Positions 1-64,000 of a DNA stretch of 64,000 bases are shown in pieces. The translations under genes and the position numbers were made by a program. Positions within the stretch are counted from its first letter, which is position 1; each line of letters begins with the position of its first letter. This stretch comes from Brevibacillus agri. Lineage in GTDB: Bacteria; Bacillota; Bacilli; Brevibacillales; Brevibacillaceae. The notes beneath the pieces were generated by a model. That model was not told the origin of the DNA, searched no databases, and saw only the letters and a list, made by a program, of their open reading frames with translations. The stretch spans positions 1,341,001 to 1,405,000 of the forward strand of contig NZ_CP026363.1 in assembly GCF_004117055.1 (NCBI RefSeq). The letters are read 5' to 3'.

Positions 1-2
1 TT

Positions 3-413
3 GGAACGCCTCAAAAGCGGGTAGATAACGTGCTGCGACTCATTGAAACGCTTGATTCGAAGGGAAATCTCATTCGAATCATTACGAATCGGTTCGACCT
101 GGAAGCAGAAGAACTCAGCGACATCTATCGTTGGCGTTGGCAAATTGAGCTGTTTTTCAAGTGGATAAAGCAGCATGTAAAGATCAAGAACTTCTATGGA
201 ACGAGTGAAAATGCGGTACGAAACCAAGTATTACTCGCACTCATTGCCTACTGCCTGTTGCTCCTTGTCAAACTGGAACAAAACAGTCAGCACAGCTTGT
301 TGCAGATCAGGAGATGGCTAAAAGTGTTTCTTTGGCAAACGTTCGAACAATGGATAGGTAGAATGAATTACCAGTCCAAACGAACATCCAGAGGGCGACA
401 GAAAAGGAATTAG
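3..413 (+). CDS. IS4-family transposase, C-terminal part (runs in from the left edge)
   Basis: The reading frame is open from the first bases of the window, so the gene is cut by the window edge and only about 136 C-terminal residues are visible. They contain the IS4-family YREK signature, Y-x2-R-x3-E-x6-K, in YRWRWQIELFFKWIK, where E is the third catalytic acid of the DDE nuclease. The following segment (HVKIKNFYGTSENAV) is typical of the same family. The first two catalytic aspartates must lie upstream. I cannot identify the right inverted repeat of the element with confidence. Whether the whole element is intact cannot be judged here. Confidence 0.85.
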   Translation, partial: GTPQKRVDNVLRLIETLDSKGNLIRIITNRFDLEAEELSDIYRWRWQIELFFKWIKQHVKIKNFYGTSENAVRNQVLLALIAYCLLLLVKLEQNSQHSLLQIRRWLKVFLWQTFEQWIGRMNYQSKRTSRGRQKRN

Positions 414-444
414 GTATTGGTTGCTGTTATCACGATTGTAATAA

Positions 445-690
445 ATGTATAAAACTACCAAATGGACAGTGGCTACCTTTTGCTTGGTTGCTGCCGTTTT
501 TGGTTGTGTAGCTGAAAATGTCATTCAGAATACTTTGACAAATTACGAACGCATTTTTTATGCAACGCTAGTGATTACTGTTGCATTTATTATTTTGTTC
601 GTCATTTTGCTAAGTATTTTAAATACACTGAAAAAAATCAACTCATCAGTCGAAACATTAAAGAACAAATTAACAAATAAGAAAGATTAG
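445..690 (+). CDS. Small two-helix membrane protein of unknown function
   Basis: An 81-residue product with two hydrophobic helices (about residues 7-24 and 38-60) and a charged, possibly coiled C-terminal tail rich in Lys, Asn and Glu. I do not recognise the family. The codon use is AT-rich compared with the core genes to the right, as expected for accessory DNA next to an insertion sequence. There is no convincing Shine-Dalgarno sequence before the ATG, which lowers confidence. It sits just downstream of the IS4 transposase and is convergent with the LysR gene. Confidence 0.45.
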   Translation: MYKTTKWTVATFCLVAAVFGCVAENVIQNTLTNYERIFYATLVITVAFIILFVILLSILNTLKKINSSVETLKNKLTNKKD

Positions 691-757
691 CGTATCGAGT
701 ATTCAGTGAATATTACCGATCTGTCCAGGAAGTTGATTTTGACTGGCTTTCTGGAGC

Positions 758-797
758 AAAAGCTGGTCCATTAACTACTATGGATCAGCTTTTTTAT
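758..797. terminator. Bidirectional intrinsic terminator
   Basis: Arms 758-770 and 781-795 pair around an 8-10 base loop, flanked by an A-run on the left and a T-run on the right. It serves the small membrane gene on the plus strand and the LysR gene on the minus strand, whose stop codon lies in the loop. Confidence 0.7.
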
Positions 798-1689
798 CTG
801 GAGCGGCAGTCCCTAAAACCATCCCCAAAAACCGCTCCACCACCGGGCGATGGCTGACTTCCTCCTCGCGCGTGCAGATGTAGACAGGGCGCTTGATCTC
901 CACGCCGGGGACGGTCACGCGCCCGATTTCGTTGCGATCGACCATTTCCTTGACGGCCAGCGCAGGGGCAAGCATCGTTCCGTACCCTGCGCGTACAGAT
1001 TGGATCGACTCGACCAGCCCGTGGTATTGCAGCCCGACGCGCGGGCGCTTGACGCCGTGCTCGCGGCAGAGGGAAAACAGCCATTCCCGCGTCGAGCTGC
1101 CTTGCTCCCGCAGCAAAAACGGCTCCTGCACAAGCTGATCCATGCTCACCTCTTTGCCTGCATACGGGTGATCGGCAGGCAGGATGAACCAGTAAAGCAC
1201 ATCGGTCATGTGTACGCGCCGGACGGGCAGCTCGTCCCACGATTCCTTGATGACGATGGCCAGATCGACCTGCCCGCCGAGCAAAAGCTCGATAGACTGG
1301 GCGGAGTTGCGGGTGCGGATTTCCACATCGACCTGTTCGTACTGCCGCTTGAATGCGGCGAGCCACTTGGGCACCAGATAGTGGGAGGGCAGGTAGGTGG
1401 AAGCGATGCGCAGTTTGCCCTTTTTGCCCTGTTTGATCTCTGCGAGCTGCCACTCGATCTCGCGCTCCCAGTCGTAAATGCGGCGGGCTTTTTCCAACAG
1501 GAAGCGGCCTTCGTCGGTCAAGGCAATTCCCCGGCCGCGAGGGGCGACGAGCGCAACGCCCAGCTCGTTTTCCAGCTTGCGGATTTGCGCGCTGACCGCC
1601 GGCTGGCTGATTGCGAGGGCAGCGGCGGCTTCGGTCACGCTTTGGCGCAAGGCTACCTCCACAAAAATTCGCAAGGCATGCAGGTTCAT
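778..1689 (-). CDS. LysR-family transcriptional regulator
   Basis: A 303-residue protein, the normal LysR length. Residues 1-60 form the winged helix-turn-helix (MNLHALRIFVEVALRQSVTEAAA, then AISQPAVSAQIRKLENELG), followed by the periplasmic-binding-like effector domain. The frame is open further upstream, but the start at 1689 is chosen because it has a GGAGGA site 6-7 bases away and begins exactly at the family N-terminus. It is transcribed away from an MFS transporter at 1808, the usual arrangement of a LysR regulator and its target. A palindrome at 1702-1722, just upstream of the start, is a candidate operator. The effector is unknown. Confidence 0.93.
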   Translation of the reverse strand: MNLHALRIFVEVALRQSVTEAAAALAISQPAVSAQIRKLENELGVALVAPRGRGIALTDEGRFLLEKARRIYDWEREIEWQLAEIKQGKKGKLRIASTYLPSHYLVPKWLAAFKRQYEQVDVEIRTRNSAQSIELLLGGQVDLAIVIKESWDELPVRRVHMTDVLYWFILPADHPYAGKEVSMDQLVQEPFLLREQGSSTREWLFSLCREHGVKRPRVGLQYHGLVESIQSVRAGYGTMLAPALAVKEMVDRNEIGRVTVPGVEIKRPVYICTREEEVSHRPVVERFLGMVLGTAAPDKKADP

Positions 1690-1701
1690 TTTGCTCCTCC
1701 A

Positions 1702-1722
1702 TTCATAACTGTTGTTTATGAA
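1702..1722. promoter_or_regulatory. Candidate LysR operator in the LysR/MFS intergenic region
   Basis: A perfect 7-base dyad, TTCATAA-N7-TTATGAA, lies 13 bases upstream of the LysR start codon and about 85 bases upstream of the divergent MFS gene. It contains the T-N11-A spacing typical of LysR-type operators. Its place over the LysR leader suggests autorepression and control of the transporter. Binding is inferred. Confidence 0.55.
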
Positions 1723-1807
1723 TTGCGCAACAATATGTATTAGATCCGATGAATGATTCCTTGTATGGTAATCCATAGGACGACGGGAAGTAAAGGAGCA
1801 AAAAGAG

Positions 1808-3028
1808 ATGAGAGAAATCAGCGGGAAAACGCAGGTCGTCGCGGTTGCATTGGTGACGGCGCTGTGCATGCTCGGAGATTCGATGTTGTATGTGGTGTTG
1901 CCGCTCTATTGGCAGGAGGCCGGGCTTGGTTCGCTGTGGGAAGTGGGCGTGCTGTTGTCGATCAATCGCTTCGTCCGGGTTCCGCTCGGGCCGCTCGTCG
2001 GGAAGTGGTACGAGCGGACGGGAGGGCGCGCCGGACTGGTTCTCGCAGTGGTGCTTGCTTTTGTGACGACGCTGTCGTACGGCTTCCAAGGTTTTTGGCT
2101 GTGGCTTTTGATGCGCTCTTTGTGGGGCGTCGCCTGGACGTTTTTGCGGCTGGGGGCGTATTCCTTGATTGTGGCTGTCGCAGACGAACATAACCGCGGG
2201 CAGTTGATGGGGCTGTACAACGGCCTGTACCGTCTCGGCAGCCTGGGGGGAATGCTCGTGGGGGCGCTGTTCGCCTCCTGGTACGGCTTGCTGCCGGCTT
2301 CGCTTCTGCTCGCCTGCTGCTCGCTGTTTGCGCTGTTGCTCGTCTTTCTCTACATTCGCCCGGGCTTTACCAACCGGACGGCGGCAGCCATAGAGGAAGG
2401 CGGGGAGTCGCGCAGGCTGAGGCTATGGCGGCAGGCGGCCATGCAAAAGACCATGCTGACCGCGCTTATCGTCACCATGGTTTATCAAGGGATGTTTGCG
2501 TCCACGCTGAGCAGGCTGGTAGAGCAGCGGACACCGTTTCTCGCGCTCGGGGGCATCGTGCTGGGAGCTGCCGTGCTCGCGAGCCTGGTGCAAGGGCTGC
2601 GCTGGTGCTGGGAGCCGTGGGCCGCGCCTGTTGTCGGCAGGCTGGCGGATCGGTACGGCAGAAGGAAAATGTTTGCCGCCACCCTTTTTGCAGGCGCGCT
2701 GCTGTTTGCGCTCATTCAGGCGGGGGTGCCGCTTGGCGCGTGGTTTGCGGTGCTGCTCGGCATCCAGTTGACCGCGACGATCATCACCACGGTGATGGAC
2801 ACGCTCGCGGCAGATGAAGCAGCCAGGCATGCGAACAGCACAGCGGTAATGACGTTTTATTCCGTCATCACAGACCTGGGAGCAGCCTTGGGACCGCTAT
2901 TCGCCTTTTGGCTTGATGAGCATGCCGGGCTGTCCGTCATGTACGTCGGGCTTGCCGCAGCGCTTCTGCTTATAGCTGCGGCGTGGAGCGTCAGACAGAG
3001 ACGGGAGAGTCTGGAAAGCGCTCCTTGA
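1808..3028 (+). CDS. MFS transporter, probable drug or metabolite efflux
   Basis: A 406-residue major facilitator with about 12 hydrophobic segments. The loop 2-3 motif region reads RVPLGPLVGKWYERTGGRAG and a second cytoplasmic loop carries GRLADRYGRRK, both typical of the superfamily. The start has a good AAGGAG site 9 bases upstream. It is divergent from a LysR regulator, which probably controls it. The substrate cannot be told from sequence. The 3' end overlaps the convergent esterase gene by 38 bases. Confidence 0.9.
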   Translation: MREISGKTQVVAVALVTALCMLGDSMLYVVLPLYWQEAGLGSLWEVGVLLSINRFVRVPLGPLVGKWYERTGGRAGLVLAVVLAFVTTLSYGFQGFWLWLLMRSLWGVAWTFLRLGAYSLIVAVADEHNRGQLMGLYNGLYRLGSLGGMLVGALFASWYGLLPASLLLACCSLFALLLVFLYIRPGFTNRTAAAIEEGGESRRLRLWRQAAMQKTMLTALIVTMVYQGMFASTLSRLVEQRTPFLALGGIVLGAAVLASLVQGLRWCWEPWAAPVVGRLADRYGRRKMFAATLFAGALLFALIQAGVPLGAWFAVLLGIQLTATIITTVMDTLAADEAARHANSTAVMTFYSVITDLGAALGPLFAFWLDEHAGLSVMYVGLAAALLLIAAAWSVRQRRESLESAP

Positions 3029-3686
3029 GCGCAGCGAGGACGCGAGCGATGGCCGCTTCCTTGTCCGGGCCGTGCAGCAGCATGTGATTGGAGTGCTCGT
3101 ACCAGGTGATTTGCGGCGAGGCGGATTCGTCTACGCTTTTGGCGAGAAGCTGTGCGCTGATGGCATGCACCGTGTCGTCCCGCTTTGCCTGCAGCAAAAG
3201 GTACGGGGTCTTGATCTGGCCCAGGAGCGGCTTCGTTTCCGACAAAAGTCGGCGAAACTCCAGCATGCTGCTGACAGGGATTCTGCCGATGCTTCTTACG
3301 TAGCGGCGCGAATGGGTAGGGAAGTCCTCGCGCAAGTAGTGTATGGCTTCCTTTACGTCCCAGTACTTGTACGGCGTATTGATCGTAATCAGCAGCTCGA
3401 CAGGGTAGCGGGTCGTCAGATGAAAGGCGAGCAGGCCGCCCATGGAAAACCCGATAATGACGATCGTGTCTGCGCGCATGGAGAGGCGTTTGTAGCCTTC
3501 CTCCGCAGAGCGCAGCCAGTCTTTGCGGGTGCTTCGGGCCATTTGGCGGCGAGTCGTCCCGTGCCCTTCCAGAGTGGGACACTCGACCTGGTAGCCAGCC
3601 TCGCGCAGCGCTTTGGCGAGAGGCAAAACGTCGTTGATGTCTCCGGCGAATCCGTGGATGAGCAGACAACCGACTGTTCCTGACAT
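2991..3686 (-). CDS. Alpha/beta-hydrolase, carboxylesterase or lysophospholipase type
   Basis: A 231-residue cytoplasmic hydrolase without a signal peptide. The oxyanion-hole motif HGF is at residues 11-13, the nucleophile elbow GFSMGG places Ser81, and Asp170 or Asp171 and His201 (HSNH) complete a plausible triad. Length and motifs resemble the small monoacylglycerol lipase/Est30-like carboxylesterases of bacilli. The start at 3686 has a GAGGAAGAG site. It is a single gene, separated from scoB by a terminator, and its 3' end overlaps the convergent MFS gene. Natural substrate unknown. Confidence 0.88.
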   Translation of the reverse strand: MSGTVGCLLIHGFAGDINDVLPLAKALREAGYQVECPTLEGHGTTRRQMARSTRKDWLRSAEEGYKRLSMRADTIVIIGFSMGGLLAFHLTTRYPVELLITINTPYKYWDVKEAIHYLREDFPTHSRRYVRSIGRIPVSSMLEFRRLLSETKPLLGQIKTPYLLLQAKRDDTVHAISAQLLAKSVDESASPQITWYEHSNHMLLHGPDKEAAIARVLAALKERFPDSPVSV

Positions 3687-3788
3687 CGTAATCTCTTCCT
3701 CTCAAATGTTGGGAATTTGCTTTGTGTACGTATTATATACCGAATGCGGGCGAGAAGCGACTGCGCGGGTGCAGCTTGCGAGTGAAAG

Positions 3789-3820
3789 CAAAAAGGCCCC
3801 ATCCCGGTAGGATGAGGCCG
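3789..3820 (-). terminator. Intrinsic terminator of scoAB
   Basis: On the minus strand an 11-base GC-rich stem (GGCCTCATCC paired with GGATGGGGCC) with a 4-base loop is followed by TTTTTGCTTT. It lies about 60 bases after the scoB stop. Confidence 0.85.
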
Positions 3821-3877
3821 ATTTTGTGAAAGCGGCGAGCAGGAATGAAGCTGTCAGGTGTAGGGCTGGTCAAAAGG

Positions 3878-4534
3878 TTACAGGCCAATCGTTTTCAGCT
3901 CTGGCGAAATGAGTAGCTTCGGTTCTGTGCACGCCTGGATGTCTTCTGGCGTATAGCCTTCCGCGACTTCGACCAAAAGCAGGCCGTCCGGTGTCACATC
4001 GAGAACGGCTCTGTCCGTGATGATCCGGTTGACTACTTTTTTGCCAGTGAGCGGGAGAGCGCACTTGTTCAAAATTTTCGTTTCGCCATGTTTGTTGACG
4101 TGGTCCATGATGACGACGATTTTTTTCGCGCCGTGCACGAGGTCCATCGCTCCGCCCATCCCTTTGACCATCTTGCCGGGAATCATCCAGTTCGCCAGAT
4201 CGCCCTCGGCAGAAACTTCCATGGCTCCAAGAATGGCCAGGTCGATGTGCCCGCCGCGAATCATCGCAAACGACTCGGCGCTGGAGAAGTAAGCCGCGCC
4301 GGGAATCGCCGTGACGGTTTCTTTTCCGGCGTTAATCAGATCGGGATCGAGTTCGTCCTCGGTCGGATAAGGGCCGATTCCGAGCAGGCCGTTTTCCGAT
4401 TGCAGCACGACGGTTTTTCCTTCCGGGATGTAGTTGGCGACGAGTGTAGGCATCCCGATTCCGAGATTCACGTAAAAGCCATCCTCGATTTCTTTGGCAG
4501 CCCGAGTGGCAATTTGCTCACGAGTAAGCGACAT
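3878..4534 (-). CDS. scoB: 3-oxoacid (succinyl/acetoacetyl) CoA-transferase, subunit B
   Basis: The 218-residue beta subunit of a family I CoA-transferase. The catalytic glutamate is in [12 protein letters not shown] at residue 47, which forms the glutamyl-CoA thioester intermediate. NLGIGMPT near residue 24 and the [12 protein letters not shown] segment are family hallmarks. With subunit A, 47 bases upstream on the same strand, it should move CoA between an acyl-CoA (succinyl or acetyl) and acetoacetate or another short-chain acid. Exact acyl specificity cannot be read from sequence. It has a strong GGGAGG site. Confidence 0.92.
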
Positions 4535-4581
4535 ATCTGTTTCCTCCCTTGAATGACCTTTGTATGTGATCGTGTCGTCGG

Positions 4582-5274
4582 TTAGGAGCGGACCGTGCGC
4601 CGCTCAATCCGTTTTTCAAACGATGGCGCCTGAATCAGCCGCTGGACGTACACGCTTGGCGTATGGATGTGATCCGGGTCCAGCTCGCCTGTTTCCACGA
4701 TTTCTTCTACCTCGACAATCGTGATTTTTCCGGCGGCGGCCATCATCGGATTGAAGTTTTGCGCGGTCTTGCGGAAGACGAGATTGCCCATCTTGTCGGC
4801 TTTCCACGCCTTGATGAGCGCGAAGTCGCCCGTGATCGCATGCTCCAGCAAATACTCCTTGCCGTTGAAGACGCGCGTCTCGCGGCCTTCCGCAATCGGA
4901 GTGCCGACGCCCGCAGGCGTGTAGAAGGCAGGGATGCCAGCGCCGCCAGCGCGGATTCTTTCCGCCAGCGTGCCTTGCGGCGTCAGCTCGACTTCCAGTT
5001 CGCCAGACAGGAACTGGCGTTCAAATTCCTTGTTTTCCCCGACGTAGGAGGAGACCATTTTTTTGATCTGCTTTTCGCGCAGGAGCAGGCCCAGGCCCCA
5101 ATCATCCACGCCGCAGTTGTTGGAGACGACAGTGAGGTTTTTCACTGCTTTGTCGCGCAGGGCGATAATGAGATTTTCCGGAATGCCGACCAGTCCGAAG
5201 CCGCCGACCAAAAGGGTAGCTCCATCGTGAATATCTGCCACGATCTCCGCATAAGAAGAGTAAATTTTTGCCAT
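4582..5274 (-). CDS. scoA: 3-oxoacid (succinyl/acetoacetyl) CoA-transferase, subunit A
   Basis: The 230-residue alpha subunit, with the glycine-rich [16 protein letters not shown] motif near residue 19 and [14 protein letters not shown] typical of the ScoA/AtoD group. An ATG 18 bases further upstream lacks a ribosome site, while the start at 5274 follows GGTGGGAG, so the shorter form is preferred. It is the first gene of the scoAB operon. A perfect cre at 5327-5340 about 50 bases upstream suggests CcpA-mediated catabolite control, fitting a role in short-chain acid or ketone-body use. Confidence 0.92.
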
Positions 5275-5326
5275 GACGATCACTCCCACCATGAAAAAAT
5301 GTCGTTGTACGCGAGTAAAGGCTTTT

Positions 5327-5340
5327 TGTAAGCGCTAACA
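5327..5340. promoter_or_regulatory. CcpA catabolite-responsive element (cre) upstream of scoA
   Basis: TGTAAGCGCTAACA matches the Bacillus cre consensus TGWAANCGNTNWCA at every defined position. It lies 53 bases upstream of the scoA start, where CcpA-HPr(Ser-P) binding would repress. Function is inferred from the match and its position. Confidence 0.75.
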
Positions 5341-5596
5341 AGCAATCGGACAATTGCTTGAATATTTCCGCCCTTCCATCATACAAGATACGAGTTACAA
5401 ACAAGTGACGAGAATCCGCCCGATAATAAAAAAATATAAAAAATGACAGAAAAGTGATACAACTGTTTTTATTTTCTGTAAAATATATTTTGTCAATGAT
5501 TATTCTTCTTGATTCAAGTCAGATGACTTGCCGCTGTTCAGCGAGGCGTTCGCTGGATGAAGCGGGCGGATTATGGAAGGTTGCAGGAGTGAAAGT
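5341..5596. other. AT-rich intergenic region between scoA and the RND operon
   Basis: This stretch separates two divergently transcribed operons and should hold both promoters. I see AT-rich tracts around 5430-5500 but no hexamer pair clear enough to call, and no gene. Confidence 0.5.
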
Positions 5597-6835
5597 ATGA
5601 AAAAATGGATCAGCCTCACGATTGTTGCCCTGCTTTTGACAGGCTGCGAAAAGCTGGACGAAAGAACCGGACAGCTCAAGCGGATGGAAGAAGAGACTGT
5701 GATTAAGGTAAAAACGGTAAATGCTTATACGGTAGAGGATAACCAGAACGTGCGCACGATGGAGGTGCCCGGCGTGGTGACGCCTCGCCAGGAGCTGGGG
5801 CTGTCGTTTGGCACCTCTGGGAAAATCGCGAGCATTCTCGTCCAGAAGGGGGCGAGCGTGAAAGCGGGCCAGACGTTGGCGACGCTGGACCAGTCGGGAT
5901 TGCAGGCGGGGATTCAGGCCGCTTCCGGGCAAGTCGCGAGCGCGGCGATCAGGCGCAGCAAGGCGCTGTCCGGGCCGGAGAGCCACGAGGTGCAGACGCA
6001 AAAGCTGCAAGTGGAAAAGGCGAAGGAGCTGGCCTTGAAGGCCGAGCGGGAATATTCGCAAGCCACCATACTGTTTGCCAACGGCGCGATTTCCAAGGAT
6101 GAGCTGGACAGGCTGGCTCTGGCGCAAAAGCAGGCCAGGCTCAGCCTGGAGGAAGAAGAGGTCGCCTACAACAAACTGATGCAGGGTGCGGATCGACTGG
6201 ACGTCGAAGAGGCAGAGGTCGGGGTGAGCCAGGCGAACGTCCAGCTCAGCCGCGCGAAGCAAGAGGCGGCCGACGCCGTGCTGAAAGCGCCTTTTTCCGG
6301 AGTCGTGGCCGAAATCTCGCAAGTTGCCACCCAGCAGACCGGACCTGGCAGTGAAGTCATTCGCCTGGTCGATACGAGCACCTGGATTGTCAAGCTGCAG
6401 GTGGACAGCGAGCAGATCGGCAACTGGCAGACCGGGGCGACCGTGCACGTAAAAGCGGCGGACGGCAGCGAGGCCGAGGGCAAAGTGACGTTTGTCTCGC
6501 CGACCATGGATCAAAATGTAGGGGCGTATCCGGTCGAGGTGACGGTCAACGGCAGCGCGGTGAACTGGAAGGGCGGCATGACGGTCACTTGCCAGTACGC
6601 GCTGTCCGGGAAACAAGGGGTGCTCGTGCCCGTCGCAAGCATCGGCGTTGCGGAAGAAGAGTATTACGTCATGAAAATCAACGAGAACACCGTGGCAAAG
6701 ACACCTGTCAAAGTAGGAGCGCTGCACGGTACGTTTTACGAAGTCCTGGAAGGGCTTGAGCCGGGCGATCAGATTGTCGGATCGGGTCTTTCCTACGTGG
6801 TGGACGGCGAGGCGGTGAAGGTGGCGGATGAATAA
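5597..6835 (+). CDS. Lipoprotein membrane-fusion (HlyD/RND adaptor) subunit of an efflux pump
   Basis: A 412-residue adaptor. The start at 5597 has a GCAGGAG site and gives a clean lipoprotein signal, MKKWISLTIVALLLTGC, with Cys17 as the lipidated residue. Then follow a lipoyl-like half (GKIASILVQKGASVKAGQTLATLDQSG), a helical hairpin rich in Ala, Glu and Lys (about 110-205), the second lipoyl half (KAPFSGVVAEI) and a beta-barrel region. The family links an inner-membrane RND pump to an exit duct; in a Gram-positive it probably acts on the outer face of the membrane. It overlaps the pump gene by 8 bases. Confidence 0.9.
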   Translation: MKKWISLTIVALLLTGCEKLDERTGQLKRMEEETVIKVKTVNAYTVEDNQNVRTMEVPGVVTPRQELGLSFGTSGKIASILVQKGASVKAGQTLATLDQSGLQAGIQAASGQVASAAIRRSKALSGPESHEVQTQKLQVEKAKELALKAEREYSQATILFANGAISKDELDRLALAQKQARLSLEEEEVAYNKLMQGADRLDVEEAEVGVSQANVQLSRAKQEAADAVLKAPFSGVVAEISQVATQQTGPGSEVIRLVDTSTWIVKLQVDSEQIGNWQTGATVHVKAADGSEAEGKVTFVSPTMDQNVGAYPVEVTVNGSAVNWKGGMTVTCQYALSGKQGVLVPVASIGVAEEEYYVMKINENTVAKTPVKVGALHGTFYEVLEGLEPGDQIVGSGLSYVVDGEAVKVADE

Positions 6836-9800
6836 CAAAGCGTTTCTGTCAATAGCTCCTGCCCTCGCCCGCCTGATCGCTGTGCTTCTCTGCCTGTTTG
6901 CGATCAGCGCTTTGTTCAGAATGGATGTGCAGACGTTTTCCGACCGGGGATTGCCGGAGTACAACATCAACCTCATCGCGCCAGGACTGACGGCGGATCA
7001 GGTAGAAGCGTCGGTCACGCGAAAAGTCGAGGAAGCCGTGCGCGCGATGGGCAGCGCTGTGATGATTTCCACCGACTCTCGCCCCGGCGCGGGCACGATT
7101 ACGGTGCAGACGGCGGAAAACCTCGGCTCCGATTACAAGGAACGTCTGGAACAGAAGCTGTCACAGGTCGCGAAGACGCTGCCTGTCCAGGAGTACAGCA
7201 TCAGCCAGGAAAAGCTGGGAGACAGCCTGGTCGGGTTTTACCTGCTTCATGGCAGCGATGTCCAGACGCTGTCCAATGTTGCGCGCTATACCGTCTATGA
7301 AAAGCTGATCCAGACGCCGGGGGTTGCCCGTGTGGAAGTGGACGGCCAGCCGGTTCGCGAGCAGATCGAGGTCGTTTTTCGCCCTTCCATGCTGCTCGTG
7401 TATGGCTTGACTCCGGGGGATGTGCTGAACCAGCTTCCGAGTGACGTGATCGGGGAAGAAATCGGTACAGTCGGAAAGACGGCGGATCGCACCGCCTTTA
7501 CGTGGACGAGCCAAACGGAAGGGCCACAAGGGCTCGGCAAGCAACTGATCGCGACTGGCAAAGGATATGTGCCGCTCTCGCTGCTGGCGGATATTCGCGA
7601 CACGCGAGGCAGCAAAGGCGAAGAGGTGAGTGTATATCGCGGCTCCCCGGCGGTAGGAATCTCGGTCTACGCGGCAGAAGTGGGACAAATCCCTTCCATC
7701 CGCAAAGAAATAGCCAACATGGTGGCCGAGCTGAACGAAGAGGCGGCTGGCAAGTATGAGCTGGATCTGTTCGAAGATCACGCCTTGCCCATCTCGGCGG
7801 CGACCGGGCAGTTGGCTTTGCTCGCAGGATTGGCTGCGCTGCTCTGCGCGCTTTTCCTGTTCGCTTCCTTGAAACGCACAGGCCCTGCTGTTCTGTCGCT
7901 GCTCGCAGTGTTCATGGCGGCGGGGGGCGTGCTGGGCGGCATGTGGTTGTTTGGGCTGAAACTGACCTTCTTCACACTGGGTCCGCTGCTCGTGTTTACG
8001 ATTGTTTACCTGATTGCGGGCGTTGCTTTTTTTTCCCGTCTGGACAGGCTTGGCGCCTACTCGTTCTCGGGCAGCCTGAAGACCGCCTGGACGGTGATGA
8101 AGCCGCTGCTGCTCGCGCTTGTCGTCATGGCGGCCGCCTGGTTCACCGTCGTCATGACGGATATGCTCAAAGCCGAAGACAAGGTCGTCCTGTTCGACGC
8201 CTGGCCCGTGCTCGTTTTGGGCGCGGCGAGCCTTGCGCTCGTGTACGGCTGGGTCGTTCCGGTGCTGGCCGGAACGTGGCTGACAGCAAGAGAGACGCCA
8301 GCGGACGAAAGCAGTCCGCGCGCGCCAGGACGGTTGACGCGCACACTCGTTGCCCGCTGGGAGCGGCTGGTGCAGCAAGGCTACTTGCCATTTGGCCTTA
8401 CGCTCGTATCGTCCGTCGTCTTTGTTTTGTTCTTGCAATCGTTTGTTCTGGTGGAGCCGTTTCGCGACGTGAAGCCAAACGGCAAGACGTTGTCGCTGCC
8501 GATGGTTCAGGAAAGCAGCGTAGACGATGCGATCAAGGCGGCGCAGACGGCCGAGGAACGGCTGCGCGGCCTGGCAGAGGTGGCTGACCTGTACACAGTT
8601 GCTTCGCGCGAGCGGTTGACGATGCATCTGAAGCTGACGGACAAAGCGGATTGGACCCGCTCCGTTCTCGATCTGGAAAAAGAGCTGGACAAAAGGCTGC
8701 GCGATATCCCGCAGACGGACCCGTTCGCGCTGGTCGTCAACGAGGAGCAGAAAACGCGTCTGGAATTTACGGTCAAGGGCCCTTCGCAGGAGACGGCGAA
8801 CCATATTGCCAAGAAAATTCTCGAATACTTGCAGCAAATGAGGTGGCGCGACAATGACGGCCGGGAGATCGTGACCGATGAACGGATCGGGCCGAAGCCG
8901 CAAACCGCGTTGATTGACATTCGCCCGAAAGCGGAGATGCTCGCGCGCTATCATCTGAGCGAAGAGGAGATCAAGCGCCAACTGGAAAGCTATCTGGGGG
9001 AAAAGCGGGCGGGAAGCATCCACGTAAACGAGCGCAATGTTTCCGTAGTCGCCCGCTTCCCGGACAAGTGGATGGACCACCCGGAGCAGGTGAAGCAGAT
9101 TCTCATCCGCACCCAGCAAGGGCCTGTTCGCCTGGCCGATCTGGTCGACTGGTCCAGCGGCGGGCAGCCGCAAGTGTATGAGCGCCAGGACGGCATGTAC
9201 GTGGTCAAGGTCAGCAGCGCCATCGCCGACCCGAGGTGGATTGACAACCTCGCGTACAACCTGCCGCTGGCGATGCAAGAAAAGATCAACGTCCCGGAAG
9301 GCTATACGATTCTCAACGAGGATGAACTGAAAAAGCTGAGCGAGGAGCAGTCAGACAAAAAAGACTGGAGCGGCCGGTTCATCGTGATGATCGCGATGGT
9401 CGCTGTCGTCCTGATGGCGAGCCTGCTCTTGCGGCGTAGAACGCGGGATGGCTGGTTCGCCCTGATCCTGCTGCCCGTCCTGTCAGGGGGAGTGACGCTC
9501 GGGCTGCTTTTGCTGGATCACCCGATGAACGTGATGGGCTTCTACGGCATCGCGGCAGCGGCTGCCCTGCTCATCTCGCTGGCCTTGCTTCACCTCGACG
9601 AACTGTCGGCAGCCCATGACGAGCAGCCGAGCATCTGGGAAGGTGTGCGTGTCGGGGCAAAACGCGCGTGGGCAGCTCAGGCGGGTGTGGCCGCTGCGGT
9701 CGCCATCGCCTGCCTGCCCGTTGTCGGCAGGTGGATGGCAGGCGGCGAGTCGTTTGCCTCTTTTGCCAGCAGTTTGTTGTTCGGGACCGTGTTCGCTTCT

Positions 9801-10082
9801 TTTGTCACCCTCGTGCTCGTGCCGGGCATGCAGCACGCAGCCCAATGGCGCGAGAACGTCCAGTCGGATTTGTCGCTGCCCGTGCTCGTGCGACGCCTTC
9901 GCGACTGGCAGGACAACGAGCGGATTCGCCGTCGCGACTTGAGGGAAGTAAAGCGCAGACAAAAGCAGCTCGCAAACGAGCTGCGCAAGGAACAGCAGGA
10001 CAGCTCCGCCAATTCGAAAAAAGCTTTGTCGCAGGAGGACTTTTTGCCGCTCCCGACAGGCACAGACGACGCCAAGCCGTAA
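6828..10082 (+). CDS. RND-family efflux pump (AcrB/SwrC-like)
   Basis: A 1084-residue RND permease with the expected internal duplication: a first helix, a large extracytoplasmic loop containing INLIAPGLTADQVEASVTRK near residue 45, a central helix bundle, then a second helix, loop and bundle. The closest known counterpart in bacilli is SwrC/YerP, which exports surfactin and other amphiphiles. Here the substrate is unknown. Translational coupling to the adaptor gene (ATG inside the upstream reading frame) supports a single pump complex. The C-terminal tail of about 60 residues is highly charged (RRRDLREVKRRQKQL) and cytoplasmic. Confidence 0.9.
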   Translation: MNNKAFLSIAPALARLIAVLLCLFAISALFRMDVQTFSDRGLPEYNINLIAPGLTADQVEASVTRKVEEAVRAMGSAVMISTDSRPGAGTITVQTAENLGSDYKERLEQKLSQVAKTLPVQEYSISQEKLGDSLVGFYLLHGSDVQTLSNVARYTVYEKLIQTPGVARVEVDGQPVREQIEVVFRPSMLLVYGLTPGDVLNQLPSDVIGEEIGTVGKTADRTAFTWTSQTEGPQGLGKQLIATGKGYVPLSLLADIRDTRGSKGEEVSVYRGSPAVGISVYAAEVGQIPSIRKEIANMVAELNEEAAGKYELDLFEDHALPISAATGQLALLAGLAALLCALFLFASLKRTGPAVLSLLAVFMAAGGVLGGMWLFGLKLTFFTLGPLLVFTIVYLIAGVAFFSRLDRLGAYSFSGSLKTAWTVMKPLLLALVVMAAAWFTVVMTDMLKAEDKVVLFDAWPVLVLGAASLALVYGWVVPVLAGTWLTARETPADESSPRAPGRLTRTLVARWERLVQQGYLPFGLTLVSSVVFVLFLQSFVLVEPFRDVKPNGKTLSLPMVQESSVDDAIKAAQTAEERLRGLAEVADLYTVASRERLTMHLKLTDKADWTRSVLDLEKELDKRLRDIPQTDPFALVVNEEQKTRLEFTVKGPSQETANHIAKKILEYLQQMRWRDNDGREIVTDERIGPKPQTALIDIRPKAEMLARYHLSEEEIKRQLESYLGEKRAGSIHVNERNVSVVARFPDKWMDHPEQVKQILIRTQQGPVRLADLVDWSSGGQPQVYERQDGMYVVKVSSAIADPRWIDNLAYNLPLAMQEKINVPEGYTILNEDELKKLSEEQSDKKDWSGRFIVMIAMVAVVLMASLLLRRRTRDGWFALILLPVLSGGVTLGLLLLDHPMNVMGFYGIAAAAALLISLALLHLDELSAAHDEQPSIWEGVRVGAKRAWAAQAGVAAAVAIACLPVVGRWMAGGESFASFASSLLFGTVFASFVTLVLVPGMQHAAQWRENVQSDLSLPVLVRRLRDWQDNERIRRRDLREVKRRQKQLANELRKEQQDSSANSKKALSQEDFLPLPTGTDDAKP

Positions 10083-10099
10083 CGGCTGGCGTCTTTTTC
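10068..10099 (+). terminator. Intrinsic terminator overlapping the RND stop codon
   Basis: An 11-base-pair stem (GACGCCA..GCCG with CGGCTGGCGTC, one bulged A) closes over the TAA stop and is followed by TTTTTCTT. Confidence 0.85.
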
Positions 10100-10251
10100 T
10101 TGACTGAAACAACCTTCCGCTGAAACGCGGTCGCTCAGCTTTGAGAAGGCGATGATAAAGGTTTTCTTATTTGTTCACAGGCTCGGCAAGGACTTTTGGC
10201 GCGATCTCGGGTAAGATGAGGGAAGAACGGAGTATGGGAGGGAACCCAGGC

Positions 10252-10758
10252 GTGCGCCGCTATCGAAAACTGTTGGATTACTTGCTGTTGACTGCGATTT
10301 TGGTGGGCTTGTTCCTGTCGTCCTCCCAGCCATACTACAAACAGGATTTGCGGGGAACCATATCCAAAGTCGTAGATGAAAAAAGCTGGAACGAACGGAT
10401 GGAAGGGATTACCATTCCGTATGCCGGACGCGAAATCAGCGTCGAGAACAAGGGAGCCGCAGGCTTTATCGAGTTTTTCCTCCGCAAAGGAACGCATTTT
10501 ACCGTGTTTGCCCTGCTGGCGTTCAGCTTTTACCGCGTGTTTTCCCACCGTCTTGCATTTGCTGTAGCATTGCCCTGGAGCGCCTTTTGCAGCTTGCTGG
10601 CGGCGGTTTTGGACGAGTGGCATCAGACGTTTACCCCGGATCGGACAGGAATGGTGAACGACGTTCTGTTGGATTTGTCGGGTTCTGTCACGATGTTGTT
10701 GATAATTCTTCTCAATTACATGTATTCACGAAGAGCATATCATTATAAGATGAAGTGA
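10252..10758 (+). CDS. VanZ-like membrane protein
   Basis: A 168-residue protein with four to five hydrophobic helices and the VanZ signature DEWHQTFTPDRTGMVNDVLL near residues 121-140, preceded by FLRKGTHFTVFALLAF. VanZ of enterococci gives low-level teicoplanin resistance, but most chromosomal homologues have no known role. The GTG start at 10252 is chosen because GGGAGGG lies about 10 bases upstream; an in-frame ATG at 10234 is possible. It stands alone between the RND operon and ackA. Confidence 0.85.
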   Translation: MRRYRKLLDYLLLTAILVGLFLSSSQPYYKQDLRGTISKVVDEKSWNERMEGITIPYAGREISVENKGAAGFIEFFLRKGTHFTVFALLAFSFYRVFSHRLAFAVALPWSAFCSLLAAVLDEWHQTFTPDRTGMVNDVLLDLSGSVTMLLIILLNYMYSRRAYHYKMK

Positions 10759-10809
10759 GCGACCGCCATCCTGACCGGGGCTGTTGCTTATTGAGAGATT
10801 AGGGAGTGG

Positions 10810-11937
10810 ATGAGATTCGTGTCAGACAAAAAGAACGTGCTCGTACTGAACTGCGGCAGTTCCTCGGTGAAGTACAAGCTTTATGAGATGCCGGGCAAAA
10901 CATTGCTCGCCCAAGATTATTTACAACAAATTCAACGCGACGAATACGAAGATACGATTCGTGGCGTGTTTGAAACATTAAAGCAATACCGCATTGACAT
11001 TATCTCGCACCGGGTCGTTCACGGCGGAGAAGCATTCAAACAGTCCGTCGTCATCGACGAACAGGTAAAAGCGGAGATTCGCAGCCTGTCCCGCTTTGCG
11101 CCGCTGCACAACCCGATCAACCTGACCGGGATCGAGATCGCGCAAAGCATCTATCCTGAACTGAAGCACGTGGCTGTTTTTGATACCGCGTTTCACCAAA
11201 CTATGCCGCCATCCTCTTACTTGTACGCGTTGCCATACGAGTATTACGAGCATTACGGCATCCGCAAGTACGGCTTCCACGGCACGTCCCACCGCTATGT
11301 GATGAGCCGGGCAGAGGAGATGTTGAACCGGCCGAAGGAGCAGCTCAGGCTTATCAGTTGCCACATCGGCAGCGGCGTCAGCATTACGGCGATTCGCTAC
11401 GGAGAATCGTTTGACACGTCGATGGGCATGACGCCGTTGGCGGGACTGTCGATGGGAACGCGCAGCGGCAACATCGACCCTGGCATCATTCCTTACATTG
11501 AAGAGATCGAAAAGACGGACACAGCGGGCGCGATTACGATTTTGAACAACAAGAGCGGACTGATGGGCGTCTCCGGCGTCTCCAACGATTTGCGCGACGT
11601 CATGGAAAAGGCGGCAGAAGGGCATTACCGCAGCCAGCTTGCCCTGGAATTGTTCACGACGATCCTGCATAAACATATCGGGCTGTATCTCGCACGACTA
11701 AATGGCGTCGACGGAATTATTTTTACGGCAGGTGTTGGAGAAAATAGTGCTACCGTCCGTGAAATGGTTTGCACCGGGCTGGAATTCGCCGGGGTCAACT
11801 TGGACCGCGAAGCGAACCGGGCAAGCAAAGGCGAAGCGTTTATCAGTACGGAATACTCTCCGGTAAAGGTCATGGTAATTCCTACCAACGAGGAGCTTGT
11901 AATGGCTACAGACGCCTACGAGCTGTCTTTTCAATAG
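10810..11937 (+). CDS. ackA: Acetate kinase
   Basis: A 375-residue ASKHA-fold kinase that converts acetyl phosphate and ADP to acetate and ATP. Visible motifs are VLNCGSSSVKYKLY (N-terminal phosphate site), HRVVHGGE, FDTAFHQTMP, RKYGFHGTSHRYV, and GLSMGTRSGNIDPG. It is about 20 residues shorter than typical AckA because the segment between residues 35 and 55 is reduced. No phosphotransacetylase gene is nearby. GGGAG lies only 3 bases before this ATG; a GTG at 10819 in the same frame has a spacing of 12, so the exact start is uncertain. Confidence 0.92.
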   Translation: MRFVSDKKNVLVLNCGSSSVKYKLYEMPGKTLLAQDYLQQIQRDEYEDTIRGVFETLKQYRIDIISHRVVHGGEAFKQSVVIDEQVKAEIRSLSRFAPLHNPINLTGIEIAQSIYPELKHVAVFDTAFHQTMPPSSYLYALPYEYYEHYGIRKYGFHGTSHRYVMSRAEEMLNRPKEQLRLISCHIGSGVSITAIRYGESFDTSMGMTPLAGLSMGTRSGNIDPGIIPYIEEIEKTDTAGAITILNNKSGLMGVSGVSNDLRDVMEKAAEGHYRSQLALELFTTILHKHIGLYLARLNGVDGIIFTAGVGENSATVREMVCTGLEFAGVNLDREANRASKGEAFISTEYSPVKVMVIPTNEELVMATDAYELSFQ

Positions 11938-12065
11938 CTTGAAGTGCGTCACCTAGAAAGAATAGGCTTTTCAGTATTGGAATTTCTCTGCTATACTAGG
12001 AGAATGAGGCTTCTGGTTTGAGGTTCTCACCATTTTTCTGAAATAATAAAAGGAGTGCAAACTGG

Positions 12066-12479
12066 ATGGCAGTACAAGTGGGAAGCATCATCGAAGGAAA
12101 AGTGACAGCGATTAAACCGTTTGGGATGTTCGTAGCAGTCAGCGAAACCGAGCAGGGGCTGGTCCACATTTCCCAAGTAGCAAACGGTTTTGTAAAGGAT
12201 ATCAACGATCACTTTACCGTGGGGGCACAAGTAAAGGTCAAAGTTCTCTCCATTGATGATGCAGGTAAAATCTCGCTTTCGGTTCGCGCCGCACTCCCAG
12301 CGCCTGAGCGTCCGGAGCGCGAAGAGCGCCGTGGTGGTGGTTATCGTGGAGGCGACCGCGGAGGAAATACAAAACGCGATAGCGCTGCTTCCTTCGAGGA
12401 CAAATTGAAAAAATGGTTGAAGCACAGCGAAGAGAACCTTGCGACGATCAACAAAAAGAACGCAAAACGTGGCTATTAA
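12066..12479 (+). CDS. S1-domain RNA-binding protein (YugI/general stress protein 13 type)
   Basis: A 137-residue protein with one S1 domain at residues 4-77 (GSIIEGKVTAIKPFGMFVAV, GLVHISQVANGFVKDI, VKVLSIDDAGKISLSV), then an Arg/Gly-rich linker (RREERRGGGYRGGDRGGN-like) and a basic C-terminus. The layout matches the small S1 proteins of bacilli that associate with ribosomes or RNA. It has an AAAGGAG site and a plausible -10 (TATACT) about 75 bases upstream. Monocistronic, ended by two hairpins. Confidence 0.88.
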   Translation: MAVQVGSIIEGKVTAIKPFGMFVAVSETEQGLVHISQVANGFVKDINDHFTVGAQVKVKVLSIDDAGKISLSVRAALPAPERPEREERRGGGYRGGDRGGNTKRDSAASFEDKLKKWLKHSEENLATINKKNAKRGY

Positions 12480-12501
12480 AGCCTTGTGATAACGGAAGAA
12501 G

Positions 12502-12525
12502 GACGGGATATCCCGTCTTTTTTTT
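12502..12525 (+). terminator. Intrinsic terminator of the S1-domain gene
   Basis: The perfect palindrome GACGGGATATCCCGTC is followed by eight or more T residues. Confidence 0.85.
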
Positions 12526-12541
12526 ACGCTTGGAAGCTAAG

Positions 12542-12569
12542 AAAAGGCAGGGGAATCCCCTGCCTTTTT
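12542..12569. terminator. Second, bidirectional hairpin terminator
   Basis: Perfect arms AAAAGGCAGGGG and CCCCTGCCTTTTT with an AAT loop can stop transcription in both directions. Confidence 0.75.
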
Positions 12570-12698
12570 GCGTGCGCTAATAGATTAATTCCCGAGTTCT
12601 GGCTTTACCTTGTTCTTCTTGGGTTTACAAAAAAACGACACAGTGGAAAGACACGATGTCCGGTGGTACAAAAGTCGGCCCTTGTTTAAGGCTTAATT
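12570..12698. other. Intergenic DNA without a recognisable gene
   Basis: About 130 bases of DNA between the double terminator and the long inverted repeat. Open frames exist but have no ribosome site and no family resemblance. Confidence 0.5.
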
Positions 12699-12764
12699 GC
12701 AAAATAGACAAAATGACCGCCTTGGCTTGTCAAAGCTCAAAGGCGGTCATTCTGTCTATTTTGC
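12699..12764. repeat. Long near-perfect inverted repeat (25-base arms)
   Basis: Arms 12699-12723 and 12740-12764 match at 24 of 25 positions around a 16-base loop. The repeat begins two bases beyond the stop of the small anchored-protein gene on the minus strand. It could be that gene's terminator, since the distal arm ends in T-rich sequence, but the arms are longer than usual, so a mobile miniature element is an alternative. No flanking duplication is evident. Confidence 0.75.
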
Positions 12765-12765
12765 A

Positions 12766-13188
12766 CTATTCCTTTATCCGTTCCTCAGTGACTTTTCCGT
12801 CACCGATGCTAAATTGGCCAATAACAGTCTTTCCATCAACGTCATACAGAGGGATGTGGCGACTTCCCTTCGCATTAAGCTGTTTGGTCAAGGCTACTGC
12901 TTCACTCGGATTCTTGGGCTTCACCCCTCTTAAATCCTCAGAGCGAACGTATCCAAGAGTCCCGTCCACGCCATATGCCTTAATTAAATCCGGCTCTGCC
13001 CCTAGGGAAGTGACATTTAATGCAGAACCATAAGTTTGTCCTTGCTCGTTTATTGGGAACTCTGGAACAGGTGTAGGGTCTTTATCAAGTCCTAATGCAA
13101 TGCCAGAACCAAAAGATCCTATTACAATCCCGGTTAACAAAGTAGCATAGACAATTACAGTTCGTACACCAAGTCGCTTAATTTGCAT
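12766..13188 (-). CDS. Small membrane-anchored or exported protein, unknown family
   Basis: A 140-residue product beginning MQIKRLGVRTVIVYATLLTG: a basic N-terminus and one hydrophobic segment (about 9-33), then a soluble external domain containing EFPINEQGQTYGSAL, YVRSEDLRGVKP and IPLYDVDGKTVIGQFSIGDG. The last part looks like a beta-rich interaction module. The start at 13188 has a strong AGGAGG site 8 bases upstream. It follows the secreted-protein gene by 12 bases, so the two probably form one operon. I do not recognise the function. Confidence 0.7.
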   Translation of the reverse strand: MQIKRLGVRTVIVYATLLTGIVIGSFGSGIALGLDKDPTPVPEFPINEQGQTYGSALNVTSLGAEPDLIKAYGVDGTLGYVRSEDLRGVKPKNPSEAVALTKQLNAKGSRHIPLYDVDGKTVIGQFSIGDGKVTEERIKE

Positions 13189-13200
13189 TGGGTTCACCTC

Positions 13201-13602
13201 CTAAAAGTTGATATTTGGAGTAACGTTTGTGAGATAGGTTCGATAGCCGCTACCATCAAAAACTTCAGTTGCACCTCGGCTGTTATAGATACCTGAGCCG
13301 CAGTTGCCATACGTTCCAACCCTCATGGAGGCTGTTGCAGAAGAGTTGTAAGTCATTTCTGAAGCTTTACACAAAGCATCTCCTTTAAACAGCCTTGGAC
13401 CTGCACTCATATATCCCACTGGTATTTTACCCGAATTTTGACTTCCAATCTCTGCTGTATAATACACGTTGTCACCAGTTTTTTCAACAGTTGCCTGATT
13501 GTAGTATGAATAGCCACCAATTGGACCAAAGTTGTACACTCGGCTTTCTGCAGCAGATGCATAAACTGCCGTTGCACTTACTCCAATAAGTAAGCCTACC
13601 AT
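13201..13602 (-). CDS. Small secreted protein, unknown family; start codon doubtful
   Basis: From the only ATG (13602) the product is 133 residues, with a hydrophobic stretch and a likely signal-peptidase site after YASA, then a mature domain rich in Gly, Ser, Tyr and Asn with two Cys (CKASEM, GNCGSG). This ATG has no good ribosome site. A strong GGGAGG lies at 13652-13657, and the in-frame codons after it encode VSKRYSKVVTQSF, a classical basic signal-peptide n-region that would join the hydrophobic core, but no ATG, GTG or TTG is present there. Either a start codon was lost or initiation is unusual. Confidence 0.6.
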   Translation of the reverse strand: MVGLLIGVSATAVYASAAESRVYNFGPIGGYSYYNQATVEKTGDNVYYTAEIGSQNSGKIPVGYMSAGPRLFKGDALCKASEMTYNSSATASMRVGTYGNCGSGIYNSRGATEVFDGSGYRTYLTNVTPNINF

Positions 13603-13720
13603 AAATGACTGGGTGACAACCTTACTATATCTTTTACTTACTAGAAATCGCCTCCCTTCTTAACTTGTTTATACTATACAAAAAGCTTTTTGTATAAAGA
13701 TGTAAAATTTATAAATGTTT

Positions 13721-15063
13721 GATTCATCACCATAACCCGTGCTAGACATTGAAAAAACGTAGATGTTCCTCTATCGTGAAAGTTGTCCTGACCATCACAA
13801 GATAGGAGGAAATCTACGTTGTCTAACCAGTTTACCACAGACTTAATCGGCCTTCCATCGTTTCAACTTTCCCATTGGGACAAAACGACTGAAACCGATT
13901 GGGTAGTGACTCTCACTCCCAATCCAGCCTCTCATCTGTGTCCTCTCTGCCTGAAAGAGAGCACCAATCATGCTCGCCCAGGGTACCGTCTTCTTCGTCA
14001 CCGCTTTATTTCTTCATGGGGTACTGTCTGGGTACGTGTTCCTGTATATCGACAACGTTGCCACGATTGCCAGATCACCTGGACTCTCGAATGGGATGGA
14101 ATTCCCTATCGAGGAACGGCTACTTTTGCGTTTCGTCAAATGGCCGTTGAGTTGTGTCAGAAGAGGGATTTGCTTAGCGTTTCCAAACAACTCGGAATCT
14201 GCTATACGACATTGGAACGGTGGTATTACGAACTGGCTCCTCAGCTTCTCGCTAAGCCCCAAGATCATCTTACGCCTACTATGGTCTGTCTGGACGAGTT
14301 TGCTCTCCAAAAAGGACACAAGTACGGTGTCAACCTCATGGATGCACAAAGCGGGCATATCTGGCAGGTTACAGAAGGGCGTTCACGTGAGCAGGTTCGT
14401 CAGGCTCTCATGAACTGGCCCTTTGCTACGCCTCCACAGGTTGTTGTGACAGACTTGGCTCCTGGAATGGCTGAGACGGTTCGCGGTGTTTGGAAGGATG
14501 CCACGGTAGTAGCGGACAAGTTCCACGTCATTCAGCTCTTCTCCAAATCGTTAGAAGCTGCTCGTAAACGTACCCGTTCGCGGGGAACTCATCGCCGGGG
14601 TAGACATGAACAACGTCTGCTCCACACATCTCCTGATAAACTGAAACCTGAGGAACAGGAGGAATTGAAAGCCTGGTTCGCTCAAGATCCCCATTTGGAA
14701 CGCCTTACAACGCTCTTCAGCACATGAGAACGGTATATGCAGCTCAGACAGAAGAGTCGGGAAAAGAAGCACTCCAACAATGGATAACCGAGCACCTCAC
14801 ATCTCCCACCTCTGCCGTCCGTTCGATTGCAAAAACAATCGTTCAATGGCGACAGTCGGTTCAGAATTATTTTTCGTTTCGAGTTACAAATGCTCCGATT
14901 GAAGGGACACACAACAAAGTGAAAGTCATCAAGCGACGAGCCTATGGGTATCGCAACATCGAGCGGTTCAAGATTCGAATTCGGCTGGAGTGTAAACCAG
15001 CCATATAAAAAAGTGAAAAACTACGCTAGAGGAAGATCAAGCACGTTTAATGGTGAAGAGCTA
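13721..15063 (+). mobile_element. ISL3-family insertion sequence, copy 1 (about 1.34 kb, inactive)
   Basis: The boundaries were set by comparison with a second copy at 53121-54463: the two share sequence exactly from GATTCATCACC at the left to GGTGAAGAGCTA at the right and differ outside. The ends form imperfect inverted repeats of about 23 bases (CACCATAACCCGTGCTAGA against CACCATTAAACGTGCTTGA). I do not see a clear 8-base target duplication. It sits upstream of the small secreted-protein gene and may have displaced its promoter. Confidence 0.8.
13819..15008 (+). pseudogene. ISL3 transposase, frameshifted by a one-base deletion
   Basis: A TTG start follows AGGAGGAAATC. The N-terminus holds the ISL3 zinc finger (CPLC near residue 40 and CHDC near 82), then the DDE domain with VCLDEFALQKG and VVTDLAPGMAE. 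Near 14705-14707 the second copy and the downstream frame imply CTTTAC where this copy has CTTAC. The shift gives a stop at 14725-14727, after 302 codons. The remaining 94 codons, including the catalytic Glu in NAPIEGTHNKVKVIKRRAYG, continue in the other frame to 15008. With one base restored the gene would encode 396 residues. Confidence 0.88.
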
Positions 15064-15231
15064 TAAAATTGCATAAATAGAAAAAACAGGAAATGTAATA
15101 CGAGAAAAAAGGAAATACGTAGCAGGATTTGTTTGGCAGGTTGGACCATTTGGCAGCGGTTAAGCCAAGTGATGCCCCTGGCATAAACAAACTCCGCTGC
15201 CACACCAAGACGGACGGGAAGAAGATGGCTG

Positions 15232-15741
15232 TTATCCTTCTACATGGATGACAGCCATCTCTTCTTGTTGCCCGTTTTTATTAACAACCTGATTAGACGA
15301 GCTTTCAGGCTTGGGAGCAGTCGCTAACGCCATCATGGGGCGTTCGTTCCACCCCCTTCCCCTCCCGCTGCCAATACTCCATCCCCCAAGCATCTCCTTG
15401 ACGGCAAAGCCCAGTTCGGCAAGCTTGGCGCACGCTTTCGCTGCACCGTTGCAGGCCGGGCCCCAGCAGTAGACGACGAGCAGCTTGGAACGGTCCAGGA
15501 AAGCGGTCGTCTCTGCTGAGATCAGCGGGTGGGGCAGCGAAAAGGCGCCAGAAACGTGGCACTCTCGATACGCCTTTTCGCTGCGGGCGTCGAGAATGAC
15601 AAAATCGGCTACGCCGTTTTGCAGGTCGTGCGCAACGTTGGACACATCTGTTTCCAGAGCGAGCTTGGCGAGAAAATGACGCTGCGCTTGCGCCAGGGGA
15701 GCGGCTGGGGTTTGCAATACGCTTGAGATTCGCATGGACAT
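15232..15741 (-). CDS. Rhodanese-like sulfurtransferase with a shifted C-terminus
   Basis: A single rhodanese domain: ILDARSEKAYRECHVSGAFSLPH near residues 49-71 and the active-site loop VVYCWGPACNGA with catalytic Cys92. The protein as read is 169 residues, but from about residue 118 it departs from the family pattern. If the G-run at 15383-15387 had six G instead of five, the family ending GGMEYWQREGKGVE would be restored and the protein would stop at 15305 with 145 residues. This is a strong sign of a one-base deletion or a sequencing error. It is divergent from a LysR gene, with a good AAGGAGGA site. Confidence 0.85.
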   Translation of the reverse strand: MSMRISSVLQTPAAPLAQAQRHFLAKLALETDVSNVAHDLQNGVADFVILDARSEKAYRECHVSGAFSLPHPLISAETTAFLDRSKLLVVYCWGPACNGAAKACAKLAELGFAVKEMLGGWSIGSGRGRGWNERPMMALATAPKPESSSNQVVNKNGQQEEMAVIHVEG

Positions 15742-15758
15742 GTGACATCCTCCTTGGC

Positions 15759-15773
15759 TTGAGATGATCTCAA
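15759..15773. promoter_or_regulatory. Perfect 15-base palindrome between rhodanese and LysR genes
   Basis: TTGAGATGATCTCAA reads the same on both strands around a central G. It lies 18 bases upstream of the rhodanese start, next to its ribosome site, in a divergent regulator/target spacer. An operator role is plausible but not shown. Confidence 0.4.
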
Positions 15774-15878
15774 CTTCAACTTCGACTTCAGCTTAGCATT
15801 GATCGAATCATCACCATTATCTATACTATTCCATAAACATCATCATCCATTTCTATAGATGAACAGGAGGGAGCCGCC

Positions 15879-16772
15879 ATGGAGCTGGTGTATCTGCATA
15901 CGTTTCGCGAGGTGGCCAGATGGGGCAGCTTTACCAGGGCGGCAGAGGAGCTTGGCTATGCGCAGCCGACGGTGACCGCCCAGATGCAAAAACTGGAGCA
16001 GTCGTACGGGGTGCCGCTGTTCGAGCGCTATGGGCGCAAACTGCGGCTGACCCAGGCTGGAGAAGCACTTTTGCCGTATGCGAGGGAAATGATTCGGCTA
16101 TATGGGGAATCTAAGGAGGTCGTGAACCGCCAGGAGAGCGGTCCGCTGACGATTGGCACGATTGACACGCTGGCGGCTTTCTTTTTGCCGCCGTATTTGC
16201 AGAGCTTTCGCGAGCATTATCCCAAAGTGGATCTCGTGTTGCGCACGGCCGGCGAGGAAGCGATTTTGCAGCAGCTTCACGAAGGATATCTGGACCTCGG
16301 GATCATTTTTGATCGCCGCTGTACCGACAGAGAGCTTGTCGCCGAGACCATTGCCCAGGAGGAACTTGTGATCGTCATGCCTCCCGAGCATCGGCTGGCG
16401 GGCTTGCCTACGCTCACCGCCCGCGATCTGGAAAACGAATCGTTCATTCTCACAGAGGAAGGCTGCACGTACCGGGGAATGCTGATTGACGTGTTGAACG
16501 AACAAGGCATTGCTCATCGGATCGCGTGCCAGTTCAGCAACCCGGAAGCGATCAAGCAGTGCGTGCGCTGCGGGTTGGGAGTAGCGCTCTTGCCGTCCAT
16601 GGCTGTGCGCAGAGAGCAGGCGGAGGGGGTGCTTGCTGCCGTGCCTTTTCAAAACGACAAGCCTCCGTTTTTCATCCAGTTGGTCTACCACCAAAAGAAG
16701 TGGCTGTCCCCGTCGATGCAGTTTCTTGTAGAAAAATGGACGTCAAAAAGAGCGAAGAGAGAGGAATCGTGA
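15879..16772 (+). CDS. LysR-family transcriptional regulator
   Basis: A 297-residue regulator with the winged helix-turn-helix at residues 1-60 (MELVYLHTFREVARWGSFTRAAEELGY, AQPTVTAQMQKLEQSYGVPL) and an effector domain after residue 88. The start has AGGAGGGAGC 8 bases upstream. It is divergent from the rhodanese gene and overlaps the following hydrolase start by 3 bases, so it may control either neighbour. Effector unknown. Confidence 0.93.
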   Translation: MELVYLHTFREVARWGSFTRAAEELGYAQPTVTAQMQKLEQSYGVPLFERYGRKLRLTQAGEALLPYAREMIRLYGESKEVVNRQESGPLTIGTIDTLAAFFLPPYLQSFREHYPKVDLVLRTAGEEAILQQLHEGYLDLGIIFDRRCTDRELVAETIAQEELVIVMPPEHRLAGLPTLTARDLENESFILTEEGCTYRGMLIDVLNEQGIAHRIACQFSNPEAIKQCVRCGLGVALLPSMAVRREQAEGVLAAVPFQNDKPPFFIQLVYHQKKWLSPSMQFLVEKWTSKRAKREES

Positions 16773-17611
16773 GCAGGATGCAGGTTGATTTATCGCCATT
16801 TGTTGCTGTCACTTGCGAAGAGTCGGTCGTGCCGAACGTCGCGCTCTACACGGTCAGCTACTACAGCGACGGCTTGTTGGTCAAGGCGGCTTTGGCTGTA
16901 CCGGAGAGCTTTCTGGCCGACGGGGCCAGACTCCCGGCGCTGCTCTACTGCCGTGGCGGGATCAAAGGGATTGGCCGGGTCCGGCCGGAGCGGATCAGCC
17001 AGATGGCGGCCTTTGGCTACGTGATCCTCGCCCCGCACTATCGGGGAAACGAAGGCGGGGAGGGACGCGACGAGTTTGGCGGAGCCGATCGGCAGGACGT
17101 GTTTGCGGCGTACGAGCTGCTTGGCAAGCTGAACATCGTCGACGCCCGCCGGATCAGCGCGTACGGCTTTTCCCGGGGCGGGGTCATGGCGTTGTTTGCG
17201 GCGATGGAGTGCAAAGGCTTGCTGGCGACGGTCGTCTGGGGCGGCGTCAGCGACATGGCGCTCACGTACGAGGAGCGGGTGGACATGCGGAGAATGCTAC
17301 GTAGGCTGATCGGGCACCCGCGCAAGCAGGAGGAAGCTTACCGCTACCGAACCCCGCTGTATCGTGCGGCAGAGATTGCCTGTCCTGTGCTGATTATTCA
17401 CGGGACAGAAGATGAGAACGTGAGCGTAGAGCACGCCCACAGACTGGCAGAGGCGCTGCGCCAGGCCGGTGTCCCCCACGAAAAATGGCTGGCGGAAGGG
17501 GCCAGCCATCTGTTTGTAGGAGACGAAATCGAGTTGTACACGCGCAAAATGTTTGCCTGGCTGGATGAACGCGGCCAGGAACGGGTCGCTGCCACCCAGG
17601 CGCTAACCTAA
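16769..17611 (+). CDS. Alpha/beta-hydrolase of the prolyl-oligopeptidase (S9-like) fold
   Basis: A 280-residue serine hydrolase. The nucleophile elbow GFSRGG places Ser135, with Asp215 in IHGTEDENVS and His247 in GASHLF. It lacks the beta-propeller of true oligopeptidases, so an acyl-peptide or dienelactone-like hydrolase is more likely. The GTG at 16769 overlaps the LysR stop (GTGA), which suggests translational coupling; an ATG at 16778 is an alternative start. The 3' end overlaps the convergent kinase gene by 4 bases. Confidence 0.82.
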   Translation: MSRMQVDLSPFVAVTCEESVVPNVALYTVSYYSDGLLVKAALAVPESFLADGARLPALLYCRGGIKGIGRVRPERISQMAAFGYVILAPHYRGNEGGEGRDEFGGADRQDVFAAYELLGKLNIVDARRISAYGFSRGGVMALFAAMECKGLLATVVWGGVSDMALTYEERVDMRRMLRRLIGHPRKQEEAYRYRTPLYRAAEIACPVLIIHGTEDENVSVEHAHRLAEALRQAGVPHEKWLAEGASHLFVGDEIELYTRKMFAWLDERGQERVAATQALT

Positions 17612-19431
17612 TCGACTTTCGGGGTAAGCGGCAGCGTAATCGTAATTTCCGTTCCCTGTCCGGGGGTGCTTTTCACTTGCAGCTCGCCGCCGTGGTTTTC
17701 GACCATGCGGCGCGAGATCGGCAAGCCCAGCCCGGTTCCGTCTTCTTTCAGGGAGAAGAACGGCTCGAAAATCCGCACGAGATACTCCGGAGGAATCCCT
17801 TCTCCCGTATCTTTCACTTTTATATGTACCGCTTTTTCGTCCAGGTGGCTTTCGATGACAAGAAGGCCGCCTTCTTTCATGGCCTCGATACTGTTTTTCA
17901 TCAGGTTCAGCAAAATTTGCTTGAGCTGCTCGACATCGGCATGCAGGCGAATATGGGGCGCACAGCGATCCACGATCTCGATGCCGTGCAGCATCGCTTC
18001 GGCATTCATCAACGGGAGAATCGAGTGGATGACGCCCGCGAGATTGACCTCGCGATAGTCCGGCTTGGACGGCTTGGAGAGCATCAACAGTTCGGTGACG
18101 ATCCGGTTGACGCGCTCGATTTCCTCCAAGATAAGCGGGAGATAGTAGCGATCCCGTTCCTGATCGGACAGGCGCTGTTCCAGCAGTTGGATAAAGCCGT
18201 AGATGACGGTCAGCGGATTGCGGATTTCATGGGCGGCTCCGGCTGCCAACTGTCCGACCATGGCGAGTTTTTCCGACTGGTTCAAGTATTCTTGAATCTG
18301 CTCCTGTTCGGTAATATCGAGAAAAGCGACCATCCAGCCCGACTCCTGATCGTGCTGGTGATTGTGCAGCGGCACGTACGAGACAAGCGCGATAAAAGGC
18401 GTATCATCCTTCTTGTACAGCGTCATTTTGCGATTGACGAACCAGGGGGAGTCCTGACTGTCGGTTGAGGCGGCAAAAGAAGCATCCTTGCACATCGGGT
18501 AGCCTGCCTCATCGACCTTGACGAGATCGTTTGCCAGTTTGTTGACGTGAATGCCAGCTCCGGCATGGGGATGGGTAATGATCCCGACGGGCAGCGAGTT
18601 GAGGATTTGCTCCCGAATATTTTTTTCTTCCGTTAAAATTTGCCGTTGCATCGCGTCCTGGGCAAACAAATCGGCAATGTTGCTCGACATCTTGTTGAAT
18701 TCCTGGGCGAGCTCGCGGAATTCATCCTGGTGCGTGTACACAATTTGCTGCCCGAACGTCCCTTTGGACACTTCGTGAGCCTGCCGCATCAACGACTCGA
18801 TGGGGCGAAGCAGTTCGTTGCGGAAGTAGAACGTGCAGAAAAAGCCGAACAAAATCGCCGCGACCGAAACGGTGTAGGTGAGAATGAGCGATACGCGAAT
18901 GCTTTCGTTCGTGTGCTTAAACTCTTTGTTCGTCTTGTACTCCAGTTGGTTGAGCGAGAAGGACAAGTCTCGCTCCAACTGGTCGATCAAAGGCTGGACT
19001 TCCTGGCTGAGCACATAGCTGACCGCGGGCACGTTGTTTGCCTTGAGCAGCGGATTGATTTTGTTCAAAAAAAGAAAATCCAGCCTGGAAATCGATTCGA
19101 TGATGGAGAACAAGCCGCTGTTTTCCTCTGTTTTCGTCAGCGAGGCAAAGCGGGCGGTGTCGATCAGATTGGTGTAATACTGGTCGAGATACGACTCGTC
19201 GCGGGTCAAGGTGTACATGTTCAGGGCGTACGTCTTGGTGTAAATCTGGTTTTTGACCTCCAACAGTGCGCTCGTTTGCGGCAAGACGTTTTGCGTCAGG
19301 TGCACTTCATCGGAGGTTACTTTTGTCATCTGGTAGCTGAACAGGCTGGTGACACATCCGATCAAAAGCATCATGACGAGATAGCTGAGCATGATTTTTT
19401 TCTGGAATCCAAGATTTCTGAACAGGGACAT
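17608..19431 (-). CDS. Membrane sensor histidine kinase with HAMP and PAS-like domains
   Basis: A 607-residue kinase: TM1 at 12-31, an extracytoplasmic helical domain at 32-180, TM2 at 180-203, a HAMP linker to about 256, a PAS-like region to about 375, then the HisKA domain with phospho-acceptor His401 in AHEIRNPLTVIYGF. The ATPase domain carries LNLMKNSIEAM, DTGEGIPPEYL and DGTGLGLPISRR. Its gene starts 5 bases after a membrane-tethered BMP-type binding protein, which probably supplies the sensory input. No full-length response regulator adjoins it, but a CheY-like gene is divergent at 20960. Confidence 0.92.
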   Translation of the reverse strand: MSLFRNLGFQKKIMLSYLVMMLLIGCVTSLFSYQMTKVTSDEVHLTQNVLPQTSALLEVKNQIYTKTYALNMYTLTRDESYLDQYYTNLIDTARFASLTKTEENSGLFSIIESISRLDFLFLNKINPLLKANNVPAVSYVLSQEVQPLIDQLERDLSFSLNQLEYKTNKEFKHTNESIRVSLILTYTVSVAAILFGFFCTFYFRNELLRPIESLMRQAHEVSKGTFGQQIVYTHQDEFRELAQEFNKMSSNIADLFAQDAMQRQILTEEKNIREQILNSLPVGIITHPHAGAGIHVNKLANDLVKVDEAGYPMCKDASFAASTDSQDSPWFVNRKMTLYKKDDTPFIALVSYVPLHNHQHDQESGWMVAFLDITEQEQIQEYLNQSEKLAMVGQLAAGAAHEIRNPLTVIYGFIQLLEQRLSDQERDRYYLPLILEEIERVNRIVTELLMLSKPSKPDYREVNLAGVIHSILPLMNAEAMLHGIEIVDRCAPHIRLHADVEQLKQILLNLMKNSIEAMKEGGLLVIESHLDEKAVHIKVKDTGEGIPPEYLVRIFEPFFSLKEDGTGLGLPISRRMVENHGGELQVKSTPGQGTEITITLPLTPKVD

Positions 19432-19436
19432 GCAAA

Positions 19437-20447
19437 TTAACCTCCAAATGAACCACGGGAAGAAGTGAGACGCTGCATTTCCCGTTCAATATCTTCACGA
19501 ACTTCCGGGGGCACCATCGGGCCGAACGGGCTGAAATGGTTCACGCCTTCGGCCAGGCCGTACACGACTTTGCCGCTCGGAAGCCGGCCTGCCATGTACT
19601 GCTCCAAAATAATCCGGTAGCACTGGCGCACGTCCTGCACCAGCGAGGCGAGAACGTAGTCCGGCGCAATGTAGCGCTGGTCCGCGATGTAGCCGATGGT
19701 GTACACCTTGGCCCGCTGCGCTTCGGTAATGACGGCGAGGTTGAAGCTGTCGCCGGTCGTGTAGATGACATCGACGCCGCGGGCGATCATCTCGCGTGTC
19801 TTCTGCACCGCATTTTCTATGTCATTAAAATCTGACACTTTTCCGATCACGACCTCCGTTTTCGGGGAAACCTTTTTTACCCCTTCGCGAAAGCCCTCGG
19901 CCTGGGCAAGTTCCGGCGGTTTGTCCACCAAAATATAGCCGACTTTGCGGGCGCGGGACATTTTCGCTGCGAGCATGCCGACGAGCTTGCCTGCGGGCTT
20001 CATGTCGTAGCGAATCGTCGTCTGGTTGGGATGCGGGGCTTCCCCGTTAAAAGAAACAAAGCGGGTATGCGGATATTGCAGCGCCACGCGGGTAAACGGT
20101 TCGGAAAAAATCACGCCATGTCCCAGGATGAGATCGTAGTCATTGGCGGCGTATTTTTGCGCCACGTTCATAATTTGCTCCGGCTTTAAATTGTTCGCGA
20201 TTTCCAGGGAAAAGCCGAATCTTTTTTGCATTTCCGTGATGCTTTCCATCGCGCTGCTGTTCCAGCCCTGGTCGTAGGTAGGACCTTCCAGCAGCAAGGC
20301 CACACGCAATATGTCAGAAGAAGGCCCGCGTTCATTCATGACCTCTTCCAAATGCTTCATACTGGTGATGAACTGGCTGGTAATGAGCAGAAGCAGCCCG
20401 ACAACCAAAGCGGTGAACAGGGCAAAAAAAGGCTTCAGCTTGAGCAT
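19437..20447 (-). CDS. Membrane-tethered BMP/Med-family ligand-binding protein
   Basis: A 336-residue protein whose first 30 residues (MLKLKPFFALFTALVVGLLL) form an uncleaved-looking signal anchor without a lipobox Cys. The rest is a type I periplasmic-binding fold of the BMP family: LRVALLLEGPTYDQGWNSSAM, ANDYDLILGHGVIFSEP, VDVIYTTGDSFNLAVI. BMP proteins typically bind nucleosides or act as sensory receptors (Med, TcsA). The start at 20447 has TTGGAGGAG about 10 bases upstream. No ABC permease or ATPase adjoins; the partner is the histidine kinase 5 bases downstream, so a sensory role is likely. Confidence 0.85.
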   Translation of the reverse strand: MLKLKPFFALFTALVVGLLLLITSQFITSMKHLEEVMNERGPSSDILRVALLLEGPTYDQGWNSSAMESITEMQKRFGFSLEIANNLKPEQIMNVAQKYAANDYDLILGHGVIFSEPFTRVALQYPHTRFVSFNGEAPHPNQTTIRYDMKPAGKLVGMLAAKMSRARKVGYILVDKPPELAQAEGFREGVKKVSPKTEVVIGKVSDFNDIENAVQKTREMIARGVDVIYTTGDSFNLAVITEAQRAKVYTIGYIADQRYIAPDYVLASLVQDVRQCYRIILEQYMAGRLPSGKVVYGLAEGVNHFSPFGPMVPPEVREDIEREMQRLTSSRGSFGG

Positions 20448-20647
20448 GGATAAATTCTCCTCCAAAGGAAACAGGCGTAGATTCAAGTAATCGGCAAAGA
20501 AGTGCACTCCTATTATATCGGAAAAGTGCCGCGATGAAAAAAAGAGGAAATGATGGAGGCAGGTGGAGCTGCATGGAAAAAACGGATCAGGACACGCTAA
20601 GGAGGAAAAATACGCAGCAAAAGCGATAAAAAAGGGAGGCGTCTGTC

Positions 20648-20839
20648 ATGGAAAAAGAGATCGTGGAAATCCCGCAAACCGATATACCGGATGAAGTGAG
20701 ACAGGTCGATTTGCCGGAAATAGGCGAGACGACCCCGCACCCGAAGCCGGAGAGTCCGCTTGCTTCGGGCGCGGGCGAGCAGTCGGTTGGCGAGCGCGGT
20801 ACAGGCGATGCTACAGGGCCAATCGGCTTTCTTCCATAG
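20648..20839 (+). CDS. Small acidic, Pro/Glu-rich protein of unknown function
   Basis: A 63-residue hydrophilic product starting MEKEIVEIPQTDIPDEVRQV and ending GPIGFLP, without signal or membrane segment and probably disordered. The ATG has a good GGGAGG site 9 bases upstream, the main reason for calling it. It lies between the divergent BMP gene and the cheY-like gene and points at the latter, with 120 bases between. No family recognised. Confidence 0.5.
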   Translation: MEKEIVEIPQTDIPDEVRQVDLPEIGETTPHPKPESPLASGAGEQSVGERGTGDATGPIGFLP

Positions 20840-20959
20840 GGGAGTGTGCTGCAAACGTTTGTTTCGACAAAAGAAGTCATTTTCTCTCGTGGACAAGGCT
20901 TGCGATTTCTGCAAAAGTAATAGGTAGAATGCGAGCAAGATGTGAGGGGATAGGACACC

Positions 20960-21313
20960 ATGGCCCGATTGCTGATTGTAGATGACGCAGCCTTCACGAG
21001 AAGGATGCTGACGGATATGCTAGGCGAGCAGCACGAAATTTGCGGAGAGGCGAGCAATGGCTTGGAAGCGATTGAAAAATACAAGGAATTGAAGCCGGAC
21101 ATCGTGACGATGGACATCACGATGCCGCACATGCACGGGATTGAAGCCATGCGCAAAATACTGGATTACGATCGGGATGCCAAGGTGTTGATTTGCTCGG
21201 CAGTCGGCCATCGACAAAAGGTGCTGGAGGCGATGAAGACGGGGGCGAGCGACTTCGTCATCAAGCCTTTTCAAAAAGAGCAAATTCTCGATGCGATTTC
21301 ACGCTTGCTGTAA
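20960..21313 (+). CDS. CheY-like single-domain response regulator
   Basis: A 117-residue receiver domain with nothing after it. The acid pair is Asp8-Asp9 (LLIVDDAAFTRRM), the phospho-acceptor Asp52 in DIVTMDITMPHMHG, and the conserved Lys is in DFVIKPF near residue 100. The sequence is close to chemotaxis CheY proteins, but no chemotaxis genes are near. It is divergent from the BMP/histidine kinase pair, so it may be the acceptor for that kinase. A GTGAGGGG site precedes the ATG. Confidence 0.92.
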   Translation: MARLLIVDDAAFTRRMLTDMLGEQHEICGEASNGLEAIEKYKELKPDIVTMDITMPHMHGIEAMRKILDYDRDAKVLICSAVGHRQKVLEAMKTGASDFVIKPFQKEQILDAISRLL

Positions 21314-21322
21314 GCGAACAGG

Positions 21323-21362
21323 AAACAGCCGCCAAAGCGATGTGCTCTGGCGGCTGTTTGCG
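21323..21362. terminator. Bidirectional hairpin terminator
   Basis: Perfect 12-base arms AAACAGCCGCCA and TGGCGGCTGTTT around a 13-base loop lie between the convergent cheY-like and OCD-family genes. Confidence 0.75.
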
Positions 21363-21378
21363 TGCAATTTTGGACGCG

Positions 21379-22365
21379 TTACAAGGAAACTTCCGTGCCG
21401 ATTCCGGCGGCTTTGGCCCGTTCGTACACCGTCTTGGCTACCGCTGTATCGAGATAGGCGATTCCTACCGACTTGTACAACGTAATTTCCTCTTCGGTTT
21501 CCCTGCCCGGCTTTGCGCCGATCAAAATTTCGCCCAATTCCGCATGCAATTGCGCGAAGCTCCATTCGTTTTGCTCAATCGGAATGAGCAGATCGCCTGC
21601 CTCGTGCTCGGCGCCTTCCAGCGTGTCGACGACGACCTTGCTTTTTTGCACCGTGGCAGCGTCCACCTCGCGCATGTGCGGGAGAAACGCGCCAATCGCA
21701 TTGATATGGGTGCCAGGGCGCAGGCTCGCGGCGGCAAACAGCGGCTCGGTCGCTTTGGTGCTGCAGATGACGATCTGTGCCTGCGCGACCGCTTCGTCGG
21801 CATTGTCCACGACCGTCAGCTCTCCTTGCCAATCCGGATAGAGCGCCCGCAGGCTCGCTTTCATTTCGTCCGCTTTTGCCCGAGTGCGGTTGTAGAGGAA
21901 AATGCGCCGCAGCGGGCGAACCTCCATGACCGCCTGAATCTGGCCGATGGACTGGGCCCCGCAGCCAAGCACTGCGCAAGTGTCGGCATCTTCTTTTGCC
22001 AAGTATTTGGTGGCGACGCCGCTGCTTGCCCCTGTGCGCATGACGGTCAAAAGGCTCGCGTCCATCATCGCGACATGCTGTCCGGTTTTGGCTTCGGTCA
22101 GCAGGATGACGCTCTGCAGCGACTTGATGTTGTGCTTGTGGTTCTCCGGGAAAATACTGATGACTTTCACCGCCACATAGTCGTCGCCAGCCAGGTAGGA
22201 AGGCATGTACAGGCTGGTGGCGCCGTACTTCGGATGGTCAATCGCGGTCCGCACAGGCGTGGTGACCTCTCCTTGCATATGGGCGCGAAAGACGTGCTCC
22301 ACGTCCTCCAGGCAATCTTTCATCGTGTAGATTTGTTCAATATTTTCGCGGCTCAAGACCAACAT
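21379..22365 (-). CDS. Ornithine cyclodeaminase/mu-crystallin-family dehydrogenase
   Basis: A 328-residue member of the OCD/mu-crystallin family, which includes ornithine cyclodeaminase, alanine dehydrogenase and imino-acid reductases. The Rossmann motif is VLGCGAQSIGQIQAVM near residue 135, preceded by DYVAVKVISIFPENHK with the substrate-contacting Lys and followed by FLYNRTRAKADEM. Exact substrate is not determinable. In-frame ATGs at 22383 and 22374 overlap or abut the upstream stop, but AAAGG fits the start at 22365 best. It is translationally coupled to the MHS transporter gene, which may import its substrate. Confidence 0.85.
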   Translation of the reverse strand: MLVLSRENIEQIYTMKDCLEDVEHVFRAHMQGEVTTPVRTAIDHPKYGATSLYMPSYLAGDDYVAVKVISIFPENHKHNIKSLQSVILLTEAKTGQHVAMMDASLLTVMRTGASSGVATKYLAKEDADTCAVLGCGAQSIGQIQAVMEVRPLRRIFLYNRTRAKADEMKASLRALYPDWQGELTVVDNADEAVAQAQIVICSTKATEPLFAAASLRPGTHINAIGAFLPHMREVDAATVQKSKVVVDTLEGAEHEAGDLLIPIEQNEWSFAQLHAELGEILIGAKPGRETEEEITLYKSVGIAYLDTAVAKTVYERAKAAGIGTEVSL

Positions 22366-22382
22366 GTTGCTCATCCTTTCCA

Positions 22383-23684
22383 TCAGGATTTGTCAAAATC
22401 CAAATCCTTCGTTTCCTTCGTTGCGAAGATGGCAACGAGTGAGATCATTCCGCAAAGCACAATGTACAGGGCGACAGGAACCCACGAGTTAAAAGAGCTG
22501 AGCAGCGCAGTCGCGATCAGCGGCGCAGTGCCGCCAGCCAGGGCTGCACCGAGCTGATACCCCACAGTTACCCCAGTATAGCGCACATTCGTGCTGAAAA
22601 TCTCGGAGAAAAGCGTACCGAGCACGGCCGTCACCGGAGCCCAGAGAATGCCCAGACCGATGACCGTGGCGACTGTCAGCCACAGCGCAGACTTCGTGGA
22701 CAGCATGTAAAAGTAAGGGAAGGCAAAGAGCATCATCGCAATCGTACCGCCGATGTACAGCGGCTTCCGGCCGATTTTGTCCGAGAGCTTGCCCATGAAC
22801 GGAATCGCAATCGTCGTGACCAGCGTGGCGATAGTGACGGCATTGAGCGCGGTAATCCGGTCGTACTCCAAGTAATTCGTCGCGTAGGCGATGACAAACG
22901 TGGAGAAAATGTAGAACGGCCCCGTCTCCACGACTTTTGCCCCGACCGCAATCAGCACGGACTTCCAATGGTAGCGGAACGTATCGACAATCGGCACCTT
23001 GGCGATGTTGCCACTGGCTTTCGCCGTCTGGAACGCCGGCGTTTCGTCAATGCCATTGCGAATCCACAATCCCACGAAAACGAGCGCAGCACTCAAAATG
23101 AACGGGACACGCCAGCCCCAGGACAAAAACTGTTCCTCGGGAAGCGCACTCATCAAGGAAATCGCCAAAGTGCCGAGCAGCATGCCAATCGTTACGCCCA
23201 TTTGCGGGATGCTGCCGAAAAAGCCGCGACGGCCTTTGCCGGAATACTCAACCGCGAGCAAGAGCGCGCCGCCCCACTCCCCGCCGATCCCCAAGCCCTG
23301 GACCAGACGCATGAGTACGAGCAAGATCGGAGCCCAGACGCCGATGGAGTCGTAATCAGGCAGCAAGCCGATCAGCACGGTCGCGCTGCCCATGAGCGAG
23401 AGCGTCAGCACCAGCGTTTTCTTGCGGCCGATCTTGTCACCGATGTGGCTGAAAATGACCCCGCCAAGCGGACGGATGAAAAAAGGAAGACCAAACGACA
23501 AATAAGAGAGCAGTAAGCCTACAGTTGGATCGGTAGAAGGGAAAAACAGCTTGTTGAAGACGAGAGACGCCATCGTGCCATAAAGAAAAAAGTCGAACCA
23601 TTCAATCGAGCTGCCAATCAGACTGGCGAACAGCGCCTTGTTTTGAACTTGCCTGGAAACTCCCGCTTGTGGTTGAAGTGCCAT
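22383..23684 (-). CDS. MHS-family MFS transporter (organic acid or amino-acid derivative)
   Basis: A 433-residue, 12-helix carrier of the metabolite:H+ symporter group. The typical start of the family is present (FASLIGSSIEWFDFFLYGT), with HIGDKIGRKKTLVL in loop 2-3 and LVQGLGIGGEWGGALLL in helix 4. Relatives carry proline/betaine, shikimate, citrate or ketoglutarate. It is the first gene of an operon with the OCD-family enzyme. Two matching palindromes lie 127-167 bases upstream, between it and a divergent XRE-cupin regulator. A GGGAGGA site precedes the ATG. Confidence 0.9.
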   Translation of the reverse strand: MALQPQAGVSRQVQNKALFASLIGSSIEWFDFFLYGTMASLVFNKLFFPSTDPTVGLLLSYLSFGLPFFIRPLGGVIFSHIGDKIGRKKTLVLTLSLMGSATVLIGLLPDYDSIGVWAPILLVLMRLVQGLGIGGEWGGALLLAVEYSGKGRRGFFGSIPQMGVTIGMLLGTLAISLMSALPEEQFLSWGWRVPFILSAALVFVGLWIRNGIDETPAFQTAKASGNIAKVPIVDTFRYHWKSVLIAVGAKVVETGPFYIFSTFVIAYATNYLEYDRITALNAVTIATLVTTIAIPFMGKLSDKIGRKPLYIGGTIAMMLFAFPYFYMLSTKSALWLTVATVIGLGILWAPVTAVLGTLFSEIFSTNVRYTGVTVGYQLGAALAGGTAPLIATALLSSFNSWVPVALYIVLCGMISLVAIFATKETKDLDFDKS

Positions 23685-23810
23685 CAGTTTTCAGATCCTC
23701 CCTTGGTGTGTAGGATGATGTTAGTTGTAAAGTGGGTGCGTGGCGCAGCAGACCACCTGCCTTTCCGGATTTTTGCACAAGTAAGGAAAAGGGAAGCTGG
23801 CGACACCGAA

Positions 23811-23827
23811 TTGAAGTGATACTTCAA
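23811..23827. promoter_or_regulatory. Operator-like palindrome 1
   Basis: TTGAAGTGATACTTCAA has perfect 7-base arms (TTGAAGT and ACTTCAA) around GAT/ATC-like centre GAT. It is one of two nearly identical 17-base palindromes with centres 24 bases apart, between the divergent MHS transporter and XRE-cupin genes. It is a probable binding site for the XRE-cupin regulator. Confidence 0.7.
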
Positions 23828-23834
23828 TTTATAG

Positions 23835-23851
23835 TTGAAGTGACACTTCAA
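23835..23851. promoter_or_regulatory. Operator-like palindrome 2
   Basis: TTGAAGTGACACTTCAA differs from palindrome 1 at a single central base. The 24-base centre spacing is a little over two helical turns, which suits two dimers binding cooperatively on nearly the same face of the DNA. Confidence 0.7.
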
Positions 23852-24003
23852 TTTTCGGGCGTAAAAAAAGCGAAAGCGCTTTTTGTCTGATAATAGTAAA
23901 GATTATAAAAGATAATAATATTTGCCGCAAGAGCGTTTTGCACCTTTTCTGCACACACGGTATGATAAACCTATCCTGCAAAATTCAATTCGAGGTAGAG
24001 CGG

Positions 24004-24557
24004 ATGAAACCTACTATTGGCGTCTTGATTAAGTCGTTGCGGCTTGGCAAGAAAAAGACCCTGAAGCAAATATCGGAAAAAACCGAACTGTCGATAAGCT
24101 TTTTGTCCCAGGTGGAACGGGGGAAGTCCTCGATTACGCTGGAGTCGCTGAAAAAATTTCGGAGGCGCTGGAGGTCAGCCCGAGCTATTTCTTTTCGGAG
24201 AAGCCCGCGAACAGGACTGACCGTGTGCGCCGGGGCGGCAACAAGCCGGCTGCGCCAAGCGACTTCCCGTTTGTGTATGAGGACTTGTCCGGCGATCTGG
24301 CGACTCGTCTGCTGGAGCCGATCCTCGTCACCTTACAGCCGCATGAGGACAACGGAACGCCTTTTGTGCACAAAGGACAGGAGTTCATCTACGTGCTGGA
24401 GGGCGTGCTGACGCTGCTTTTGGGCGAGGAGGAGCACGACTTGTACCCGGGAGACAGCATCCACATGGAGTCCTCCACGCCGCACAACTGGCTGAACCGC
24501 ACCGGAGAGGTCGTCCGTTTTTTGTGCGTCAATTCGGTTGCGGAAAAAGAGCAGTAG
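24004..24557 (+). pseudogene. XRE-family regulator with C-terminal cupin domain, frameshifted
   Basis: The N-terminal frame encodes a lambda-repressor-like helix-turn-helix: MKPTIGVLIKSLRLGKKKTL, KQISEKTELSISFLSQVERG, KSSITLESLKK. At 24151-24156 there are six A where seven would give the family continuation ISEALEVSPSYFFSEK. After this point the correct frame resumes and encodes a cupin (ILVTLQPHEDNGTPFVHKG, EFIYVLEGVLTLLLGEEEH, GDSIHMESSTPHNWLN). Restored, the protein would be 184 residues, the normal size for XRE-cupin regulators of amino-acid or polyamine genes. It is divergent from the MHS/OCD operon. The lesion could be true decay or a homopolymer error. Confidence 0.85.
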
Positions 24558-24570
24558 AAAAATGGTCAAC

Positions 24571-24720
24571 CTATGCGGCGATCGCTTCCAGGTATTGTGC
24601 AGGGGAGCGGTCGCCGAGTTTTTTGCGGGGACGTTCGTTGGGGGAGTCGATGTATTCGCCAATGGGTTTGCGTGCCGTGCGTGCCGCAGTTTTGCTGTCA
24701 GGTTTCTCAAGATAAAGCTG
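24571..24720 (-). pseudogene. Remnant of an IS3-family transposase (OrfB C-terminus)
   Basis: On the minus strand about 49 codons read LYLEKP, then IGEYIDSPNERPRKKLGD and RSPAQYLEAIAA before a stop. They align with the last 48 residues of the intact IS3 OrfB at 37311 (LYLEKPRDIAHARKLIAEYI.., KKLGDLSPVQYRESIAA). No catalytic motif and no inverted repeat remain, so this is the scar of an old insertion just after the XRE-cupin gene. Confidence 0.8.
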
Positions 24721-24799
24721 AACAGGGGAGTTCCTGGGCTGAATGGAGAATAGCGTCTGCGGACTTCAGGTGTTTTATACATGACAGGAGGTCGTACAT

Positions 24800-25939
24800 T
24801 TGGCGAGCAAACTAAACAAGCTGATTTATATAGGAATCCTTTTATGCCTTTCCACATTAATCGCCTGCTCGGTTACTCCCCCAACAGAAAATGTCACGGA
24901 AGCAATTAGCCTTCCTAAAATCATAATGAACACGGAAAACATTGGGTGGTCGGTTGTTCAGGAGTCACTCTTACGGACAACGGACGGAGGCGTCCATTGG
25001 AAAGTAGCAAGTCCAACGGATGTAAAAGTTTCAGAAGGGCAGTATTTTATCTTGGACGATAAGCAAGCGTGGATTGCATCAGATCATGAATCAACGGTAA
25101 CGATCCATCATACTAGGGATGGAGGAAAAACGTGGAAAACGATGGGGGAGATAAAAACCAAAGGAATTTTTCCGCGGATTTTCTTCACAGACGAGAAAAG
25201 CGGTTGGATGATGGTATCGATTAAAAGAGCCATGAATGCGGATTCTGTCCAAATTCTGCAAACGACAGATGGTGGTGGAAAATGGAGAACGGTTGCAGAA
25301 TCGGAATCAACCGAAACAGGAAATGTCCCTGTAGAGGGAAATAAGACGGGCATTTCCTTCCGCGATAGGTCTACTGGCTGGATTCGTTCTGTCCAATTGG
25401 TGCAGGAATTACCCTGGCTTTCTCATACGAAAGACGGGGGACTTTCGTGGAAGAAGCAGTACCTCATTGTTCCCAAACTAGAGGAACCTGCCCCCTTTAC
25501 TTTTGATTCGCCAAAGTTTTTCTCCGAGAAAGAAGGAATCCTCGTATTCCACAGTGAATGTGAGCGCCAACAGTGTACCTATTTCTTCCAAACAACAAAT
25601 GGCGGAGATAGTTGGGTCCATCATACAGTATTAAAATACAACAACCCGAATTTTTACATGAATTACGATTTTGTATCCATCCATACTGGTTGGACTACGG
25701 ACGGGGAAAACTTGTATCACACGAATGATTCTGCAATGAGTTGGAAAATGCTGGTCAAGAACAGAGAAGTCGACAAAACCGTTGCGGATAGCGACCGGAT
25801 TGTCTCGATTGATTTTGTTACGGATCAAGTAGGATGGATCGTCATGTCCAGTCAAGTGGCGCCAAATCAATTATTCAAGACAACAGACGGCGGCCATACT
25901 TGGCAGATCGTCCACCCACGTCTCGTCGATCGTCATTAG
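24800..25939 (+). CDS. BNR-repeat lipoprotein (sialidase/Ycf48-like propeller)
   Basis: A 379-residue lipoprotein: the TTG start follows AGGAGG by 8 bases, and the signal ends in the lipobox LIAC with Cys23. The mature part has at least seven Asp-box (BNR) repeats of the form S/T-x-D-x-G-x-T-W: TTDGGVHWK, TRDGGKTWK, TTDGGGKWR, TKDGGLSWKK, TTNGGDSWV, TNDSAMSWK and TTDGGHTWQ. They imply a six- or seven-bladed beta-propeller on the outer membrane surface. No hydrolase active site is evident, so a binding role is more likely than sialidase activity. The codon use is more AT-rich than its neighbours, suggesting transfer. Confidence 0.8.
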   Translation: MASKLNKLIYIGILLCLSTLIACSVTPPTENVTEAISLPKIIMNTENIGWSVVQESLLRTTDGGVHWKVASPTDVKVSEGQYFILDDKQAWIASDHESTVTIHHTRDGGKTWKTMGEIKTKGIFPRIFFTDEKSGWMMVSIKRAMNADSVQILQTTDGGGKWRTVAESESTETGNVPVEGNKTGISFRDRSTGWIRSVQLVQELPWLSHTKDGGLSWKKQYLIVPKLEEPAPFTFDSPKFFSEKEGILVFHSECERQQCTYFFQTTNGGDSWVHHTVLKYNNPNFYMNYDFVSIHTGWTTDGENLYHTNDSAMSWKMLVKNREVDKTVADSDRIVSIDFVTDQVGWIVMSSQVAPNQLFKTTDGGHTWQIVHPRLVDRH

Positions 25940-26149
25940 ATTGTTTTATGCGCAGTATCCGCATGGCTCATTGTTATGCGGCCCCCTCCAGTTGCTCCAA
26001 AACAAGGAAAAGGCATGCCTGAGTCTTGCCATGAGGGGAGATTATCAAGAGAGCAGCCATGCGCTGCTGCGCCGGAAAAAGTGCGTCCCTCTCCTGCTTT
26101 CTTGTATAATAAAAGCACACGTATGAAAGCGCGGTAAAGAGGTGGAAAT

Positions 26150-27391
26150 GTGTCCGTAGAGCCTAACTATTTTCAACAGTATCAGCATGCCGATATAGAC
26201 GAACTTGCCGATGTGATTGGCGAGCTTTTGCAAAACCCGATTACGGTTGAAGATGCGGATCACAAGCTGATTGCCTACAGCTCTCACGGGGACAGCACGG
26301 ATCAGGCGCGCTGGTCGACGATCATGGGGCGGAGGGTGCCGGAAAAGGTGCTGACCCGGCTGTGGAAGGACGGCGTGTTTCAGGAGCTGTTGACGCAGGA
26401 TGATCCGGTGCACATCCCGGCCAAGGATGAAGTCGGCCTGGGCAAGCGGGTGGCGATCGCCATTCGCCGGGGCAGCGATGTGCTCGGGTATATTTGGGCG
26501 CAGGAAGTGAATCGGCCGATTACGCCCGAAGACGATGAGATTTTGCGCCAGGCGGCACGAGTAGCGGTTTCGCGGCTCATGCAGCGGCAAGGCAAGCGCA
26601 AGGCCGAGGAGCAGCGGCGCAAGGAGTTTTTATGGGAGCTTTTGCTCGGCAACCACAAGAGCGAGAGCGCCATCCGGCAAAAAGCGGACAGCCTGCAAAT
26701 GCAGCTTCCGACCTCTTATTTGATATGCATTATCGAAGCGGCCGGAGCGCGGCTCGACCAGTATTTGTACCCGCTCCTCATGCGCGACAAGCTTTTGTGG
26801 GTCGTGGACGGCTCGCAAATCATCCTGCTGATCGGGCTTAGCGAGGACGGCAAAAAAGATGTGCGCGAAGTCCTGATTCGCAAGGTCGAGCAGTTTTTAG
26901 CCGATTCCTTGGGCAAGCTGGAAGCCCACGTCACAGAAGGGCGCCAGGTAGTTGCCGGATACGGGCTTGGCTACCGGACGTACTCGGAGATTGTGAAAAG
27001 CTACAGGGAGGCGCTGCACGCGCTCAAGATCAAAAAGCTGTTCCCAAAGGAAAACGAAGGCGTTTACGGCTACCACGAGCTGGGCATTTACCGCTACCTT
27101 TTGCAGTTGAAGCAGTGGGAAGCGGAGCAAGGCTACGAAAATGAACGGCTGGAGAAGCTGCGGCAGTACGACCGCGACAACCAGACGGCGATGCTGGAGA
27201 CGCTGGAGACGTTTCTCGATGCCGCAGGCAAGGTAAACGTAACGGCCCAGCGGCTGCACATCCACATCAACACGCTGAGCTACCGGCTGCGGCGGATCGA
27301 GGAAATCATGCGGGTCGATCTGGAAAATATGAACCAGCGGGCGGCGCTCTACCTGGAGCTGAAAATGGCGAAGCTCGATCAGGAACAATAG
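26150..27391 (+). CDS. adeR: PucR/CdaR-family transcriptional activator, probable AdeR
   Basis: A 413-residue regulator: an N-terminal sensory region (about 1-140, with ITVEDADHKLIAYSS), a middle domain, and the C-terminal PucR helix-turn-helix (LETFLDAAGKVNVTAQRLHI, HINTLSYRLRRIEEI) near residues 355-400. In Bacillus subtilis the PucR-type activator AdeR lies beside ald and activates it with alanine. Here ald follows on the same strand 129 bases downstream, so the same role is likely. The GTG start follows GAGGTGG. Confidence 0.85.
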   Translation: MSVEPNYFQQYQHADIDELADVIGELLQNPITVEDADHKLIAYSSHGDSTDQARWSTIMGRRVPEKVLTRLWKDGVFQELLTQDDPVHIPAKDEVGLGKRVAIAIRRGSDVLGYIWAQEVNRPITPEDDEILRQAARVAVSRLMQRQGKRKAEEQRRKEFLWELLLGNHKSESAIRQKADSLQMQLPTSYLICIIEAAGARLDQYLYPLLMRDKLLWVVDGSQIILLIGLSEDGKKDVREVLIRKVEQFLADSLGKLEAHVTEGRQVVAGYGLGYRTYSEIVKSYREALHALKIKKLFPKENEGVYGYHELGIYRYLLQLKQWEAEQGYENERLEKLRQYDRDNQTAMLETLETFLDAAGKVNVTAQRLHIHINTLSYRLRRIEEIMRVDLENMNQRAALYLELKMAKLDQEQ

Positions 27392-27520
27392 TTCGTTTGT
27401 GAATTTTCACAAAAAGAAGGACGGCAAAATTAAAGGAATCCCCAAGGAAACGCTACCAACTGTCGCTGTACAATGATAGTAATCTCATTAAATCGGCGTT
27501 TCCAAGGAGGACTACCTATC

Positions 27521-28645
27521 ATGATCGTTGGCATTCCAAAAGAAATAAAAAATAACGAAAACCGCGTAGCCATCACGCCTGCAGGCGTAGCCGCTCTGGT
27601 GCAAAACGGACACTCTGTCCGCGTAGAAACCGGCGCAGGCCAAGGCAGCGGCTTCACCAACGAAGACTACACTGCAGTAGGCGCTGAGATTGTCGCGACC
27701 GCAGCAGATGCGTGGGCCGCTGACATGGTCATGAAAGTAAAAGAACCGCTTCCAGCCGAGTACGGCTACTTCCGTGAAGGTCTGATCCTGTTCACGTACT
27801 TGCACCTCGCTCCAGAGCCTGAGCTGACTCGTGAACTGATTGATAAAAAAGTAATCGCAATCGCGTACGAAACCATCCAGCTCGACAACGGCGCTCTGCC
27901 GCTCTTGATGCCGATGTCCGAAGTTGCGGGCCGCATGTCCGTGCAAATCGGGGCGCAGTTCCTGGAAAAACAATACGGCGGAAAAGGCGTGCTGCTCGGC
28001 GGCGTACCTGGCGTGCCAAAAGGCGAGGTCGTCGTCATCGGCGGCGGGATCGTAGGGACAAACGCTGCGAAAATGGCGCTCGGTCTCGGTGCAAACGTAA
28101 CGATCATCGACGTGAACGCAGACCGTCTGCGCCAGTTGGATGACCTGTTCCAAGGTCGCGTGCAAACGCTGATCTCCAACTCCTTCAACATCGCAAACGC
28201 GGTGAAAAAAGCAGACCTGCTCGTAGGCGCTGTCCTGATCCCTGGCGCACGCGCACCTCGTCTCGTAACGGAAGACATGGTCAAAGCGATGACACCTGGT
28301 TCCGTGATCGTAGACGTGGCGATCGACCAAGGCGGTTCTATCGAAACTATCGACCGCATTACGACGCACGACAACCCAACTTATGAAAAACACGGCGTGA
28401 TCCACTACGCAGTAGCGAACATGCCTGGTGCGGTAGCTCGCACTTCCACGCTGGCGCTGACCAACGTAACCGTTCCTTACGCTGTGCAACTGGCGAACAA
28501 AGGCTACGCCCAAGCGATCCGCGACAACCGCGCGCTGGCTAAAGGCGTAAACGTCATCGACGGAAAAGTAACCTGCAAAGCGGTAGCCGATGCGCACAAC
28601 CTGCCATACGCTTCCGTGGAAGAAGTTCTGCTGGTGAAAAACTAA
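27521..28645 (+). CDS. ald: Alanine dehydrogenase
   Basis: A 374-residue NAD-dependent alanine dehydrogenase, catalysing L-alanine + NAD + H2O to pyruvate + NADH + NH4. The first residues [20 protein letters not shown] are the family start, Lys74 (VKEP) and His95 (TYLHLA) are the known catalytic positions, and [20 protein letters not shown] is the dinucleotide-binding loop. The chosen ATG has AAGGAGG 10 bases upstream, so an upstream in-frame ATG is rejected. Codon use is strongly biased towards C-ending and optimal codons, a sign of high expression. Its activator gene lies directly upstream. Confidence 0.97.
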
Positions 28646-28663
28646 TCCGGTTTTCTGAAAACA

Positions 28664-28699
28664 AAACTGCTTGCCGCAGATGTCGGCAAGCAGTTTTTT
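28664..28699. terminator. Bidirectional terminator between ald and the ger operon
   Basis: 13-base arms AAACTGCTTGCCG-like and CGGCAAGCAGTTTTTT around a 7-base loop serve both convergent genes. Confidence 0.85.
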
Positions 28700-28712
28700 G
28701 CTGTCTGGGCTG

Positions 28713-29891
28713 TTACTCGCGTCCGAGCGGGGACGGGTATTTGGTGGATTCCATTTTCATCTTGCCCGAGTCGCTCAAATGGACGTGGATTTGGATGCTG
28801 GCAATCGAGTCGCGCGTAGGCGCGGTGCGCTGCGCTTTTTCATACATTCGCCACGCCCGGTAGTCTTTTTTGAACAGCTCCCTTTCCAGTCCGTACAGAT
28901 CGGTGCCTTTTTGCACCCCCTTCAAAAACGTTCCGCGGATTTGCTCACGCACTTGTTCCTCCGAGTTTTTTTGGATCTGCTCTGGACTGATCTCGGGGCT
29001 TATCAGCTCGCGAATGAAGCCGAGCAAATGGACGTGCAAATGGTAGCGCGGCATAGGCCCGGTCGTAACCGGGACGATTTTCAGCCCGACGTGCTTGATG
29101 CGGATCGTGGCTTTCGGGGTGTTGCCATCGCGGATGATGAGTCCGGCAAAGTCGGTATCCTCGTCCATCCAGCGCAGTCCCATCAGGTCCCGGCTCGGAA
29201 AATACCCTTTCCATGTGCCGCGGTGGAGCGCGTGTACCCCGTCTATGGTCAGCCGCGAAACATAGTGGTTGTTTTCTTTCCAGGAACGCTCGTAGATCGT
29301 GATGTTGGGCAGCAGCACCGTGTTCGATGGTTCCCAGAAATTGGCAATGAATCGGTAAAGCTGCATCGGCTCGATAAAGGAGCGCTGCTCGTAGACGTCC
29401 TTTGGCTGATGCAAGAGGGACGTCAGCGGGGAGAAGCCGGAAAGGGAATGGTTGCCAAGCACCTTGTCGATCGGCTCCCGCGTCCCGAACACCCATTTTG
29501 TATAGCGAATCAAGCCGTAGCGGTTCAAAATGTCATGCGTCGAAATAATGCCTTTTTGCAAGATGCGCTCGTGAACAACGAGGGACGACACAAACCCGAG
29601 AAACAGCGGAATCTGCGATTTTTTTTGCAGATTGTCAAACGCGGTCATCAGCGTCTTGCCTCTTCCGATGGAAATCGTGGCGGGAGGCGATTTCGGGGTG
29701 GCGCTCGTCTCCTGTTTGGCTACGCTTGCGAGGTCGACCGACTGGGCGTAAAGGACGTATTCGTTGTTGATAAAGTCAACGCCGAACGCGGACAAATAGC
29801 TCAAATCCTGAATCGATTTCTGGTCCCAGCAGCCGCTGAGGAGCGTGGTGGCCAAGAGCAGCAGCGCACAGGCGATTCGGGCGGCCTTCAT
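28713..29891 (-). CDS. Spore germination receptor lipoprotein, Ger(x)C family
   Basis: A 392-residue GerAC/GerBC-type lipoprotein, with signal MKAARIACALLLLATTLLSG and the family motif GCWD right at the lipidated Cys21. The next part (LSYLSAFGVDF) and the C-terminal HVHLLGFIRELISPE region are typical. The C subunit sits on the outside of the inner spore membrane and is needed for nutrient-triggered germination. It overlaps the A-subunit gene by 4 bases and is the last gene of a B-A-C operon. Confidence 0.93.
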   Translation of the reverse strand: MKAARIACALLLLATTLLSGCWDQKSIQDLSYLSAFGVDFINNEYVLYAQSVDLASVAKQETSATPKSPPATISIGRGKTLMTAFDNLQKKSQIPLFLGFVSSLVVHERILQKGIISTHDILNRYGLIRYTKWVFGTREPIDKVLGNHSLSGFSPLTSLLHQPKDVYEQRSFIEPMQLYRFIANFWEPSNTVLLPNITIYERSWKENNHYVSRLTIDGVHALHRGTWKGYFPSRDLMGLRWMDEDTDFAGLIIRDGNTPKATIRIKHVGLKIVPVTTGPMPRYHLHVHLLGFIRELISPEISPEQIQKNSEEQVREQIRGTFLKGVQKGTDLYGLERELFKKDYRAWRMYEKAQRTAPTRDSIASIQIHVHLSDSGKMKMESTKYPSPLGRE

Positions 29892-31270
29892 TTGGCACCT
29901 CCGTTCCGCATCGGTTTTTTTCGGAAAAAGTAGATCAGCGGCCGGAACAAGACAAGGTACAGATTGGAGAGCACGTTCGACGAGCCCATCAACAAGTATG
30001 GTCTGCCGAACGAGGTCAAGGTGGACAAGTAATAAATAATCGCGATCATGCCAATGACGAACCCGTACATGCCGATCGTGGAGGACAGGATGAACACAAT
30101 GAAGCGGGCGACCGTAACCGCGCCGCTGAGCGCCTGGTTGACCAGCGTGAAGGATGCGACGACAGTCAAGGAGCCTACGAACAGCATCGAGGGCGAAGTC
30201 AGTCCCGCGCGAATGGAAGCGTCCCCGATAATCAGCGCGCCGACAAGCGCCAGCGTCTGACCGACGTTTTTCGGCAGACGGGCTCCGGCCTCGCGCAGAA
30301 ATTCAAAGATGAACAAAATCATGAACAGCTCCATGGGCGCGGAAAAAGGCAAGCCTTTTCGCCCTTGGGTGACAGTGGCGAGCAGTTGAAACGGGAACTG
30401 CTCCACGTTGTAGGCGGACAGGGCAATCCAAAACCCCGGGAGAAACGCTGCGATCCAAAACCCGCCGAGGCGCAGCAAGCGCTCCAGCCAGACGTAAACG
30501 ATCGGATACTGGTCGTCCTCGGGAGATTTAATCAGCTCCAGCAGCGAGACGGGAGCAATCAGCGCCAGAGGCGAGCCGTCGACCATCACGATTACTTTTC
30601 CTTGCAGCAGCATGTAAATGGCGAAGTCGGGCCGCCCTGTGTAATCTACCAGAGGAAACAAGGAATTGCGGTTGTCGCTCAGCATTTTTTCCAAAAGAGC
30701 GCTGTTCAATATTTTTTTGTTGTCGCAGAAGAGCAGCCGGTCGCGCATCATCTCCACCAGGTCAGGCGGTGCGCTGTCGGTCATGTACATCAGCGCAATT
30801 CGGCTGCGAGAGCGTGTGCCGAGAATGAACGGCTCATAGGCGAGCGTGATCGTGCGCAGCCGCTTGCGGATGAGTGCCACATTGGTAGACAAGTCTTCCA
30901 CGAAGCCGTCCCGCGGCCCTTTGATCGAAATCTCCGTGTTGGCTTCTTCCGTGCCCCGCTGCGGACGGTTGGAAATGTCCCAGGCAAAAGGCGGCGACCC
31001 TTTCAAAAAGATGAGCAAATCTCCCGAGAAGAGCCGCTCCGTCCACAGCTCAGGATTGGTGTAGAGCGGAATCAGCGGGAGCGAACGCAAGTCTCCGGCG
31101 GTCAGGCAGCGTTCCAATTGCGGCAAAGCCGTCTCTTGCAAATGCCGTACGTCGGCCAGACCTTCGCAGTACAGCATGAGAACCGACTGATCGTTGGGGG
31201 TGACTGTCCGCAAAAAGATGACATCCGCGCAATGCGTGAATTTTTCTCGCAGCTCTTCTTCAAGGGTCAT
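29888..31270 (-). CDS. Spore germination receptor subunit A, GerA family
   Basis: A 460-residue GerAA-type protein: a soluble N-terminal half with VALIRKRLRTITLAYEPFILGTRSR-type sequence, the conserved core RNSLFPLVDYTGRPDF and GKVIVMVDGSPLALIAPVSL, and about five transmembrane helices in the C-terminal half (LPFSAPMELFMILFIFEFLREAG). It forms the nutrient receptor with the B and C proteins in the inner spore membrane. The N-terminus is slightly shorter than in classical GerAA. The start overlaps the B-subunit gene by 11 bases. Confidence 0.93.
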   Translation of the reverse strand: MTLEEELREKFTHCADVIFLRTVTPNDQSVLMLYCEGLADVRHLQETALPQLERCLTAGDLRSLPLIPLYTNPELWTERLFSGDLLIFLKGSPPFAWDISNRPQRGTEEANTEISIKGPRDGFVEDLSTNVALIRKRLRTITLAYEPFILGTRSRSRIALMYMTDSAPPDLVEMMRDRLLFCDNKKILNSALLEKMLSDNRNSLFPLVDYTGRPDFAIYMLLQGKVIVMVDGSPLALIAPVSLLELIKSPEDDQYPIVYVWLERLLRLGGFWIAAFLPGFWIALSAYNVEQFPFQLLATVTQGRKGLPFSAPMELFMILFIFEFLREAGARLPKNVGQTLALVGALIIGDASIRAGLTSPSMLFVGSLTVVASFTLVNQALSGAVTVARFIVFILSSTIGMYGFVIGMIAIIYYLSTLTSFGRPYLLMGSSNVLSNLYLVLFRPLIYFFRKKPMRNGGAK

Positions 31271-32360
31271 GGCTCACATCCTCCAATCCGGTTGGTTTGC
31301 GCAGCGACAGCAGGAACAAGACGAGCGTGACAGCTACCATAACCAGCAAATAAAGCGGATAGTAAATCTTCGACAGAAACGTGACGAACTGCATGTCGTT
31401 GTAGGGGAGGCTGGTGAGAACGATCATGCTGGCGCCGAGGGCGAGCATGACGTACTTGCGCTGCTTTTTCGTTTTCAGGACCAGCAGCTCCCCGAGCAGC
31501 AGCAGGCAAAGCGTAATGCGGATAAACGAGCCGGACAGCCATTGAAAGATGGAAAAAAACTCCATGTTTTCGATGTCTTTTCCGATCGTCAAAAGCCGCC
31601 ATTGTTCAAAGGCAGGAAAGCGCTGGCGCATCGACTCCACAGGCCCGAACTCGGCGATGGCTCCCGTCAGCGGGCTGAGCGTCAGGACCAAGGTAATGGC
31701 AATCATGACGATGTAGTGGATGAGCCGCAGCGGTTTGCGCACGTGATGCTGCAGCAACAGCAGCAGGAACAGCTCGGTAAAGCCACCCCCGACAAAAACC
31801 ATGGCGTGCACGGTAGGGGCAATTCCGTTCTGGAACAGCGGCAAGAGCTGGGAGTAGTCTTTTTTCGGTACGTTGCCGAATGCGACGAACATGCCAAGCA
31901 AGGAGACAATGGGCAGCAATATGCCCGAAGTAATGCCGACTGAGGCAATGCCGCCGTAGGATGCGAGAACGCACAAGATCATCAGGGCAAGCGCAGTCAC
32001 CCACTCGGGCGTCTGCGGCAAATAGTTGACGGTTGTCCACGTTTGGGTATCAACCAGATTGACGAGTGCCATCATGTACAGGCAGAGCATGATGGGGATG
32101 AGCAGCAGGAAGCGGACGGCTTTTCCGGACCGGAGCAAGAGCCAGTGGGACAACGACTGCTGTCCGATGCGGCTGTTGATGAAATAGAGCGCGTACGCCC
32201 AAACACAAAAGGGGATCATGCCAAAGATGACACTCAGCCAGGCATCGCGCCCGGCTTTGCTGAGCAGCAGGGGGATAAGGGTGACATGATTGGTGATTCC
32301 GATCGACAGCATCATCACCATGATCGCTTGGCCAATCCCGATTTTTCCGTCTGCTTTCAT
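31260..32360 (-). CDS. Spore germination receptor permease, GerB family
   Basis: A 366-residue integral membrane protein with 10 predicted helices, related to the APC amino-acid permeases. Family residues include KIGIGQAIMVMMLSIGITNH at the start and FVGGGFTELFLLLLLQHHV in the middle. The B subunit is thought to bind the germinant, but the ligand cannot be inferred. It is the first gene of the minus-strand B-A-C operon; most Bacillus receptor operons run A-B-C. Upstream a GGGGGAC site is seen. I could not confidently place a sigma-G promoter. Confidence 0.92.
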   Translation of the reverse strand: MKADGKIGIGQAIMVMMLSIGITNHVTLIPLLLSKAGRDAWLSVIFGMIPFCVWAYALYFINSRIGQQSLSHWLLLRSGKAVRFLLLIPIMLCLYMMALVNLVDTQTWTTVNYLPQTPEWVTALALMILCVLASYGGIASVGITSGILLPIVSLLGMFVAFGNVPKKDYSQLLPLFQNGIAPTVHAMVFVGGGFTELFLLLLLQHHVRKPLRLIHYIVMIAITLVLTLSPLTGAIAEFGPVESMRQRFPAFEQWRLLTIGKDIENMEFFSIFQWLSGSFIRITLCLLLLGELLVLKTKKQRKYVMLALGASMIVLTSLPYNDMQFVTFLSKIYYPLYLLVMVAVTLVLFLLSLRKPTGLEDVSHDP

Positions 32361-32504
32361 GAACCAACGTCCCCCCGACTTGGTGGTTTTGTTATGGTTT
32401 GTTTGCCCGGCTGGAAATATGTATCGCGTATAAAGGTTAGCCCACGATAAATAAAGTGTGGTATTCTACAATGAGGTAAAAATGGAGTAAGGAGTGCAGC
32501 CGGG

Positions 32505-33596
32505 ATGTATAAGCTCATTAGGAAATATCTGTTCCAGATGGATACGGAAGAGATTCATGAAAGAACGGTTGATGCCCTGAAGCTGGTGGAAGATTCTGCT
32601 CCGGGAAAAAGCTTGCTGCGAATGATGTTTCAGGTGAAGGACGAGCGTCTTGCCACAAAGCTGTGGGGAATGACGTTTCCCAATCCGGTAGGGCTCGCCG
32701 CCGGTTTTGACAAAAATGCCGAAGTGTATCATGCACTGGGTGCGCTCGGGTTCGGGTTCGTGGAAGTCGGGACATTGACCCCGCAAGGACAGCCGGGCAA
32801 TCCGCGGCCGCGCCTGTTTCGCCTGCCTGAGCACGAGGCGATCATCAACCGGATGGGCTTCAACAACCACGGTGCTTATTTGGCTTCGCAGCACCTGGTC
32901 GATTACGCGTATTCCGATGTTCCGATCGGGATCAACATTGGCAAAAACAAAGTCACTCCCAATGAGGAAGCGGCTTCTGACTATATCAAATGCCTGGACA
33001 TGCTCTATTCGTACGGCCATTATTTCGTCATTAATATCAGCTCTCCGAATACGCCCAATCTTCGCGATTTGCAGGAAACCGAGAGCATGCGGCTGCTGGT
33101 GCGGGCGGTGCGCGAAAAAGCGGCGGAAATGGAAGCGCGCGGCATTCAGAAAAAGCCGATTCTGCTCAAAGTAGCCCCCGACATGTCCGACGAGCACATG
33201 CGCGATGTCGTGCAAGGAGCGGTGGAAGAGGGCATTTCCGGCATTATTGCCACCAATACGACCTTGTCGCGTGAAGCCGTTCAAGGGCATCACTATGCCG
33301 AGGAAGCGGGAGGACTGAGCGGAAAACCGCTGACAGAGCGTTCGACTGCCTGGGTAAAAGAAATTTACCAGGAAGTGGGCGACAAGGTGCCGATCATTGG
33401 CGTAGGGGGCATTTTCACGGGGGAAGATGCGTACGCGAAAATCCGGGCGGGCGCAAGTCTCGTGCAAGTGTACACCGGAATGATTTATCAAGGCCCGGGC
33501 ATCTCCAAGCAAATCAACAAAAAGCTTTTGCAACTGTTGAAGCGCGACGGCTTTTCCCACATCAGCGAAGCGGTCGGCGTGGACGCCAGGTCGTAA
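32505..33596 (+). CDS. pyrD: Dihydroorotate dehydrogenase (quinone), class 2
   Basis: A 363-residue FMN enzyme of pyrimidine synthesis. Class 2 features are the N-terminal membrane-associating helices (MYKLIRKYLFQMDTEEIHER), then PVGLAAGFDKNAEVYHALGA, GFVEVGTLTPQGQPGNPRPR, and NISSPNTPNLRDLQ, whose Ser is the class 2 catalytic base. It therefore passes electrons to membrane quinone and does not need PyrK. It stands apart from other pyr genes, with AAGGAG before the ATG, and is divergent from the ger operon. Confidence 0.95.
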   Translation: MYKLIRKYLFQMDTEEIHERTVDALKLVEDSAPGKSLLRMMFQVKDERLATKLWGMTFPNPVGLAAGFDKNAEVYHALGALGFGFVEVGTLTPQGQPGNPRPRLFRLPEHEAIINRMGFNNHGAYLASQHLVDYAYSDVPIGINIGKNKVTPNEEAASDYIKCLDMLYSYGHYFVINISSPNTPNLRDLQETESMRLLVRAVREKAAEMEARGIQKKPILLKVAPDMSDEHMRDVVQGAVEEGISGIIATNTTLSREAVQGHHYAEEAGGLSGKPLTERSTAWVKEIYQEVGDKVPIIGVGGIFTGEDAYAKIRAGASLVQVYTGMIYQGPGISKQINKKLLQLLKRDGFSHISEAVGVDARS

Positions 33597-33623
33597 GCAT
33601 AAAAAAGAAGCGGATGCAACAAA

Positions 33624-33664
33624 GACCGATGACTCCCGGAATGGCGGGGCATCGGTTTTTTTAC
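33624..33664 (+). terminator. Intrinsic terminator of pyrD
   Basis: ACCGATG pairs with CATCGGT, with CCC/GGG pairs inside, followed by seven T. Confidence 0.75.
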
Positions 33665-33763
33665 GCAGTTATACTCCGCTGATTATATTCTTCCGCTTTT
33701 TCCCTTGATTCTGTATAATAATGTGGGACAAGCAAGAACTATCTAACAATTGCATATCGTCGG

Positions 33764-33960
33764 CGATAGGTGCCTTTATGTGCAAGCCGCATAAAGGGTA
33801 ACAGGGAATCGGGTGAAAGTCCCGAGCGGTCCCGCCACTGTAATCAGGGAGTTCTCTTTGAGATAGAGCCACTCATATTCATATGGGGAAGGACAAAGAG
33901 CGCGATGAGCTGAAAGCCAGGAGACCTACCTACTTGCCACACCCAGGAATACCTTCGCGG
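33764..33960 (+). promoter_or_regulatory. Cobalamin riboswitch
   Basis: The conserved elements appear in order: GATAGGTGCC at about 33766, the GGGTAACAGGGAATCGGGTG core, AAAGTCCCGAGCGGTCCCGC, CCACTGTAATCAGGGAG, and the B12 box AGCCAGGAGACCTACC at 33915-33930. Downstream at 34022-34051 is an intrinsic terminator, then cbiM. This fits adenosyl- or other cobalamin binding that lowers expression of cobalt uptake genes. Confidence 0.95.
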
Positions 33961-34021
33961 AAAGGAGCGGTGAATACGAAGCAATAGGACTGTGCCAACG
34001 GTCTGTTGTTTTTGTGCGCAT

Positions 34022-34051
34022 ACCTCGTCTGCTAGCGGATGAGGTTTTTTT
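34022..34051 (+). terminator. Riboswitch-controlled terminator before cbiM
   Basis: ACCTCGTC pairs with GATGAGGT (one G-U pair) around an 8-base loop, followed by seven T. It ends 43 bases before the cbiM start and is the likely expression platform of the cobalamin riboswitch. I have not traced the competing antiterminator. Confidence 0.75.
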
Positions 34052-34093
34052 GTTGGTGAAAAAAGAAAGAACAGCAAAGGAGGAGGAAATGTC

Positions 34094-34858
34094 TTGAATC
34101 GATCCCGTTTCGTTTCGACCTGTCTGTTGATTGCAGGCTTTGTCCTTTATTTTCTCGTAAATGAACCGCAGACGTCCCACGCGATGCACATCATGGAAGG
34201 GTATTTGCCGCTGGGCTGGGCGCTGTTTTGGTGGGTAGTATTTATTCCATTTTTTATTTTCGGCATTCGTTCCTTGAACAAAATCGTCAAGGAGCATCCG
34301 CAAATGAAGCTGCTGATCGGCGTATCCGGCGCGTTTGCCTTTGTGTTGTCTGCGCTGAAAATTCCTTCGGTGACGGGCAGCAGCTCGCACCCGACGGGAA
34401 CCGGGCTTGGCGCGATCATGTTTGGCCCGTGGGTCATGTCCGTGCTCGGCAGCCTGGTGCTGCTGTTCCAGGCGCTGCTTTTGGCGCATGGAGGGCTGAC
34501 GACGCTTGGAGCCAATGCGGTGTCCATGGCAGTAGTAGGGCCGATGGTAGCTTACGGCGTCTATCGCCTGATCGTGCGCGGAAACGGCGGACAGCGTTTG
34601 GCCGTATTCGCTGCTGCTGCGCTCGCAGACTTGGCTACTTATGTCGTGACCTCCGTGCAGTTGGCTTTGGCTTTCCCGGCTGAATCCGGCGGCGTTATGG
34701 CATCGTTCGCGAAATTCGCAGGAATTTTTGCCATCACCCAGGTTCCGTTGGCGATCAGCGAAGGGCTTTTGACCGTGCTCGTCTGGAACTGGCTGCAGTC
34801 TTACAATGCAAAAGAGCTGGCGCAACTTCGCCTGCTGAAACGGGAGGAATCGCTGTGA
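34094..34858 (+). CDS. cbiM: Energy-coupling-factor cobalt transporter, substrate-binding subunit CbiM
   Basis: A 254-residue membrane protein with six or seven helices and the CbiM hallmark MHIMEGYLP after the first helix; the His of this segment helps coordinate the metal. Translation starts at TTG 8 bases after AGGAGGA. It is the first gene of cbiMNQO, directly behind the B12 riboswitch, so cobalt uptake for cobalamin synthesis is the firm expectation. The N-terminal 25 residues form a cleavable or anchoring signal. Confidence 0.95.
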
Positions 34859-35139
34859 AAAAAGGGATGAACTGGCTGCTGCTCCTGGGCGTAGTCTTGC
34901 TGGCGGTTGTGCCGTTGCTGTTGGTGCAGGATTCGGAGTTCGGGGGAGCAGATGGAGCGGCTGAGGAAGCGATCAAGGAAATCGCCCCTGCTTACGAGCC
35001 GTGGTTCGAGCCGTTGCTTGAACCGCCAGGTGGCGAGACAGAGAGCTTGCTGTTCGCGGTGCAAGCGGCGCTCGGGGCGGGCGTTGTCGGCTATGCCGTG
35101 GGATTGTACAAGGGCCGGCTGGATAAGCATAAAAAATGA
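34855..35139 (+). CDS. cbiN: Cobalt transport accessory subunit CbiN
   Basis: A 94-residue protein with two transmembrane helices (about 5-24 and 66-85) and an external loop with the family pattern [16 protein letters not shown] and [19 protein letters not shown]. CbiN supports metal transfer to CbiM. Its GTG start overlaps the cbiM stop (GTGA), and its own stop overlaps the cbiQ start, so the four genes are translationally coupled. Confidence 0.93.
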
Positions 35140-35927
35140 ATTGGCAGCAGCTTGATTCGCTTTCCTATCAAAACCGGCTGCGATTTTTGCCGCCTGAGCA
35201 CAAGCTCCTGTTTGCGGGCGTGCTGATTTTGCTCGTTTTGACGGGACATGAATGGTTGCAGATGGCGATTTGTCTATGGATGGGAGTATGGGTAATGGTG
35301 TATGCCCGTATTCCCGTCCGTTTCTATTTCGGATTTTTCATCTTGTCCCTGTCGTTTTTTGTCCTGGGGCTTCCGGCGCTGTTGCTGGAAGCAGTAAGAG
35401 CGGATGCAGGGGCGGTCGTCCAGGCAGTTGCGGCGTGGAAGATCGGGCCGTATCTGGTCTACGTTCCGGCAAGCGCGCTCGACAAGGTGTGGCTGCTTTT
35501 TTGGCGGACGATGGCCAGCCTCGCCTGCTTTGCTTTTGTCTTGTTTACCGTGCCGTTTGCCGAGATTTTGCAAGTGCTGCGCAAGCTGAAACTTCCGGTC
35601 ATCGTGACGGATTTGCTCATGATTACGTACCGTTTTATTTTCGTGCTGCTCGGCGTCTCTCATCAACTGTGGATTGCCCAGCGCGCGCGCGGAGGCCATC
35701 GCGGGTTCCGGGCGATGCTGCGGGATGCGAGCGGACTGGCCGCGCAGTTGTTCGTCAGGTCCATGCGCAAGTACGATGCGCTGTACAAAGGGATGGCAGC
35801 GAGAGGCTTCGGGGAAAGCCTGCAGGTGCTTTCCTTGCACACTCATTCTCGCTCCGGCCGATATGAAGCAGAGTCAATCGCAGGCTGTATTTTGCTGATT
35901 TTGCTGGAGTGGTGGACAGGAGGGTAA
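35136..35927 (+). CDS. cbiQ: ECF transporter T component CbiQ
   Basis: A 263-residue membrane protein with five to six helices. The cytoplasmic coupling motifs ARG are visible in QRARGGHRGF and MAARGFGES, which contact the ATPase. It starts ATGA over the cbiN stop. It completes the membrane part of the cobalt ECF transporter. Confidence 0.93.
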   Translation: MNWQQLDSLSYQNRLRFLPPEHKLLFAGVLILLVLTGHEWLQMAICLWMGVWVMVYARIPVRFYFGFFILSLSFFVLGLPALLLEAVRADAGAVVQAVAAWKIGPYLVYVPASALDKVWLLFWRTMASLACFAFVLFTVPFAEILQVLRKLKLPVIVTDLLMITYRFIFVLLGVSHQLWIAQRARGGHRGFRAMLRDASGLAAQLFVRSMRKYDALYKGMAARGFGESLQVLSLHTHSRSGRYEAESIAGCILLILLEWWTGG

Positions 35928-35931
35928 TGCT

Positions 35932-36783
35932 TTGACATCATGGCTGTTGGAATTTGTTGATTTGCACTACGCCTATCCAGGCGGCCGTGGCCCTGTCCTG
36001 AAAGGGTTGTCCCTGGGCATTCCGGAGGGGAAAAAATGCGCCTTGCTCGGGCGAAACGGCTGCGGCAAGTCCACCTTGTTTTTGCACGGGAACGGCATCA
36101 TCCAGCCGCAGCAAGGGCAAGTGCTGTGGCGAGGAACGCCCCTCAGCTACAAACGCGCTGCCTTGCAAGAGATGACGCAAAAAGTCGGGCTGGTCTTCCA
36201 GGACCCGGAGCATCAGTTGATCGCCAGCACGGTCGCCGAGGATATTTCCTACGGGCTGTGCAACCGGAACTTGCCCGCCGACGTAATCCGCGAGAAAGTG
36301 CGGGCTGTCCTGGACGCGTTTGGCATGACAGAGCTGGCGGACGTTCCGATTCACCACCTCAGCCTGGGACAAAAGCGGCGTCTCGCCCTTGCCGGGGTCA
36401 TGGTGCTTGCGCCGGAGCTGCTGCTGTTGGATGAGCCTACGGCCTACCTCGACCGTTACCAGACCAAAAATTTGCTGCGCGAGCTGGATGCCATTCACCA
36501 AAACGGCACGACCGTGCTGATGGCGACCCACGATATGGACATCGCTTTCGAATGGGCGGAGTGGATTTGCGTCATGGATGAAGGCCGGCTGATTTTTGCC
36601 GGAGAGCCCCAGGAGGCGCTGGCGCGAAGAGAAATGCTGGAAAGCCTGCATTTGGGCATGCCGCTGATCGCCGAGCTGTGGGATGCGTTGCCGCCTGAAT
36701 GGAGGCGGGAGGCGGGCGAACGGATTCCGTGTTCGCTGGAGGAATTAAAAACACGGCTGGCCGGACAGGTGATGGTCCGGTAG
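35932..36783 (+). CDS. cbiO: ECF transporter ATPase CbiO
   Basis: A 283-residue ABC ATPase. Walker A is LLGRNGCGKSTLF near residue 37, the Q-loop is VGLVFQDPEHQL, the signature is HLSLGQKRRLALAG, and Walker B is LLLLDEPTAYLD; the switch His is in MATHDMD. The TTG start has AGGAGGG 8 bases upstream and follows cbiQ by 4 bases. It energises cobalt uptake through CbiM/N/Q. Confidence 0.94.
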   Translation: MTSWLLEFVDLHYAYPGGRGPVLKGLSLGIPEGKKCALLGRNGCGKSTLFLHGNGIIQPQQGQVLWRGTPLSYKRAALQEMTQKVGLVFQDPEHQLIASTVAEDISYGLCNRNLPADVIREKVRAVLDAFGMTELADVPIHHLSLGQKRRLALAGVMVLAPELLLLDEPTAYLDRYQTKNLLRELDAIHQNGTTVLMATHDMDIAFEWAEWICVMDEGRLIFAGEPQEALARREMLESLHLGMPLIAELWDALPPEWRREAGERIPCSLEELKTRLAGQVMVR

Positions 36784-36797
36784 ATAAGGTACAGGCA

Positions 36798-36824
36798 AGC
36801 GGTCGTCTCGGCGGCCGCTTTTTT
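36798..36824 (+). terminator. Intrinsic terminator of cbiMNQO
   Basis: AGCGGTCG pairs with CGGCCGCT (one G-U pair) and is followed by six T. Confidence 0.85.
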
Positions 36825-37080
36825 GCGTGCCAAACGTTGCGCGGTTTTGGGCAAAAGGAAAGGAGGCCGGCTGCTGTGCCTGTGGTCGGTCTGACGTTTT
36901 GGATGACCGCTTTTGCTTGGCGCTGTCTCATTCGCTTCAATGGGGCTTTTCCTGCCTGCCGGATAACGGGGATTGCGCTGATTGGTGGCGAACGCCGTGT
37001 ATGGGTGGTTTCCGAGCGCCGTGCATGGCCGCTGTTTTTTTGGGGCATCTTAACCTCAAAATTCCTCTGGAGGTATCGCG
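36825..37080. other. Intergenic DNA between the cbi terminator and the 53-residue gene
   Basis: Open frames run through this stretch but none has a ribosome site or family resemblance. No promoter is clear enough to call. Confidence 0.4.
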
Positions 37081-37242
37081 ATGGAACACGATTCCTTGAG
37101 CTCAGGGCTTGCTGGCGTGGAGCAAAAAGAATTCCCCGGCAAAGTCAAAGACCAGCTCATGTTCAATGTCCTGGAAAAAGAAATGACCAACGAAGAACAG
37201 GAAAAAAAGGCGAAAGACGAGTATTTGACAGGAAAGTCGTAG
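37081..37242 (+). CDS. Small charged protein of 53 residues
   Basis: A short gene with a good CTGGAGG site 7 bases before the ATG. The product begins MEHDSLSSGLAGVEQKEFPG and ends KDEYLTGKS; it is rich in Glu and Lys, has no signal or membrane segment, and should be helical (KVKDQLMFNVLEKEMTNEEQ). No family recognised. It lies immediately before the IS3 element, which may have displaced whatever followed. Confidence 0.6.
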   Translation: MEHDSLSSGLAGVEQKEFPGKVKDQLMFNVLEKEMTNEEQEKKAKDEYLTGKS

Positions 37243-37310
37243 CCCGCGCCAAAAGCCCTTCTCGGCCTGGTCATAGCCCCGTCAAGTAGACACTAAAAAA
37301 AGACGCTATC

Positions 37311-38267
37311 TTAAGCGGCGATCGATTCCCGGTATTGGACTGGGGAGAGGTCGCCGAGTTTTTTCTGGAACCGTTCTGTATTGTAGAATTCGATGTATTC
37401 AGCGATCAGTTTGCGAGCGTGAGCTATATCTCTTGGTTTCTCCAGATACAACTTTTCCGTCTTCAGGTGTGAAAAAAACGATTCAACACAAGCGTTGTCG
37501 AAGCAGTTCCCCCGTCTGGAATGGCTTCCGGTTAGCCCTTGTTCTTGCAACAGATTTGCGTATGTCTTGGTAGTGTACTGGAATCCTTGGTCGGAGTGCA
37601 GGATCGCATCTCCATTACCCAGTTGCTTCACCGTAGACAGCACAAGATCAAGATCGTTTCTCTCCGACACTTCCCAAGCAACCGTTTCGTTATTATACAG
37701 ATCCAGGACCACGGACAGATAAATGAAGTCATCGACGACTCGAATATAGGTAATATCGGTTACATATTTCTTTCTAGCCTCGTCCGCAGCGAACTGGCGA
37801 TTAAGGACATTGTTGAACACGATGGAGGGCTTGCGGCCGGCAAATGGACGCTTTTTGCGGATCACTGAGCGGATGCCCAATTCTCGCATCAGTCGGCGAA
37901 CTTTCTTCGTATTTACTTGTAGTCCCTCTTTGCGTAGAGCCGTGCGCATTCGTTTATACCCAAAGTATGGGCGAATGCGGTGAATTGCCAGTATATGTTC
38001 CTTTAGGTCGGCATCCTGCTCCACACGTACCTTACGAACCTTCTCCGTCGCCTTCCACTTGTAGTAGCCCGCCCGGGAGACCTCCGCTATTTCGCATAGC
38101 ATGACCACAGCGTACTTGCGACTCATTTCTTCGATCGTCCTAAACCGGGTTTGCTTATCCAACTTCCCTCCCCGTGTAGATTTGGATTGAGCTTTTTTAG
38201 GTATTCGACCTGCGCTTTCAAGTAGTTGTTCTCTTCCTCTAGACTGCTGAAATACTTCTTGATCCAT
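37311..38267 (-). CDS. IS3 transposase OrfB (integrase catalytic domain)
   Basis: The frame as listed is 318 residues; translation normally reaches it by a -1 frameshift from orfA. The HTH_21-like region FGYKRMRTALRKEGLQVN precedes the DDE domain: VTDITYIRVVDDF, then AILHSDQGFQYT, and CVESFFSHLKTEKLYLEK with the catalytic Glu. All three acids are present. The final segment (KKLGDLSPVQYRESIAA) matches the remnant at 24571, so relatives of this element have been in the genome before. Confidence 0.92.
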   Translation of the reverse strand: MDQEVFQQSRGREQLLESAGRIPKKAQSKSTRGGKLDKQTRFRTIEEMSRKYAVVMLCEIAEVSRAGYYKWKATEKVRKVRVEQDADLKEHILAIHRIRPYFGYKRMRTALRKEGLQVNTKKVRRLMRELGIRSVIRKKRPFAGRKPSIVFNNVLNRQFAADEARKKYVTDITYIRVVDDFIYLSVVLDLYNNETVAWEVSERNDLDLVLSTVKQLGNGDAILHSDQGFQYTTKTYANLLQEQGLTGSHSRRGNCFDNACVESFFSHLKTEKLYLEKPRDIAHARKLIAEYIEFYNTERFQKKLGDLSPVQYRESIAA

Positions 38268-38461
38268 CGCCCTCTATAGTCTTCAAACGTTTCACCGTTT
38301 TGCCGTTTCTGTACCCACTCCCGAATCTGCGTCTTACTTTTAATGCCTAATTTCTCCATTATCATTGGGTAGCTCCAATGCTCCTCAACCCGCAAACGTA
38401 CTGCTTCGCTCTTCGTTGCTTCGTCATATTGCTGCTGTTTTTGCCCTTTACGTGGCGGCAT
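38123..38461 (-). CDS. IS3 OrfA (helix-turn-helix and leucine zipper)
   Basis: The start at 38461 follows GGAGGGG; the 112-residue product has a helix-turn-helix (YDEATKSEAVRLRVEEHWSY, IMEKLGIKSKTQIREW) and a leucine-zipper helix (SLEEENNYLKAQVEYLKKL). At 38192-38198 the minus strand reads A-AAA-AAG, the classical -1 slippery heptamer, exactly where the orfB frame takes over, giving the OrfAB transposase by programmed frameshifting. Confidence 0.9.
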   Translation of the reverse strand: MPPRKGQKQQQYDEATKSEAVRLRVEEHWSYPMIMEKLGIKSKTQIREWVQKRQNGETFEDYRGRWIKKYFSSLEEENNYLKAQVEYLKKLNPNLHGEGSWISKPGLGRSKK

Positions 38462-38680
38462 AAGAAAATCCCCTCCGGTCAACAGTGTTGATCTCATCAT
38501 ACCATGAGGTCTTTTTTCACTGTCTACCATGAGGGGATAATACCAAAACGGGAAGGGCTAAGTTGTTTTATGGGTAAAACCTGTGCCTTTTTGTGTAAAT
38601 TATCACCGAAGTGTCCCTATTTTGAGGAATCAAGGGTGAAAAACCAGCGTAATTAACGGGCTATTTTGTATGAACAAATC

Positions 38681-40093
38681 TTACAGATCGTAGTACAACT
38701 CAAACTCTTTCGGATTCACCGTGCGCTCTACTTGTTGAATATCCGCGCGCTTCAGGGCGATCCAGCTTTCGATGACTTCCTTGTTGAAGACGTCGCCTTC
38801 GAGCAGGAAAGCGTGGTCTTGTTCGAGGGCAGTCAAGGCTTCCTCCAGGGAGCCAGGAGCGCGCTTGATTTCATGCTTTTCTGCGTCGGACAGGTCGTAG
38901 ATGTTGCGATCCAGCGGGCCGTAGCCGAGTTCGCGCGGGTCGAGCTTGCGCTTGATGCCGTCCAGGCCAGCCATCAGCATGGCAGCGAAGGCCAGGTATG
39001 GGTTGGCGGTGGAGTCTGGCGTGCGGAATTCGATCCGGGACGCTTTTGGCGTTACCGCGGCGACTGGAATCCGTACGGCGGCAGAGCGGTTTCCTTTGGA
39101 GAAGACCAGGTTAACAGGCGCTTCGTAGCCAGGAACCAGACGCTTGAACGAGTTGGTGCTCGGGTTGGTCAGCGCGATCAAGGCTGGGGCGTGGTGCAAA
39201 ATGCCGCCGATGTAGTAGAGCGCTGTCTCGCTCAGGTTGGCGTAGCCGCCTTGCTCGTAGAACAGCGGAGTGTCGCCGTTGAACAAGCTTTGGTGGACGT
39301 GCATGCCGGAACCGTTGTCGCCGACGATTGGCTTGGGCATGAAGGTCGCTGTTTTGCCGTGCTTCGCTGCTACGTTGCGCACGATGTATTTGAACAAGAG
39401 CAGGTTGTCAGCCGTGCGAGTCAACGTGTCGAAGCGGAAGTTGATCTCGCCTTGGCCGGCGGTCGCCACTTCGTGGTGATGACGCTCTACATGCAGGCCG
39501 GCTTTGGTCATCAGAGTGCACATTTCGTTGCGGATGTCCATTTGCGAGTCAGTTGGCTGTACCGGGAAGTAGCCGCCTTTGTTGCGCACTTTGTAGCCCA
39601 GGTTTTGCCCTTCTTTTCCGGTGTTCCAGAACGCTTCCTCCGAGTCGATGTGGAAGAACGAACCGGATGGGCCGGAGTCGTAGCGCACGCTGTCGAACAG
39701 GAAAAATTCCGATTCCGGGCCGAAGTAGGCGGCCGTAGCCAGTCCGGTTTGTTGCAGATACGCCTCTGCTTTGAGGGCAATGCCGCGTGGATCGCGGGTG
39801 TATGTGGTGTTGTCCGGATTGACAATGTTACAGATGATGTTCATCGTTTTCGCTTCGACAAACGGATCGATGAAAGCGGAGGAAGGATCAGGCATCGCGA
39901 CCATGTCGCTCTCTTCGATGGATTTGTAGCCGATGAGGCTGGAGCCGTCGAAGGCGACGCCGTTACGGAAAGTGCCTTCGTCTACTGCGTAAGCAGGAAC
40001 CGTAACATGGTGCTGGCGGCCAAGCAAATCGACAATGCGGAAGTCCACATATTCCACTTTTTCTGCATCAATGGTGGACAAGACAGTTTTCAT
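38681..40093 (-). CDS. Glutamine synthetase, type I-beta-like
   Basis: A 470-residue glutamine synthetase (glutamate + NH3 + ATP to glutamine). Motifs: GVAFDGSSLIGYKSIEESDM, GPESEFFLFD, GQGEINFRFDTL, NGSGMHVHQSL, and NPSTNSFKRLVPGYEAP. It is longer than the Bacillus GlnA (about 444 residues) and has the I-beta tail with a Tyr in the adenylylation-like motif RNIYDLSD and the ending FELYYDL. The start at 40093 matches the family; an ATG at 40114 has no ribosome site. A GlnR/TnrA box and a sigma-A promoter lie upstream. A second, I-alpha enzyme probably exists elsewhere. Confidence 0.92.
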   Translation of the reverse strand: MKTVLSTIDAEKVEYVDFRIVDLLGRQHHVTVPAYAVDEGTFRNGVAFDGSSLIGYKSIEESDMVAMPDPSSAFIDPFVEAKTMNIICNIVNPDNTTYTRDPRGIALKAEAYLQQTGLATAAYFGPESEFFLFDSVRYDSGPSGSFFHIDSEEAFWNTGKEGQNLGYKVRNKGGYFPVQPTDSQMDIRNEMCTLMTKAGLHVERHHHEVATAGQGEINFRFDTLTRTADNLLLFKYIVRNVAAKHGKTATFMPKPIVGDNGSGMHVHQSLFNGDTPLFYEQGGYANLSETALYYIGGILHHAPALIALTNPSTNSFKRLVPGYEAPVNLVFSKGNRSAAVRIPVAAVTPKASRIEFRTPDSTANPYLAFAAMLMAGLDGIKRKLDPRELGYGPLDRNIYDLSDAEKHEIKRAPGSLEEALTALEQDHAFLLEGDVFNKEVIESWIALKRADIQQVERTVNPKEFELYYDL

Positions 40094-40177
40094 ATCCAAA
40101 ACAACCCACTCCATTCGCGAAATATTTTCGTATTTGAATATTTATTGTTCGTGTTTTCGTGAATTTCTATATTTCGA

Positions 40178-40208
40178 ATTATAGCTATAACAGACAATGT
40201 TCGTCAAG
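40178..40208 (-). promoter_or_regulatory. Sigma-A-type promoter of the glutamine synthetase gene
   Basis: On the minus strand TTGACG (40203-40208) is followed after 18 bases by TATAAT (40178-40183). Transcription would start near 40171, about 78 bases before the start codon. Confidence 0.65.
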
Positions 40209-40227
40209 AGGTTTTCTTACTTAAAAT

Positions 40228-40244
40228 GTTAGTTTTTCTAACAT
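40228..40244. promoter_or_regulatory. GlnR/TnrA nitrogen-control box
   Basis: TGTTAGTTTTTCTAACA fits the consensus TGTNAN7TNACA at every position. Its centre is about 65 bases upstream of the inferred glutamine synthetase start site and about 85 bases upstream of the divergent panE-like gene. Upstream placement suits activation by TnrA better than repression at the promoter. Confidence 0.8.
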
Positions 40245-40321
40245 GATATTGCGGGGTTTAGAATTTGGTTCCGTTTTTGTAGAATATAGACGAACTATTA
40301 TGAATAAACGCGGAGGCGATC

Positions 40322-41254
40322 ATGATGAAGGTACTGGTACTGGGGGCAGGAGGAATCGGAGGTTATTTTGGCGGCCGACTGGCAGAGTCGGGTGTGGATG
40401 TAACGTTTCTGGTGCGTGAACGTAGATACAAGCAACTGCAGGAGCGAGGCTTGCGGGTGCTGAGCATCCATGGCGACCTGCACCTGGAGCGTCCGCAGAT
40501 GATTCAGGCGGGCGAGGCGGCAGGGTCGTTCGACGTCGTCCTTTTGTCCAACAAAGCGTACACGCTCGCAGAGAGCATGGATGCGATTGCCCCTTATGTC
40601 GGAGACGACACGATCGTGATTCCGCTGTTGAACGGGATGGCTCACATGGAGCCGCTACGGGATCGCTTTGGACGCGAACGGGTGCTTGGCGGCCTTTGTT
40701 TCATTGAAACGACGTTAAACGCAGAAGGCGACGTCGTGCAGACAAGTCCGATTCACGATGCGGTGTTCGGCGAGTGGGAAGGCGGAAAAAGCGAGCGCGT
40801 AGAGCGGCTGGAGCAAGCTTTTTCCAAAATCAATGGAACGATGCGGGCGAGCAACAACATCCAGCGCGAGGCTTGGCACAAATATTTGTTCATCGCGACG
40901 TTCTCCGGAATTACGACGCTCATGAACTCGGCTGTCGGTCCGATTCGCGAGTCCGCCTATGGCGTGGAGCTGACCAGACAGTTGGCGGAGGAGATCGTGT
41001 CCGTCATGCAGGCACTGGAAGCGCCGATCAAGCCGGATATCGTGGAAAAGCAAATGGAAACGTTCCAAAACCAGCGCCCGCAAGCGAAATCGTCCATGCT
41101 GCGCGACATGGAAAAAGGACTCCCGGTCGAAGCCGACCACCTGCAAGGCTACCTGTTAAAGCACGCCGAACAAAAAGGCTTGTCCACGCCGCTCCTGAAA
41201 GTTGTCTACAATAATCTGAAGGTTTACGAACAGAAGCGGGCAGCAGGCAAATAA
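40322..41254 (+). CDS. panE: Ketopantoate reductase-like protein
   Basis: A 310-residue member of the PanE/ApbA family (2-dehydropantoate 2-reductase, NADPH-dependent). The nucleotide loop is VLGAGGIGGYFGGRLAESG at residues 5-23, with LLSNKAYTL carrying the catalytic Lys near residue 80 and LNGMAHMEPLRDRFG next. Several paralogues of PanE exist in bacilli, so the pantothenate role is likely but not certain. CGCGGAGG precedes an ATGATG; either ATG may start. Confidence 0.8.
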   Translation: MMKVLVLGAGGIGGYFGGRLAESGVDVTFLVRERRYKQLQERGLRVLSIHGDLHLERPQMIQAGEAAGSFDVVLLSNKAYTLAESMDAIAPYVGDDTIVIPLLNGMAHMEPLRDRFGRERVLGGLCFIETTLNAEGDVVQTSPIHDAVFGEWEGGKSERVERLEQAFSKINGTMRASNNIQREAWHKYLFIATFSGITTLMNSAVGPIRESAYGVELTRQLAEEIVSVMQALEAPIKPDIVEKQMETFQNQRPQAKSSMLRDMEKGLPVEADHLQGYLLKHAEQKGLSTPLLKVVYNNLKVYEQKRAAGK

Positions 41255-41256
41255 GG

Positions 41257-41262
41257 TATAAT
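41257..41262 (+). promoter_or_regulatory. Possible -10 element (TATAAT) upstream of ispH
   Basis: A perfect TATAAT lies 44 bases before the ispH start, directly at the end of the panE-like gene. No matching -35 is evident at the usual spacing. Confidence 0.35.
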
Positions 41263-41300
41263 AGTGGGCGAACGTCATTAGAAATTTAGGAGGGGTACAG

Positions 41301-42236
41301 ATGGAAGTCATCAAGATTTCCCCCCGCGGATATTGCTACGGTGTTGTCGATGCCATGGTTTTGGCGCTGCGTACAGCGCAAAACTTTGACCTTCCCCGCC
41401 CGATTCACATTTTGGGCATGATCGTACACAATGCCCACGTCGTCGAGGCGTTTGAAAAACAAGGCATTAAAACATTGGATGGAGAAGATCGGCTGGCGCT
41501 TTTGGACCAGGTGAACGAAGGAACCGTCATCTTCACCGCCCATGGCGTCTCTCCGGAGGTGCGGAAAAAAGCGCGGGACAAAGGCTTGACCGTTGTCGAT
41601 GCGACCTGCCCGGACGTGACGAAGACGCACGACCTGATCCGCGAAAAAATTGCGGATGGCTACCATGTGATCTACATCGGGAAAAAAGGGCATCCGGAGC
41701 CGGAGGGGGCAGTCGGCATCGCGCCGGACCGCGTGCATCTCGTGCAAAAGCTGGAAGAGCTGGACGCGCTCGACATCCCGACCGACAAGCTGATTGTCAC
41801 TAACCAGACTACGATGAGCCAGTGGGATGTCAAACATTTAATGGATGCCATCCTGCACCGTTTCCCTGGGGTAGAGGTGCACAACGAAATTTGCCTGGCT
41901 ACCCAAGTGCGCCAGGAAGCAGTCGCGACGCAGGCGGGCGAGGCAGACCTGTGTATTGTCGTGGGCGATCCGCGCAGCAACAACTCCAACCGTCTGGCGC
42001 AGGTGTCGGAAGAGATCGCGAATGTGCCGTCCTATCGGATTGCGGATTTGTCCGAGCTCGACATCGAGTGGCTGCGCGGAAAGAAAAACGTTGCGGTGAC
42101 GTCGGGCGCTTCCACGCCAACTCCTTTGACCAAAGAAGTGATTACCTTCCTGGAGCAATTCGATGAGTTCAACCCGGCTACATGGGAGAAGAAACGAACC
42201 GTCGACATGGAGAAAATATTGCCGAGGGTGAAATAG
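41301..42236 (+). CDS. ispH: 4-hydroxy-3-methylbut-2-enyl diphosphate reductase
   Basis: A 311-residue IspH/LytB, the last enzyme of the MEP isoprenoid pathway, making IPP and DMAPP. The three Fe-S cluster cysteines are seen in [10 protein letters not shown] (Cys12), [14 protein letters not shown] and [13 protein letters not shown]; substrate-binding His occur in [11 protein letters not shown] and [10 protein letters not shown]. The C-terminus [16 protein letters not shown] is typical. An AGGAGGGG site precedes the ATG. An MFS gene follows by 9 bases. Confidence 0.96.
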
Positions 42237-42245
42237 GAGAACGAT

Positions 42246-43466
42246 ATGCCAGGATCACATTCCGGTATGGGACTTTCGGGCGCTGGCGGAAGATACTTCA
42301 GTCTTTGCGCCCTTTATCTTTTTGTTTACTACGGGTTTGGTGCGTTTTCTCCGCTGATTACGCAGTACTACAACTCGATTTCGCTCACGGGCACCCAGAT
42401 CGGCTTGATTAGCGCAGTCGCTCCCATCGTTTCGATTGTCGCCCAGCCGATGTGGGGGCTGTTTTGTGACCGCTTTCAAATTCGCAAAACTGTCTTGATT
42501 CTGACGCTTGTCGCTTCGGGACTGGCCGGACTTTTCTTCGTCGGCGTGTCCAGCTTCGCCTTTGTTTTCCTGCTCTATTTGATCCTCTCATTTTTTCAGA
42601 GCGCCGTCATTCCGATTTCGGACAGTCTGGCTTTGGGCTACGCGAAAAAAAACGGCCTGCAATTCGGCGACATCCGGCTGTGGGGAGCGGTTGGCTTTGC
42701 GCTCGCCGCCTTTGTGACAGGGCTTCTCGTCGAACAGTGGGGGCCATCCGTGCTGTTTTACTCCTACTGTCTCGCGCTGTTGATCGCCATGCTGTTTTTG
42801 CTGCGGGTGCCGGACGAGTCCGAGGAGACGTCGCGCTTTCGCGTCGGCATGCTGGCTGGCATGCGGGATTTGCTGCGGCTTCCGCGCTACCTGCTGTTTT
42901 TGCTGGCGTCCTTTTGCGTGCTTGGCGCGGTGAACGCGAACAACATCTGGTTTTCCTTGTTTTATCAGGAGATTGGCGGCACGGTGGCGGGAGTGGGGCT
43001 GGCTTTTCTGCTGTTTGCAGGCAGTGAAGCGCCGTTTATGAAGCTGGCAGGCGTTTTCGTGCGGAGGTGGGGCCTGGAGCTGACGCTGCTGCTCGCTGCT
43101 GTGTGCGGGGCGGCGCGCTGGCTCTGGTACAGTTCGGCACCCAGCACGACGTTCGTTATCGCCATGTTTTTCATTCAAGGCATCTCGGTAGGTTTTTACT
43201 TGGCGACGGCTGCCCAGTTTGTGCGCGAAAATACGCCCGCCTCCCTGCAGGTGACGGCGCTGGCCATCTTCTTTTCGGTAGGAGGCGGGCTGGGGACGAT
43301 GCTGTGCAATCTCGTGGCTGGCTGGATCAAAGATTCGTATTCTACGCTAGGCATCTATTTGTTTTTTGGCATCATCACGGTAATCGGGATCATTCCGCTT
43401 GTTTTGATTACGTATGGGCCGTGGAAGCAAGCGGCTCCCGACGACAAAGTCGAGGCTACTCAATGA
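42246..43466 (+). CDS. MFS transporter (MFS_1-like group)
   Basis: A 406-residue, 12-helix carrier. Visible patterns include LYLFVYYGFGAFSPLITQYYNS, CDRFQIRKTVL in loop 2-3, and GDIRLWGAVGFALAAFVTGLL, typical of the 3-phenylpropionate/nucleoside-like MFS_1 group. It follows ispH by 9 bases with its own AGGAGA site, so the two may be cotranscribed, but no functional link is evident. Its 3' end overlaps the convergent cupredoxin gene by 11 bases. Confidence 0.88.
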   Translation: MPGSHSGMGLSGAGGRYFSLCALYLFVYYGFGAFSPLITQYYNSISLTGTQIGLISAVAPIVSIVAQPMWGLFCDRFQIRKTVLILTLVASGLAGLFFVGVSSFAFVFLLYLILSFFQSAVIPISDSLALGYAKKNGLQFGDIRLWGAVGFALAAFVTGLLVEQWGPSVLFYSYCLALLIAMLFLLRVPDESEETSRFRVGMLAGMRDLLRLPRYLLFLLASFCVLGAVNANNIWFSLFYQEIGGTVAGVGLAFLLFAGSEAPFMKLAGVFVRRWGLELTLLLAAVCGAARWLWYSSAPSTTFVIAMFFIQGISVGFYLATAAQFVRENTPASLQVTALAIFFSVGGGLGTMLCNLVAGWIKDSYSTLGIYLFFGIITVIGIIPLVLITYGPWKQAAPDDKVEATQ

Positions 43467-43842
43467 CAAGCATGCCTTGGTAGCCGCTCTCCGGGTAGCC
43501 GGGGGCGTCCGAGACAAAGAAAAACCGCCCTTTTTTATCGGCAGAAAACTGCAGCATCGTAGACTGCGTCGGCTTCAGCTCTGTCGAGGACAGGTTCAGA
43601 TCGCGAATGGAGAGATTGTGCGGGCGCGTATCCGCGTTGACGATCATTAACGAGACGCGCTCGCCTGCCCGCGCCGTTAGCTGGTTGGGCAAAAAGCCGG
43701 CGCTGGAGATCGTGACGGTGTGCGACCGCGTAGTGGCGGCGTAGGAAGTATGCAAGCGCTGGTGATGCGTCCAAAGCAGCGTTAATGTTACGGCCAGTGC
43801 GATGAGGGGATAGCGAAGCTGCCGGAACCATTGACGAGACAT
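43456..43842 (-). CDS. Membrane-anchored cupredoxin-fold protein lacking copper ligands
   Basis: A 128-residue protein: a single N-terminal helix (RYPLIALAVTLTLLW) anchors an external cupredoxin domain (HTVTISSAGFLPNQLTARAG, NADTRPHNLSI). In true blue-copper proteins the last strand reads roughly C-D-x-P-G-H-x-x-x-G-M; here it is FVSDAPGYPESGYQG, so Cys, His and Met are Ser, Tyr and Tyr. Only the first His (RPHN) remains, and copper binding is unlikely. AAAGGAG supports the start at 43842; the frame runs further upstream without a site. Confidence 0.8.
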   Translation of the reverse strand: MSRQWFRQLRYPLIALAVTLTLLWTHHQRLHTSYAATTRSHTVTISSAGFLPNQLTARAGERVSLMIVNADTRPHNLSIRDLNLSSTELKPTQSTMLQFSADKKGRFFFVSDAPGYPESGYQGMLVIE

Positions 43843-44164
43843 TTGCAAATCAGCTCCTTTGCGGCAATAACATGATGAAGTTACTATTATCCTGTCCCCA
43901 CTCTGTGAACAGTAAACACATTTTTCCTCATCGACAGACGATGGGCATTCCCGAACTCTTGCTGGAAGATTTTCTCCTGGCGGGAGTTTTTTCATGTTGG
44001 CATGCGTGCAACAAAAGGCGTGGCGGGGGAGAAATTTTCCAAGCGGCAAATACGCGCTCACTTTGCCAATTCTCCGTATTGAAATATCCGTACTTTTGTA
44101 GTAGGATTACTTTGCTTTTATAGTGCGCAACACGATTCCCGCACGTGCAAAGGAGTAGAGAACG
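43843..44164. other. Intergenic region without a supported gene
   Basis: It separates the divergent cupredoxin and LLM genes. A short GC hairpin with T-run occurs at about 43974-43993. The open frame through this stretch has no ribosome site or recognisable composition. No riboswitch motif was recognised. Confidence 0.5.
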
Positions 44165-45220
44165 ATGAAATACGGCTTTTGGCTCCCGATCTTTGGCGGT
44201 TGGCTTCGCAATGTGGAAGATGAACAAATGCCGCCTACCTTTGATTACGCAAAACAAGTCATCCAGTCAGCGGAGAAGTGGGGATTCGATACGACGCTCA
44301 TCGCCGAGCTGTACTTGAACGACATCAAAGGCCCGGAACAAGACTCGCTCGAAGCGTGGTCGACAGCAGCGGCACTGGCAGCCGTGACGGAAAAAATCGA
44401 GATCATGACCGCTGTGCGCCCTGGTTTTCACAACCCGGCCGTTACGGCAAAAATGGCGGCAAACATCGACCACATCAGCAACGGACGCTTTACCTTGAAC
44501 GTCGTCTCGGCCTGGTGGGAGGAAGAAGCCCGGCAATACGGCGGCATTTTTACCGAGCACGACGAGCGCTACGAGAGAACGCTGGAATTTTTGGACGTTT
44601 TAAAAGGGTTGTGGACGCAGGAAACGTTCAGCTATGACGGAAAATTTTATCAAATTCGCGAAGCCAAACTTGCGCCAAAACCAGTGCAAAAGCCGAATCC
44701 GGTATTGTACGCGGGCGGGGAAAGCGAGCGTGGCAAGCAGGTGATTTCCGCAGCGTGCGATGCTTATGTCATGCACGGAGGCACCGTAGAGGAAATCGAG
44801 CGAAAAATCAACGACATGAAACAGCGTCGCCAGGCGACGGGACAAGCGCCGTTTGCAGCGTTTGGCATGGCGGCCTACGTCATTTGCCGCGCGACGGATG
44901 AAGAGGCGCAGGAGGAGCTGGCGCGCATCACCGACGTGAAAGAATCGAGCGGCTATGCAGGCTATCAGGACTTTATCAATAAATCCCAGTTGGAAACACA
45001 GATTCAATTGCGGGACTATTCCGTCTCCAACCGCGGCTTGCGCCCGAATCTGGTCGGCACGCCGGAGCATATCGCCAAGACGATTCTCGCCTACGAACAA
45101 GCGGGCATTGATCTTCTGCTGCTGCAATTTTCGCCGCAACTGGAGGAAATGGAGCGGTTTGCCAAAGAAGTCATGCCGCTGGTAGAGAGCTTGCGCGAAG
45201 CGAGCCACAGCCTTTCGTAA
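44165..45220 (+). CDS. LLM-class flavin-dependent monooxygenase
   Basis: A 351-residue luciferase-like (bacterial TIM-barrel) monooxygenase, close in pattern to alkanesulfonate/dimethylsulfone monooxygenases: MKYGFWLPIFGGWLRNVEDE, IEIMTAVRPGFHNPAV, FTLNVVSAWWEEEARQYGG and EHDERYERTLEFLDVLKGLW. It uses FMNH2 supplied by a separate reductase, not seen nearby. A role in organosulfur use is a family-based inference. AAAGGAG precedes the ATG. The ATP-grasp gene follows after 60 bases on the same strand. Confidence 0.87.
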   Translation: MKYGFWLPIFGGWLRNVEDEQMPPTFDYAKQVIQSAEKWGFDTTLIAELYLNDIKGPEQDSLEAWSTAAALAAVTEKIEIMTAVRPGFHNPAVTAKMAANIDHISNGRFTLNVVSAWWEEEARQYGGIFTEHDERYERTLEFLDVLKGLWTQETFSYDGKFYQIREAKLAPKPVQKPNPVLYAGGESERGKQVISAACDAYVMHGGTVEEIERKINDMKQRRQATGQAPFAAFGMAAYVICRATDEEAQEELARITDVKESSGYAGYQDFINKSQLETQIQLRDYSVSNRGLRPNLVGTPEHIAKTILAYEQAGIDLLLLQFSPQLEEMERFAKEVMPLVESLREASHSLS

Positions 45221-45280
45221 GCCATCCGTTCCGGTCACAGCGATGAGCGGGCAGTCTGACAGAAAAGAGGAGATTTTTCG

Positions 45281-46219
45281 ATGAAAAAGATTTACGTCAT
45301 CCATGAAAACAGCGAGTGGACCGTGCATTTGACCAAACGTTTGCAAGAGCTGGGACTGCCGTATGAGGAATGGCATCTGGACGAGGGCGCTGTCGATTTG
45401 ACGGCAGAGCCGCCGAATGGCGTTTTTTACAGCCGCATGAGCGCTTCCTCCCACACCCGCGATCATCGCTATGCGCCGGAGCTGACGGCAGCGGTTCTGA
45501 ACTGGCTGGAAAGCCACGGGCGCAAGGTGTTCAACGGCACGAGCGCGCTTCGGCTGGAAGTGAGCAAGGTGGCGCAATACCTCGCGCTTGGCGAGTTCGG
45601 AATTCGCACGCCGAAGACGATCGCCACCGTCGGGCGCAAGCAACTGATAAATGCGGCACAGTCGTTTGCAAGCCAGCCGTTCATCACCAAGCATAACCGA
45701 GCAGGAAAAGGCTTGGGCGTACAGTTGTTCCATTCGCAGGAAGCGTTGGCGGCTTATGTGAACGGCCCGGATTTTGACGAGCCGGTAGACGGCATTACGC
45801 TGATCCAGGAGTACATCCAGGCGCCGGAGCCGTACATTACCCGCTGTGAGTTCGTGGGCGGCCGCTTCATTTATGCGGTGAAGGTCGATACGTCGGAAGG
45901 CTTCGAACTGTGCCCGGCAGATGCGTGCCAGATCGGCGACCTGTTCTGCCCGGTGGGCGAGGAAGTGCCTGCGAAGCCGAAGTTCCAGGTGATCGAAGGC
46001 TTTGCGGATCCGATTATTCAGCAGTACGAGCGCTTTTTGACGGCGAACAAAATCCAGGTCGCAGGCATCGAGTTCATCCGCAACCGCGACGGGGAAATTT
46101 TCACCTATGACATCAACACGAATACGAACTACAACTCGGACGCCGAAGCGGCTTCGGGAATTTACGGCATGCTGGAAGTAGCCAAATTCCTCGGACGCGA
46201 GCTGGCGGCGATCGAATAG
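45281..46219 (+). CDS. ATP-grasp ligase, RimK-like
   Basis: A 312-residue ATP-grasp enzyme of the RimK/alpha-glutamate ligase type, which joins an amino acid to a carboxyl group with ATP. The N-terminal pre-ATP-grasp part (VFYSRMSASSHTRDHRYAPE) is followed by the grasp domain with ITKHNRAGKGLGVQLF as the nucleotide-binding strand and IEFIRNRDGEIFTYDINTNT as the Mg-binding acid/Asn motif. Its acceptor is unknown. AGAGGAG precedes the start. It may be cotranscribed with the LLM gene. Confidence 0.82.
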   Translation: MKKIYVIHENSEWTVHLTKRLQELGLPYEEWHLDEGAVDLTAEPPNGVFYSRMSASSHTRDHRYAPELTAAVLNWLESHGRKVFNGTSALRLEVSKVAQYLALGEFGIRTPKTIATVGRKQLINAAQSFASQPFITKHNRAGKGLGVQLFHSQEALAAYVNGPDFDEPVDGITLIQEYIQAPEPYITRCEFVGGRFIYAVKVDTSEGFELCPADACQIGDLFCPVGEEVPAKPKFQVIEGFADPIIQQYERFLTANKIQVAGIEFIRNRDGEIFTYDINTNTNYNSDAEAASGIYGMLEVAKFLGRELAAIE

Positions 46220-46245
46220 CAGCATACAGGCAGACAGACGGCAAA

Positions 46246-46277
46246 AGCTCTCTTGCAAAAGAGGGCTTTTTTGTTTT
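46246..46277 (+). terminator. Intrinsic terminator after the ATP-grasp gene
   Basis: AAAGCTCTCTT pairs with AAGAGGGCTTT and is followed by a T-run. Confidence 0.8.
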
Positions 46278-46371
46278 GCGCACGGGCACAGCAGCACAGC
46301 TTCCGGCGTTATCGGTCCAGTGCGCCTGGGCGGCGGCGGGCGCTCAAGCATGCGTGCCATACTTCTTCATA

Positions 46372-46402
46372 CACATTACTTTGTCATGCGTAGTAATATG
46401 TG
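46372..46402. promoter_or_regulatory. Inverted repeat, candidate PadR operator
   Basis: CACATTACT and AGTAATATGTG face each other over 11 bases, 28 bases upstream of the padR start. They differ by a two-base insertion in one arm. PadR operators commonly contain ATGT/ACAT half-sites, so autoregulation is likely. Confidence 0.5.
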
Positions 46403-46429
46403 TTATGCTGTACATGCGAGGTGAACCGG

Positions 46430-46777
46430 ATGGGCGACAAAAGCATCAGCAGCGACATTATTCGCGGGCATATTGATGCGATCATTTTGCGGGTGCTGTG
46501 CGAAAAAGACAGCTACGGCTACGAGATCATCAAAACGATTTTCAAAAACAGCGGTGAACAATACGAGCTGAAAGAGCCTTCCTTGTACACGAGCCTGAAA
46601 AGGTTGGAGGCGCAAAAGCTGATCGTGTCGTACTGGGGCGATGAGAGCCAGGGCGGAAGGCGCAAATATTATCAGGTGACCGAGGCAGGAAGAGCGGCGT
46701 ATGCCAGTGCGCTCGCGTCCTGGAAGGTTGCCAGGCAATTAATCGATCAGCTTATCGAAAGGCGGGAGGAAGCGTAA
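46430..46777 (+). CDS. PadR-family transcriptional regulator
   Basis: A 115-residue winged-helix repressor. The PadR pattern is clear: IIRGHIDAIILRVLCEKDSYGYEI, SLYTSLKRLEAQKLI, GRRKYYQVTEAGRAA. The start at 46430 has GAGGTG 7 bases upstream. It is the first gene of a three-gene operon with a permease-prefix-domain membrane protein and a DUF4825 protein, a layout in which PadR usually represses its own operon. Confidence 0.92.
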   Translation: MGDKSISSDIIRGHIDAIILRVLCEKDSYGYEIIKTIFKNSGEQYELKEPSLYTSLKRLEAQKLIVSYWGDESQGGRRKYYQVTEAGRAAYASALASWKVARQLIDQLIERREEA

Positions 46778-47454
46778 TGCATAGTCTGCAAATCCATGTG
46801 GAAAAGCTGTTCGCCAAGTACAAAAGCAGCAGGCAAATCGAAGAGCTGAAGTGGGAAGTGCTGAGCAATCTGGAGGCGCGAGTGGCGGATCTGGTCGCAG
46901 ACGGGATGCCGCTGGAACAGGCGGTGAAAAAGGCGACAGACCAGCTTCCCTCGGTCGATTCGCTCGTCGGGGAAAGCCGGTCGGTCTACGTCCTTGCTTT
47001 TTGGCAAGAGCTGCTGCAGCGGGCCCTGCTCTACACTTTGGTAGCCTGGATTGCGACGATGCCGCTGCGCATTTGGGGGATGGGCATTTCGGTAAACCAC
47101 GGCTTGTTGGTACTGTGTTTGCTCGAAGGAATCGTCTACGCCGTCTTGCTCCGGAGCAAGCGCCTGTCCGCTGCCGCAAAAAAGAGCGAGCTGAATTTGC
47201 GCACGGCGTTTCTGTTGCGCAAAATCGGGTGGTCGCTGTGGGCGCTGTATATGGCGGTTTCTTTCGCGTACACGACAGCGATTCACTTTGCCAGCCATAT
47301 ATGGTTCGCCAGAGCGGTCAGCCTGTCAGGGCCTTACCAGTTTGCCACGGTAGCGGTAGAGTACGTGCTGCCCGCCGTGTCGATCATCGTGCCGCTTTTG
47401 CTGCACGCGCTGCCAGAAGCGATCATGAAATGCGAAGCGAGAGAGGAGGAGTGA
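46777..47454 (+). CDS. Membrane protein with permease-prefix domain
   Basis: A 225-residue protein. Residues 1-75 (VEKLFAKYKSSRQIEELKWE, VSNLEARVADLVADGMPLEQ-like, VKKATDQLPSVDSL) form the small helical domain found before ABC permeases and next to PadR regulators (HAAS/permease prefix domain 1). About five transmembrane helices follow. Its ATG overlaps the padR stop (TAATG). It may act as a stress or cell-envelope sensor with PadR, but the role is unknown. Confidence 0.8.
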   Translation: MHSLQIHVEKLFAKYKSSRQIEELKWEVLSNLEARVADLVADGMPLEQAVKKATDQLPSVDSLVGESRSVYVLAFWQELLQRALLYTLVAWIATMPLRIWGMGISVNHGLLVLCLLEGIVYAVLLRSKRLSAAAKKSELNLRTAFLLRKIGWSLWALYMAVSFAYTTAIHFASHIWFARAVSLSGPYQFATVAVEYVLPAVSIIVPLLLHALPEAIMKCEAREEE

Positions 47455-47455
47455 C

Positions 47456-48007
47456 GTGCAAAATAAGCTGATTTTGTTGCTCGCCTTGCTCGGGATTGGC
47501 CTGTTTGCTGTCATTCAAGGCTGGATTCTCCCGAAAAAGGAGCTTGCTGCCGAGCAGTACCTCGCTGACCAGCAAAGCCCGCTGACGCACGATCTGCAAA
47601 CGATTTTGCCGTACAAAAACAAGTACATGGGCGATGTTTCCAACCTGAATCTGTTCAACCATCTGCCGTTGAAAGACTTGAAACGGTCGTATCAGTTGCG
47701 CTCCGACGAATTTGCCATAGAAGTTCATTACGAAGCCGACGAGCTGCGCGAGGATGAAAAAGCGATCCGGCAGATGCTGCTCTACAATTCGGTCGCCGCC
47801 TTCGCCTTGATCGACAATTTGCAGACGATTGACTACCGGTTTTTGGACCGGACGCTGACTGTCACTCGCTCCCGGATTCAGCAACTGTTCGGGGACGATC
47901 TGGCAGCGCTTTTGACGACGGAAAAATGGCGCGCAAACGTGCAGCAGAAATGGCAGGATGCCCGGTTTTTGCAAGAAGGCGTGAAGGCGCTGGAGGAAAA
48001 GCAGTAG
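47456..48007 (+). CDS. DUF4825-like exported or anchored protein
   Basis: A 183-residue protein with an N-terminal signal anchor (LILLLALLGIGLFAVIQGWI). The external part has the DUF4825 pattern LPYKNKYMGDVSNLNLFNHL, then FAIEVHYEADE, and NSVAAFALIDNLQTIDYRF. The GTG start, 1 base after the upstream stop, follows GAGGAGTG. It is the third gene of the PadR operon. Function unknown. Confidence 0.75.
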   Translation: MQNKLILLLALLGIGLFAVIQGWILPKKELAAEQYLADQQSPLTHDLQTILPYKNKYMGDVSNLNLFNHLPLKDLKRSYQLRSDEFAIEVHYEADELREDEKAIRQMLLYNSVAAFALIDNLQTIDYRFLDRTLTVTRSRIQQLFGDDLAALLTTEKWRANVQQKWQDARFLQEGVKALEEKQ

Positions 48008-48113
48008 GAGGCCAAAGCCAAAAGGCGCATCTTCTCTGGTCGACCGCCTCTTCGCCCAATACCAGCGGGAGATGAAACACGGTCGGCGACGAGGGGACAT
48101 GGCCGTGAAGTAG

Positions 48114-48176
48114 AAAAGCCTTTTCCCGTCTACGCTCTGCGCAAAGCAGTTGCGATGAAGGGAAAAGGCTTTTTTG
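48114..48176. terminator. Bidirectional terminator with a long loop
   Basis: AAAAGCCTTTTCCC pairs with GGGAAAAGGCTTTTTT across about 32 bases, between the convergent DUF4825 and GNAT genes. Confidence 0.75.
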
Positions 48177-48186
48177 TACGCTTTTT

Positions 48187-48714
48187 TCAGCCAGAAAAAG
48201 CAGGCGAATAACGCACCGTGCCATGAACCCCGTCCAGGCTGCCGGGCGCAAGCTCCAGCGCCATAAACAGCTCGTCGGGAATCTCGAACGGAGCGCGGAT
48301 GCCCCAATGAGAGGCGGGGCGGAAGCCGAATTTGGGATAGTAGCGCTCATGTCCGAGCACGACAAGCGCTTTGTAGCCGAGCGCTCGGGCGGCATTGATC
48401 GAATGGTTGATGAGTGCCGCCCCGATGCCTTTTCCCTGATGAGAGGGGAGTACGGAGACGGGGGCGAGAGCAAGCGCCTCGTCAAAGGAGCCGCCATCGT
48501 GCTCGATCTTGATTTTGCTCAGCAGCAGATGGCCGACGATGCGGCCGTTCTCTTCGAAAACGAGCGAGAGCGCAGGCACGAACTCGGCTGATTCCCGCAG
48601 GCGCTTGACGAGCAAATGCTCCGTTTGATCGCAGAAAGGCTGGCCAGCAAACGCTGCTTGCACCACCTGCTCGGTCGTATGGTAGTCTTGCGGTTCTTCT
48701 GTGCGAATGGTCAT
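48187..48714 (-). CDS. GNAT-family N-acetyltransferase
   Basis: A 175-residue acetyltransferase. The acetyl-CoA motif is VSVLPSHQGKGIGAALINHS near residue 90, preceded by GHLLLSKIKI, and the C-terminal strand is KALVVLGHERYYPKFGFRPA. It belongs to the YhbS-like group with unknown acceptors. The ATG at 48714 is preferred over an in-frame TTG six bases upstream because GGAGGA lies at the right distance. Confidence 0.88.
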   Translation of the reverse strand: MTIRTEEPQDYHTTEQVVQAAFAGQPFCDQTEHLLVKRLRESAEFVPALSLVFEENGRIVGHLLLSKIKIEHDGGSFDEALALAPVSVLPSHQGKGIGAALINHSINAARALGYKALVVLGHERYYPKFGFRPASHWGIRAPFEIPDELFMALELAPGSLDGVHGTVRYSPAFSG

Positions 48715-48781
48715 GAACAATCCTCCGCTGTATTCAGGTTTTCGTCCATTATATACCAGAGAGGGTTACAATCGCCTTCGC

Positions 48782-49789
48782 TCAAAAAAACAAACTCAAC
48801 ATGTAGTAGAGCGCCGCTGAAATCAGTGCGGAGATCGGCAGTGTAATAAACCAGGTGATGATGATCCGTTTGGCGACGCCCCAATTGACGCCCTTCAGCC
48901 GTTTCGCTGCGCCGACCCCCATAATCCCCGAGGAAATCACGTGTGTCGAGCTGACCGGAAGCCCCAACTGCGTAAATGTAAAAATGATCGTGGAGGAGCT
49001 TAAATCAGCGGTAGCGCCGTTGATCGGCTCGATTTTCGTAATTTTGCCGCCGACCGTCTTGATGATCTTCCAGCCGCCGACAGACGTTCCCAGCCCCATG
49101 GAAATCGCGCAAATAAGCTGGACCCAAAACGGAATCGACGCGGTATCCGCATGCAAATCGGCAGCCACCAGGGCGAAGACGATGATCCCCATTGCTTTTT
49201 GCGCGTCGTTGGTGCCGTGGGTAAAAGATTGCAGGGCGGCGGTGAGAATCTGGAAGTAGCGAAAGCCCCGGTTTACTTTGGCGGGCGGTATCTGGATGCT
49301 GCGGAACAGGGCGTAGACCAGCTTCATGAGCAGAAAAGCAGCCACAAGCGCGATGATCGGCGACAAAATCAGCGCCTCGAAAATTTCCAAAAAGCCGTTC
49401 CAGTTGATTTGCGAAACGCCAGCCGAGGCGAAAACGGCACCTACGACGGAACCGATGAGCGCATGGGACGAACTGCTCGGAATGCCGTACCACCAGGTGA
49501 CCAGATTCCAGAAAATCGCCGCGACCAAGGCAGCCAGCACGATCAGCACGCCGTATTCCAGCTTGGCGGGATCGGCAATCTTTCCCCCGATTGTTTTGGC
49601 GACTCCTGTAAAAGCAAGCGCGCCGACGAAGTTCATGATCGCGGCCAGGGCGATGGCGGTTTTCGGCGGCAAAGCTTTGGTCGAGACTGTGGTGGCGATG
49701 GCATTGGCTGTATCGTGAAAGCCGTTGATGAAGTCAAAGGAAACGGCCAGAACAATGACAGCGATCACAAGAGGCAGGCTAGTGTGCAT
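48782..49789 (-). CDS. pit: Low-affinity inorganic phosphate transporter, PiT family
   Basis: A 335-residue carrier with about 10 helices. The two repeat signatures of the family are present: DFINGFHDTANAIATTVSTKAL near residue 20 and LQSFTHGTNDAQKAMG near 190. It imports metal-phosphate with protons. GAAGGAGG precedes the ATG. It follows the DUF47 gene by 19 bases, the standard pairing for PiT transporters. Confidence 0.93.
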   Translation of the reverse strand: MHTSLPLVIAVIVLAVSFDFINGFHDTANAIATTVSTKALPPKTAIALAAIMNFVGALAFTGVAKTIGGKIADPAKLEYGVLIVLAALVAAIFWNLVTWWYGIPSSSSHALIGSVVGAVFASAGVSQINWNGFLEIFEALILSPIIALVAAFLLMKLVYALFRSIQIPPAKVNRGFRYFQILTAALQSFTHGTNDAQKAMGIIVFALVAADLHADTASIPFWVQLICAISMGLGTSVGGWKIIKTVGGKITKIEPINGATADLSSSTIIFTFTQLGLPVSSTHVISSGIMGVGAAKRLKGVNWGVAKRIIITWFITLPISALISAALYYMLSLFF

Positions 49790-49808
49790 GGAAGGGAGCC
49801 TCCTTCGT

Positions 49809-50426
49809 TTATGTATTGCTCATAATCACCGTCTCCATCGCATCGGCGACGTCCTCGCAATGATCCATGACATCCTCAAGCACATCGTAAATTTCCTTGA
49901 ACTGCATGATGTGAATCGGATCGCTCGTCGACTTGAAAAGCCGCCGGATGCTTTCCCGCACCAGCTCATCGCCGGCGCTTTCCAGATCGTTGATGCGAAT
50001 GATGTACTCCTTCATGCCGGGCAGCTTTTGTTTTTGCAACAGTTCAATCGCGAACAAAATTTGCTGGGTCGCATCCTCAATCAGTTGGCCGAATTTGACC
50101 ATCGTCTCATCCGGCTCCATGATGTCGTACATGTACAGGCGAGCGGCACACCCCTCCAGGCCGTCCAGCACATCATCCAGCTTGACGGCCAGATTCAGCA
50201 CGTCCTCGCGTTCAATCGCGGAAATAAACGTTTTGTTGATCCGGACGATGATCTCGTGAATCAGTTTGTCGCCTTTTGACTCATACTCTTTCATTTCCTC
50301 GGAAAAGCGTTTTAGCGTATCCAGCGACTTGATTTTATACTTATTGAAATAAATGGCCGAGTCGTACACGTTTTTGGCGATGGCGTATAACTCATCCAGC
50401 AGGGCGTCCGATTTGGTAAAAAGCAT
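49809..50426 (-). CDS. DUF47/PhoU-like accessory protein of PiT
   Basis: A 205-residue, all-helical cytoplasmic protein of the DUF47 family (YkaA in Bacillus): LDELYAIAKNVYDSAIYFNKY, EYESKGDKLIHEIIVRINKTF, IEREDVLNLAVKLDDVLDGL. Such proteins resemble PhoU and are linked to PiT transporters. The start at 50426 has GGAGG 7 bases upstream; this site lies inside a hairpin (50434-50474). It is the first gene of the DUF47-pit pair. Confidence 0.9.
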   Translation of the reverse strand: MLFTKSDALLDELYAIAKNVYDSAIYFNKYKIKSLDTLKRFSEEMKEYESKGDKLIHEIIVRINKTFISAIEREDVLNLAVKLDDVLDGLEGCAARLYMYDIMEPDETMVKFGQLIEDATQQILFAIELLQKQKLPGMKEYIIRINDLESAGDELVRESIRRLFKSTSDPIHIMQFKEIYDVLEDVMDHCEDVADAMETVIMSNT

Positions 50427-50433
50427 AAAAAGA

Positions 50434-50474
50434 CCTCCACATAGGAATCCGACTAGGGATATTTTAAGTGGAGG
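50434..50474 (-). promoter_or_regulatory. Hairpin covering the DUF47 ribosome site (or argO terminator)
   Basis: On the minus-strand RNA, CCTCCAC (5') pairs with GTGGAGG (3'), whose GGAGG is the DUF47 ribosome site, across a 27-base loop with a weaker inner ATCC/GGAT stem. TCTTTTT follows. It could mask the ribosome site, or act as a terminator for the exporter gene upstream. Confidence 0.45.
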
Positions 50475-50502
50475 CGTGAGCATTTATGCACTTTTCGCAG
50501 AG

Positions 50503-51117
50503 CTAGGCAAAATATAGCTGGCTTGCCATGTAGGCGGCGACTCCCCACATGATGAGCGCAGAGACGATGTTGAGGCTGCGCAGCAAGGACCCTGACCGAT
50601 CCAGCTTGCCCATGATTCTGCCTGCCACGGACAAGCCGAAAAACCAGAGGCAGGAGACGAGGATGCAGGCGATGGTGAAGCCCCATTTTTCTGCTCCCGC
50701 ATAGCTGAGCGAGCTGGTCCCGATGACCCCGATTGTGTCGAGGATCGCGTGCGGATTGAGCAAAGAGACGGAAGCGGCGAACATCATCTGCTTTTTGGCG
50801 GAAAAGCTTGCTTTTTCCCCGTTATCCAGGCTTGGTCGGCTGCTCCAGGTCAGGTAGCCCATGTACAGCAAAAAACAAACCCCGATGACGTACAAGACGG
50901 TTTTCAGCCAGGCAACAGTCAAGACGACCAGCGAAACGCCGAGGACGGCGAGCAAAATCAGGAGCGCATCACAGGCGGCTGCCGTCAGGACGACGGGAGC
51001 AGCTCTCCACAGCGTAGGCTGTGCGGCCCCTTGGTTGAATACAAACACGTTTTGCGCACCCAGCGGCAAAATCAGCCCGAAGGCGAGCACAAACCCGTGC
51101 AAAATGGCTTCCAGCAC
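50503..51117 (-). CDS. LysE/ArgO-family amino-acid exporter
   Basis: A 204-residue protein with six helices and the family start AFGLILPLGAQNVFVFNQGA. The Asp in AACDALLILLAVLG and the N-x-H-A-x-L-D-T segment (LNPHAILDTIGVIGT) are characteristic of LysE/ArgO. It probably exports arginine, lysine or analogues. The GTG start follows AGGAGGAAGG. It is divergent from a MocR-type regulator that probably controls it. Confidence 0.88.
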   Translation of the reverse strand: MLEAILHGFVLAFGLILPLGAQNVFVFNQGAAQPTLWRAAPVVLTAAACDALLILLAVLGVSLVVLTVAWLKTVLYVIGVCFLLYMGYLTWSSRPSLDNGEKASFSAKKQMMFAASVSLLNPHAILDTIGVIGTSSLSYAGAEKWGFTIACILVSCLWFFGLSVAGRIMGKLDRSGSLLRSLNIVSALIMWGVAAYMASQLYFA

Positions 51118-51203
51118 AATTCCTTCCTCCTTTTACGATAGAAGCAAACAAAATAATGGCGCTATGGACATTATTCATGAGGAAGGGCAGAATGTCTCCA
51201 GCC

Positions 51204-51231
51204 AATTGGTTTACTCCTGGACCAACCAATT
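51204..51231. promoter_or_regulatory. Candidate MocR operator
   Basis: AATTGGT and ACCAATT form a perfect 7-base inverted repeat with a 14-base spacer in the exporter/MocR intergenic region; a TACAAT at 51234 is a possible -10 of the regulator gene. Binding is inferred. Confidence 0.55.
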
Positions 51232-51261
51232 TGTACAATAGAGCAAAGGAGAGGGGAACGG

Positions 51262-52710
51262 ATGCTGACGATTGACTGGAAGCCGGACAAATCCGGTGAC
51301 ATGCCTGTTTACGCGCAAATTGTCGCGTACATCAAAGGAAAAATTGCCGGAGGGGAGTGGCCGGTCAACAGCAAGCTGCCTACACAGCGCGCATTGGCTG
51401 CTGCCTTCGAGGTGAACCGCAGCACGGTTGTGACTGCATTGGAGGAGCTGAAAGCGGAAGGGCTGATCGAATCGACGGTCGGGAGCGGTTCGGTCATCTG
51501 CAACAACACATGGTCGCTGTTGACGACCACACCGCCGCCGGATTGGCTGGGCTATGTGCGGGCGGGCACGCACCTGCCCAATTCGCCGACGATCCAGGAC
51601 ATTAACCGTTATGAGCCAAACCCGCGCTTCATCCGCCTGGGTACAGGAGAGCTTTCGCCCGCGCTGATCCCGACGGCGGAGATGGAGGAAGTGCTTGGCG
51701 ACCTGCGGGGAAAAATGATTCAGCTCGGCTACTCCGAGCCGAAGGGGCTTTTGCCGCTGCGCGAGGCGATCAGCGCTCACCTGCGCACGCGAGGGGTCGA
51801 AGCTTCCCCGGCGTCCATTTTGGTTGTATCCGGTGCGTTGCAGGCTTTGCAGTTGATCTCGCTCGGGATTTTGCACCGTGGCTCGACGATTTTGCTGGAG
51901 CAGCCCTCGTACTTGTTTTCGCTGCCGTTATTCCAGTCGTCAGGGATGAGGCTGGCTGGCGTAGCAATGGATGGGGAAGGGATAGCGCCTGCCTCTGTCG
52001 TCCGGCAGAAGCAGCTTCATAACGGAGCGCTGCTCTATACGATCCCGGCTTTTCACAATCCGACCGGGATTTTGATGAGCGAACAGCGCAGGCGGCAGCT
52101 CATGGCCGTATGCGAACAGGAGCGGCTGCCTGTCCTGGAGGACGATGTGTACGGCGAGCTGTGGCTGGACGAGCCGGGGCCAGCGCCGCTCAAGGCGAGC
52201 GATCAGAGCGGGTTGGTGCTCTACCTTGGCAGCTTGTCGAAAACGCTTAGCCCGGGCCTGCGAATCGGCTGGATCGTCGGGCCGCAGCCTGTGATTGAAC
52301 GGCTGGCCGATGTGAAAATGCAGATTGACTACGGGTCCAGCGCCCTCTCGCAATGGGCGGCGACAGAATGGCTGACGAGCGGGCGCTATCAACGTCACCT
52401 CGAACGAATCCGCACGGCGCTCAAGGAGAGAAGAGGGCGGATGGGCGAGCTTCTCGAACGTTGGTTTTCCGACTTGGCCGACTGGCAGATGCCGCAGGGC
52501 GGCTTTTACATCTGGCTGCGTCTGCGCCAGCCCGTGTCGATGCGCAAGCTGTTTACGCAGGCGCTGGCAGAAGGCGTCCTGCTCAATCCCGGTTTCGTGT
52601 ACGACCAGACGGACAGCCAACATCTGCGCTTGTCGTATGCGTATGCGGCAGACGACGAGTTGGAGCGGGCGTTGTTTGCGGTCGCCCGGCTCTTGCGGGG
52701 CAAAGGATGA
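51262..52710 (+). CDS. MocR-type (GntR-HTH plus aminotransferase) regulator
   Basis: A 482-residue fusion. The GntR winged helix is at 12-80 (VYAQIVAYIKGKIAGGEWPV, KLPTQRALAAAFEVNRSTVV), and residues 115-480 form a fold-type-I PLP domain, with the PLP-binding Lys in YLGSLSKTLSPGLRIGW and the Asn/Pro motif in PAFHNPTGILMSEQRRRQL. MocR proteins use the PLP domain as a sensor. The divergent neighbour is an ArgO-like exporter, so an amino acid is the likely signal. GAGAGGGGAA precedes the ATG. Confidence 0.93.
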   Translation: MLTIDWKPDKSGDMPVYAQIVAYIKGKIAGGEWPVNSKLPTQRALAAAFEVNRSTVVTALEELKAEGLIESTVGSGSVICNNTWSLLTTTPPPDWLGYVRAGTHLPNSPTIQDINRYEPNPRFIRLGTGELSPALIPTAEMEEVLGDLRGKMIQLGYSEPKGLLPLREAISAHLRTRGVEASPASILVVSGALQALQLISLGILHRGSTILLEQPSYLFSLPLFQSSGMRLAGVAMDGEGIAPASVVRQKQLHNGALLYTIPAFHNPTGILMSEQRRRQLMAVCEQERLPVLEDDVYGELWLDEPGPAPLKASDQSGLVLYLGSLSKTLSPGLRIGWIVGPQPVIERLADVKMQIDYGSSALSQWAATEWLTSGRYQRHLERIRTALKERRGRMGELLERWFSDLADWQMPQGGFYIWLRLRQPVSMRKLFTQALAEGVLLNPGFVYDQTDSQHLRLSYAYAADDELERALFAVARLLRGKG

Positions 52711-52760
52711 AGGCGAGGTGACAGGCTGTTTGCGAAAAGCACAAAGCGCAAAGCTGCCAG

Positions 52761-53093
52761 TTACCAGGGTAGCCAACTGGCTTTTGCCGTCTTGCATTTC
52801 AACACGCCGGACAGCAAATACAGCAAGGAGGCAATGAGGAAAAAGAAAAATTTGTCTGCATTCATGGACAAGTACAGGCAAAGCGGCAAAGAGACGACAA
52901 AGGAAAGCAGAATGACGGGCGGCTTAACAAAGGAAGCAACCAAGCCGAGCAACGCCGGAAGCCCGAGGCAAAGAAACGTCAACACAGAACTGGGGGACTT
53001 TTCAGAAAGCAAAACGTACCACAGAACAAGGGAGCCTGCAGAAGCGAGCAGGCCGCAAAGCAAAGAGAGCCAAAACCAAAAACGGTTTTTCAC
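52761..53093 (-). CDS. Small four-helix membrane protein
   Basis: A 110-residue, very hydrophobic protein with four predicted helices (about 8-28, 38-58, 58-76, 82-98) and a short basic C-terminus. GAAGGAGGG lies 6 bases before its GTG start. No family recognised. It is next to the left end of the second ISL3 copy, 28 bases away. Confidence 0.65.
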   Translation of the reverse strand: MKNRFWFWLSLLCGLLASAGSLVLWYVLLSEKSPSSVLTFLCLGLPALLGLVASFVKPPVILLSFVVSLPLCLYLSMNADKFFFFLIASLLYLLSGVLKCKTAKASWLPW

Positions 53094-53120
53094 TTGAATC
53101 CCTCCTTCTCCAATAAATTA

Positions 53121-54463
53121 GATTCATCACCATAACCCGTGCTAGACATTGAAAAAACGCAGATGTTCCTTTATCGTGGGAGTTGTCGAGACAACCACTG
53201 AAAAGGAGGAAATCTGCGTTGTGCCTTGATTTTAGCACAGACTTTATCAGACTTCCATCATTCCATCTCACACATTGGGAAAAAACAAAGGAAACGGATT
53301 GGATCGCTGTTCTGGAACCGCATTCTGCCTGTCATCTTTGTCCGATCTGTCTCCGAGCCAGTACCAACCATGCCCGTCCTGGACGGCGTATTCTTCGTCA
53401 TCGTTTCGTTCCTGCTTGGGGGACCGTCTGGGTATCCGTTCCCGTGTATCGCCAGCGCTGTGCGAGTTGTGGGCTTACATGGACAGTGGAATGGAACGGT
53501 ATCCCGCCTCGAGGATTGGTCACCTCTGCTTTTCAAGAGATGGCGGTGGATATGTGCCGCGGCCGGGATTTGCTCTCTGTTGCCAAGCAATTGAGTGCGG
53601 CCTACTCGACACTTGAACGCTGGTACTACCAACTGGCCCCCCAACGCCTTGCTCAACCAAAAGAACATGAAGCTCCTGAAGTGGTCTGTCTGGATGAGTT
53701 TGCGTTGCAAAAAGGACATAAGTACGGCGTGAACCTCATGGATGCTCAAACCGGTCATATCTGGCAAGTCACAGAAGGACGTTCACGTGAACAGGTACGA
53801 AACGCCCTGCAGCAATGGCCCTTTCGTAAGGCTCCCCATGTAGTTGTCACGGATTTGGCTCCAGGAATGGCTGAAACAGTACGCCAGGTCTGGAAGCATA
53901 CCCTTGTGGTAGCAGATAAATTTCACGTGATCCAGCTTTTCTCGAAAGCGTTGGAAGCTACCCGAAAACGCACTCATGCTCGTGGAACACATCGTCGGGG
54001 CAGACATGAGCAACGCCTGCTCCATACGATCCCTGACAAGCTGAAGCCCGAAGAGCTTCAGGAACTGAAGATTTGGTTAGCAGAAGATCCACACCTCAAA
54101 CGACTCTACTTTGCGCTTCAAGACATAAGAACCGTGTATGCCGTTCAAAACCCAAGAGACAGGCGAGGAAGCACTTCAGAAATGGATTGACGACCATCTC
54201 TATTCTCCGACTCCTGCGGTTCGTTCCATTGCCAAAACGATTGTCCAGTGGCGAGAGCCCATTTAGAATGATTTCTCCTTTCGGGTAACGAATGCCAAGA
54301 TTGAAGGGACACACAACAAAGTGAGGGTAATCAAACGAAGAGCCTACGGCTACCGCAATCTAGAGAGATTCAAGATTCGCATTAGACTGGAGTGTAAACC
54401 GGCTACATAACTACGAAAAACTGCGATAGAGGGAGATCAAGCACGTTTTACGGTGAAGAGCTA
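53121..54463 (+). mobile_element. ISL3-family insertion sequence, copy 2 (about 1.34 kb, inactive)
   Basis: It has the same outer ends as copy 1 at 13721, the same length within a base, and the same gene order. The first 39 bases are identical to copy 1, but the coding parts have clearly diverged, so the copies are not a recent duplication. No clear target duplication was seen. Confidence 0.8.
53219..54410 (+). pseudogene. ISL3 transposase with a frameshift and a nonsense codon
   Basis: TTG start after AAAAGGAGG; zinc-finger cysteines (CPIC, CASC) and the first two catalytic Asp (VCLDEFALQKG, VVTDLAPGMAE) are intact. Near 54148-54151 one extra A in CAAAACCC shifts the frame and stops it at 54190. 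In the restored frame a TAG at about 54264 replaces the Gln codon seen in copy 1 (WRQSVQNYF against WREPI-stop-NDF). The catalytic Glu segment KIEGTHNKVRVIKRRAYG lies beyond both lesions. The full frame would give 396 residues. Confidence 0.88.
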
Positions 54464-54590
54464 AAAATTATACAATTTGGAAAAAGAAGTAAAAAGCCCC
54501 TCCACAAGAAAACGCCGCAAGCACAACAAACAGCCCCGGCCCGAATGGGAATCGGACCAGGGCTGCATCACCCATGCTGGAAAAGCCAAA

Positions 54591-54923
54591 CTATTGATAC
54601 GGAAACTGACTGGAGTAGCCGGAGAACTGCTGGTAAGCTTGCTGCAGCTTTTGCTGTTCCTCCGCTTCGAGCTTGTACCAGCCTTTTTGGAACATGAGGT
54701 TGAACGTATCGCGCGCCGACTGGTGCGTCTCGTTCAACAGTTGCAGCATGTCGCTGTACAGTTGCTGGTGGCTCATCTCGCGCACCGCGACGTTCAGGCT
54801 GTCGGTGACGTATTTGCAGGTCGCCAGACAATCGTTGAGAAAATCGCGGTCATTCATTTGCGGCCCTTTGATTTGCGGCAACTGTCCGGATTGCGGGTTT
54901 GCGATCTGGTTTTGGTTTGGCAT
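54591..54923 (-). CDS. CotF-like spore coat protein
   Basis: A 110-residue protein of the coat F group: MNDRDFLNDCLATCKYVTDS, LNVAVREMSHQQLYSDML, QLLNETHQSARDTFNLMFQK, GWYKLEAEEQQKLQQAYQQF. The helical ferritin-like pattern and Gln/Tyr-rich tail fit. It follows another CotF-like gene by 15 bases on the same strand, with GGAGGAG before the ATG; both are probably made in the mother cell late in sporulation. Confidence 0.82.
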   Translation of the reverse strand: MPNQNQIANPQSGQLPQIKGPQMNDRDFLNDCLATCKYVTDSLNVAVREMSHQQLYSDMLQLLNETHQSARDTFNLMFQKGWYKLEAEEQQKLQQAYQQFSGYSSQFPYQ

Positions 54924-54938
54924 CCTTGTTCTCCTCCC

Positions 54939-55247
54939 TTACTGCATCTGTTGTTGCTGTTGTTGGGATTGGGTCTGCGGCAAGGTCGCCATGACGGCTG
55001 TGTTGTTGTTTTGCAGGTGGGAGAGCAGCTTTTCGTAGTGCTGCTGGTGCATGCGGCCCGTTTTCTCCAGACATTGCTTCACGTCCGGGTCTGTGGCTTG
55101 CTGGGCAAAGAAATGCAGCTTTTTAAAGGCGAGCAGCTCCCAGGACAACGCATCTTTCAGGTAGCTCAAGTCTTTGGTCGTGATGACTTTGGGCGGCTCG
55201 GGAATCGGCGCTTGTTGAAAAGGCGTGGAAGACATGATGGATGGCAT
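54939..55247 (-). CDS. CotF-like spore coat protein, second gene
   Basis: A 102-residue protein: a proline-rich start (QAPIPEPPKVITTKDLSYLK), a four-helix-like core (DALSWELLAFKKLHFFAQQA, CLEKTGRMHQQHYEKLLSHL) and a poly-Gln tail. The start at 55247 has AAAGGAG 7 bases upstream, so the longer open frame is rejected. It is the first gene of the two-gene coat operon. Confidence 0.8.
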   Translation of the reverse strand: MPSIMSSTPFQQAPIPEPPKVITTKDLSYLKDALSWELLAFKKLHFFAQQATDPDVKQCLEKTGRMHQQHYEKLLSHLQNNNTAVMATLPQTQSQQQQQQMQ

Positions 55248-55322
55248 CTGATTGCTCCTTTCATGTGTGATACACGTATAGGATGGGCAACAAGACAGCA
55301 AGTAACCCTGCCTCTTTCCGCC

Positions 55323-55355
55323 AAAAAAAGAACCGATCCGAGAAAGGACCGGTTC
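55323..55355 (-). terminator. Intrinsic terminator of the P-loop/Asp23-like gene
   Basis: GAACCGGTCC pairs with GGATCGGTTC (one G-U pair), a 6-base loop, then seven T on the minus strand, directly after the stop. Confidence 0.85.
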
Positions 55356-55357
55356 CG

Positions 55358-56173
55358 CTATTTTGCAGAGGCGAGCTCCAGCGAGGCGACCTGAATGTCG
55401 ATGCTGGCCGGGGCGATGTTGAGGCAAAAGCTGGCTTCCTTGTGCAAATCTTCCTGAATGTCCCGGATCAATCGGGTCATATCCGCCAAAAAAGGCAGCT
55501 TGAGGGCCAGCGTGATCTGCAGGCGAGGCAAATCGTCGAAGGAAAAGGCAACTTTGACGACCTGGCTGACTTCTTCGTAACGGCTGCAAGCAGCCAGCGT
55601 AATTTTGCGCAGCACTTGGGGATGAATCAGGATGCGGCCGCCGGAAAAAGGCGGGTGAACCACGGTCGATTCGCCGATGACTTCCTTTTTCGAGCTGAAA
55701 ATGCGGGTGGCAGAAGCAATCAGCCGCTGCAAATAGTCTTTTTCAACCTCGACCCGCGGGATCGGGATGACGTGCCTGCCCATCGTCTCCCGCACGTAGC
55801 GCGCCGCCTCGATTTCCTGCGGCGGCTTGATGGACTCGATGGGAATGTATTCAATAGAAGCAGGAAGGTGCAGCGCCTCGACAATCCGTGTAATCATGCG
55901 CTGCGACGTACCGAGAATCAGCAAGCGTCCCGGCTGAATCTGCTCCAGGCTGCGCCGCACTTCCTCTGCGTGCTCGTCGTAGTGAAAAATCGCCCGCTTG
56001 ACCGCCTGGATTTTTGTCTTTTCGTACTTGGCGGAGGTACCAGCCACCTTGCGACCCTGGTAGATCAGGATGCCGTCGTCAATAATGGCGTCGATATTCA
56101 TGCGGTGGGCGAGTTCTAGTGCACTGGAGCTTTTTCCTGTACCACTGGTGCCGTACAAGGCGTAGATTTCCAT
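55358..56173 (-). CDS. P-loop NTPase fused to an Asp23/Gls24-like domain
   Basis: A 271-residue protein. Walker A GTSGTGKSSSALE at residues 8-20 starts an ATP-binding half, with ILGTSQRMITRIVEALHLP further on. From about residue 170 the sequence changes to an Asp23/Gls24-like module (GGRILIHPQVLRKITLAACS, YEEVSQVVKVAFSFDD, DIQEDLHKEASFCLNIAPAS). Asp23 proteins are cell-envelope-associated stress proteins in Firmicutes; joined to a P-loop domain the role is unknown. No clear Walker B was identified. The gene stands alone with its own terminator. Confidence 0.7.
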   Translation of the reverse strand: MEIYALYGTSGTGKSSSALELAHRMNIDAIIDDGILIYQGRKVAGTSAKYEKTKIQAVKRAIFHYDEHAEEVRRSLEQIQPGRLLILGTSQRMITRIVEALHLPASIEYIPIESIKPPQEIEAARYVRETMGRHVIPIPRVEVEKDYLQRLIASATRIFSSKKEVIGESTVVHPPFSGGRILIHPQVLRKITLAACSRYEEVSQVVKVAFSFDDLPRLQITLALKLPFLADMTRLIRDIQEDLHKEASFCLNIAPASIDIQVASLELASAK

Positions 56174-56308
56174 CGGATACCTCCCTCGTTAAGCTTCTCG
56201 CAAAAAATAGGGCAACGGTGCGCCTGCTTGCGTGCGCGCCCGGACATGCTTTGTTTCAACATGGTAACGCACAGGCGGCTCACGAAGCAACCATCTTTGC
56301 GAAAAGCT

Positions 56309-56328
56309 CTTACCGATACTTACCGATA
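56309..56328. repeat. 10-base tandem duplication over the proC stop codon
   Basis: CTTACCGATA occurs twice in a row; read on the minus strand the repeat contains the terminal codons YR and the TAA stop. The second unit lies in the untranslated region. Confidence 0.85.
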
Positions 56329-57162
56329 CTGCGCGCCCATTTCCCTGGCGCGCTCTGTCGCCCGCAGGATGGCTGCTGTTACCGCCTCCTGGAACCGATA
56401 CGACTCCAACACTTCCAGCCCGGCCTGCGTAGTTCCGCCAGGGCTGGTGACTTGCCTGCGCAGCAGGGCAGGCTCTGCGCGCGTCTCCAGCAGCATATGG
56501 GCCGCGCCGATCACCGTCTGGAGAGTGAGCTGACGGGCCATTTCCCGATCCAGCCCGGCTGTCGCGCCTGCTCCCATCATCGCTTCGACCAAATAATAAA
56601 TATAGGCCGGGCCGCTGCCGGACAGCCCTGTGATAATATCGAGCTCTTCTTCTGCGACTTCGTGCACGGTGCCAATCGCTTCAAACAGGCGCGTGGCGAG
56701 TGCAAGCTGCTCGGGACGCACAAACGCATTGGCACTCAGTCCTGTCGCAGACAGCCCGACAGCGGATGACGTGTTCGGCATCGTGCGAATGATCGGGCAG
56801 TCTACCCCCAGCCATTCGCCGATCAGGCTGGTAGGAACGCCTGCGATGACGGAAATAATCAGTTGGTTCGGAGAGATGGTTCCGCGCAGTTCGAGTAGCG
56901 CTTCCCCCGCGTCCTTTGGCTTGATCGCCAAAATCAAAATGTCAGATGCCCGCGCCACCGCCAGTTTATCCGTGGTGGCGTTGACCCCGTATGCGTCCGT
57001 CAACTGCTCCAGGCGCTCCGAGTTGTTGCGGTTGGTGACGAAGATGCGGTCTGCTGCGGTCAAGCCTTTTTTCAAAATCCCCGAAAGCATCGCTTCCACG
57101 ATGGAGCCTGCGCCGAGAAAGCCGATTTGTCCGGTTGTTATACTGGCTGTTTGGTTGCTCAT
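56320..57162 (-). CDS. proC: Pyrroline-5-carboxylate reductase
   Basis: A 280-residue ProC, reducing 1-pyrroline-5-carboxylate to proline with NADPH. The nucleotide motif IGFLGAGSIVEAMLSGILKKG is at residues 13-33, and the C-terminal family region SGSGPAYIYYLVEAMMGAGATAGL and QVTSPGGTTQAGLEVLE is complete. It is the third gene of proBAC, 20 bases after proA. A 10-base tandem duplication sits at its stop codon. Confidence 0.95.
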   Translation of the reverse strand: MSNQTASITTGQIGFLGAGSIVEAMLSGILKKGLTAADRIFVTNRNNSERLEQLTDAYGVNATTDKLAVARASDILILAIKPKDAGEALLELRGTISPNQLIISVIAGVPTSLIGEWLGVDCPIIRTMPNTSSAVGLSATGLSANAFVRPEQLALATRLFEAIGTVHEVAEEELDIITGLSGSGPAYIYYLVEAMMGAGATAGLDREMARQLTLQTVIGAAHMLLETRAEPALLRRQVTSPGGTTQAGLEVLESYRFQEAVTAAILRATERAREMGAQYR

Positions 57163-57182
57163 CGCTGTTTCCTCCCTTTGGA

Positions 57183-58451
57183 CTAGCGGATTTGTCCCGT
57201 TCCACGTACGACGTACTTGTAGGAAGTGAGTGCGGGCAAGCCCATCGGCCCGCGGGCGTGCAGCTTTTGCGTGCTGATCCCGATCTCGGCGCCAAAGCCG
57301 AACTCTCCGCCGTCGGTAAAGCGGGTAGAGGCGTTGTGATAGACAGCAGTTGCGTCGACAGCGGCCAAAAATTGATTCGCTGCGGCGTCGTCTTCCGTCA
57401 CGATCGCTTCGGAGTGGCCTGAGCTGTGCGCGGTTATATGCTCAATCGCTTCGGCCAGACTGTCGACTGTGCGGACAGCCAGGATGAGAGCGGAGTATTC
57501 CGTATCCCAGTCCGCCGCCTGGGCTTCGCGGAGGAGAGAAGCGAGCTCATGGTGCGCCTCTCGCGTTTTGGCGCAGACGCGCAGTTCGACTCCTTGATCG
57601 AGCAGCTTTTGCAGCAGCGCCCGCTGGTAGTCGTGCGGCCAGTTGCGGTGGAGGAGCAGCGTTTCGGCTGCGTTGCAGACCGCGGGGCGGCTTGTTTTCG
57701 CGTTGACGGCGATTGCTTCTGCCATGTCGTAGCGGGCCGCCTGATCGATATAGATGTGGCAGTTGCCTACTCCCGTTTCCAGCACAGGCACGCTGGACAG
57801 TTGCAGCACGCGCTGGATCAGACCTGCTCCGCCGCGCGGGATGATGACGTCGACCAGTCCGTTTGCGGTACATAACAGGTCGACAGAAGCATGCTCGGCA
57901 AAAGGCAGGTATTGCACAGCGGCTTCGGGTAGTTCTGTCGCTGCCAGCGCCTCGCGAATCGAGCGGGCCAGCGCGACGTTGCTGTTGACGGCGCTGTGGC
58001 TGCCGCGCAGGACGATCGCATTGCCGGTTTTCAGCGCAATCGCCGCCGCATCGACGGTGACATTCGGCCGAGCTTCGTACACCATGCCGATGACGCCAAG
58101 CGGGACGCGAATCTGTTCGATGACGAGACCATTCGGCTGCGTCCAGGAATCCATTTTTTGTCCGACAGGATCATCGAGAGCGGCCAAGGAAGCCAGGCTT
58201 TCCACGAGATCGTGTACACGCGCAGGTGTCAGGCGCAGGCGGTCGAGGTAAGAGGCGGGCTGTCCGTCAACTTCCGCCTTGGCGATATCCAGCTCGTTTG
58301 CCGCCAGGATGGTTTTTTCGTCGGCCAGCAGCTTTTCGCCGATGGCAGCCAATGCCCTGTCTTTTTCTGTACGGGTCAAGAGCGCCATTTGCCGTGAAGC
58401 CTGTTTAGCCAGCGAGAGTTGTGCATACACTTTTTCTTTCAAGCTTTCCAT
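57183..58451 (-). CDS. proA: Gamma-glutamyl phosphate reductase
   Basis: A 422-residue ProA that reduces gamma-glutamyl phosphate to glutamate semialdehyde. Seen are PLGVIGMVYEARPNVTVDAA near residue 107, the nucleotide-binding region VLRGSHSAVNSNVAL, and the catalytic Cys in KTSRPAVCNAAETLLLH. The start at 58451 has AAAGGAG; an upstream in-frame ATG at 58514 lies inside proB and is rejected. It follows proB by 32 bases. Confidence 0.96.
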   Translation of the reverse strand: MESLKEKVYAQLSLAKQASRQMALLTRTEKDRALAAIGEKLLADEKTILAANELDIAKAEVDGQPASYLDRLRLTPARVHDLVESLASLAALDDPVGQKMDSWTQPNGLVIEQIRVPLGVIGMVYEARPNVTVDAAAIALKTGNAIVLRGSHSAVNSNVALARSIREALAATELPEAAVQYLPFAEHASVDLLCTANGLVDVIIPRGGAGLIQRVLQLSSVPVLETGVGNCHIYIDQAARYDMAEAIAVNAKTSRPAVCNAAETLLLHRNWPHDYQRALLQKLLDQGVELRVCAKTREAHHELASLLREAQAADWDTEYSALILAVRTVDSLAEAIEHITAHSSGHSEAIVTEDDAAANQFLAAVDATAVYHNASTRFTDGGEFGFGAEIGISTQKLHARGPMGLPALTSYKYVVRGTGQIR

Positions 58452-58483
58452 TGTCTCCCCATCTCCTTTTCTCTCTTTCGGTT

Positions 58484-59596
58484 TCAAAACGTTTTCGAGC
58501 GTGCCGGGGTCCATTCATCGCGGTGGATTACGGTACCGCTGCGTCGCGTCAAGCCAGAAGGTGAGAGCGAATCCAGGAGCTGGGCAGCGCCGTACCTGCT
58601 GACGCCCCGGCCGATCAGAGCGCCTTCGCAATACACCTCGATAACCTCGCCTTCCTCGAACATCCCCGAGACATCGCGTACGCCCGCCAGAAGCAGGCTG
58701 CGGCTTTTTTCCAAAATCGCTTCCGCCGCCCCGCTGTCGACCGTGATCGTGCCGCGAACAGGGGAGTGGAGCGCGATCCATTGCTTGCGCGTGGAAACGC
58801 CGGCTGTTGCAGGGGATTCGGGACGGTAGCCGACGTAGGTGCCATCGCCGTTGCCCGCAAGCACCTTGATAAGATCAGCCGATTGCGCCAATTTTCCGAT
58901 AAAGCTCGGGATTCCCAAGCCTTGCGCCGTTTTCGCGGCGATCAGCTTCGAGCGCATTCCGCCCGTGCCGAGCTGTGACGCGCCTCCTGCCAACGCCTCG
59001 ATTTCCTCTGTCACCTGCTCAAGCGAGCCGATTCGCCGGGCGTCCGGATGGTGGCGCGGGTCTTTGTCGTACAGTCCGTTCGTATCGGTGAGAATCATGT
59101 ACAAATCAGCGTGGACCAGTCCGGCCACCAGCGCGCCGAGCATGTCGTTGTCGCCAAAGGTCAGCTCCGCCACAGATACCGTGTCATTTTCGTTGATGAT
59201 CGGCAAAATGTTTTTGTCCAAAAGCAGCGACAACGTTTGAAAAGCGTGCTGGTAGCGCTCGCGATCGGAGAAGTCTCCCCGCGTCAGCAAAATTTGCGCC
59301 ACGCTGAAGTGATGGGCCGCGAACATTTGCGTGTACGTCTGCATCAGCAGGCTTTGCCCGATGGCTGCGGCGGCCTGCTTGGCAGCGAGAGAGCGGGGGC
59401 GCTGCTGGTAGCCAAGACGTTGATAACCGCTCGCGACCGCGCCCGAGGAAACGAGCACGACCTGGTGCCCTACCTCGCGCAGCTTGCTGACAGCGGAGAC
59501 GAGCAAGGACATTTTCGCCGGGTCCACGCCACCGCCTGCCGCGGCAATCGAACTGCTGCCCACTTTGACAACCAAACGCATTTTTCCCTTCTTCAT
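58484..59596 (-). CDS. proB: Glutamate 5-kinase
   Basis: A 370-residue ProB: an amino-acid kinase domain (VVKVGSSSIAAAGGGVDPAK, VLVSSGAVASGYQRLG-like, NENDTVSVAELTFGDNDMLG, ILTDTNGLYDKDPR) and a C-terminal PUA domain (about 285-360, EGEVIEVYCEGALIGRGVSR). It commits glutamate to proline synthesis and is normally feedback-inhibited by proline. First gene of proBAC, with AGGAGG 7 bases before the ATG. The T-box leader lies 46-345 bases upstream. Confidence 0.96.
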   Translation of the reverse strand: MKKGKMRLVVKVGSSSIAAAGGGVDPAKMSLLVSAVSKLREVGHQVVLVSSGAVASGYQRLGYQQRPRSLAAKQAAAAIGQSLLMQTYTQMFAAHHFSVAQILLTRGDFSDRERYQHAFQTLSLLLDKNILPIINENDTVSVAELTFGDNDMLGALVAGLVHADLYMILTDTNGLYDKDPRHHPDARRIGSLEQVTEEIEALAGGASQLGTGGMRSKLIAAKTAQGLGIPSFIGKLAQSADLIKVLAGNGDGTYVGYRPESPATAGVSTRKQWIALHSPVRGTITVDSGAAEAILEKSRSLLLAGVRDVSGMFEEGEVIEVYCEGALIGRGVSRYGAAQLLDSLSPSGLTRRSGTVIHRDEWTPARSKTF

Positions 59597-59641
59597 ACTT
59601 TGACCTCCTAGCACTTACTTGTATCCATGTGAAAAAGCAAT

Positions 59642-59945
59642 AAAAAAAGCCCAATCGTCTCTTTGATAAGGACGAAAGGGCATGTTAGCCTTACGCGGTA
59701 CCACCTTAATTGACGTCTGCCGACAGAAGATACCCGTCAAGTCGCAAACATCCAGCTCTCTTTCTTTGATAACAGGTGAAAGAAACCCGTCCAGGTCTTC
59801 CCTGGATGCTCTGGGGTGGGTTCAAACCGATTCATGGACGAAACCTCTCAGCCGTTGGATTTCGCTCTCTGGACCTGAAGGGCGGTTTTACTGTTCCCCG
59901 TCATTGCCGCTCGCTATGCGCTTGTTAATTCACTATTATTCGCCG
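59642..59945 (-). promoter_or_regulatory. T-box riboswitch (tRNA-Pro specific) upstream of proBAC
   Basis: Read on the minus strand, the conserved T-box AAGGTGGTACCGCG is at 59694-59707, followed by the terminator stem GCCC..GGGC and a T-run at 59642-59682. The stem I region has the AGAGAGCGAA motif. In the specifier loop GAA-CCC-ACC the triplet CCC (59818-59820) codes proline, matching the genes it controls. Uncharged tRNA-Pro should favour antitermination. The right end (near 59945) is approximate. Confidence 0.9.
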
Positions 59946-59970
59946 GGCCTATAAGAAATGTCAAGAGGGT

Positions 59971-60585
59971 TTATTGAAATTGTTCGCTGCCGTACGTGCC
60001 CGATCTTGTTTTGATCTCGAACCGCTTCGTCTTCTGATCGCGAACGAGGCGGTAGTGCAGCGTGCGGTCGGAGGCAAAAGACGAGTCGGTCGCGTCCTGG
60101 ACCGTTACGTTCAGCTCGCCGTTTGCTTTGGCGACCGTCGTATTGCGGACGGAGATCAGGACCGGATAGTCGACGCGCGGAATCGCAATGTACAGCTTTT
60201 CCTTGACCAGCTTCGTCGTCAGCTTGTCGTACATCGCCAGCGCGAGCGGCGTGCTCCAGAAACGGCCGAAGTACTTGACGATTTTGTCCTTGCTGTCAAA
60301 TTGCTTCGGCAGCTCGCGGAACGCCAGCCCGTCCTCGTAGACGGTTTTGCCTTTGGCGTTGTCGAGCGCGGCGAAGTACACTTCCTCCAGCAGATGTTCG
60401 GCACGGTTGAGGAACAGGACGACATCCATTTTGTTGTCGCCGAGCTTCTGAATGGCAGACAGCTTCACGGGCTTGCTCTGGGCTTTCGTGTTGCTTTTGC
60501 TCTCTTCCTTGGCGGGAAGGGCACAGCCTGTAACGATCAGGGAGAGGGACAGAAAAATCATCCATTTTTTCCAGTTGGTTTTCAT
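59971..60585 (-). CDS. Conserved lipoprotein, IseA-like or unknown
   Basis: A 204-residue lipoprotein: signal MKTNWKKWMIFLSLSLIVTG with the lipidated Cys21 in the lipobox VTGC, then a Lys/Ser-rich linker and a globular domain with FLNRAEHLLEEVYFAALDNA, IVKYFGRFWSTPLALAMYDK and YIAIPRVDYPVLISVRNTT. The pattern recalls the DL-endopeptidase-inhibitor (IseA) group, but this is from memory and uncertain. The start at 60585 has GTGAGGTG. It lies between the proBAC leader and a divergent gene. Confidence 0.65.
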   Translation of the reverse strand: MKTNWKKWMIFLSLSLIVTGCALPAKEESKSNTKAQSKPVKLSAIQKLGDNKMDVVLFLNRAEHLLEEVYFAALDNAKGKTVYEDGLAFRELPKQFDSKDKIVKYFGRFWSTPLALAMYDKLTTKLVKEKLYIAIPRVDYPVLISVRNTTVAKANGELNVTVQDATDSSFASDRTLHYRLVRDQKTKRFEIKTRSGTYGSEQFQ

Positions 60586-60781
60586 TGCGCACCTCACTTG
60601 AAAAGCCGTTGTTACCTGTTAGCGTGTGTGGCAAAAGAAATAAATAACCATGTGAAAAGATGCCAGTTGAAAAACAGGGCGGGATCACGGAAAAAGGAAA
60701 CAGGATAGGGGTTGTCTGACAACGGGATTATGTCTATCATGGAGAGAGTTGTGCAGATCGAACGATTGAGGTGGAAAATAC

Positions 60782-61198
60782 ATGTTTGGATTTGGAAAAA
60801 AGGCAAAGAAGCTAGACGGCATTGATATTTTGATTATCAAGACCATTGAGGCGAAAAACCGCAACTTTTACCAGGTTGCTTTTCCCAGCGTGGTAGCAAA
60901 CGATGTGATGTCCATGCTGCAAAAGCTGGAAAAATCGAAAATCAACCAGCAAGAATTTTTGGGCGAGATCGGCGGCTTTCGCATCGTAACTCACCTGGAA
61001 GCGCTGACCAGCTACAATGTGCTCGATGACGCGGATATGGAAGCGCAGCCTGTACAAATTGCCGATTTCGCAAACATCCTGCTCCGCCGCCTGGAAGCGC
61101 TGGCGGAGAGCGGCAAGCTGGGTGAATCCGAAGAGTTGGCGTTCATCATGGGCGAGCTGACGATGCTGCGCGATGGCAGCTTTGTACCGCAAGAGTAA
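60782..61198 (+). CDS. Soluble 138-residue protein of unknown function
   Basis: It starts MFGFGKKAKKLDGIDILIIK after GAGGTGG and is rich in Leu, Glu and Asp, with no signal or membrane segment. Helical blocks (DVMSMLQKLEKSKINQQEF, FANILLRRLEALAESGKLGE) alternate with short strands. No family recognised. It is monocistronic and ended by a terminator at 61248. Confidence 0.7.
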   Translation: MFGFGKKAKKLDGIDILIIKTIEAKNRNFYQVAFPSVVANDVMSMLQKLEKSKINQQEFLGEIGGFRIVTHLEALTSYNVLDDADMEAQPVQIADFANILLRRLEALAESGKLGESEELAFIMGELTMLRDGSFVPQE

Positions 61199-61247
61199 AG
61201 AATACCCGGATATTGAAGCCGGCCTTACGCTGGGCAGAATACATGAT

Positions 61248-61275
61248 AAGCCCTTGGGAAACCGACGGCTTTTTT
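61248..61275 (+). terminator. Intrinsic terminator of the 138-residue gene
   Basis: AAGCCCTTGG and CCGACGGCTT form a stem with one C-C mismatch and a GAAA loop, followed by six T. Confidence 0.7.
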
Positions 61276-61369
61276 CGTATCCGCAACTTTTTCCTGCCGT
61301 TGGGCGTATAGCATAAAGTGGAATCTGTTGGAAATGGGAAAAGTAAAACAGATAGAAGGAGGGACGGAC

Positions 61370-62095
61370 ATGATCGAGCTGGTGAATGTGACGAAAAGCT
61401 ACAACGGGACAAACAAAGCGGTCGATCAGCTAAATCTGACAGTGCCGAAGGGGGAAATATTCGGCTTCCTCGGCCCCAATGGAGCAGGGAAGACGACGAC
61501 GATCAAGATGGTGACCGGAGTGATCCGCCCGGACCAGGGCGAAATTACGATTAACGGAAAAAACATCGCTTCCCAGCCGCTTGAAGCCAAGCAGCAGTTT
61601 GGCTATGTACCGGACAGCCCGGACCAGTTTTTGCGGCTGAAAGGGCTGGAGTACGTCAGCTTCATGGCCGATATGTACGATGTGCCAAAAGACGTGCGCG
61701 GGAAGCGGATTCTGGAACTGGCGAACCGCTTTGAAATGACGAACGCGCTCGGCGACCCGATTCAGAGCTACTCGCACGGGATGCGGCAAAAAATCATGAT
61801 TATGGGCGTGCTTGTGCACAACCCCGAGGTGTGGATTCTCGACGAGCCGTTGACCGGGCTGGACCCCAAGTCGTCGTTTACGCTGAAAGAGATGATGCGG
61901 GAGCATGCCGACAGCGGGCGCACCGTATTTTTTTCGACCCACGTGCTGGAAGTGGCGGAAAAGCTCTGTGACCGTGTCGCGATCATCAACAAAGGGAAAA
62001 TTTTGTTTTGCGGTACCTTCAAAGAGATGCAGCAGCATTTTCAGTCAGATGTTTCGCTGGAGAGCCTGTTCCTGGAGCTGACGAAGCATGAATAA
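61370..62095 (+). CDS. ABC transporter ATP-binding protein
   Basis: A 241-residue ABC ATPase with Walker A FLGPNGAGKTTTIKM near residue 37, signature QSYSHGMRQKIMIMG, Walker B VWILDEPLTGLDP and switch FFSTHVLEVAEKL. The start at 61370 has AAGGAGGG; an ATG 42 bases upstream lacks a site. It overlaps the permease gene by 8 bases and forms an ABC-2-type exporter of unknown substrate with it. Confidence 0.92.
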   Translation: MIELVNVTKSYNGTNKAVDQLNLTVPKGEIFGFLGPNGAGKTTTIKMVTGVIRPDQGEITINGKNIASQPLEAKQQFGYVPDSPDQFLRLKGLEYVSFMADMYDVPKDVRGKRILELANRFEMTNALGDPIQSYSHGMRQKIMIMGVLVHNPEVWILDEPLTGLDPKSSFTLKEMMREHADSGRTVFFSTHVLEVAEKLCDRVAIINKGKILFCGTFKEMQQHFQSDVSLESLFLELTKHE

Positions 62096-63755
62096 AGTCC
62101 TGCTGTTATCCAAAGTGCTGCTTAAAAATGCGGGCTCGACCTGGGGGGCGAAAAAAGGAAGCGGCTGGAAGAAACTGCTGCTTGTCTTGGCGATTTTGAT
62201 CGGACTGATTCCGATGATGCTCGGGGCTGTCGTCTTTATTTCCGCGATGTACGACGGGCTGGCGCTGCTCGGACAGGAAGCGGCGTTGCTCGGACTGGGA
62301 GTGACGGTGGTTTCGGTGGCGATTTTCGTCTTCGGGATTTTGTACGTCCTGAGCGTGTTTTACTACTCGCAGGATGTCGAGCAACTGTTGCCGTTGCCGC
62401 TTCGGCCGATGCACATTCTTGGGGCCAAATTCATTGTCGCGCTCTGCTATGAGTATCTTACGGCACTGGTCTTGCTGGGACCGCTTCTGGTAACATACGG
62501 AGTGAAGAGCGGGGGAGGCTTTCTGTACTACCTGTTTGCCGTCCTCATTTTTTTGCTCGTGCCCATCGTTCCGCTTGTGATGGCGGCAGTTGTGGTCATG
62601 CTGTTCATGCGCTTTACGAACATGGGCAAAAGCAAGGAGCGCTTCCGCTTAATCAGCGGCCTGTTTGCGATTTGTCTGGCAGTCGGGTTTCAAATGGTCG
62701 TGCAGCGCCAGACGAGCGGCGGGGTAGACAGCATAGAACAACTGCAGGAGCTGATTGCCAGCCAGGAGAACGCGTTGTTGAACCTGGTGACGCAGTTTTT
62801 CCCTGCGGGCAGGCTCGCGGCACTCGCCTTGCAAGACAGCGGCACGCTGGAATCGCTCGGCTATCTGGCAGTCTTTTTCCTGGTGGCGGTTGCCAGTCTG
62901 ATCGTCTTTCTTGTGGTCGGAAACAGCTTGTACTTCGCTGGGGTCATGGGGATCAGCGACGCTGTGGCCAAACGAAAAACGGTCGGAGATGCGGCTTTTC
63001 AAAAGCTCGTGAAGCAGCGCTCAAGACTCTTGTCCTACTTCTGGAAGGAATGGAAAATGCTCTGGCGGACGCCTGCCTTTTTCCTGAACTGCACGCTCTC
63101 CGGCATTCTCGTGCCGATCCTGGCCTTGCTGCCTTTGCTCGCCCGCCGGGATAGCGGAGAGATGCTAGCGCGCCTGCAAGCGACGCTACAGGGCGAGCAC
63201 GCCGGAGCCATCAGCCTGGCGATTGCCTTTGCCGCTTTTGTGATGCTGGGTGCTCTCAACAGCACTTCGGTTACGGCGATTTCCAGGGATGGACAAGGGT
63301 TCTTTTACAACAAGACATTGCCGATTTTGCCCCAGCACCTTTTGCTGGCAAAAGTCATGCCGGGCATCATCCTCAGCACGATCAGCATGCTGTTGCTGCT
63401 GGCCGAAGCTGTCTGGCTTCTGGCGCTGTCCGGGGAGTTCATCGTCTGGGCGATCCTGTGCGGGATTCCGGGCGTGATCTTCATCAACCTGGTCGGCATC
63501 ATGGTCGACCTGCACCTGCCCAAGCTGGGATGGAGCTCAGAGCAGGAAGCGGTGAAGCAGAATCTCAATCCGCTGTTCTCGCTTCTCGTCGGCCTGGTGG
63601 CGGGAGGACTGGTTGTCGTGGCTATTAGTTTTGCGGGGACTTCTCTGTTTGCAACGGCTCTGGGACTTTTCGCTCTTTTTGCCCTTCTGGACTTCGGGAT
63701 TTACCGATTGCTTGTTGCCAAAGGACCAGGGTGGCTGGAAAAGATCGAAGAGTGA
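62088..63755 (+). CDS. ABC exporter membrane subunit
   Basis: A 555-residue membrane protein with roughly 12-14 hydrophobic helices. The internal similarity of the halves (for example SKVLLKNAGSTWGAKKGSGW at the start and QRSRLLSYFWKEWKMLWRTP in the middle) fits the large putative-ABC-exporter group found next to such ATPases. The substrate is unknown. It is translationally coupled to the ATPase gene. Confidence 0.85.
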   Translation: MNKVLLLSKVLLKNAGSTWGAKKGSGWKKLLLVLAILIGLIPMMLGAVVFISAMYDGLALLGQEAALLGLGVTVVSVAIFVFGILYVLSVFYYSQDVEQLLPLPLRPMHILGAKFIVALCYEYLTALVLLGPLLVTYGVKSGGGFLYYLFAVLIFLLVPIVPLVMAAVVVMLFMRFTNMGKSKERFRLISGLFAICLAVGFQMVVQRQTSGGVDSIEQLQELIASQENALLNLVTQFFPAGRLAALALQDSGTLESLGYLAVFFLVAVASLIVFLVVGNSLYFAGVMGISDAVAKRKTVGDAAFQKLVKQRSRLLSYFWKEWKMLWRTPAFFLNCTLSGILVPILALLPLLARRDSGEMLARLQATLQGEHAGAISLAIAFAAFVMLGALNSTSVTAISRDGQGFFYNKTLPILPQHLLLAKVMPGIILSTISMLLLLAEAVWLLALSGEFIVWAILCGIPGVIFINLVGIMVDLHLPKLGWSSEQEAVKQNLNPLFSLLVGLVAGGLVVVAISFAGTSLFATALGLFALFALLDFGIYRLLVAKGPGWLEKIEE

Positions 63756-63773
63756 GGATAAGGTTTGGCTGCT

Positions 63774-63813
63774 GAAAAGCCGTTCTCCCCGTGCTGGAGT
63801 GCGGCTTTTTTCA
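63774..63813 (+). terminator. Intrinsic terminator of the ABC operon
   Basis: AAAAGCCG..CTCC pairs with GGAG..CGGCTTTTTT around an internal loop, followed by six T. Confidence 0.75.
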
Positions 63814-63898
63814 CATGGTCAACGCCAATTAGGAACATTTTGTGAAAAGAGGGTATAAAGAAGTGCGCGATCCATCCCGATACATGAAAGGGGGATCG

Positions 63899-64000
63899 TT
63901 GTTGTCCGGGACGCTCGTCGAGTCCTGGACCTTTCTGCCACAGAAACGGCAGGGAGAACTACATAGAAAAAGGGGTAAAGATTCTGGCAAAGGAGAAAGG
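63899..64000 (+). CDS. Possible start of a gene cut by the right edge
   Basis: Two tandem TTG codons at 63899 and 63902 follow AAAGGGGG at a workable spacing, and the frame stays open to the end: LSGTLVESWTFLPQKRQG, then a basic stretch. Only about 34 codons are visible, too little to name a family. Confidence 0.3.
   Translation, partial: MLSGTLVESWTFLPQKRQGELHRKRGKDSGKGER

Follow-up and report, generated by a model that had tools for sequence, protein, structure and literature searches.

The protein encoded by a gene designated here as X, located in the window (the whole stretch of 64,000 nucleotides of Brevibacillus agri DNA that was analysed), was found to combine an N-terminal P-loop domain with a C-terminal Asp23 domain. 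This pairing had been proposed in an earlier, sequence-only reading of the window, and it is borne out by the Walker A motif, by PF03780 matches among the relatives of X and by hhalign comparison of family profiles. The same reading knew of no characterised protein of this kind, and none was encountered in the open-licence PMC literature, among the matches listed. From comparative sequence evidence, X is a real gene, old and single-copy, and no local oddity, since all 39 genomes of the order were shown to carry an orthologue, with one match each and 59–100 % identity. We tentatively favour a role for X as a soluble, nucleotide-gated Asp23 protein, which would act as a housekeeping regulator and not as a spore protein. 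Asp23 proteins are described in PMC6954212 as abundant and important in Gram-positive bacteria, with a molecular function that is unclear. An Asp23 domain tied to an invariant, predicted nucleotide-binding site offers a handle on that function: nucleotide probably controls one Asp23 module or more. The features of gene X and of its surroundings are listed in Table 1.

Table 1. Gene X, its predicted domains and motifs, and adjacent features in the window
Feature	Position	Strand	Basis
Gene X, P-loop/Asp23 protein, 271 aa	55358..56173	-	ORF, ATG start, open to stop; orthologues
N-terminal P-loop domain, residues 1-165	55679..56173	-	AF2 model; weak matches to P-loop kinase folds
Walker A GTSGTGKS, residues 8-15	56129..56152	-	Conservation in 157 distinct sequences
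DDG at residues 32-34 (putative Mg2+/catalytic site)	56072..56080	-	157/157 sequences
GTS, residues 88-90, end of predicted strand 84-88 (usual Walker B place)	55904..55912	-	Conservation; model
C-terminal Asp23 domain, residues 179-265	55379..55639	-	hhalign; predicted alpha-beta-beta-alpha-beta
proC, next gene upstream, 146 bp from X	56320..57162	-	TIGR00112 281.7 bits, cut-off 196.75
proA	57183..58514	-	TIGR00407 487.9 bits, cut-off 317.45
proB (presumed), glutamate 5-kinase	58484..59614	-	PF00696 6.7e-48, PF01472 2.2e-12 (AA_kinase + PUA), place
Intrinsic-terminator-like hairpin directly 3' of X stop	55329..55356	-	11 pairs, 6 G-C, then T run
Coat-like gene, downstream of terminator-like site	54942..55250	-	PF11553 DUF3231 26.1 bits, below cut-off 29.6
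CotF-domain gene	54591..54923	-	PF07875 2.6e-22

Distribution and general features of X

Beyond the order, X was detected in 168 of 398 genomes sampled evenly across the phylum, including one genome with two matches (G191) and one with a weak match of 1.7e-4 (G122). When 299 genomes were sampled evenly across the class, full-length X (query aligned from residues 1–4 to residue 162 or beyond, E<1e-45) was present in at least 64 of them among the matches listed, i.e. in 26 of 26 from its own order and in at least 38 of 273 from the others; the remaining matches listed aligned to the C-terminal part only. Within three families (f4, f144 and f158), the presence of X was shown to be patchy, which suggests losses.

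A mobile-element origin of X was rejected, as a single match was obtained in 72,556 plasmid records, and no relative was encoded by any of 50,697 phage records or by any of 600 viral-contig pattern matches. The plasmid match is located on a 285 kb replicon of Monoglobus pectinilyticus, and its NCBI product (WP_158648977.1) is 'Asp23/Gls24 family envelope stress response protein', a name that covers no more than the C-terminal half of this relative.

The window protein has no strongly hydrophobic stretch, its best 19-residue hydropathy being 1.23. Values of at least 1.6 (up to 2.0) were observed in 11 of 157 X members, and a membrane stretch is therefore possible in some of them. One relative (L225; G630:C9:91556-92041) exhibited the usual P-loop half, with a match that ends at residue 162 in a frame of 414–420 aa; its Asp23 domain may possibly have been replaced.

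Assignment of the C-terminal domain

When searched against Pfam, the window protein alone gave sub-threshold matches only, mostly to P-loop families, and no Asp23 match even at E<=10. The assignment of its C-terminal half is based on its relatives: PF03780 was matched by 47 of 55 aligned relatives at E<=0.01 (best 5.7e-13), and hhalign comparison of the 55-member family profile with an Asp23 profile (18 PF03780 loci) scored 98.8 % (E 1.3e-16) over residues 179–265. Compared alone, the C-terminal half of the family scored 99.2 % (E 1.1e-19) with the Asp23 profile and at most 1.8 % with 11 other control profiles; the Asp23-like nature that had been attributed to this half was thus upheld. The Asp23 profile was matched by 145 of 157 distinct family C-termini at E<=0.01, compared with 0 of 157 shuffled C-termini, the other 12 family C-termini having no match at this threshold. 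In a larger search at a stricter E<=1e-3, 97 of 124 X frames matched the profile, and searches of genomes with the family profile also retrieved shorter frames aligning to the C-terminal part, with E down to 5e-12. Judged by these profile matches, the C-terminal domain of X is homologous to the Asp23/Gls24 family (PF03780, DUF322), to which YqhY, YloU and S. aureus Asp23 belong. The window's own subfamily has drifted until Pfam misses Asp23, and its C-terminus may therefore have changed partner.

X differs from these family members in its architecture. YqhY, YloU and S. aureus Asp23 are short proteins, and a PF03780 search of the window's own genome at E<=0.1 retrieved stand-alone Asp23 frames of 127–208 aa, which leave no room for a P-loop domain, and did not retrieve gene X (271 aa, with such a domain). 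According to PMC6954212, AmaP tethers S. aureus Asp23 to the membrane, and Asp23 assembles into filaments. The AmaP model (NF033218) was matched by 34 of 55 X members at E<=0.01, presumably via the shared Asp23-like part; the AmaP-like protein of the same genome contains a strongly hydrophobic stretch (2.51 over the best 19 residues), which X lacks. In this genome, a YqhY-like Asp23 ORF and an AmaP-like ORF occur together (L073, around C1 3559047-3560092), with an ORF that is biotin-carboxylase-like by its motif.

In one of the 124 loci searched (L215:9936-11041, minus strand), an Asp23-only ORF (101 aa, PF03780 3.3e-13) was shown to share 4 bases with the beginning of X, on account of which the two are probably co-translated. 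This overlap is the most direct hint that X may work with Asp23 partners.

No PDB relative of Asp23 was found by sequence at E<=0.1. The full-length model of X was poor (pTM 0.44), and its VIA list was filled by matches to the C-terminal alpha-beta-beta-alpha-beta part, mostly C-terminal domains of cation-efflux proteins with Z up to 9.1; as this arrangement is common, no function was drawn from these matches. In Era and Der/EngA GTPases, a P-loop domain is also followed by an alpha-beta-beta-alpha-beta domain, and the Era structures 7c1o and 1ega were among four Foldseek matches of the full X model at E<=0.001. However, the TM-scores were only 0.20–0.24 on a poor model, and no G-protein family occurred among the profile matches listed for the window protein; the likeness is likely one of shared arrangement only.

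Nucleotide site and fold of the N-terminal domain

The Walker A motif GxxxxGK[ST] is present in X, with G8 and G11 conserved in 156 of 156, and G13, K14 and S15 in 157 of 157 distinct sequences. Residues K14, S15, D32, D33, G34, G45, K49, A61, S90, M93, R128, H134 and P137 are invariant among the 157 distinct sequences, and the motif set DDG/GxSxK/S-M is invariant across the family alongside the P-loop. This invariant residue set argues for nucleotide binding and chemistry over a relic. P-loop NTPases usually, though not universally, carry a Walker B acid where a strand beside the P-loop ends. At this place in X, i.e. the end of predicted strand 84–88, no D or E was found; the strand ends instead in GTS (residues 88–90), with T89 in 153 and S90 in all of the 157 distinct sequences. 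D32/D33 may perform the metal role in place of the Walker B acid.

In profile comparison, residues 1–165 scored 96.6 % with ABC, 91.7 % with cytidylate kinase, 86.3 % with DnaC, 77.3 % with MiaA, 65.7 % with HPr kinase and 62.1 % with shikimate kinase profiles, over 20–54 columns only, compared with at most 6.8 % for six unrelated profiles. The P-loop character claimed for this half was thus retained, on short alignments, with no family assigned. The AF2 model of the domain, derived from 11 sequences (pTM 0.69, mean pLDDT 75.5), yielded weak Foldseek matches to cytidylate, gluconate and shikimate kinases (best E 1.5e-3) and weak VIA-align matches to Clp1/polynucleotide kinases, PFK-2 and GPN GTPases (best Z 6.1, 113 residues, 3.5 Å), none of which stands out. 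As modelled, the domain resembles P-loop kinases in general and fits no single P-loop family.

In the nucleotide-gated mechanism that we tentatively favour, the kinase-like P-loop domain would bind ATP (or GTP)-Mg2+, with D32/D33 carrying the metal or catalytic work that is usual for the Walker B acid. The Asp23 domain would mediate assembly of X with itself or with other Asp23 proteins of the cell (YqhY/AmaP type) at the inner membrane face, and nucleotide binding or turnover would alter this assembly and so regulate a partner encoded nearby. That partner may differ or be shared among lineages, the best-supported candidates being the helicase-loading DnaD-DnaC/I proteins and acyl-CoA carboxylase. 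Weighing against this mechanism are the missing Walker B acid and the lack of fit to any one P-loop family, the variation of neighbourhoods by lineage, the single Asp23-only companion in 124 loci, the 12 of 157 C-termini that escape the Asp23 profile together with the drift of the window's subfamily, and the 11 of 157 members with a hydropathy of 1.6–2.0.

It is somewhat unlikely, though deserving of attention, that X is an enzyme first, namely a kinase or transferase from the P-loop kinase clan that acts on small molecules or nucleic acids, with an Asp23 domain that would only dimerise or place the protein. The structure matches of the N-terminal domain are largely kinases (gluconate, cytidylate, shikimate, Clp1 and polynucleotide), and the P-loop, the next helix and the next strand are common to X and to MiaA/IPT, gluconate, cytidylate and shikimate kinases. 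The MiaA model TIGR00174 was matched weakly by 17 of 55 X members at E<=0.01, and by the window protein with 22.7 bits (5e-5) over residues 6–70 only. However, the fold matches are all weak, profile alignments with the small P-loop kinases do not extend past residue 63, and none of the neighbour genes recurs in every lineage read.

Membership of three individual kinase families was rejected. For MiaA/IPT, the MiaA pattern DSxQVYRGxDIGTAK, part of which appeared in profile comparison, resembles DDGILIYQGRKVAGTSAK of X, yet the TIGR00174 score lies far below its cut-off of 148.65; MiaA was not among the best 60 of 78 PDB sequences in the family-profile search. Gluconate kinase model NF008583 gave 14.4 bits against a cut-off of 265, and HPr kinase model TIGR00679, considered because of a DD motif likeness, gave a weak 13.8 bits against a cut-off of 240. 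MiaA and HPr kinase were absent among the N-domain fold matches listed (Foldseek and VIA-align), which excludes nothing.

Association with dnaD and dnaC in other lineages

Neighbourhoods outside the class were read at 95 loci (96 were fetched, and L232, with no callable X, was left out) using a crude ORF picker, by which some genes were lost, e.g. dnaD of L077, later recovered. A DnaD-type gene was located within 5 kb of X at 26 of the 95 loci, and a gene for a DnaC/I-type loader (IstB-like ATPase) at 23, both types ranking with the most frequent neighbours; all three DnaD-type neighbours tested were PF07261, and all three DnaC/I-type neighbours tested were IstB-like ATPases. X was positioned upstream of the DnaD-type gene on the same strand at 13 loci, the gap measuring -40 to 28 bp at ten of these, and divergently from it at 13 loci with gaps of 80–3070 bp. 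Single-strand X-dnaD-dnaC runs, each apparently one operon, were observed at L075, L076, L079, L082, L242, L253, L260, L264, L272, L276 and L280, with an X-dnaD gap in the range given above in 10 of 11 runs and of 156 bp in L075. In separate clades, X adjoins the same dnaD/dnaC pair in opposite orientation, and this neighbourhood offers a concrete candidate partner in many genomes.

Whole-genome counts of DnaB_2 (PF07261) were made in 50 of the 93 genomes behind the loci, of which 34 had been fetched before any neighbourhood was inspected and 16 were added later in handle order. A DnaB_2/DnaD protein was present in 35 of these 50 X genomes; its gene was located within 5 kb of X in 16 of the 35 (0.15 expected) and within 10 kb in 18 (0.29 expected), and within 5 kb in 10 of 24 among the 34 genomes fetched beforehand. 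The Poisson value of 1.7e-27 for this proximity counts genomes as independent, though they are related. In a quick tree, the co-directional and divergent arrangements each need two changes only, so that the independent events are few, put at two to four.

Random windows (380 kb from 19 of the same genomes) contained no DnaD hit and four DnaC-type hits in three windows, and flanking DNA beyond 5 kb of X (310 kb) contained two DnaD hits, two DnaC-type hits and none of the other counted families. The DnaC-type density was 26.7 per Mb near X versus 10.5 per Mb in random windows, which makes the link to DnaC less specific than that to DnaD. The counted neighbour families were picked after looking, as frequent near X, and only the genome-wide DnaB_2 count is therefore near to a fair test.

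According to PMC12548448, C. difficile lacks dnaB, a double role has been proposed for its DnaD, and its yqhY figures among the genes listed as essential. The dnaD/dnaC neighbourhoods of X bear on the reading, which we consider unlikely, that X is a primosome accessory factor acting with DnaD and the DnaC/I loader and tying helicase loading both to nucleotide state and to the membrane: the frequency of both gene types within 5 kb, the two arrangements and the genome-wide DnaB_2 proximity would be consistent with such a role, set against few independent events, 15 of 50 X genomes without a DnaB_2 protein, the DnaC-type hits in random windows, and a DnaD-type gene in 0 of 29 class loci searched, within the flanking stretch read. 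It is decidedly unlikely that X is a widely conserved envelope-side NTPase switch, whose P-loop would read the nucleotide and whose Asp23 domain would link a membrane scaffold to DnaD and DnaC/I loading, or to acyl-CoA carboxylase elsewhere; were this true, replication start or membrane-lipid supply would be coupled to the envelope.

Acyl-CoA carboxylase and other repeated neighbours

A Carboxyl_trans (acyl-CoA carboxylase) gene was observed within 5 kb of X at 10 of the 95 loci read beyond the class, in several orientations and, by reading, in about six separate places of the quick tree; all three of those tested were PF01039. Enoyl-CoA hydratase-like ORFs were often found near X in class members of other families, the one tested being ECH_1. 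In B. subtilis, mutations in acetyl-CoA carboxylase are selected when YqhY is lost, which PMC5437119 reads as YqhY restraining the enzyme. By analogy with this reading of YqhY, these observations would fit X as a regulator of biotin-dependent acyl-CoA carboxylases, a role that we consider very unlikely given that no Carboxyl_trans gene was seen within 5 kb at 85 of 95 loci and that this family was picked after neighbours were inspected.

Other families counted within 5 kb of X at the 95 loci were OGG-type DNA glycosylases (6), Rex (5), MazF-type proteins (7) and aminotransferase hits (20); in the 380 kb of random windows, Carboxyl_trans, OGG, Rex and MazF were each counted 0 times and aminotransferase once. 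At L040, L084, L226, L251 and L286, Rex is encoded 5' and an OGG-type DNA glycosylase 3' of X on the same strand, and the annotated genes of L226 overlap or nearly touch. At L087, L246, L255, L266, L274 and L283, a MazF-type toxin gene on the same strand precedes X by 17–54 bp.

The window locus and sporulation

In the window, X follows proC, proA and an ORF that we take to be proB from its AA_kinase and PUA domains and its position. No terminator-like site was detected between proC and X on the same strand, and the sole promoter-like site on the X strand (59964-59935) is located before proB; we infer a proBAC-X operon. In 16 loci chosen for showing the order proB-proA-proC-X (nine from the window's own family and seven from three other families of the class), X is located after proC on the same strand with a gap of 30–146 bp, which makes co-transcription likely in those loci; L031 was left out of the gap count, as the ORF picker had taken an overlapping ORF on the other strand for proC. 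As this arrangement is confined to a single clade (20 rows) in the family tree, it cannot define the function of X. No RNA element was found in 54000-60400 at gathering threshold, and no T-box before proB.

The hairpin directly 3' of X likely acts as a terminator before the coat-like genes, single sites being weak evidence in a region scan that gave 14 terminator-like sites versus 8.0 expected and 2 promoter-like sites versus 2.1. Spo0A_C was present in 345 of the 398 phylum-draw genomes, and X was found in 145 of 345 Spo0A-positive and 23 of 53 Spo0A-negative genomes (Fisher p=0.88), with Spo0A serving as a proxy, as sporulation may be absent from some positive genomes and a few negative ones are incomplete. 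That X is a sporulation or coat factor, as its place near coat genes had suggested to the sequence-only reading, is extremely improbable, since the CotF-like genes found 3' of X in the window and in many proBAC loci are set against the absence of a Spo0A association, the retention of X in Spo0A-negative genomes and the intervening terminator-like hairpin.

Elsewhere in the window, an ORF on the plus strand (53183-54190) resembles an ISL3-type transposase. A lipoprotein-like ORF on the minus strand (59971-60597) gave a weak match to the IseA endopeptidase inhibitor (5.5e-4, below cut-off), and a cluster of such lipoprotein-like ORFs was observed upstream of proB in 8 of 10 loci of the window's own family.
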